In this document: positions 1 to 64,000 of the stretch, piece by piece
Position numbering within the stretch: the stretch's first letter is position 1
Layout of the letters: the number at the start of each line of letters is the position of its first letter
Source: Glandiceps talaboti
Lineage: Eukaryota > Hemichordata > Enteropneusta > Spengelidae
Direction: 5' to 3'
Length of the DNA stretch: 64,000 nucleotides
Assembly (NCBI RefSeq): GCF_964340395.1
Contig: NC_135566.1
Coordinates: 6,087,501 to 6,151,500, forward strand
Notes under the pieces: model-generated
Told to the model about the DNA's origin: nothing
The model's input: only the letters and a program-made list of their open reading frames with translations
The model's database searches: none
Made by a program: the position numbers and the translations under genes

Positions 1-13922
<13,922 letters not shown>

Positions 13923-14090
13923 TGTCGTCAAAATTACTACATTCCATGCTGTGCGCTACGCTCAGTGGATGTCTTCATTCTCAAGCGATTGTCTGATTGT
14001 ACGGGTTGATTGTGTGTTGAAATTCGTCTCTAGCTTTCACGTCAGTTGTTTATACATCAAGTTGCATATCCAAGACGGCATTGTACTCCT

Positions 14091-14100
14091 GTCACGTGAC
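14091..14100. promoter_or_regulatory. Palindromic E-box GTCACGTGAC
   Basis: A perfect 10-bp palindrome with a CACGTG core lies 169 bp upstream of the left-hand gene's ATG. It matches the extended site bound by USF and MiT/TFE-type bHLH-zip factors. Promoter function is inferred from position only. Confidence 0.45.
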
Positions 14101-14708
14101 TAGGCATCCACAATTGTAGTCCAAGCGGACAATGTATATCTTAACAGGTGTGCATTGAAGTTAATGATAAGCACCTCAGGGCACAGTTTAAACTCTGACT
14201 CGTTCAATTGAACTAACAGCAAACAACTTATCCTCTTCAAGGTAACATTATGACGGGTGGTCAGACGACAGGTCTTGGAGTCAAATATCAAACAGCCACA
14301 TATTTCTAAGGTTTGTCTGAATTGCCTAAATTGTATCCACTCTCGTATCAAAACTTTAATTAGACGGCGTCCCACCTGTTAGTACGAATGGTAGGGTCTT
14401 ATTCTCTTGTGATATATTGATCTTTAGCTCGACACTCTAATCCCGATCGTTTTGCTTGTGTCTATGTCATAAAAAACTACTTTTCAGAAAGTATTAGAAC
14501 AAGAACCATACATTGGTGAAAGAGGTGAATGTGAATAGAGTTATCTAACTGTATTATCATGTTTCCAAACAGTTTTGATTTTTGCTAAGATGATTTTGTT
14601 GAATTTAGAAAACGTTCACGTAAAAATCGATTGGGTTTAATAAATGAATAATTAATGGGGTGAACTGCAGTCAACAGGTGCCGACTCCCTAGCTTATTGT
14701 ATATTTAA

Positions 14709-14720
14709 CGTGACGTCACG
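14709..14720. promoter_or_regulatory. CRE palindrome CGTGACGTCACG
   Basis: A 12-bp perfect palindrome contains the full cAMP response element TGACGTCA. It lies about 0.8 kb upstream of the left-hand gene's start. A second TGACGTCA is at 3749-3756 inside that gene. Confidence 0.4.
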
Positions 14721-15049
14721 AATTTAACATATTGAAGGATGTAAAGTGTGATCATAAATCAGATTACTCCATTACCTTAGGTTATCTTCTATCAACCAAT
14801 CACCTTTGAAAAAACATATGTTATCAGTAAGAACTTGACCGACATGGTTGAATATTGCTAAAGTTTTGTGGCTGAAGCTAGAGTATGGCTTTTACGTTAC
14901 ACGACACACAACAGGCAACGATTTAGGATAGGCTTGAAACATTACCATTGTAAACAAAATTATTTGTCTACACTTGTCCTTAAATTTTGAGTGTTTTTTG
15001 TTATTCTGGGCTTTCTGTTGATATTGTTCAATTAAGAAAGTTGTTTTGT

Positions 15050-15162
15050 GTATACGTATGTATGTATGTATGTATGTATGTATGTATGTATGTATGTATG
15101 TATGTATGTATGTATGTATGTATGTATGTATGTATGTATGTATGTATGTATGTATGTATGTA

Positions 15163-15225
<63 letters not shown>

Positions 15226-15306
15226 ATGTATGTATGTATGTATGTATGTATGTATGTATGTATGTATGTATGTATGTATGTATGTATGTATGTATGTATG
15301 CATGTA
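15050..15306. repeat. (GTAT)n-(GT)n-(GTAT)n microsatellite
   Basis: About 255 bp of GTAT repeats with a GT block in the middle (15168-15209). Overlapping open frames in several phases on both strands are artefacts of the repeat. Confidence 0.98.
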
Positions 15307-18089
15307 TTTCACTGCTAACGTATACACCAATATAACCAATTCAATTTTAATAACCTCTTAAAACCGCGGAGTTTAAATAAGAATAATTAGAGGCAAATTT
15401 ATAGAGATATACACAATACGATTTATGCTCGTAAAGTAGCCAATAACACAATATCCAATATAGACCAAATTAAGAATACATAATGTTGCTTTATTGTTCA
15501 ATTTCTTTTAATATCCAAGTTCTCTCATAACATGTCACTTAGATTTTAATATCCGATCAACCTATCAATCTCAATCTATGATATAACTACATTGTAACAC
15601 CGTTCATATTTATCCTTAGTTTTCAACCACTTTGTACAGTATCAGAGAGGATGGACGTTTCAAGAGTCTTTTCACATGTTTCATGGGCCGAGTGATATGT
15701 CCTAAATATGGATACTCAAATGAGTCCCTTGGACCTTCAGATAGAGACACGTACGGAGGCCCTGGGATGATTTTCTACTACTTGCATCAAAAAGTAGTCG
15801 TACAGTACTACGCATGGCACGTGCACAGAAATGTAACGCCCGTCCGTACGTGCCGGAGTACGGAGTACAACTTTTTCTCCACAATTAACTGTCCGTAATT
15901 TAAGGAAGCGTTCCGTGATAAATTCCGTTCATCTTGGATTTGATTTGATTTGATTTGACATGATTTGATTTGATTTAAAGTATTGTCCCTCTGCTGCACA
16001 CAATATAATAGTGACGTACTCTAGAAGCTGCGAATTCGAAGTTAATCAGAGGTTTACCTATAGAGGGCAGAAGACAGTTGATGGATGATAAAACTCTCGG
16101 AATGAGTTAATGTTGTGGTGGTAAATAGTACGAGATACGAGTGATCGATTATGATATAATACTAGATCTCTAGCTGGCAAAGGGCCCCAGACAACTGTTT
16201 CTGTGCCTCGTCGAATGTTGAAATTAAAGATGAAAGAGATAGCTTGGTAAATTTGTATCCTATCTCTTCCGCGTACCAAAAGTTCTACTTTAAAAAAGGA
16301 TGTCAAAGGTCGTTTTTTAAATCACGAAGATAATGTTCTTTAAATTATTTGATATTGAAGTGTACTTTTAAAACGTTAGGTAAAGTGATGGCTTTATTTC
16401 TCGAAAACTGTCCCATGTAATGGTATCTTCCAACGAACAATTAGGGACATGAACAAAGTTAACTTGAAAACAGTGTAATTCAGACTGGGAATGTTGGTGC
16501 TTGAAAAATATACATCCACCTTAAAGATGACAGTTCCCTCTCTCACGTATGATCATATGCATGCTATAGCTATTAGTTAATAGACGCATTGATTTAGATA
16601 CAGAAAATATCATTTTACGTGGACTTCCGCTCATATGAAGTACCACCCAATGACTTTATTGTCAGTCTCAGGTGGTAGACAGAAACTTTCTATCCAAAGT
16701 TAACCTATCAAACTGCATGCGTTTGTGTAAACAGTTCCACCAAACATTGATATAGAAATGTAAGCGGAGTGCCTGGACACGAGTTCCAGTGTAACAAGTC
16801 ACCATATTACAGGACACTTGAAAGAGTAAACAGAACAGCGTAATCCAGGTTTATTTGTACAATTTAAAACGTTCGTAGACCAATTACTAGCATTGTTACT
16901 ATTGTGCCTCTCTACTCATTCAGTACCTACTTCTGATCACGGGAAATTACAATTTGCGTGGGAATACCCTTTGTATCAATGTCCAACATTGACTCAGGTG
17001 AATATTCAAATGCGCGGATGTAAGGCGTCAACAAATCGAAAGTGCACTACGATTATAGCAACAAACGTTGTTGTTTCTATGCTGTTTGCATAAATGTCTA
17101 AGAAGGTGACATATTTCCGACTGGAGTGTAAGAAGTAGATTCTTAAGATTAAAATAACAACACTTTTCCAGACGTGTAATCTACACTCATTTCATAACAA
17201 CATTACAAAGATAGGTCGGAAATACTTATTGCCGTAAAATACTCAAATAAGCTTACTGGCCTCTTTACGGCAAATTACAAGACGTAAAAGCATGCTCTAG
17301 CTTGAAAAAATGGAAATGCAAATTTAGTATCATAAATATGTATAAATAAGCTTACACGAATTTGAAAATATCCACATTTAAGCTTACCGCTTATGCTTAA
17401 TATATCACTTTTCTATGTTGTCGACATATTGACAACTTTGAAGTCATGTGCTTCAAACTGGATGACAACGCTGGTAATTTGCCAAAATATATACCCCGTT
17501 CTTTTGATTCCAGCCTAGTTTAATTCGTTCTCGTTTATTTGGACAAAAAGACCAAGTAAACAATTATATAGTCTATTCAGCCATCAGCTTCATTGTAGGG
17601 TGACACATACAAGTCCAACTATTGTTTTAGCCGATGAATGTCCAATTATCGGTGTTTCTATACATTTAAATCTCGACAACAGAAGGGAGAGTTCTCTCTG
17701 AGTCTACAGGCTAAGCCACCTATTATACCATGATTATGATCACGTCACTGTTGTAATTGTATCTGCAACTTCTTGGCATTATAAACAATTTAAATCACTT
17801 TTATCTTCCTTTGATTGCTTCCCACTATTATTCTTTTACATTGTTAATTACTGCGTTCAGAATTAAAACACTCGTCGCCCTGGCCTAGAAAACACATATC
17901 AAATCCCGGATTAAATTCTGGCTTGTGTCCACATTGCCCCTAGACTTTATGAATGAAAAGATCTCATCGGATTTTGTACAGAAATTTGAAACGCTCAAGG
18001 CAGAGCTGAACTTTCCATCACTGTAGATTAGGTGGAACAATATGTCCCACGACGTCCCAGCCTTCCGTGGGGAAGGATTTTACAAATCT

Positions 18090-18128
18090 GTTCGGGGAGG
18101 GGTGGGGGTGGGGTGGGAGGGGAGGGGT
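18090..18128 (+). other. G-rich tract with quadruplex potential
   Basis: Six or more runs of 3-5 guanines separated by single bases lie close together. The pattern meets the usual sequence rule for a G-quadruplex. It is about 1.2 kb upstream of HPS4. Confidence 0.6.
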
Positions 18129-18740
18129 CTTATTTTAGAAAATGGGAATTAGGGGAGGGCTATATTTTCCCTCTAGCCTACCTGTAGACTTGAAGGACTA
18201 ACGCAATACACTATTTCTGCTATAATAACTGACACAATTTTTTGAATTTTCGCTTACTAGTATCTATCGAGGAAATAGTGTAGGCTATTTCACCCGCATT
18301 ACTTACTAGGGAGTTGGTACGTTGATAAGTAAACACGGTAGTTTAAATGATGTTTGAACTGACCATTTGAGTTTTAATCAAATTTTTCATCCTCAAGATA
18401 AAAACTTATTCCAAATGAAATTGTCGAAGCATTATGTACGAAACTTTATTAGAGTCATGCTAGCATTAAGCTTATCTTTTTTTCTACTTTCGTTCGCCAT
18501 ACTTTTTTAAATATATTTTTTGTCCGCCATGGTTTTCTTTTTACCATGGGATTTTTTTCTGTCTCATAATCTTCAAATGTTTTGAAATTGTTATACATTT
18601 CAAATTTTGTGAAGGAAAATGTGGTCGGCTATTTTTTTTTTAATTCCCAGTCACTAGTAGTCTCCCTAGGGGTTTACGGTGTTCACCCGACTGTTCGCAA
18701 TCACTCATTCAGGTCGCTATTGTGTGTTTTTAAAAAAAAA

Positions 18741-18953
18741 TTAAATAAAGAGTGAAAAAAGCCCCCGAGACTTGAGCAGAAGTCCAGAGTGAATGTGGAT
18801 ACCGAGTGGTAAGATACTGGGGATGATGTGGCGGAGCAACGTTAGTAGTGCGCCTAGTAATGCTGTGCCTTCACACAAATTGACCGTGGTGAGTAGTACG
18901 AGTAGTAGTAGTAGTAGTAGTAGCAGGAGGGGGAAACAACTGTTAGATTGCAA
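18741..18953 (-). other. 70-codon open frame with hydrophobic N-terminus; doubtful
   Basis: The frame starts MQSNSCFP and continues with about ten leucines and a short tail, looking like a signal peptide. The leucine run is encoded by a CTA (AGT) microsatellite, so the resemblance may be accidental. No intron, homologue or poly(A) signal supports it. Confidence 0.12.
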
Positions 18954-19250
18954 TCTTTGATCGATCTGATCGTTGACTTAAAGTTGGAAACCCTCCAATT
19001 GGCGCTGCCCGGAATTCTCGAATTTAACAATTTTATCAAAATTATCCTTTTTTTTCGACTCCCCCCCCCCCCCCCATTTCAGTGATTTCACCAAAGACCC
19101 CCCCTCCCCTTTGATTCTTCCTGGCTCTGTCTTCGTCCCCTCATTTATCTCACAACTTAATAGCAACTCCCAGGTTTATATCATGGTGACTTGTCAGTTA
19201 CCAAGGTTACAATGGTGGCGTCCTTGTTGTCCTCGACAAGAATACACATA

Positions 19251-19310
19251 AGGTCACGACCTCTGTAGTGACCTCTTTTACGTCACATGACTCAAGATGG
19301 CGGACGACAT
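19251..19310 (+). promoter_or_regulatory. HPS4 start region: TCACATGA box, AGGTCA inverted repeat, AAGATGGCGG
   Basis: AAGATGGCGG (19294-19303) overlaps the start codon and matches the YY1-type initiator seen at many housekeeping genes. TCACATGA (19283-19290) is the M-box type E-box recognised by MiT/TFE factors in vertebrates. AGGTCAC (19251-19257) and GTGACCT (19268-19274) are inverted half-sites. Function is inferred from motif match and position. Confidence 0.4.
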
Positions 19311-19668
19311 TCACAGGTAAACGTTTTGGGTGTACGCGTATACCCCTGAATTTGTGATCTCCTTGTAAAACAGTCGTATTTATGGAGTTCAAGCAACGCC
19401 CTCTGTCAAGCTGGGTTTGGAATTCTCGATCAGTTAAATCCAACTGTGTTTCTTGCGTAATATACGTGAACACGGTCACGTCGTCAAGGCTCAATCAAGG
19501 TAGTTGAACAGTCGATGTCAAAGACTCAAACGCTTTTCCCATAGATCCACAGTGAATAGACAGTACCGAAGACAGCGACAACACCACTTTACAAACATGA
19601 ACACAATATTCACGTTTGGATCGGTTTTGAATCGTTATCCTTAACTGTTGGTCCAATGGTGAGGGTGG

Positions 19669-19704
<36 letters not shown>

Positions 19705-22217
19705 TGTATGTCTATCTGTCTGTCTGTCTATTGTGTTTGTAAGTCTGTCCATGGACGTATTAATACAGACGTCCATGGTCTGTCTGTGTCTGTCTCCGTT
19801 TGTCCATCCGCCTGTCTGACTTTCCATCCATTCATCCATCCATCCGTCCGTCCGTCCGTCCGTCCGTCCGTCCGTCCATACATTCATTCATCCATCCATC
19901 CATCCATCCATCCATCCATCCATCCATCCATTCATCCATCCACCCATCCATCCGTCCGTCCATCCATCCATCCATCCATTCATCTGTCTGTCCGTCCGTC
20001 CGTCCGTCCGTCCATTCATCCATCCACCCATCCATCCATCCATCCATCTATCTATTTATCTATCCATCCGTCTGTGTGCTTATGTCATATTACTTTGACG
20101 TCATCAGTTTATGGTATGTCAACTTTGCTCTTTGCAGTGATGGCCAGAAGATTTTCTTTGTGTACGACCATTCTGCAATGCAATGTGAAGAAGATGATCT
20201 CAAAGATGCCATAGTTTATTTTCATCCTCAAAATGTAAGTATTGCAGTATTTCACAACTTTACAACAGACTTTTAGTTAGAAAATTGTAAGGGGCAATTA
20301 CGCGCACGCGTGTGTATATATATTTTTGACATTTCTTCTTTGAATATTCCAATAGATGGAAAGCATGTTATTTGTAACATTGTACTAGTCATAGTGATAA
20401 AGTTACCTGTTTGGAATCTAGTTTTGAAGCAGTTACTTAGCTTTTGCCTGAATATCTCGGACGTCATCAGTGTAATGATGTTACCATATGCCATTTGTTC
20501 AGATGAAAGCTACATTATAGTCGCTTCAGAACTAGATTTCAGAAAGGTAACTTCATCACTACTACAATCAATAATCAAGTATTAATTTCTATTCTACTAT
20601 TGTACCAGTCATTTATGGTGCAAGGATAAAAAGAAGATGGAGGGGATGGGGGTGGGGGTGGGTCTTGTATGTATTTGTTTTAGCCAAATACTATGCATGA
20701 AGAGTGTGTGAATGACATCACCTGGTTGGCTTACCTTAGTTGTATGTTGGAAGTGTTGTTCGGTAGATCAGCTTTTTCATTAAGTGCTGTACATGCCATA
20801 GATTGGAACTCTGTCACCTGTTTACCAAGGGTCCCCATGCAAAAGTGTGTTTTAGATATTCATCTAATCATACAGTGAGTCTGGGTCCTCACTCACTTCA
20901 CAACTTTCTAGGTCATTCTCTTTACAGATGTAATTTGAAGTCAACGCTTCAATTTAAGCAAAAATGTGTAATTTCATTCATGCCCCCCCAAAAACCGAGT
21001 GAATTTGGAGATATGAAATCTGTTGAATGTTCTTTTATAACATTGTACTCCAATTTTTTTGCCAGCTACCTTTGGAACGGCAGTGTATTTTATGTGGCCA
21101 ATTGATGGGAATGGTCAACTTTATCAAGACTTTGACCAAATCACTTCCTAAATGTTATAAACTGAAACATATGAAGTTTGCTGTTAAACATCATGGTGTT
21201 TACACTCTGGTATGTTCATTTATAAATTATATCTCTTTATCAATGTCAGTAATAATGTCTTTATTTCACTAGTATGTGCCCACACCAGTGCAAGTAATCA
21301 CTGGTACATACGTAATAATACATGTAACTTTTTTGAAACTTTATTCCATTAAACTTATCAATATTCACTACTCAATAGACATCAATCAATATACATCATT
21401 TTTCTTCTCTTTTTTGCTCATCAGGCATTAGCTGGTAATATAACAGAGCCAGATTCAGCACTATGTCAAAGACTTAGTAACTTGCTATCAATATTTGTAT
21501 TTTACCACGGTTCAATCAGTCATGTACTGCAGGTAATTATCTTCCTCCTCTTTGGTACAGTCTACAGTAGCTTCAACGGTTAGAGACAGTTCTCAAACAT
21601 GAAGTATAGGTACATGGCTTTATTAATCAGAATGTTGAGATGGAACAGTGGACCCATATTTGGAGATATTTTGGCAGCACATCCCATTTTATCTTCATAT
21701 GGGAGTAACCAACCGTTATTGACTACATTTGTACGGAAAGTAAAAATGTGCTATAACCAGCCAGCACTATATTTCCCTTTAATTTTAAGTATATACATGT
21801 ATTATAGCACTTTGTTTTGTTAATACATAATTGATCCAGAAATTCTTTCATCTCTTATTGTGTATGTTTTTTTCTCTTTATGCTTTCCTGTTCCTTCATT
21901 ATCCAGGCTGAGAGTGGTAACAGAGATACCTTCCTGTCAGAAATGGCCAAGATTTGGGAGTGCTATCTCCCATACGTTCATCACTATGGCAACGAAATGG
22001 CAACTATATTTGAACCTTTACCTAGGATAAAATCACCTAAAGTAAGTTTTACATAGACACATACAGACAGAAATGTGTACATACATACATACATACATAC
22101 ATACATACATACATACATACATACATACATACATACATACATACATACATACCTACCTACCTACCTACCTACCTACCTACCTACCTACCTACCTATCGGC
22201 AGACAGACAGACAGACA

Positions 22218-22264
<47 letters not shown>

Positions 22265-25200
22265 TGTTTTCCATGTTTTGTTACTGTCACCCATGTTTCT
22301 CATAAATTGATTATAATAATACATTTTCATTGTTTTCCTTATGAGAGAAGTTAACAGTTATCTCTGACTGATACAATGACTCTGTTAATACATTGTAAGC
22401 TAGAATTACATTTACGGATCATTCAAACTAAATATGACAAATTCTAGATGTCCTACAATCTCCTTATATCACGAGTCACACATACAATATGAATTTACAT
22501 AGTTTAACGTTGTCTTTCTTCTTTTTCTTCCTTTTTTTTTGCTGTCAGGGATGTAGGTCTTTGTATTTAAAGACGCATCATCTGTTACAGTCTTGTCAAA
22601 GTCATTCAGGTGTACTTCAAGGATGTCTCATCTTTAACAATAGGTGAGTCCTCAACTATCAAACTAAATACTGGTTGTGTGTATGTGTGTATGTATGTAT
22701 GTATGTATGTATGTATGTATGTATGTATGTATGTATGTATGTATGTATGTATGTATGTATGTATGTACATGTGTGTGTGTGTGTGTGTGTGTGCATCTGC
22801 ATCTGTGTGTGTCTGTGTGTGTCTGTCTGTGTCTGTGTGTCTGTCTGTGTGTCTGTCTGTGTCTGTGTCTGTGTCTGTGTCTGTGTCTGTGTCTATATGT
22901 CTGTGTCTAAGATAAGATATGTAAGTGTGTGGGATAACTTGACTGAAAGTTATACTATAAAAATCTCCTCTAATTGTTCACAGTGTACTCCATAGTCAGC
23001 TGTGTCCTGATCTACTCTACAGAATATTACTACTTCAACCCAATCAAACTCATGTAAGTATCATTATTGATTGTCATTCAGTGGTAAACAATTGCTGACT
23101 GTCATTCAGTGGTAAACAATTACTGTCATTCAGTGGTAAACAATTGCTGACTCTGAGGTTGAGTTTCCATTGCACATGTTTTTGCAAAGAATCTGTGTAC
23201 ATTGATACATTGAACTGCTTGGGAGGTCAGAAGAATCATAAATTCAATCCTCTGTTGTATAGGTAACCAGTGAAGTGTACATAGTGTTTCCGTGATTCTA
23301 TCGTACTTCCTGGTCTTTGTGATGAGACGTACAGCAGTGTTCTGAACTAGTTGAAGTTTCTTTCTAGCTTGGGGTATGCCAAATAGGAGACCATTTCCTA
23401 AGTCCAGCTTTGACATTACAAAGGCATGGACAAGATGTAAAGTCGCTTCCTGTGTCAAGTACTTACTGATTTTTCCAATATTTCTGATGTGATAGTATGC
23501 AAATTTACATACTTGATTCACATGATCTTTCATGCTCATTATCCTGTCCAATGTAGCTCCAAGGTCTTGTACTTTCGCAACAGGAGTTATTTCACTATCG
23601 ATGGTGTTGGTATTTGAAAAGTTGATGCTAATGAGTCTTGGCTGATCCAAAGAAAATGACTTCTGTTTTTGTCTGATTGAGTTTCAATAAGTTGCAGTTC
23701 ATCCATTTGTGTAACTCTGTTACAATTGATATGACAATAGTGTTAGTCATGTCTTTAAATTTATAGCAGATTTGTATATGTTATTGAATCAATGGAAGAC
23801 ATCATGCCTATTTTCTGTTTTGTTTTTGTTTGTTTTTCTGTAGCACCCATCGAAAACTGTTGAAACAGGTGAGTGTCTGTAAAGATTTTTTATTTACTAT
23901 TACCAAAATATAACATTAAGCATAAAATATATGTTCTAATCTTTTAAAAAACAAATCCCACTTTATATAACATCTTTACCAAGATATCTGTAATTTTGTC
24001 TTTTTGATGATATAGAGATTGCATTATCAATAACTTTTACACTTTTACTATTATTACATGTATACCTGATATCTAGGCCATTGTTTGTCATTCTTGGTGC
24101 ATTTTCACACTTTCAAGAAGTAATTTGTTCTACCTGATTATTCCTGATGGAGATCAAGACTGTAAGGTCACTCTGCCCTCACTGGCCTGCTCTTGAAGGG
24201 TTGACAGATGTGTGAGGGCGCCCTGTCATGGCGTACCCTACAGACCAATGGAGATCCTGCTTTGATGCAGTCAATTGCTGTTACATAGACATTGGGAGCA
24301 TTTTTATCTATGTATTAAATTATAAGGTACTTGTTGGTTGCATGTTTGTGTACAGGTTTAGTAATGTGCACTCGGTGATTCTCCAAATGTCATTATTTTT
24401 TAACTTTACTTCATCAGATTTTAAATCGCCCCCTGGATGTATTTTCCTTTCACAGGTTAAATAATGTTCACTCAGTGACACACTAGACATGGTTTAGTCT
24501 TTGTCATAACCTTTTCACTTTTATTTCATCAGATTTCAGATTGCCTTTTGGTGTGAGGATGTTGTCAGTTTTCTTAACTGAGAAAGAGTACGAGGCTTTA
24601 CTTCAAAGTCAGAGACCGAAACAGAAGAAATCACACTGCTATGCTTTAACGCCAAACCTCTTTAACACTCCTCCCGACACACAGACAGACTCTGATAGGA
24701 AAGGACTTGCTGATTCATCAAGTGTGTCGTTTCACCTGACTGAAAGTAGTCCGGATATTTCAGCCATCTCGGATATGGATTCGGATATATCAAGCAAACA
24801 CAGTCTGACGTCAAGTCATCGCAGAATGGGATCAGAAGACAGATATACCACAGAGGAAAGTGTTTGTGAGGAGGAAATGGAGGGAAACGTTAAGATTATC
24901 GAAAGGACTAGAGAATCGACAAATAAGTCAGAAAAGAAAACATCACAGAAGGAATTCAGTATTGAAAACCTGACTCACTTAATCAAAACAATCTCGGGAC
25001 ATTGTTTAGTCGATTTGGAAAACAAAGATGATGTGCTTAATGCACAGCAAACTTCAGGAGACCATAAACTCCACAGTGAAAATGTACCAATACCAGAGGA
25101 AACAGACTCTACCAGTGACAGCAATGGGTTGACTGAATCCAGGACAAACAGTGTGACCCATACAACAAACGTATGTGATGGACAGCATCTTAACTCTGAG

Positions 25201-28200
25201 ACACCAGATGATAAGCTGGCTACTGTTACCATGGAAACAAGCACTGTAATTTCTAATGCAGATTTAGAGCAAACTGGCAACGTTTTAATGAACGGGGAAA
25301 CACATAGAAGTGCAAATGCAACGACATTAAAGGATGGAGAGAATTGTGTGGACAAAGACAATAAACTTGAAGAAAAGATCCACTTCCTAGAGAGTAGCAG
25401 TTCTGACAAACTTGTTGCCATGGGTACCAATGCAGTAGAAGGACCAGGGACAATGCTGCATGAAGAGGGAAGGATTAGAGTTGATAATGAGGATGTCATG
25501 GCAACAGCATCTCTCCAAGATGTTGCCACAGGCAACCAAACAGGCTGTGATGTAAACAATGATCAAACATTGCCATGTGTGGAAGATAAACCTAAATCTG
25601 ATAGTGTTGACAACAATGGCCAAGAAGCAGAGAATTTTCAAAATAAGGTAAATGAATGAGTTCAAGCATAGACAGTCTATGATTCAAGATGAAAGATAGA
25701 TTTGTTATTAAAAACTTTCATGCAATAAAATGATAAAGTCATACTTATAGCAACGATGGTTTTATTCAAATCTTGCCTAGACTAGCCAATCACAAACAAA
25801 TGTATTCATTACATAACATTCCTTCGACGGGGTGACAAAGTGATGCCTCTATTTTTACCAAATCAAATGATAACTGTGTACATTCAGATGTGATGTATAA
25901 ATACTATTGATTTTATTTGTCATTATGTCTACAATTCTGTTTGTAGGAAAATGGAATGCAAGAGATGAGATTGTATGTCCAGGGACATTCCAAGATAATT
26001 CTGTTGTTACTGATGGGGAAGAGTGTCAGTCAGTGTGAAGCAACCATTCAAGTACTGGTTAGTAAAAACCATGGAATCCATGACACTTGAAACAGAGGGT
26101 CATCTAGACTATATGATATGCTGTGTCACTCCACTCTCACTGCTGTATCTGCTCTGTGAAAGGGTTGACCCATGTGTGATTGCGCCCCATCATGGCAATT
26201 GGCATACCTTTGAGACTACAGTAAATGTCACTTAACTGATGTGTGAGGGCGCCCTATCATGGCATACCTTACTAACAGTGTCATCTGGCAGTGTAGCAGT
26301 GTAACTGTAGTCAGAATTTTTGTTAAGCCAGATGATAAAATGTAGCAATATAAGTAAAAGTTTTGTTGAGCCAGACAGTGAAGCATATTCTTCACAAATC
26401 ATAATGGTTTAAAATTCTTGAAGTTCTTACTTCATACAAGCAATTTGTGTCTTTTTTTCAATACTAAGATATTTAAACTTGTCTTTTGTCTTACACAGTG
26501 GAAATCAATTCTTCCAAAACTTGGTGAACTGGAAATAGAAATACAACAAACATTGGACAAACAACCAAAAAAGGTAAGAAAACATCAAAGGAAAAATTGG
26601 TAGTAGTATTTTATACTGGTGAATCTTTATCATCTCTGTACAGAAGCTTTGTGGAACACCAGGAGTAGTTTTTTCATAGAAGTATTGTTTTATGGTAGAA
26701 AAACTACTCTCATGGTAAAAAAACTACTCCCATGAAATAAAAACTACTCCCATGGTAAAAAAAAAAATATTCTCATGAAGCCTTCCGTACAACAAACATC
26801 CTTAGTTAAAGTCTTCAGAAATAATTGAAAAACTTAATATCTATTCTCCAGTGCCTTCTAAGTGGACAGTACAGTAAGGCGTACTGGAAATTGACACTTT
26901 ATAAACTGTTTGTTTGAATGGATGATTGATTAATTGATTATTTAATAGATTTATTGATTGATTGATTGGTTTTCTTTTGATTGATCATAGACTGGAGAGG
27001 CTAAGTACAACTTCCTGGTGTTTGATAGCGATGACAGATCATTGGCAGGTAAATCAACTTGATGTTTCTCTGAAATTGCAAGTAATTGTAGGTGATGTCA
27101 AATCATGAAATGACTCTCCAGAACCCATAATTTATGAAAATGTCTCTATTTTCTGGAGTGATGTCCTATTTTTAAAGACAAAGTACACATGTAGCTGGCT
27201 TTAATTGTTATGTTCACAGGATCCTTTTTGTAAGCTTAGCCTTAGTGCAGGTAAATTCGCTAACAAAATTTTTTTTATTTGACTTAGGTAATCAGCTGGA
27301 ACCTGTAGCTGCAACGGATCATGTTCTCTGTCAAGTTGCTCAGCTAATGCACGACGAGTTTAATGAGTCAGAGACACTTTCAGATATGACAGTCAGGTGT
27401 GTATATTATTGTATAATATTCTAAAGATTTTTATCAACCTAGCAAGAAAGTTGCACATCAAGCAGGCACTTTTAACAAACAAAAGATGTATTAATATTCT
27501 TTTCAACTGTAATTAACTCAAACAAATGATCACAGAATTATTCTCTGTACCCTCGATTATAAAGACTTCTGTTATAGTGAACATTCTGTTTTATCTAACA
27601 CTATCCATGTCTTCCATAGTTATATTTACACAGGATGTAATCACCATGGGAACACTTCATTATTACAGCTAACCTTTTTCATGTATTGCATTAAATGTAT
27701 TAGAAAGAGTTATCTGTGTCATTGCTTTAGGTAACGTAGTATGTGCTTTGGAAATAAAACTTTTCCTGTTACTATGTTCAAGATAATCCCAATCCAGTTT
27801 GCATTAAAGTCAAGAAAACAAAGCAAGGGTCACCATGTGAATATTTTTAAATAGGGGTCAAAATAATATTAACATTGAGTGACATTAGAATCTAATATGA
27901 GTGACAAAGACTGTTAAATTCTGTCAGGAAAATAAAAAAAATTGTCAATTTTCTTAAAAACATAATGGTGAACCCCCAAATTTCCTGTGTTATTTCAAAA
28001 GGACCAAGGAGCAAGTTTTCATATGCCAAAGTTTTGGGTCATTTAAGCTTTGATTTTCAAACAAATTGGCCAAAACATTTTCTTCATTTAACAAAGAGTT
28101 AACAACTTTGCAAATTCTATTGCAGAAACTATTCAACAGTGGTTTGCAGCAGGCATACTTTATCTCAAGAGACATTCTACCAACCAAAGGGCAACATTGG

Positions 28201-28300
28201 TCCAAGTCAAGGAGCACCGTCGTCTCAAGAACAAGCGTTATTAATAGAATCTAAAGCCCCTGATAAACTCCTTATGGACAGTAATATTATAGTATTATAA
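19297..28300 (+). CDS. HPS4: HPS4 protein, BLOC-3 subunit (complete, 14 exons)
   Basis: In vertebrates HPS4 pairs with HPS1 as BLOC-3, the exchange factor for RAB32/RAB38 in lysosome-related organelle biogenesis. Exons: 19297-19316, 20138-20234, 21066-21209, 21425-21532, 21907-22041, 22549-22643, 22984-23053, 23844-23868, 24533-25647, 25947-26057, 26499-26573, 26991-27048, 27288-27396, 28126-28300, giving 778 aa (human about 708). The first 200 residues match the longin-type N-terminus, with [17 protein letters not shown] and [10 protein letters not shown] corresponding to the human YFFLYD, ICYFYPSQ and ELLCGQIAG. One 1.1-kb exon (residues 232-603) codes a Ser/Thr/Glu/Asp-rich, low-complexity linker, poorly conserved as in other HPS4 proteins. 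The C-terminal 175 residues ([18 protein letters not shown]) match the conserved human end. The start ATG sits in a YY1-like site. Introns hold microsatellites, a LINE fragment and dispersed repeats. Confidence 0.93.
19664..20070. repeat. TCTG / TCCA / TCCG tetranucleotide array, HPS4 intron 1
   Basis: About 400 bp of TCTG followed by interleaved TCCA and TCCG tetranucleotides end about 70 bp before HPS4 exon 2. Long poly-(Ser-Ile-His-Pro) frames here come from the repeat. Confidence 0.95.
22075..22263. repeat. ACAT-ACCT-ACAG-AC compound microsatellite, HPS4 intron 5
   Basis: Successive blocks of ACAT, ACCT, ACAG and AC begin about 35 bp after the HPS4 exon 5 donor. Confidence 0.97.
22676..22905. 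repeat. GTAT-GT-TGTC compound microsatellite, HPS4 intron 6
   Basis: GTAT repeats, then GT, then TGTC/TGTGTC variants fill most of the 340-bp intron 6. The array lies between exons ending at 22643 and starting at 22984. Confidence 0.97.
23072..23152. repeat. Three-copy tandem repeat beside LINE fragment
   Basis: The phrase TGTCATTCAGTGGTAAACAA occurs three times in a row, with the middle copy shortened by a few bases. It directly adjoins the LINE fragment in HPS4 intron 7. Confidence 0.9.
23153..23760 (-). mobile_element. CR1/L2-type LINE reverse transcriptase fragment
   Basis: The minus strand codes the C-terminal end of a non-LTR reverse transcriptase: [16 protein letters not shown], a DLGATLD segment, [41 protein letters not shown] and [12 protein letters not shown], in the usual order. 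A frameshift near 23640 separates the first block from the rest and both ends are missing, so this is a dead 5'- and 3'-truncated copy. It lies antisense within HPS4 intron 7. Confidence 0.9.
24165..24245 (+). repeat. Dispersed repeat copy B (GTGTGAGGGCG family)
   Basis: GATGTGTGAGGGCGCCCTGT followed by CATGGCGTACCCTACAGACC repeats the text near 4.0 kb and 26.2 kb. It is in HPS4 intron 8. Confidence 0.6.
24350..24560 (+). repeat. Local duplication spanning the HPS4 exon 9 acceptor
   Basis: Two adjacent diverged copies (about 24353-24457 and 24458-24560) each run from GGTTTAGTAATG/GGTTAAATAATG through TTCATCAGATTT. The second contains the real acceptor of exon 9; the first contains a decoy acceptor followed by 38 bp and a CAG-GT. 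Confidence 0.7.
26130..26275 (+). repeat. Dispersed repeat copy C, with internal duplication
   Basis: Two partial copies of the GTGTGA(G/T)(G/T)GCGCCC element follow one another in HPS4 intron 10 (near 26174 and 26241). Confidence 0.6.
26690..26780. repeat. ACTACTCCCATG short tandem repeat
   Basis: Four to five copies of AAAACTACTC(T/C)CATG with A-rich spacers, in HPS4 intron 11. Confidence 0.8.
27095..27185 (+). repeat. Dispersed repeat copy (GACTCTCCAGAACCCATA family)
   Basis: AAATGACTCTCCAGAACCCA and the following TTTATGAAAATG recur near 61004-61040 on the same strand and, reversed, near 37350-37420. The element is unclassified. Confidence 0.65.
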
Positions 28301-28573
28301 GCAAAACATATCTTGAATAATCATGTCGTGATGTGGGAATATTTACAATGCAGTTCTCTTCCTAGAAAGTGATAGTAGAGTTGTGGGAAAGTTAAATCAT
28401 TTGCTTTTTTTGTGCAGAAATCATAAATGGGAACTCACTCCTCCTTGAGGTAGTGCCTGAAGAGAACTGGTGTCAGGTGGTTGGTTTGTAATCTGTTGAT
28501 TGCTCACTTTAATCCCATGGAAATGATTATTCAAAGCCTCATATTGGATTAGGATTAAAATTTGAGTAAGAAT

Positions 28574-28914
28574 AAGGCCAAAAAAAAAGAATTTATTCTG
28601 GTCAGTGCGCGTATCACTTAAATCCCCTCGCGTCGGTCTTTTTTTTCATGTTTGTTCAGCCCATGCCGTCTGCAGATCTGGGGAAACACAAAAATAACCC
28701 TCCCTACTTCAGTGAAGACAACTGCAGAGCCAATCATGGACAAGCAATTGACATCTGCCCCACATACACACTTGTTGTAAAGTACCAAATAAAAAGAACA
28801 GTAACTGCCATAAAACATAGATTGAGTGACAGGTTTGTTGAGAATAAAAAAAAAAATGTGTCGTTGCACCACTTTAGACAGACTGTCTAATTAATTCTTT
28901 CTTTTTTGGCCTAA
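28574..28914. mobile_element. Possible MITE with inverted GGCCAAAAAA ends
   Basis: GGCCAAAAAAAAAGAATT (about 28577) and AATTCTTTCTTTTTTGGCC (about 28895) are near-perfect inverted repeats about 340 bp apart. No transposase is encoded and no clear target duplication is visible. A-rich ends could also match by chance. Confidence 0.4.
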
Positions 28915-29384
28915 CAGTTGCTGGTAGAGCTATAAAACAAGTTGGTCTAAAACAAAAGAAAGAATTTATTTAATCCTTTTGACTCCACTGATAAGATAGA
29001 ACTAATTTACTAATGGATGAACTTGGGATTGAATCTTAGGGCTTTAAACCCTGTCTTAGCCAAGTAATGGAACCAAGTTTGTACTTTGGTTTTACCAACT
29101 ATATATTTTGTAAATGTGTTTATTTTGGTACACGAAAAACTTGGCAGTATAGCAATTTAGGAATAGAATTGTATGGAATGTTTGTGTGTCACAACAAATT
29201 GTCTGCCAATGGCATATAAAATTGCCACAGGGGACTGCCAGTAATTATCGGGGGGGGGGGGGGGGTGTTATTACCTGATGCAATGCTGTGTAGTGAACAT
29301 GAAAGACATAACATACTCAGTGGGGGTGGGGGTGGCTTGCTACAATCAACAATAATAGGTTAAACAACCAGTTTCTTTTATTTA

Positions 29385-30040
29385 TGTAGAGCTGAACTTT
29401 ACCCACATCTGCAGAGTAGACACTACAGGCTTTGTGCTTGGAGCTGTAACTCTTAGATAGGGCTAAAATCTGTACAGAGCAAATACTTATCGTCAGCACT
29501 GTATGTAGAGCTGAACTTTACCTACATCTGCAGAGCAAACACTACAGGCTCTATGTTGGGACCTGTAACTCTTACAGAGGGCTGAAATCTGTTTATATCT
29601 ACAGAGCAAACACTTATTGCCAGCACTGTATGTAGAGCTGAACTTTACCTACATCTGCAGAGCAAACACTACAGGCTCTATGTTGGGACCTGTAACTCTT
29701 ACAGAGGGCTGAAATCTGTTTATATCTATAGACCAAACACTTATTGCCAGCACTGTATGTAGAGCTGAAGTTTACCTACATCTGCAGAGCAAATACTACA
29801 GGCTTTGTGCTTGGAGCTGTAACTCTTAGATATGGCTGAAATCTGTACAGAGCAAACACTTATTGCCAGCACTGTATGTAGAGCTGAAATCTATATCTGC
29901 AGAGTAAACACTACATTCTTATAGCCAAGTCCGTAGAAAAGTTGAAATGTGTCTATATCTACAGAACAAACACTACAAGTTATAGCCAACTCTGTATAAG
30001 GAGCTGAACTTTGTCTGTATCTACAGAGCAAACACCCTAC
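29385..30040. repeat. Tandem array of 119/127-bp units
   Basis: TGTAGAGCTGAACTTTACC begins units at 29385, 29504, 29631 and 29758, with a further degenerate unit from 29877. Units 1 and 4 are 119 bp and share CTTGGAGCTG. Units 2 and 3 are 127 bp, share TTGGGACCTG and carry an extra TTATATCT-like insertion. Beyond 29877 the units decay. Confidence 0.93.
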
Positions 30041-31104
30041 CCTCTATGCTGACCCCCATATCACATCTCTAGCCAGTGTTATAAATGTTACTCATATATA
30101 TCTGCCGGTCAGATTGGATTTTATTTTGTGTGTCTACTTTGATCTTTTACAATCATCAAGTTCTCTCTGAGCATAATAGTACTGTTTCAGTCTATGTTGA
30201 TTTGGAGACTTGTAAATAATAAAAACTAACAAATTAATGTAAAAACTTTCCATTTTCACAAATAAAGATACAGTGAAATGATACATTAGTTGACTTTCAC
30301 AGTGTATGTCTTGTTTGAAGTCAAAATGATGTTTGAACATTACTGAACTAATGGGTTCAGTAGTCCTATAACATGGTAAATTACTGTGTGTGTGTGTGTG
30401 TGTGTGTTAATATCATTGAGCCAATTATATGATAAAGATGTTACTGTTAGTGTATAGAAAATGAAACTGGTCAAGACAAAATAATTAGATCAGTGCTGTG
30501 TATTTTATGTGTAAAAAGTAGCATCGAGTTGAAAGACAAAATGCCTAAACATGCACACCACATTGCGACAGGCACAATGTAAAAAAATGACAATAACCAT
30601 AATCATCATTTGATCTAACTGCATCTCTGGGACACACATGTAAGGACACATACTCAATTTTCATGGCCCTTATTATTGTCCAACGCCACTGCTAAACAGC
30701 ACTCCTAGTGGCCAAACTGTACAATCTTTTGTCTTTTATGATAGCTGGATTAAGTGTATCCTGACAGTCGAATCTACAGTAAAAATTATTCATTCAAAAT
30801 ATTAACAGCAAAATTTGAGAAAAAAACGTAACTTTTTTAAAACCAATAACTGGAAATGTTGTACTGTACAGGACATTCTTGTGCAGTGTAACAATTAGAA
30901 TAAATTTTAATTCAATGATATGGTGTTGTAGAACTCGTTGCAACACCAATACCAAGTTGTATCTATGCCATGATGATAGTCTTTGTGTTATAAAGAAGTA
31001 AAGAATCACCAATCTGGTACAACTTATACAGTAACCATAACTTGAACTTCACATACATTCACATTATCCTGTCGATTCACAAGCTGCATACTCATATAAC
31101 TCAT

Positions 31105-31472
31105 TTAGTGGAGTCATGATGGGTGAATGGTTAAAGTGACTGGCTTTGAATTTGCAGGTTGCAGATTCGAGCCTCATGACTGCCATTTGTTTCTGAATGG
31201 CTAAAGTCCTTGGGCAAGATTTGAACCACAATTGTGCATCAGTCAACCCAGCTGTACAATTGCGGACCTGGTAGGATAGAGGTTGCAATGTGAATGCTTT
31301 AATCCTATGTGCTTATAGAGGCTACAATGGATTGTATGCTCCCCAGGCAGTTGAGGAAAAGGGCCGTTGTGGCGCTATAGATCCATGCCAGGGGTAATAA
31401 TTGTAAAGTGCTTTGAGCACAGAGTGGGAAGTGCTGTATAAAAATCAACATTATTAACCTTATTATTATTAT
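31105..31472 (+). mobile_element. tRNA-derived SINE
   Basis: The head has a box A-like TGGTTAAAGTGACTGG and a box B-like GCAGATTCGAGCC at tRNA-like spacing. The body includes CTTGGGCAAGATTTGAACC and CCAGCTGTACAATTG, and the tail is GTAAAGTGCTTTGAGCAC, then GTGCTGTATAAA and ATT repeats. This architecture is widespread in SINEs of marine invertebrates and early chordates. It is a decayed single copy without a clear target duplication. Confidence 0.8.
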
Positions 31473-33728
31473 AAAGACTATCACTTCCTGATCTTGTGCA
31501 ATGTTCCGAGACATCGACAGTCTAATAGCTCAGTTGTGCAAAACATGAAATTCAAGACAAATACAGGACAATCATATTCATTTTCTTTCAGTTTATTGAA
31601 TGAAAATACATGTAATACACATCAGAGGAACACAGAATGAAATGGCGTTCACAAACCATGTTGAATTGAAAAATAATTATTAAAACGAGTACTCATTTTA
31701 CACTTTGGTATTTGAAGAATATAATTTCCAACATTACACTTTGATTTCTTTGCATTGCTATAAATGTGACCATGGCACAAGTTAGTTCACACTTGTACTG
31801 TCTATCCCATTACTTTTTATTACTTTCAAATCTTATCTTTGAATCTTGAACTCAAGTAGTCCAAAAAAAAGCACAGCAAACAGATATACTTCTAACATAT
31901 TTGGCAGTCATCATACACACTTCACCAATGCAGATAAAATGTTCATTTGCCCTGTTTGTGATAATTTCAACATCACGAATAAATTTAGCCTATTTATGGT
32001 ACTAACAGCGATTCCGATAGCTCTCGGCTTTCCAGCTTGCACTAAAACCATTCAAACAGATTCAGTTGGCCACATTCAAGTTCCTTTTAAAAGCCATTAT
32101 CAGAATACCAGAACATTTAAATTTATATAATCACATGTAAATTATCACATTTTATGCATTGAGTATTGTTCATCACAGTTACACATGTTCATTTACTTAA
32201 TGACTTCATTTGAATAATCAGACATTCTGGCATATGTCATCACTCTGCACTGTGACCAATCAGCTTTAAAATATTTGTATCCGCGTGACTGAATCAGTTT
32301 GAACAGGTAGTGACAAGGGCTGAGAAGACATGAGCTAATGGAGTCAAAGTGAGCGTCATAAACTGGCTAGATCAAATTTAACTAATAACAGAAAGTAAAA
32401 TGTGTTACAAAATAAAAGTTTACGCAAACTTCTAATACCAGTAACCTTTGTACATAAAGGAAGGTTACTTAGCAGTCAGTTGCTATAAGGATATACAGAC
32501 TAAAGAAAGGGTAATGCTTACACTTTTGTCCCTAATATTCTTAAAGTATCATGCACCTCAATATTTGGCGGCTATATTGGATTCTAGATTTCGATGTCAT
32601 TTTGTACTTTTTCAAAAATCCGTTCAGTGACCCTCAATTATTTTCTCTCCCTCTTTTAACAGTTTGATTTTTGATTTTTCTTGAACAAAAGAACATGAAC
32701 AGTTCAATTCTTTTTAATTTCTGAGGCACATTCTACATTAATTCAATATTTTTCTTCTAGTTGATTTTGACATTTTTCTTTTTACATTAGCCATCTCACA
32801 AACACATGTTGTTTTGTCGTCAACTTTCAAATTTTCCTTTTTTCTTCAGTCATACTAGCCTACTTCAAATTTATCAGCTGCTACTGGAGACGTATTAAAT
32901 TTTCTTTGCGGATATTGACACCTTATCAATACCCATCAAACTAGTTACTACCCTGAATTCCACTGAGTTAGTCTATTTTTCATCATGGCTTCCAACTACA
33001 CGAGGTAGTCTGCAATAATCTATTCTGTAATATTATCAGTTACATGTTGATGTGTTGCAGATTTCTTTCAAACCTGGCACAAAGGGGACAAACATTACAC
33101 ATAACAGCATGCACAACAAATTTTTTCGTTGCAAGCATTTCAACAAATAGAGAAAACTTCAGACACTTTTAAAGTGTTTCTTATTCAATGTGTGTACAAG
33201 TGTGGATATTTGAGTGTTTGTCGAGGTACCTAGAGAACTACAATACTGACATAAAAATAAACATTTAGAGGCATAGCATAGCAGCCTATGAAAAATATAG
33301 CTAAACCTTTTGGTTAACTTGACACAGATTTCATCTAGATTGCTTTGAATAAATAAAAGTGATTTTCTGAAAGTAGGATGAAAGGGAGTATCTACCACCA
33401 TTACTTTCACTTAGAAACAGAATGAGTGTTTTAGAAACTTCTTTCTTTCCTACAGTGAAGTTTGGAAAAATATATATAACAAAAATGTTTTGTCTGTCAA
33501 TTTTGTTACACGTACTTTCAAAAGATAACCCATGTTTTTAAAACTTTTCTAAGCAACTTTGAAAAAATGAAAACAAGGATGCACAAAAATGAGCTATTCA
33601 TGTGCTCTTTAGCTGCATGGTTTAGACAAACTTCAACCTATAATTGCTTGGATGACAGTATTCACAGCAACAATGTCCCATTATTCTGTACACATATGGA
33701 TCGGACAAATGTGGACTGATTTCCCTGT

Positions 33729-43961
<10,233 letters not shown>

Positions 43962-44617
43962 TTTTTTTACGACGCTGTAACGAGTATGAAGCTAGCTTTC
44001 GGCGTTTTAGTTTACCGCACGACACGCTGCAATGTTGTCAAATGACACGAGTTTATTATTCTACAATATTTATGCGGGAATGACAGGCGGCATGTCTAAC
44101 AGATCATCTGATTGGTGGGATTAGTGGGCGCTGGCTGTGGCCACATTCTTTCACTTTTCTTGATTGTACGTAAATCTATCGCTGCAATTACTCCATAGTA
44201 TACAGAAACATTAGTTGCTTAAAACTTTCAAGCATTTTGTTTCTGATGTTTTTGCAGTGAATTTATGAAATTTTGGGTGATTCTATGTTTGTTTACGATG
44301 TTTCAACCAATCAGGATTAACGTCTCATCCAAACTGTGTTACCGGCATCGGGCTTTCATACGTTCGCCATCACTGGGGATCCTCGTACGACCATATATAA
44401 AAATACATATACAAGAAACGGCTATTATTTTAAAATGATGATATTAACTTACCCCAAATATTAATCGTTCCAAAATAAATATAGTGTTTGAAATAACTTA
44501 CGGCTGTGTATTTCTGTAAAAAATACGACACTGTGCAAGGCTCTAAATCACATGACGGACAATGACGTTTTCATCCGGGAGAGCAGTGAACTTTGCTACG
44601 ACTAACAACTTGCAAGT
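43962..44617. promoter_or_regulatory. Divergent promoter interval, HPD / SDR
   Basis: Only 656 bp lie between the two start codons, so the 5' UTRs and promoters of both genes must be here. ATCACATGACGG and ATGACGTTTTC occur near 44548-44570 close to the SDR start. No convincing TATA box was identified. Confidence 0.5.
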
Positions 44618-47600
44618 ATGTTTGTTCGGAGTGTACTAATCACTGGAGCTAATCGTGGAATTGGCCTTGAACTCGTAAAACAGCTCACAGCATCAAGTAA
44701 ACCACCACACCATGTGTTTGCAACATGTCGTAATCCAAATGCAGAGATATCAAAAGTGAGGAGCGACAATTTACACTAGTGAAGTTCTAAATGATCATGT
44801 TTTCTCCACTTGGGCCGCCACTCAGTAACTTGCGCATGCGTACAGTGTTGTTTAGCTTATTTACTTTTAACCATCTTAACGCATGCGTAATGTTTCTTAT
44901 TTGAAGAACATTTGAAGTTAATTAACATTAAACTATACTTGGTGATTTAACCATAAAGGAGTCAAATGAATACAAGTACCTTGGTTACTGGATCACACGT
45001 AATCTTTCTGACCATACCCACTTAGCAAAATTATCAAAGAAGTTTGACAGCTTATTCCCTATCATGAAAAGTACCCTTGGTAACCATGGTAACATCAACA
45101 GGGTCGATTTTGGCTCATCTCTATGGAATCACATAGTGCGTCCAGTATTGGAATATGCAGGTGAAATACTAATACTTAGTCGAACTGACATGGAATGTTT
45201 AGAAAAGATGCAAAGGTCTGTGGGGAAATTCATTTTAAAGGCAACTCGTTACACTGCAAATGAGGCAGTACTTGGTGACCTAGGTTGGACCACAATGATA
45301 AGTAAATTTAATGTGTTGAAATTGAAATATTTAAAAAGACTATGTAATCTTCCAGAAACACGCTGGACCAAGATTGTATTCAACAAACTCACTGCAATCA
45401 GTCAAGACTCTGAAATGAACACGATAAACCTGTACTGGGATTGGCCTAAATCTATAAATTACGTCTTAACAAATCTCAAAACACATAGAGAAGAAATAAA
45501 AAATCTCACAGACAATAAAATCAAGCAAATAATTTTCAAGTATGATGAATCTAAATGGAAAAAAGATATGGAAAAAAAGTCTAGTCTCATTCACTACCGT
45601 AGGTTCAAAACATCTTTAGAAATGGAACCGTATCTTAAATCAGTAAATGACTTCAAAGGGCCACAATTAAAATTTAAAGCAAGATCCTATACATTAGGAC
45701 TCTCATATGAAAAGAGAAAGTGGGAAAACTGTAACTTTGATTGCTCCTGTCCCTGCTGTGGGCAAGAAGATGAAACATTTGAACACTTTCTCTTTTCGTG
45801 TGAAAGCCTTTCTACCTATCGTCACATCCTAATGAAGAACACAAAAGATCTTTTACTTAACCATACAGAGACAAACCTATATCAAGATTTTATACAAGGC
45901 AAAGAACTGTTAAGCCTCTTTATAGGAGACAGTACAAAAAATTATAACATTTTATTAAGTAAAAAAATTGACAAATTTATCCAGCAATTTCTAAGTAGTG
46001 CAATGGAACATAGGAAAACATGTCTAACCTGATGGAGAATTGTAATTTTTTATCTCTTTCTTTATCTCTTATTATTTCTTTGAAGTTATTATTTGCTATT
46101 TTAACATGATATTTAAATTATTTTTTTTTGTATGTATTTGATTCTATGTAAATGCTGCTCCTAATGTTTTTAGTGAGCCCCTGATATAAAAGGGATGCAG
46201 AAAATAAATAAAAATAAAAAATACTTGTATCATGGGAATGTCAATGCATGCCTCCACTCCTTCATTGCCCTGAAATCATATTCTGGCCCTGTTTGCACAC
46301 TTGATAGCATAAAAATGTTAGTATATGTATGACAGACTGACAAGGACAATTATACAACAAGAAATCTACAGTCTAATATTGTTATACTTCTTCTGAGTGT
46401 CTCATTCTGTATTTAAATGCCAGCCTTTCACCTTTCGTTGTAGGTTTAAACAATTGATACCACTTTTGTATGTGAAATAGAGAACAAAGTTCAAAACATA
46501 CTTAGAACACCTATCCATTATGCCTAGATATACCTCACCCACATTATGCAGCTGTTTTAGAAATGACCATTTTACAAAATGAAAGAATGATAATTACTAT
46601 CATCTTTGTCAGGTATCATCACACAAATTGGGATATAGACTTACAGGTAACAGTTGTGTTAGTAGAACTTTCCGATTACCGGAAAATTACATCGATGCTG
46701 AAAAACAACCTATAATCAACCGGCCATTTGACTTTTAATACATTAACGCGTGACTGAATCTTTCTTATTCTTTGTCGTATAGGAACTGAGTGAAATAGCT
46801 ACAAAAAATGAAACAGTGAAAGTTATCAAGCTTGGTGAGTGATGCACTTGAAGAAACTTAAATGGATCAACTTGAAGACAAAAAAAATTAACTCACACTT
46901 ATATGTAATGATAGACAAGACATACCCACTTATATGTAATGACAGACAGGACATACCCACTTATATGTAATGACAAACAAGACATACCCACTTATATGTA
47001 ATGATAGACAAGACATACCCACTTATATGTAATGATAGACAACACATACCCACTTATATGTAATGATAGACAAGACATACCCACTTATATGTAATGACAG
47101 ACAAGACATACCCACTTATATGTAATGACAGACAATACATACCCACTTATATGTAATGACAGACAAGACATACCCACTTATATGTAATGACAGACAAGAC
47201 ATACCCACTTATATGTAATGACAGACAATACATACCCACTTATATGTAATGACAGACAAGACATACCCACTTATATGTAATGACAGACAATACATACCCA
47301 CTTATATGTAATGACAGACAAGACATACCCACTTATATGTAATGACAGACAAGACATACCCACTTATATGTAATGACAGACAAGACATACCCACTTATAT
47401 GTAATGATAGACAACACATACCCACTTATATGTAATGATAGACAAGACATACCCACTTATATGTAATGATAGACAACACATACCCACTTATATGTAATGA
47501 TAGACAAGACATACCCACTTATATGTAATGACAGACAAGACATACCCACTTATATGTAATGACAGACAATACATACCCACTTATATGTAATGACAGACAA

Positions 47601-50600
47601 GACATACCCACTTATATGTAATGACAGACAAGACACCCACTTATATGTAATGACAGACAATACATACCCACTTATATGTAATGACAGACAAGACATACCC
47701 ACTTATATGTAATGACAGACAATACATACCCACTTATATGTAATGACAGACAAGACATACCCACTTATATGTAATGACAGACAAGACATACCCACTTATA
47801 TGTAATGACAGACAATACATACCCACTTATATGTAATGACAGACAAGACATACCCACTTATATGTAATGACAGACAAGACATACCTACTTATATGTAATG
47901 ACAGACAAGACGTACCCACTTAGACAGGAAATAGATAACAGACAAATTGATAGAAGAGGCAGAAGTGGTTATAGGCTGGGGTTGCATGCTGGCTAGCCGG
48001 CTACTGCTTGCACCAACCATTCAACTCCTTTTTTCCACAAGCATATGCTATCACACTTTTTAACAGAAATTTTAATAGAACAACATGAGGGGCTTTTAAC
48101 ATTATCTATAGTAAGTTTCTTTTTGCACACTCTTAATTGAGATTGTACATTTTATTTGAAGTCATTATGTTTTTTCCTGTGTTTTACAAATGATGTACTT
48201 TTCATATTTTTACTGAGTATTTTATTGTACATTATACACAATAAAACACGCAGTAAAATATGAAAAGCATGTTGCTGTGTTTGTTTGTGTTGAGTTTTTT
48301 TATTTCTTGAGTGCTTTGTTTTTATATCTGGTTGTGGCAGGCATTAACATTTCCCTCAAAGGGACCCAATAAAGTATTCATATCATATCATAACATAATA
48401 ACAGCTGGGTAAGGCTAAGATCCTATAATCTGGTCCGCAAAACAAATTAAATTAAAATAGTGCCAATCCATGTCCTTATGGCAGTAGTGAGAAGTCAATG
48501 TTCATAGAATATTTCCAGTGATCCCAGAGTCCAGATTGTTCTTAAAACAGTTAAGTGAATTTGATGTGACAAGCGAAGCAGGCAAACTATTCCATGTGTT
48601 GATGACTCTGTTTCCGAAGAAGTGAGCATGCACAGATTTGGAAAATTTCTTAAGTTTCAATTGTATTGTATCTTATCTTATTTATAATGATCGAGCTCAT
48701 TTCTGCTCAGTTGTTTTTATGGCATATATGCAAATATCACCTTTCAGGATTATCTGCGTAGCTACAAGGAGATCTTCTTGTGGCATCTTACCAAAGCCCA
48801 AATTTAATTTTGTGTTTATTTGTAGTGTTGCGACATACTTTAGCAGTATAGTTCTATTACATTGAGTCATTAGCTAGTCTGGTATTTTGTGAGTGTAAAA
48901 CTTTCAGACACTTTTGTTTTTCCATATCATTTACAGGAGAGGTTAATCGGCCGCCATGCCATTTCAGGAGAATGCACTTTCTAATAACCTTTCACTATAA
49001 TAGGTTAAATGTCGTTGTTGAACTATATCATGCACACCATAGAAGATGTGTAATATAGATATAAATTTCCATTACCTACTTGACTAATAAGTGAAACAAC
49101 ATTGACAAAGTCTGTGCTAGTAACTCAATAAATTGCAAAAAACTAACAAATATGTACAAAGTTTGTTATTGTACATACAATGACAAACATATTACACATT
49201 TATTAATCTTTTGCCATTTATTGAATTACAAATGTTGTTTGACATTGATTTAGGAAGCCATGATAAAATTGCATGTTTTAGAAATTAACAATCCAAAATA
49301 AATACCCAATTCTCAGCTATATGGCCACTTTAAAGGTTGCTCTGAAGGGAGGAAGTCAGAAACTGTGCAATAAAAGATGTTATGGAGGCAAAGAAATTTT
49401 GTAGCGCTATATTTTTGAATTATTAAATCTTTGAATTGTTGCCTTTTGACTAAATTCCTCTGTAGAAGTGTGTTCTTATCATAGACAGTATTGTTTCTGC
49501 AAATTTCACCTTGCTGTACTTTTGTCTTTCCCGTGCCTGTAGATGTCACCAATGAGTCTTGCATCATAAAAGCAGCAGAGGACGTTAGTCATATGTTAGG
49601 TACTAGCTGTGGTCTGAATCTCTTGATAAACAATGCCGGGATGAAAGCTAAGCCGCGATCTCGTTTTAATAATATGGACTATGAAAATGTGATGGATGTG
49701 TTGACTACCAATACTGCTGGTCCACTCATTGTGACAAAGGTAAATTGATCAAATTATTTGTTTTACTAATTCAGTTAATTTAAATACATACATTGTATTG
49801 AGGAAGATGTCAATGATAGATGTACAATCTTATAAACTTTAGTTTTCTGTAGGTCGATGTAAACATGTTTGTGTTAGAAAACTTCTAGAAAACTCTCATA
49901 TCAATGTGTTATAGGGTTGACAGGTTGTTCATCTGTGTGTGTGTGTGTGTCGATCATTTTAATGATATTAAGCAAATGTCTGTATATAGTCACTTGAAGT
50001 GGAAAAAATACAACTCTGCATAAATCTTGCTTCAAGACACAATTTAAGCCCATGTAGTCTACATGTATGGCTGTCTTCTGCTATAGGATTCTTCAACGTG
50101 TCATTATTCCTGGGTTAAGCATCAGTATGTGTATGTACATCAAGTTCATGCAATACCAGTGTTTCTATTCAAAATGGTAAAACTAATAATAGAATGACAC
50201 ATAAAATATTCTATGACAGGACTCCATGATATGTGAGTGCAAGTGTAGCGTACTTGGGGTATATGCACTCGTGCTTGCAGTGTTCTCTGCATCAGCTGCG
50301 AGCGAATTCAAAGTGCAGCAAATTATAAGCATGGAAGCCAATAACCATGAGTATACCCACACTTGCACTCAATTGGCATGGGGTTCTGTACAGTATCTTT
50401 ATCCAAAATAGCAAATTTCTGTCAAAAAGGGTTACATTTTCATATACAATGAAGGATTACACCCTATTTGCATATCATTTGCATACAGGTATGCAATTAT
50501 GTTTTCTTCATTGCACTGCAGTGCAAATACCACTAGTATGCGCACACCGGTGCAAATAATCTCTGGTACATATAAAATGAATGTAGAGATACTAAGAGGT

Positions 50601-52490
50601 CTTCCACCACAACTCCAATTAAGCCATGTACAAATTGGTTGATTGCCAATCTTTTGGGTTTTTTATTGATTTCATTTGCATGATCATATTTTCATGAGAA
50701 TTTATTTGCGAAGATATTCACCTCATAGGGATATCACTACATTTGGCTTTGAAATTTCAAACTCCTGCTTTAAAATACATGTATAGGTCTAATCCTGATC
50801 TATTTACTAACTGAAATATAGAGCAAAGAACAAAAAGGAGATATATTAAAACAATCAAGTCTGTGAATTTCATGCAACTGAAAGTTTGGTGATAGTAGTT
50901 TTGAGACATCTGGATAGTTTCTGTATACTGTATACTGGTTACTAGTACTGGTATAGTGTTTTCATAATTGATCATTTACATTCTCCACTGTGGGAAAAAT
51001 ATACTTGTTACGTCAGCAAATCAAGACATACAATAGTTTTCCACTTCAGTGACATTTGTACGTCATCTCAGGTCAAACCTCTTTTGGAGTGGGGTCAGAG
51101 TTTTTGTTAGTTATTACACATAAAATGACATCATGATTGCATGCAAGAATGAGCAGGTGCATGTTAAAGCAAACATTTAGACAGTTTAATTACCTCACTA
51201 TATATTTTATGAGATTATGTAGTTACTGATACGTCATGTCAACAACCATAAAAGCAAATTGATTTCAAATTAGTACACTTAGGTATGTCAATATATAGGG
51301 CTCAGAGGTAGCACACTTAGGTATCCACATAGGTCATTAGTACATTAGAGGTATGTCAATATTGATCTCAAATTTGCACACTTAGGTATGCCAACATAGG
51401 TCTCAAATTAGCACACTTAGGTACGTCAACATAGGTCTCAAATTAGCACACTTAGGTATGTCAACATAACTGTCACACTTCCAAGTTCAGTATATCAGCC
51501 TTGGTATTAAACACTTTAGTATATAGTTCCAACTCCCTGGTAAGCATACAATCCACTGTAACTTTTGTGTAAGTGCATTTAATTAAATCCTTCATGTTAC
51601 AGCCTCTGTTATATCCTAGGACACCAGTTATACAGCAAGGTTGATGGCAGTACAATTGTGTTTAAAATCTGAGGATTTGAGCCATTCAGAAATGGCATTG
51701 ACAAGGCTGAAACCAACAACTTCCAGTACTCCAGCCCAGCATAACTGACTTCTCCTCTTTTATTTTGCTGTAATATATGGTACTTTCTGTCCAATCAGTT
51801 TTACTTCATCTATGGCAGTATTTCTTGATATATAACTCTCATTATATTTGTCCACTTTTCCATAGCATTTCTTACCATTACTGAAGAAAGCTTCATCAGA
51901 CTATGAAGGTAATGCAATGAGTTGCAGTCGTTCTGCAGTAATCAATATGTCATCCATCTTGGGATCCATAGAGTTAACACAGGAGTCAAGAGCTGCACTT
52001 TACAGTGCATCTAAGGTAAGCTTACACATATAAGGATGTAAGTAGTCATGACGATGTATAACAATCAAGGTATAAAACCCATATTTTTATTCAAACACAT
52101 TCAACCTGGCTTGTATGTTGTAAAATATGGGTATATAGTTTTCAAACCCAATATATTTTACTTCAAGGCCATGTCTCCTAATTGGTGAATCTCTTTTGTA
52201 GTTGGACTGAGTGCACTTTTTATTACAAACTCGTAAATATGTTTTATTTGTTTATTTTCCTGTAGGCAGCATTGAACATGATAACCAAGGGTATGAGTAT
52301 AGCATTTAAAGAAGACAACATCCTGACTGTCGCGCTACACCCTGGTTGGGTTTTGACAGAGATAGGGGGTCCAAGAGCTACCCTAAGTACAGAAGAAAGT
52401 GTCAAAGGGATGCTTGATGTCATGGCTACATTAGATAATAACCATTCTGGTCACTTTATGGATTACCAGGGAAAAGAATTACCTTGGTGA
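44618..52490 (+). CDS. C-factor-like short-chain dehydrogenase/reductase (complete, 5 exons)
   Basis: This is a classical SDR of the C-factor/sniffer type, NAD(P)-dependent oxidoreductases whose substrates are mostly unknown. Exons: 44618-44755, 46783-46834, 49543-49739, 51866-52015, 52266-52490, giving 253 aa, the usual length. Seen motifs: cofactor-binding TGANRGIGLE (residues 9-18), Asp64 in the DVTNE segment, NNAG (93-96), the serine of INMSS (158/159) and the catalytic YSASK (Tyr175, Lys179). The PGWV...GG segment near residue 205 is also typical. No signal peptide or membrane span is evident, so a cytosolic enzyme is expected. An AATAAA at 52971-52976 could serve as poly(A) signal. Intron 1 carries a LINE and introns 2-3 carry a minisatellite and repeats, none of which disturb the frame. 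Confidence 0.93.
44942..46220 (+). mobile_element. 5'-truncated LINE with intact C-terminal frame
   Basis: An open frame from about 44942 to 46032 codes the end of a non-LTR retrotransposon ORF2: an EYKYLGYWI segment, LEKMQRSVGKFILKATRY, and a C-terminal Cys/His cluster (CPCCG then EHFLFSC) found after the reverse transcriptase of several LINE clades. It ends in an A-rich ATAAATAAAAATAAAA tail. ATACTTG occurs at both edges (44935-44941 and 46221-46227), a candidate 7-bp target duplication. The open frame suggests a fairly recent insertion. It is sense-oriented in SDR intron 1. Confidence 0.88.
46892..47925. repeat. 31-bp minisatellite, 33 units
   Basis: The unit reads ACTTATATGTAATGACAGAC then AAGACATACCC. 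Variants are GATAG for GACAG and AACACA or AATACA for AAGACA. One unit near 47630 is 3 bp short. The array begins about 55 bp after SDR exon 2. Confidence 0.98.
48195..48270. repeat. 33-bp imperfect inverted repeat, SDR intron 2
   Basis: Arms 48195-48228 and 48238-48270 (CTTTTCATATTTTTACTGAG against its complement) have a 9-base loop and few mismatches. Confidence 0.8.
48290..48410 (+). mobile_element. LINE-like 3' end
   Basis: GGGACCCAATAAAGTATTCA followed by TATCATATCAT resembles the 3' termini of CR1/L2-type LINEs, which end in an AATAAAGT box and a short tandem tail. No coding part is recognisable upstream. Confidence 0.5.
48502..48660 (-). mobile_element. C-terminal LINE ORF2 fragment
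   Basis: The minus strand codes HAHFFGNRVINTWNSLPASL followed by SLNCFKNNLD and a stop, the standard end of CR1-like reverse transcriptase proteins. It is truncated on its 5' side and lies in SDR intron 2. Confidence 0.85.
49120..49325. repeat. Dispersed repeat with inverted CAATAAATTGCAAAA ends (copy 1)
   Basis: TCAATAAATTGCAAAAAAC (49123) is mirrored by CTTTTGCCATTTATTGAA (about 49208). The following AATCCAAAATAAATACCCA matches a second copy at 54478-54655. Confidence 0.6.
51262..51475. repeat. Degenerate ~35-bp tandem repeat, SDR intron 3
   Basis: Five to six diverged copies of CACACTTAGGTATGTCAACA plus TAGGTCTCAAATTAG. Confidence 0.85.
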
Positions 52491-53734
52491 TAGACTGGAC
52501 AAGTATTAACACAAATGTAATTGGCTACCAAAAAGAAGCAAGCAAGGGTATTACAACTGTATGGTTTTTGTAAAAAAATTTGTAAAAATTTTTGTAAAAA
52601 TTTGAATGGAGCTGTTAATTTTATTAATGATGTAATTAATGGGATCTGTGTACTAATTAATTAGTGGTACATCATTTTGAGCATGTTATGAGGAAGAGGT
52701 AGACCATATGTCCAATTTATTGTTGTATGATTACAGTTGTTTATTGTAAACATATCTAAAAGGGAGCTGTCAGGGTTTGATCTCATTGTATCATAGATAT
52801 ATATTACACACTACTAATTGCTACAGATGCTATCATTGGCTAGAGAAAAAAGTGATATGACAATGAGAGTATGAACAAAGAAATGGAAACATATTTAGTG
52901 GCAACACTCAACTCAATTACTATAGCAAGCTTATCCAACTTTGATTCAACTTTTCTTTGGCATATTATAAAATAAATCAATATCACATGATTGACATGGG
53001 CAATATCATAATTAATTGCCAGCTCTTGGACTAGTGCTCTTTAATGAATGATGCCTGAGGTCAGGCAATAAATTGTGATATTGCCCTAGCTATAATGTTG
53101 CCTGCGCCAACTGTATTGCAAAAGTATGCAACTATTTTTTACTAATATTTGAATTCTTATGAATCTTTTTAGAGAGATGTCATTATATTTTGAATAATAT
53201 TTGAAGGATAAAGAAAGTGCATAAATTTAATCACAATAAGTTAGCATGTCTATGTCTGTATTGTGTTTTTCTGTATGCGTGTGTGTGTGACTAGGGATTT
53301 TGAAAAGTGTAGTCGAAATTGTAAATGCTTATGAATTGACACTAGTTAGATGGAACTGATATGGAAACATTTACATTGTACTGTAGCGCTTTTAAAATAT
53401 GTAGGTTGTGGAGTGAAGACAGTCATGAAATTTTATGTATTTTCGCCCCCAAATATTATGCTTCCGCGAGTCCCTGGGAAGTTTATAGGTGCCGTGTGTG
53501 TCAATACCGCCCTCTACGACAGGAAATATTAATTATTTTGTTTCTCTATGTGGCGCCCGTTCCACCCGTCCGTACCCCCCCCCCCCACTATATTAGAAAA
53601 ATAGTATCGAAAGAGTTATCATGACAGAAAGATACAAGAGAGATTCATCTTTTAACTTAAAATCCTGAAGTTAGGACCGTATCTGAATTTTCATGGTTAA
53701 CGTTGGATTTGGTGATAACTAACCATTTGAACAC

Positions 53735-53736
<2 letters not shown>

Positions 53737-53804
<68 letters not shown>
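53737..53804. repeat. (AGT)n microsatellite
   Basis: About 22 uninterrupted AGT trinucleotides. Confidence 0.98.
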
Positions 53805-54477
53805 ATCTTAGTTCGCTGACACTGACAGTTTGAAGTGACTTTTGACGCTTAATGATAATGTATCAATGACATTGATTCGTACATAATTTACGTACGTATC
53901 AAAGCACGTACTAAACTCTAACACAAAGTCTGACTACATATAGACGTAACTGTACAAGTGTGACTGTGTTCAAAGATTCATGATCGAATTGATTTTCAAA
54001 GGAAGAGATTTAACATAGACAATGAAAATTCTCAGTGACGTTTAGCTTGACTTGATAAAATAAGGTAAAACATCGTCAAAAGTGTAGTTCTGAGGGTTCT
54101 ACAATAACAGCACCAATCGCTGACATGATATTGTGGTCTATACAAGGTATGTACACCAAAACGCGCCATTTATATAATATATATATTATGTATTGGCCAT
54201 GATAACATGAGACATAAAGAATTTCAAATGGTTTTTAGCTAGCTCCATAGACTTCTTGGAATCCAGCTGACGACTGTGTAGGTACGTAGGCATCATGGAA
54301 TCAAACTAACCCGGGCCATATCATGCGGGCGGACCACACGATGGACACCGAACTTGAACTTGAAGTGGTAATATGAGAATTTGGTATTAAACTATTCTGG
54401 ATTTTAATTCGTAAAACAACTTTATTACGCTTTAATACTTGAAAAAATGTAATGAAATATACAAAGACCTTGTTTGT

Positions 54478-54655
54478 AACTCAGTAAATTGCAAAAAATC
54501 CAACAAATTTCTAAAATGGTTGGTTGTTTGTGCTTTTTTGCAATTTATTGATGATTTAGTCGATGTTGTTGCACGTTTTTTAAGGAAAATAGGGTAAAGT
54601 TGTTTTATGAATTAAAAATCCAAAATGAATACACTCAACTTGCTATACACTACAA
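54478..54655. repeat. Dispersed repeat with inverted CAATAAATTGCAAAA ends (copy 2)
   Basis: TCAGTAAATTGCAAAAAAT (about 54481) and TTTTTTGCAATTTATTGA (about 54534) form a stem; AATCCAAAATGAATACAC follows, as in the copy at 49120-49325. A related tail lies near 56100-56165. Confidence 0.65.
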
Positions 54656-55173
54656 ATTTTCTTATATAAGTTTTGATAATGAGTTGCGGTTGAGCCGCAT
54701 TCGTCACAAGTAGACTAAACTGCAGTGGATGAAATCACTAGTAGTAGAACTGTCCATTTTGAAAGATGTTACTATATTCATTTACGAATACACATTGGAA
54801 AAAATAGAAAACTGGTTGGATTTGAGCTCTTTTAGTAGTTTCAATTGAGTGGTTATTTTGTGTTATACGCGTACGCGTCCCCTTGTCTGTCTTTTTTTAT
54901 TGAAAAATTGTATGTGAGTTAAGTACCATTTGCAACAAATACAACTCACTTAAAGGGCTTTGTTTCGGTCCCAACACTTCCGGTACCTTCGTAGATATTC
55001 GTAAATCGTGAATAATAACAATACCTTCCTATGTAATTCAACTTTGAGGTGTCTAGCATAGTATCCAATGTATAGAGATGTCATCGCATGAACCTTTAAA
55101 GTGACTTTAGTCTTTGTGGGAAGAAATGAAGTAATTCTTAACTTCGGAAGATTTCGGATATTGCACAACCAAC

Positions 55174-58100
55174 ATGGCGGCCGACAGTAAGGTACATGCT
55201 TATTATACGTTGTCGTTGACAGTTTTTGTTGTTTACTGCGAGCATAGCTAATTAAGATACCCGGAATGTAACGAAAAATGTTTGAATTCACATTGTAGGT
55301 CATGGAAGTCATGAAGGAATTTTCAGTAAAGGTAACAACAGGTAGTACAAACGAGCGACACAAAATTTTATGCGATCTGCTTCCATGTGTTGGCAAAACA
55401 GGTGAGAGACATTTTTAGTAGTACATACATCGCATCTTTATAACATGTGTTATAGCCAAGTGGCTAAAACAACACGCCATGGCCTACCCATGTAGCCATG
55501 GTGACCAACGTACAATTCCAAATAAGAAGTTTTCATGATTTTCATATACTTTCATAACTTTTATTACATTTTCAATTTTTTCTCCATATGATCATTTTAC
55601 AATTTTCATCAGATGATGAATACATCTATGAAAATTTCACCGTGACCTCACCACGCCAAAAGAGTGTGTATCACAAATGTATTTTTGAATTGGTTCATAC
55701 ACTTTTGATGCTGAATCAAATGAAAACAAAATACAAGTAATTGGGATTCACTGATAATCAATCAATCAATCTGTATTGCATAACAACATGCTATAGCAAG
55801 GATGGTAAAGCATACAAAAACAACACTAGTACACAATTAATATACTAGTATTACTACCCATTGCAGTAGATCACATCAAGTTAGTATGTATACATTTTCT
55901 CAGACTTCAGTGACTACAGCAGTAACACTGTCACAGTTACTTGCCTTTGTTTCAATTTGTAAAGAGTCGACAAAAAGTGTTATTGTACATAAACATTTTT
56001 AATTTTTTTTTTAATTTAATTTTTTTAAAATTTATTGTGTTACAAACAAGAACTTAGGATATGTTACTTCACATTATTTTTAAAGTAGAAAAAAAATAGT
56101 AGAGCTGTTTTATCAATAGAAAATCTGAAATGAATACCCCCCCCCCCTCCCCTTCATATATGGCCATATTTCTGCAAACTAATGGAGAGAAAGAACCAAA
56201 GATGGAAATGAGTAATTTTTGCGATCATCAAGCAAATAACTTGGTAAGTTTGAGTTCTCAACTCAATGTTATGTGTTGATATTTTATGTAGATTTACCTG
56301 AGAAAGTCATCAAAGGTCTTTGCAAAGTGTTGGCTTTAACTATACCAAGATATCAAGATGCTAGTTCCAGACGTGATGTTCTGCAAGTCTTAAGACAACT
56401 GACAAGTAGTCATGGTATAGTGGCAGTTAAGTCAATACTTACTGTGTTATCTGATGAAGCTACTCTACAGAAAAGTGTACACCCAACGTGAGTAAATAGA
56501 CTGAATTATTGTATTTCCGTTTAAAGACCCTGATTTAAATTCCAGGTACTGGCATTAGTGTCATCGTATCAATACAGATCAGATAGGATCGTGAGTTTGA
56601 TCAGGACCAATATTTTTCCAAAATTTTGCCAGGCAACTGTTTTTTTGCAACTCAATTTTAGTCATAATCTGAACTGGACGTAATTCATGTCAAAAGTCAA
56701 ACTCGTCAATTGACCCTGACATCAATTAGCGAGTTTGACTTTTGATGTGAATTATGTGTCATACATTATATATACTTCATTTACAGGCCGGCTACAGCTA
56801 GTACTGCTTTGGTAGCTCTGAGTTGGACATGTATTCTCTCACATTACTGTCTTGGCGCCAAGGAGAAAGTAGAAGATAATGTTTTCAATAAATTGGTAAG
56901 ACAAAGATTTAAAATAAAGATATCACAATATTTGTTTCATAACACCACATGAGACTCAGGGGTGTATGTACCTCATCTATTCTTGTTAATGTCCATTGGG
57001 AGCCATTTGTACAACTGATGACATCAGACCATTGACAAACGGAACCTGTTACAAACAGGGAAAGTAAATAACTGAATTGGATTAATAAAACTTCGAACAG
57101 CATATTGGAAGTACATATTGGAAGTGTTGTTTTGGATAAGTAGATAAAAGCTACTTGAATTTCTCACGGTTTCTCACAAAACTGTATAGAATGGGGAGAA
57201 CTCTGCAGGTTTTACTAGACATACCCCACCCCACCTCTGTTACTTGGGTTCCCAAATCATACCATAAAAACACTTATATTCACCATTCCTTTGTCAAAAT
57301 TGAAAAGTAAATTGATGTTTGGGAATTATGCCATAAGTGAAGACTTGTTGAAGTACTACCGGTAATGTATTTGTATTTATTGTCCCTTCAGATTGAAATA
57401 CAGAGTTATCTAGCATATGGAGCACTTGGCAGTACACGACAATCTATCACTGATTCCGGCTACAGAAAACTGAAGAAAGTCTGGAAAGAGGTAAGATAGA
57501 TAAAGTACAGGACATAAGAAAAAGTTATATTCAAAGTGTGCAGACTTGTTTATCTAGGAGACGTAAATGCAGGATGTGATTTTTTTTTCCTTCTGAATTT
57601 TGCAGAAAGATGAATGTCAAGTGTGTAGTATGTTTCATTGATATAAATACCTTCTCAATATGCCACATGCTGATTGACAGAAAGAGAAAAGATTTTGTAA
57701 TTTGGGCACTGGGGGCACTGTTTTGAATCAGCTTTTGGACCAATAGTGATGATAGTTGAGTAGTCTAGCCTCCTTAAAATAAAATCATCATGTCTCATGG
57801 TAAAAGTTAGTTGCATTCTCAACCAGTCAAAAATTTCAGATCAAGTGATTTTTGGTCAGGGAGTTTTTTAGTCACATGTACTTTAGTGTTACTTAGCCAT
57901 CATTTTCCTTATAGGGGCGTCCTCTAGTGGTATTTCTTCAAAAAATGACTGCTTGATCAGTAACTGGAATATGGTGTATTCTATTCATTGACTATATCAA
58001 TCATTTTTTATGGAAATTATATACCCTGCCAATGTCAGATTTTTCTCTTGGAACCAAATCAAGGTTCAGCTGAAGTGACCTGTCTCTGAACATTATATCT

Positions 58101-61100
58101 CATTTTTCACTTCAAACAGAACCCAGGTTCAGCTGAAAGGTATATAGCATCACTTGGCAAAGTAGAACACTCGTCCTATCTGATGTGTATGATTGGTCAA
58201 CTAGTCAGGTTCTACGATGAAGTCCACGACTCGGAAAACATCAAGAAACACAAAAAAGTCCTTTTGGATGTGTACATCAAGAATGTGATCAGCAGCAAAA
58301 GTAAACCACCATTGCAAGCCCTGGTATGTCTTGATCTAAGATTGTCTTTAGTTTTGCATTTTCCAGACAAGTTTCAATATTATCTGGTGAAATTTACTCA
58401 CTTTGAAATATAGACTTTGAAAAGTCTTTCAAACTATTTTGAAACAATAAATTGGAAACAGTCACAACTTTCAAAATGCACATTGATGTGAACTCAAAGG
58501 TTACCATTTGTCACCTTATCTGTAATAATACATAACCCATAATGTGCCAGACCCCCCCCCCCCCCCCCTGTTATGGAGTAAATGCGAAAAGACTATAATA
58601 GAAGTACATGTAACTTGTTGCCTTCCAGAAACATAGCAAGCACCTCCTGAGGTATGTTACACATGATGAATTCAAAGAAAACATCTTGCCAGCAGCTCAA
58701 AAAGCAATGTTAAGAAACCCCGAAAATGTCTTGAGAGGTAAGAAAATTAATCTTTGTGTTTCCTTTAGAAGTATCAATGAATGTGATGTTATTACTATGG
58801 AAAATGTGCTATCAGAAAACTATGATAGATACAAACTAGAATTATTTTGTTGCATGTGATAGATCTTTAAATGGATGATGCCGTTACTGTGGTCATGTAG
58901 CCACACTCACTCTGTTAACAAGATAGTGTTAACACTGAATGATGTTATTTTGTTGAATGTTCCATTACTTAAGAAAACCCTATTAGAGATACCACACTAC
59001 TGTGAGTGTAATTACATCAATTCACGGCTTATATCAATGTTGCAATGGTAGTTGTAGTTTGTGTGTGTGTTAGCTTTCCAATAGTTGGTCTTCCATTGTT
59101 GTAACTTTTAAGTTGTCCGGAAGCGCTATATATTAAAACCGAGTAAAAAAATGGGAGTGCTGTAGAATGAACTACATACTAGTCTGCAGTGTGTGTATAT
59201 GCCTATCTCTGTTACAGTCAGAGACCAGTAGAGAAACTACAATTTGAAAACAGTCCATTTTCAATTATGGAAGACAGTAAATGCCTCTTTTTTATGGTAA
59301 ATAAATTGATTTGCTTTAAGTGTGATAGTTTTGGGCATATGCACAACAATAGTCAGTTATGATGAATGATACAAATCAGTTTTATGTTAAGGAGTCTTGT
59401 CCTATTTCCTATCCTGAAACCAACTCAACCAAGACTCCCTAGCTTGGGTGCAAATACATGTCTATTGTACTGTCAGTCCATTGTCCTACATTCTTGCCTT
59501 ATTTTGTGACAACACCTGAATTTAATTTGATTCATAATTTTATACTGTGCAATGTTACTTTTCTTTTAATAGTATTGAGTGAACTACTTGCAAGTGTCTC
59601 CATTGATCTCAGTCAGTATGCTAAGGACCTGGGAAAACTGTTGGGAAGTAAGTGAATTTGGTCTCTTTGTAACTGTGAATGTTGTTTCAACATTACCTTG
59701 TGTGTCCTGATTTTGATTCTAACTCACTAATAAAGGCAAGACAGGGGAATAAAAGACCCCCTAACTTCATGGATTTATTGTCAAACTTGAATGCAATATG
59801 GTACAGTGAACAATGTGAATGAAAATCCACTCCTGAGTGCTTATTCCTACAGTATAAAACACCTCTCATTAATATTCATTGTGCAACCATGAATTATTTC
59901 TGTTGACTCTTGAAGTCAAGCCCTAGACAACAACTGAAGTGGACAAGTTGAACTGGGGATTATTTTATAATGTGTGATGTATACTTAGCTGGTAGAGCTC
60001 TTTAATCAAAACATTTGAAACAATCAAACCATAATCCCTTTTATAACAAATTGTATTCATATAGCCTTCAGTGATTGGCTTAGATTGTACCACATGGTAT
60101 GGAGTATTGACCAATTGTGACCTCAATTTGCATATAAGGGTACTAGTCACATCCTATTTTCCCTAGGGCAATAATCATGTACTAAGCACAGAAGTCTTAT
60201 CAGGGATTTGATTTGACTATAGAAAGAATACATGCCTGAGAATGTAATGTGTCGTAAAAGATTTATTGCCTGGCCGTATTCGGGCACTAGTAGACATCAT
60301 ATTACCCCTTGCAATGTTATGTAGCAACTATTTCCTTCAGCATTCAGCCTTGGGAAATAGTTGCTACATAACAGCCCTCATGGTAATAGACATCTACTAG
60401 CGCCCTCACAGGCAGGCAGTAAGTGTATAATAATCCTCATGTCTCCAAAAAATGGAATACACCATAACATCAAAGAAGAGTATACCTACATGTACCTCAT
60501 TGGTCAGTAGTCATGTGTATATAAATTTTTCCTCCTACAGCTCATTTGATTTCCAAAGAAGACGTGGCAAGGGAGGAATCAGCTGAAGCATTTCAGAACA
60601 TAGCCAACCAGTGCAGTGACCCAGGAGCGTTAGAAGAACTTGTCAAACATCTATTTGCAGTCCTCAATGGTAAGCAACACTCCTATCAATCTCACGGTGT
60701 AGCATATCGAGAGGATACGTGTTGTAACGGTAGTTGCAGTACTTGGGATATGGAAATGATTGAACTTATATATTTTGTAGGGGAACCACGTTACTCGGAC
60801 CCCCTGCCATCTCATCCCTCACCATCTCAACCCCATTTTCAAATGACTCATTGGTCTCAAATTATATGGTAATTTCTCTTCCCTGGCTTTCAGTGAACGT
60901 ATACTGTAATATACGTTGTGTTGTTCAGTCCTATAATGCTTCTAAACCATGACTATAAACCACCTAATATCTTAGACAGTGAAACCAGATTTCTCTTGAA
61001 TATTCAAGAAATGACTCACCAGACCCCATAGTTTATGAAAATGCCTTTACATTGTAAAGAGCACTGTCATAACTCTATAAGTGTACTTGATGTATTTTGT

Positions 61101-64000
61101 TGCAGGGTCTGAAGGCAAGTTGACTGTTATAACTCAACGTACTGGTGTGCTATGTGGTATTGGTAATCTGACCAGTAACACTGTCAGTGGTTCTAGTGTT
61201 CAAGGTCTAGCAGCCACAGTATGTGAAAACTTTATACCATACCTACAGATAGAGGGTAAGTATTATGATTATATTGACTTACAGTCAGTAATAATCTTTA
61301 TTTTATAAAATTTATATTGGATAGTTCTTTAAGTTTCATTAACTTGTCTCCCAAGAAGTCCAGAGGATCAACCCGCATGGGTTCAGTGTTGATGCAGGAG
61401 GAAACTGGAGGATCTGAGAAAACCTGCATTGTCCGATAGAGTCAATTGGAACGGGATATGGCTGTATCATTGTGCAATAATATCTGAATTCTTTTCAACT
61501 GTACACAGTTCATGAAGCAACTCTGGTATATGCCCTGTCTATGCTTGCAAAGTGGTGTGCTAAGTTCTCAACTGAGGTGCCAGCCAAACTTGTGGAGTGG
61601 TTCAAGAAAGGCGTCACTTTGAAATCATCAACATCAGCTGTTAGAAATGGCTACCTACAATGTATGCTAGCTGCATTCCATGGTAAGAACCCATAGTATA
61701 AGTATCACTGTATTGTTGCATACACCACTGAAGTCTAGCAGGTCTGTAACATTGCTGTGATAGCATAGTGCTGCTGAGCACCATTGTTATGGCACAATAA
61801 CCACAGCCATGTAACTGGTCTGCTCAGCAGCACTGTTACATTGCTGTAACAGTGCTGCTGAGCACCAATGTTACAGTGTGGTAACCACAATCATGTAACT
61901 AGTCTGTTCTTACAACCCAGTTACAACAATGCTACATTGCTGTAACAGCCAAGGTATGTAACAGTGGTGTAGACATTAAAGTACCAGGTAGTATATAAAT
62001 TTCTTACAACTGAACGTCTGACAATTTTTCTGTTATTTATTTAGAAAAATCACACCCATTCTCAGTTAAAATCAAGGGAAAAAGATTGGGGTCACTGTAC
62101 AAAATTTTGAAATAGAGTTCAAAGTTATATCAACACTAAACTATTTTAGAATCCAATATGGCTACCGAATACTGTGTTCACTCATGGAAAATAAATAATT
62201 TGCTGATGTCGATGAAAGCAAAGTGTTGAACTCCTAAATTTCTTATAAAAATTATAAAGGTTCAAAGTAAGCTTTCATGTTGTAAAGTTTAGAGAGATTT
62301 TGAAAACTTGATTTTCGGGGAATGTGATCCGCAAGTTGCATTCAACCTTAATGATGTGTTTTTAAATTTGTAATATTTGTACAGGAGATTCCTTGCTTCA
62401 AGGTTTAGAAGTGTTACCTATTCTACTGAAGTCTGTTGAGAAAGCTCATGCACAGTCTACTCAGACCAATCTTGTGATTGAGGGATTGACTGCTTCTTGT
62501 CTCCTTGTAAAGATGTCATTGGCTGATATACTGGCTGGTAAGTCAAACAACCAATCAGATTGGTTGGTAGTTAGCTTCTAAGCCAAATAACCAATCAAAA
62601 TGGCTGATAATGAAGCTGGTAAGTCAAGTAACCAATCAGGTTGGTTGGTATTTAGCTTGTAAGCCAAATAACCAATCAGAATGGCAGATAATGAAGCTGG
62701 TAAGTCAAGTAACCAATCAGATTGGTTGATATACAGGCTTATCAAACAAAGAATACAATTGGCTGATAGTGAAGCTGGTAAGCCAAGGATCTAATGATAT
62801 ACAGGCTGGCAAATCAAACAACCAATCCGATTGGCTGGTATTTCAGCTGATAAGTCAAACAACCAATCAGATTGGCTGATAGTCAAGCTTGTAAGCCAAG
62901 TTACTAATAAAATTGGCTGAAAATAATTTAGAAATTATACATTCCGGTATTACCAAGATTACTATATCTTGGCAAGGTCTCGAACTCTGCACCTAGCTGT
63001 CCTTACCAATCCTTCATCCACTTTGAAGTATTTTTGAAAACTTGGTTTCTTTGTTTACTTTGTCCATTAACATGAAAAGGAGTCAGTGTGCAGGGTTATG
63101 TAACAGAGATACATGATAATAATGACGATGTGCCATGAAAAACTAAAAAACTTGTTGAATTCAAAGTATTACGTGTCCTGTTTAAAACCATTAAAGTGGT
63201 AAGTACACACTGTCAGTTAAATAACCGTTATTTAAGGGAATATATTTGTTTTTGTTTCAGAATCCAAACTGGGACAATTCTGGAATACTATTTTGAATCC
63301 AAGCAAACAAATATTTTTGTCTGAAAAGTTTTTGACATCAGTATCTGCTGAAGGTAAGAATGAACAGTATTTTGATCTATCAGGCCAAGCTCCTACGTAG
63401 TGGTATTGGAAACTCTCCCTCTGGCAACTTCTACTTCCTGTTGAATGTTTTAAGGAACATTGCCATTAGTAGCGGCCATATTGGATTTGTCACCAATATA
63501 CTATTACATGTGAAGTTGAAGTCCTGATGTTGACCAAGAAATTGAGTGATCATTATTTTGTATGACATGCCAAGATTGTAAATGTTATTTCAGATAACAA
63601 AAGTGACTTCATAAAATGTTTCTGTAACAAGTAGGGCACATTAATAAAGCTGCACATGTTCAAAATAATGACTGTCTTTGGTATCTCTTACGTTTTGCTT
63701 GCAGTTTTAGAAATACATATCCTTTTAACAGAGAGACTATTATTGGAACATTCCCAGAGGTTAACTGATGATATTTCAAGGTAAGGGTGCTAAAGTTGTA
63801 AATATAACAGTCCTTAGAAAGTAGTAAAATCACTAATATTTCAAGTTACAACCAATTAGTGTATCATCCTTGTGCCAGGTTTGAATGAAATCTTTTAAGC
63901 ACATGATCAGATATACAAGTGTTGTAACTGGTCATCTTACTTCCTACTACTATAAAGAGTTTATTTTTACAACAGATTTCATAGTTTTGTAGAGATGCAG
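55174..64000 (+). CDS. GCN1: GCN1, activator of the eIF2-alpha kinase GCN2 (N-terminal part, 15 exons, runs off right edge)
   Basis: GCN1 is a very large HEAT-repeat protein (about 2,670 aa in human) that binds ribosomes and activates GCN2 on amino-acid starvation and ribosome collision. Exons: 55174-55191, 55299-55401, 56292-56487, 56787-56895, 57392-57490, 58120-58323, 58629-58737, 59573-59647, 60541-60669, 61106-61255, 61509-61682, 62385-62537, 63261-63353, 63705-63780, 63976-64000, giving 571 codons in one frame. Matches to human GCN1 include MAADSKV at the start, DLPEKVIKGLCK, PENVLRVLSELLASVSIDLS, GSEGKLTVI, AKLVEWFKKG, STSAVRNGYLQCMLAAFHG and LTERLLLEHSQRLT. The region is the N-terminal HEAT array; the central eEF3-like and C-terminal GCN2-binding parts lie beyond the edge. 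The start ATG lies in CATGGCGG, as for HPS4. Introns contain foldback and tandem repeats. Confidence 0.95.
60264..60422. mobile_element. Foldback element / long inverted repeat, GCN1 intron 8
   Basis: A perfect 20-bp stem (GTTATGTAGCAACTATTTCC at 60316-60335, complement at 60353-60372) with a 17-base loop is embedded in longer imperfect arms that include GGGC(A/G)CTAGTAGA and TTGCCTG. The whole is about 160 bp, typical of a small MITE with extended inverted repeats. No target duplication was resolved. Confidence 0.75.
61004..61060 (+). repeat. Dispersed repeat copy (GACTCTCCAGAACCCATA family)
   Basis: GAAATGACTCACCAGACCCC followed by ATAGTTTATGAAAATGC matches the copies at 27.1 kb and 37.4 kb. 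It is in GCN1 intron 9. Confidence 0.6.
61745..61960. repeat. Direct and inverted CTGCTGAGCA repeats, GCN1 intron 11
   Basis: CTCAGCAGCACTGTTAC and GTAACAGTGCTGCTGAG form a 17-bp perfect inverted pair with a 6-base loop near 61824-61863. GTGCTGCTGAGCACCA and ATGTAACT(G/A)GTCTG also recur directly. Confidence 0.8.
62519..62920 (+). repeat. ~41-bp tandem array derived from the GCN1 exon 12 splice donor
   Basis: The unit TTGGCTGATATACTGGCTGG then TAAGTCAAACAACCAATCAG starts in the last 19 bases of exon 12 and runs through its donor into the intron. About ten diverged copies follow. GCTGGTAAGTC or GCTGGTAAGCC recurs at 62619, 62700 and 62778, so extra potential donors exist at 81-, 81- and 78-bp steps. 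Confidence 0.92.

Follow-up and report, generated by a model that had tools for sequence, protein, structure and literature searches.

The window, as we call the whole stretch of Glandiceps talaboti DNA analysed here (64,000 nucleotides), carries on its forward strand a large part of a GCN1 gene and, at the boundary between its exon 12 and intron 12, a minisatellite whose units include copies of the exon 12 splice donor (Table 1). Joining 14 exons with AG and GT flanks yields 562 amino acids in a single frame. This spliced product matches the Pfam family GNC1_N, the conserved N-terminal domain of GCN1, at 3e-40, and a PDB chain, 8i9x_LR, at 3.3e-10. The chain is listed as Ribosomal protein L19; judging from its length (2898 residues), we take it to be Gcn1 or to contain it. 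The alignment with this chain ends short of the end of exon 12, so that conservation at the exon end is outside its reach. The preliminary description had correctly named the gene, numbered the intron and placed both. Exon 13 starts at 63261, which gives intron 12 a length of 723 bases, 393 of them, by coordinates, belonging to the array. Upstream of GCN1, the last exon of a plus-strand gene at 52265-52490 may, as judged by eye, encode a short-chain dehydrogenase.

Table 1. Coordinates in the window of the GCN1 features and of the array at the exon 12/intron 12 boundary
Feature	Position	Strand	Basis or remark
GCN1 exons 1-14 (gene runs on beyond)	55174..63780	+	In-frame joining, Pfam
GCN1 exon 12, phase 1 end	62385..62537	+	Spliced frame
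Final 19 bases of exon 12, forming the left part of unit 0	62519..62537	+	Anchored and local similarity tests
Minisatellite, ten 34-41 bp units and one partial	62519..62930	+	TRF, hand alignment, identity matrix
Authentic splice donor of exon 12, GTAAGT	62538..62543	+	
19-base palindrome CAACCAATC-A-GATTGGTTG at junction of units 0/1, starting 10 bases past the donor's first base	62548..62566	+	
Two head-to-tail dimers of ~81 bp (B-A-B-A), most similar part of the array	62560..62721	+	Identity matrix, TRF period 81
TAA stop, in frame on reading exon 12 past its donor	62579..62581	+	
Duplicate donor 1, GTAAGT	62619..62624	+	U1 pairing energy equal to authentic donor
Degenerate donor copy, CTT/GTAAGC	62659..62664	+	Duplex -4.3 kcal; similar one at 62891
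Duplicate donor 2, GTAAGT	62700..62705	+	U1 pairing equal to authentic donor; predicted easier opening
Duplicate donor 3, GTAAGC	62778..62783	+	U1 pairing 1.1 kcal weaker

Anatomy of the array and its reach into exon 12

TRF reports the array at two periods, once as 10.3 copies of 41 bases (62518-62924, 65% matches) and once as 2.4 copies of 81 bases (62534-62728, 92% matches). Units were cut by hand at their TTGG-like start and aligned, which gave ten units and a partial one; pairwise identity among the ten ranges from 59 to 95%. The highest values join alternate units (92% for u1/u3 and 95% for u2/u4), and identity between the two types is 70-77% (72% for u1/u2, 75% for u3/u4), a pattern that marks 62560-62721 as a duplicated 81-bp dimer. 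An alternation of A and B half units, with growth as dimers, had been claimed for the array at large. It holds for these two dimers and not for the remainder, since in the ten-unit identity matrix no clean alternation is seen outside 62560-62721 (u6/u9 86%, u5/u7 73%). Apart from the palindrome listed in Table 1, there are 13 inverted pairs that link units to one another. The segment 62500-62930 has a predicted folding energy of -120.6 kcal (z -4.23 relative to 100 shuffles); strong predicted folding is what the unit-borne palindrome and the inverted pairs lead to, and it is not of itself evidence of function.

That the tandem unit takes in the 3' end of exon 12 together with its GTAAGT donor, as first proposed from inspection, is borne out by similarity scoring. 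When similarity is summed over the nine intronic units with the donor position as anchor, the exon end reaches 71. None of the controls comes near this value, be they 3000 random 19-mers (maximum 37), 51 stretches preceding GTAAG (maximum 3) or 59 CTG-ending stretches preceding GT (maximum 40). When the last four bases of the exon end are left out, the score is 53 against a maximum of 43 in 3000 controls. In a local comparison with the intronic array, 62519-62537 matches best at 16 of 18 bases, with a score of 26, to be set beside 10-15 for the other 13 GCN1 exon ends. This score is reached in 6 of 5000 shuffles and equalled by 2 of 20,800 window 19-mers (plus strand, every third base, 1-62400). 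If every base is sampled, 26 or 27 is attained by nine 19-mers, which stem from two places (7331 and 12866), so the local-match test taken alone amounts to about one in several thousand. Sliding the 19-base frame further into the exon lowers the local score from 26 (ending at 62537) to 14 (ending at 62524, 62521 and 62518), close to the window mean of 12.3. Because of this fall, the unit, and with it the array, can be taken to start at about 62518-62519, inside exon 12. The sequence thus supports a repeat unit that straddles the boundary between exon 12 and intron 12 and includes copies of the donor.

Donor copies and the consequences of their use

Exact copies of the motif GCTGGTAAGTCAA are confined, within the window, to 62534, 62615 and 62696, and a copy with a single mismatch lies at 62774; when three mismatches are allowed the window holds 27 matches, just a slight excess over the mean of 18 expected by chance. 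The corresponding GT dinucleotides (62538, 62619, 62700 and 62778) are spaced by 81, 81 and 78 bases, all multiples of 3. The preliminary description spoke of at least three near-perfect duplicate donors about 81 bp apart. This is true of the donor and the bases that follow it, and untrue of the exon part: held strictly in register and without gaps, the exon-like sequences that precede the two exact copies of the donor are identical to the exon end at 13/19 and 12/19 positions.

How well these copies might serve as donors was estimated by several measures. Duplexes with the U1 5' end have energies of -9.1 kcal at 62538, 62619 and 62700, -8.0 at 62778 and -4.3 at 62659 and 62891; authentic GCN1 donors (n = 14) span -5.3 to -11.9 kcal. 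On a matrix built from the 14 GCN1 donors, 39 plus-strand sites in the 64 kb score at least as high as 62778. Not counting the authentic donor, three of them fall in the array, against 0.24 expected in 387 bp when the density is taken over the window with the array sites included; one further 400-bp stretch, at 26574, likewise has three. There is also a strong donor-like GTG/GTAAGT at 63199, towards the end of intron 12 and beyond the array, with the same matrix score as 62619. Across three window sizes, opening is predicted to cost 3.3-4.1 kcal at 62538, 2.9-4.3 at 62619, 2.6-3.0 at 62700 and 4.1-6.1 at 62778, and 1.1-4.4 kcal for twelve other GCN1 donors (that of exon 14 left out). At the shortest size, 62538 is predicted to resist opening more than any of the other twelve authentic donors.

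Among the nine intronic units, five keep a GT in register and three the CTG/GTAAG form. Column conservation over these units is 0.84 for the donor, 0.83 for CCAATC and 0.78-0.79 elsewhere. In other words, the donor columns are barely better conserved than those of CCAATC, and they give no clear sign of selection keeping the donors.

When exon 12 is read on past its donor, the first in-frame stop is the TAA that had already been pointed out in the first reading, and use of a downstream donor would therefore truncate GCN1. The truncated product, computed from exon lengths, would have 520 residues, 506 from the whole codons of exons 1-12 and 14 added. Transcripts with early stops are generally subject to nonsense-mediated decay, and under this general rule decay would be expected for transcripts that use a downstream donor. 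As far as the sequence tells, the spare donors most likely give rise to few unproductive transcripts, if any.

Origin of the array

We favour, with a probability of roughly 0.7, a local minisatellite whose seed straddled the boundary between exon 12 and intron 12 of GCN1 and which is near-neutral, its spare donors competing weakly with the authentic one. A segment of about 41 bp, made up of 19-20 exonic and about 21 intronic bases with the donor included, would have been duplicated in tandem and have spread into the intron. Growth might have proceeded by slippage or unequal exchange, possibly helped by the palindromic unit junction, and one 81-bp dimer would have been duplicated later. Coding constraint would have kept the exonic copy, while the intronic copies would have been free to drift, several of them now being without a donor; the retention of GT in 5/9 units and of CTG/GTAAG in 3/9, with donor columns at 0.84 and CCAATC at 0.83, fits such drift. 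The intact spare donors are likely to be weak competitors, as the authentic donor is backed by a full exon, and any transcript made from them would stop at 62579 and presumably be removed by nonsense-mediated decay. Growth from the exon into the array is likely on this evidence, which comes from one sequence of one locus. Two observations complicate the account. The exon-like parts beside the exact donors agree with the exon end at only 12-13 of 19 positions in register, and the variant nearest to the exon end (TATACAGGCT) sits in u5 and u7, so that the most exon-like variants adjoin donors that are lost or changed to GC, which counts against a simple picture of junction seeding. Furthermore, weak competition is not guaranteed, since 62700 equals the authentic donor in U1 pairing and is predicted to be easier to open.

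It is conceivable that the array acts as a regulatory decoy, its spare donors binding U1 and diverting a sizeable, copy-number-dependent share of GCN1 transcripts to unproductive forms or a retained intron and so setting dosage. We regard this as unlikely. Two spare donors do match the authentic one in U1 pairing, and 62700 is predicted to open more readily than 62538. The strong predicted folding of 62500-62930 (z -4.23) might be added to these points, but folding is expected from inverted repeats within the unit. The human ABCA7 VNTR offers a precedent in which, according to the available text of PMC5954066, longer alleles accompany more exon 19 skipping and lower expression; however, retention of a VNTR unit is described there as independent of VNTR size. 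The donor columns are without clear preferential conservation, GT is retained in just 5/9 intronic units, and 63199 equals 62619 in matrix score outside the array, which indicates that strong decoys arise without arrays. A regulatory role of the array, in line with the preliminary suggestion that it could tune splicing, is possible but unsupported.

Slightly less probable again is the arrival of the array from elsewhere, as a dispersed minisatellite or mobile element, with the exon end recruited from its first unit. The palindromic CCAATC-GATTGG core would agree with such an origin, as palindromic cores of this kind occur at mobile-element ends. Nonetheless, unit copies are not found in the remaining window: all 12 matches to the palindromic core with up to 3 mismatches lie inside the array (0.2 expected), and blastn of the array against the window with 62401-63000 masked recovered no relatives of the unit (best E 0.26 to 3.1). 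In two collections without animals, which may also omit records close to the window's own genome, one exact 22-base pattern from the unit was found at no locus of genome_contigs and at one locus in the part of viral_contigs searched. The latter locus has 55% GC and many long reading frames; it matches the window only at a 24-base stretch (two overlapping rows), which lies inside a 618-aa frame with no array seen around it, and we rejected this isolated match as chance rather than a related copy. Recruitment of the exon end is also opposed by its staying in reading frame into exon 13. In addition, human GCN1 presumably has a similar Val-Ala-Asp stretch at the same distance to the next conserved residues.

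A more speculative idea, which we consider improbable, is that of a rheostat: the share of truncated, decayed transcripts, and hence the GCN1 level, would depend on how many intact donor copies intron 12 contains, and individuals would differ in array length. If so, the level of GCN1, a ribosome-stalling sensor, would follow array copy number. More generally, if the downstream donors are used, individuals might differ in GCN1 output because of the array, and its equal competing donors would offer a natural series in which to test how exon context and distance affect donor choice.

The two remaining explanations are both very improbable. The array might act as DNA, a cluster of CCAAT boxes forming an intronic enhancer with the donors as passengers: RRCCAATSRS, the NF-Y consensus, occurs 6 times in 62519-62930 (both strands) and 11 times in the window outside 62500-62930, but the density of such sites in the array follows from the tandem copying of a unit with one of them. 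An assembly or sequencing artefact in the copy number or existence of the array might be suspected because tandem arrays are commonly mis-sized in assemblies, yet the units differ by 5-41%, which is not what identical reads placed twice would give, and the exon side of the array is in frame.

Known relatives and other repeats in the window

An array born from an exon-intron junction had been called unusual, which is overstated, since the human ABCA7 VNTR (PMC5954066) and the IFI6 minisatellite (PMC4526556) have an anatomy similar to that of the GCN1 array. The VNTR in intron 18 of human ABCA7 is described as lying right next to an exon, whose splice donor it includes; the donor one unit downstream is sometimes used, and the retained unit leads to a frameshift and premature stop (PMC5954066, available text). 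Single-unit retention is unaffected by VNTR length there, and exon 19 skipping rises with it (PMC5954066, same text). The GCN1 array resembles that VNTR, so far as described, in being a tandem array whose first unit holds the authentic donor, and it has comparable further donors (62619 and 62700 equal, 62778 weaker by 1.1 kcal, other units weak or lost). The ABCA7 unit differs in being 25 bp long, within a C-rich region, and in beginning at the donor GT without an exonic part as described in the available text (PMC5954066). That VNTR is also length-variable, to 10,678 bp, with transcripts measured (PMC5954066, text as available), whereas the GCN1 array is known from one sequence.

In IFI6 (6-16), two downstream repeat units of a minisatellite serve as splice donors according to the available text of PMC4526556; the work on this minisatellite (Turri 1995) is also cited in the part of PMC3618361 available. 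The GCN1 array is similar, going by these partial texts, in that a minisatellite supplies several splice donors. The IFI6 unit is 12 bp long with productive variants, unlike the GCN1 unit of about 41 bp, where the extra sequence contains stops. Human duplicated genes have been surveyed for internal tandem repeats that lie at boundaries of exons and introns (PMC2812944, available text), and these too are boundary minisatellites able to alter gene structure and splicing. They were found by comparison of recent paralogs and have transcript support, as the accessible text states, whereas the GCN1 case is one locus known as DNA only. In the open-licence literature, searched with the gene named in part of the queries only, we found no published account of the GCN1 array. 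It would add a junction-seeded minisatellite in GCN1 to the human cases found, and it seems somewhat distinctive in having 19-20 exonic bases in its unit and an 81-bp dimer.

Several other repeats were observed in the window. A long and clean minisatellite is at 46896-47922 (31-bp unit, 33.2 copies, 96% matches by TRF), and overlapping tandem arrays with periods of 62, 127 and 246 occupy 29383-30035 (TRF). In intron 11, at 61720-61960, there are repeated CTGCTGAGCACCA-like and GTAACAGTG-like segments, apparently direct and inverted repeats as judged by eye. Ten minisatellites chosen from 44 TRF rows were scanned for donor-like sites. Four such sites occur in the GCN1 array (9.5-11.8) and two, each scoring 9.6, in that at 26692-26763; in three more there is a single site on one strand or on both (7.4-7.9), and another four lack any. 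The tenth, a 35-bp array at 51265-51468, has units with AGGTATGT-like donor sequence on the plus strand and contains four sites scoring 7.8-9.2.
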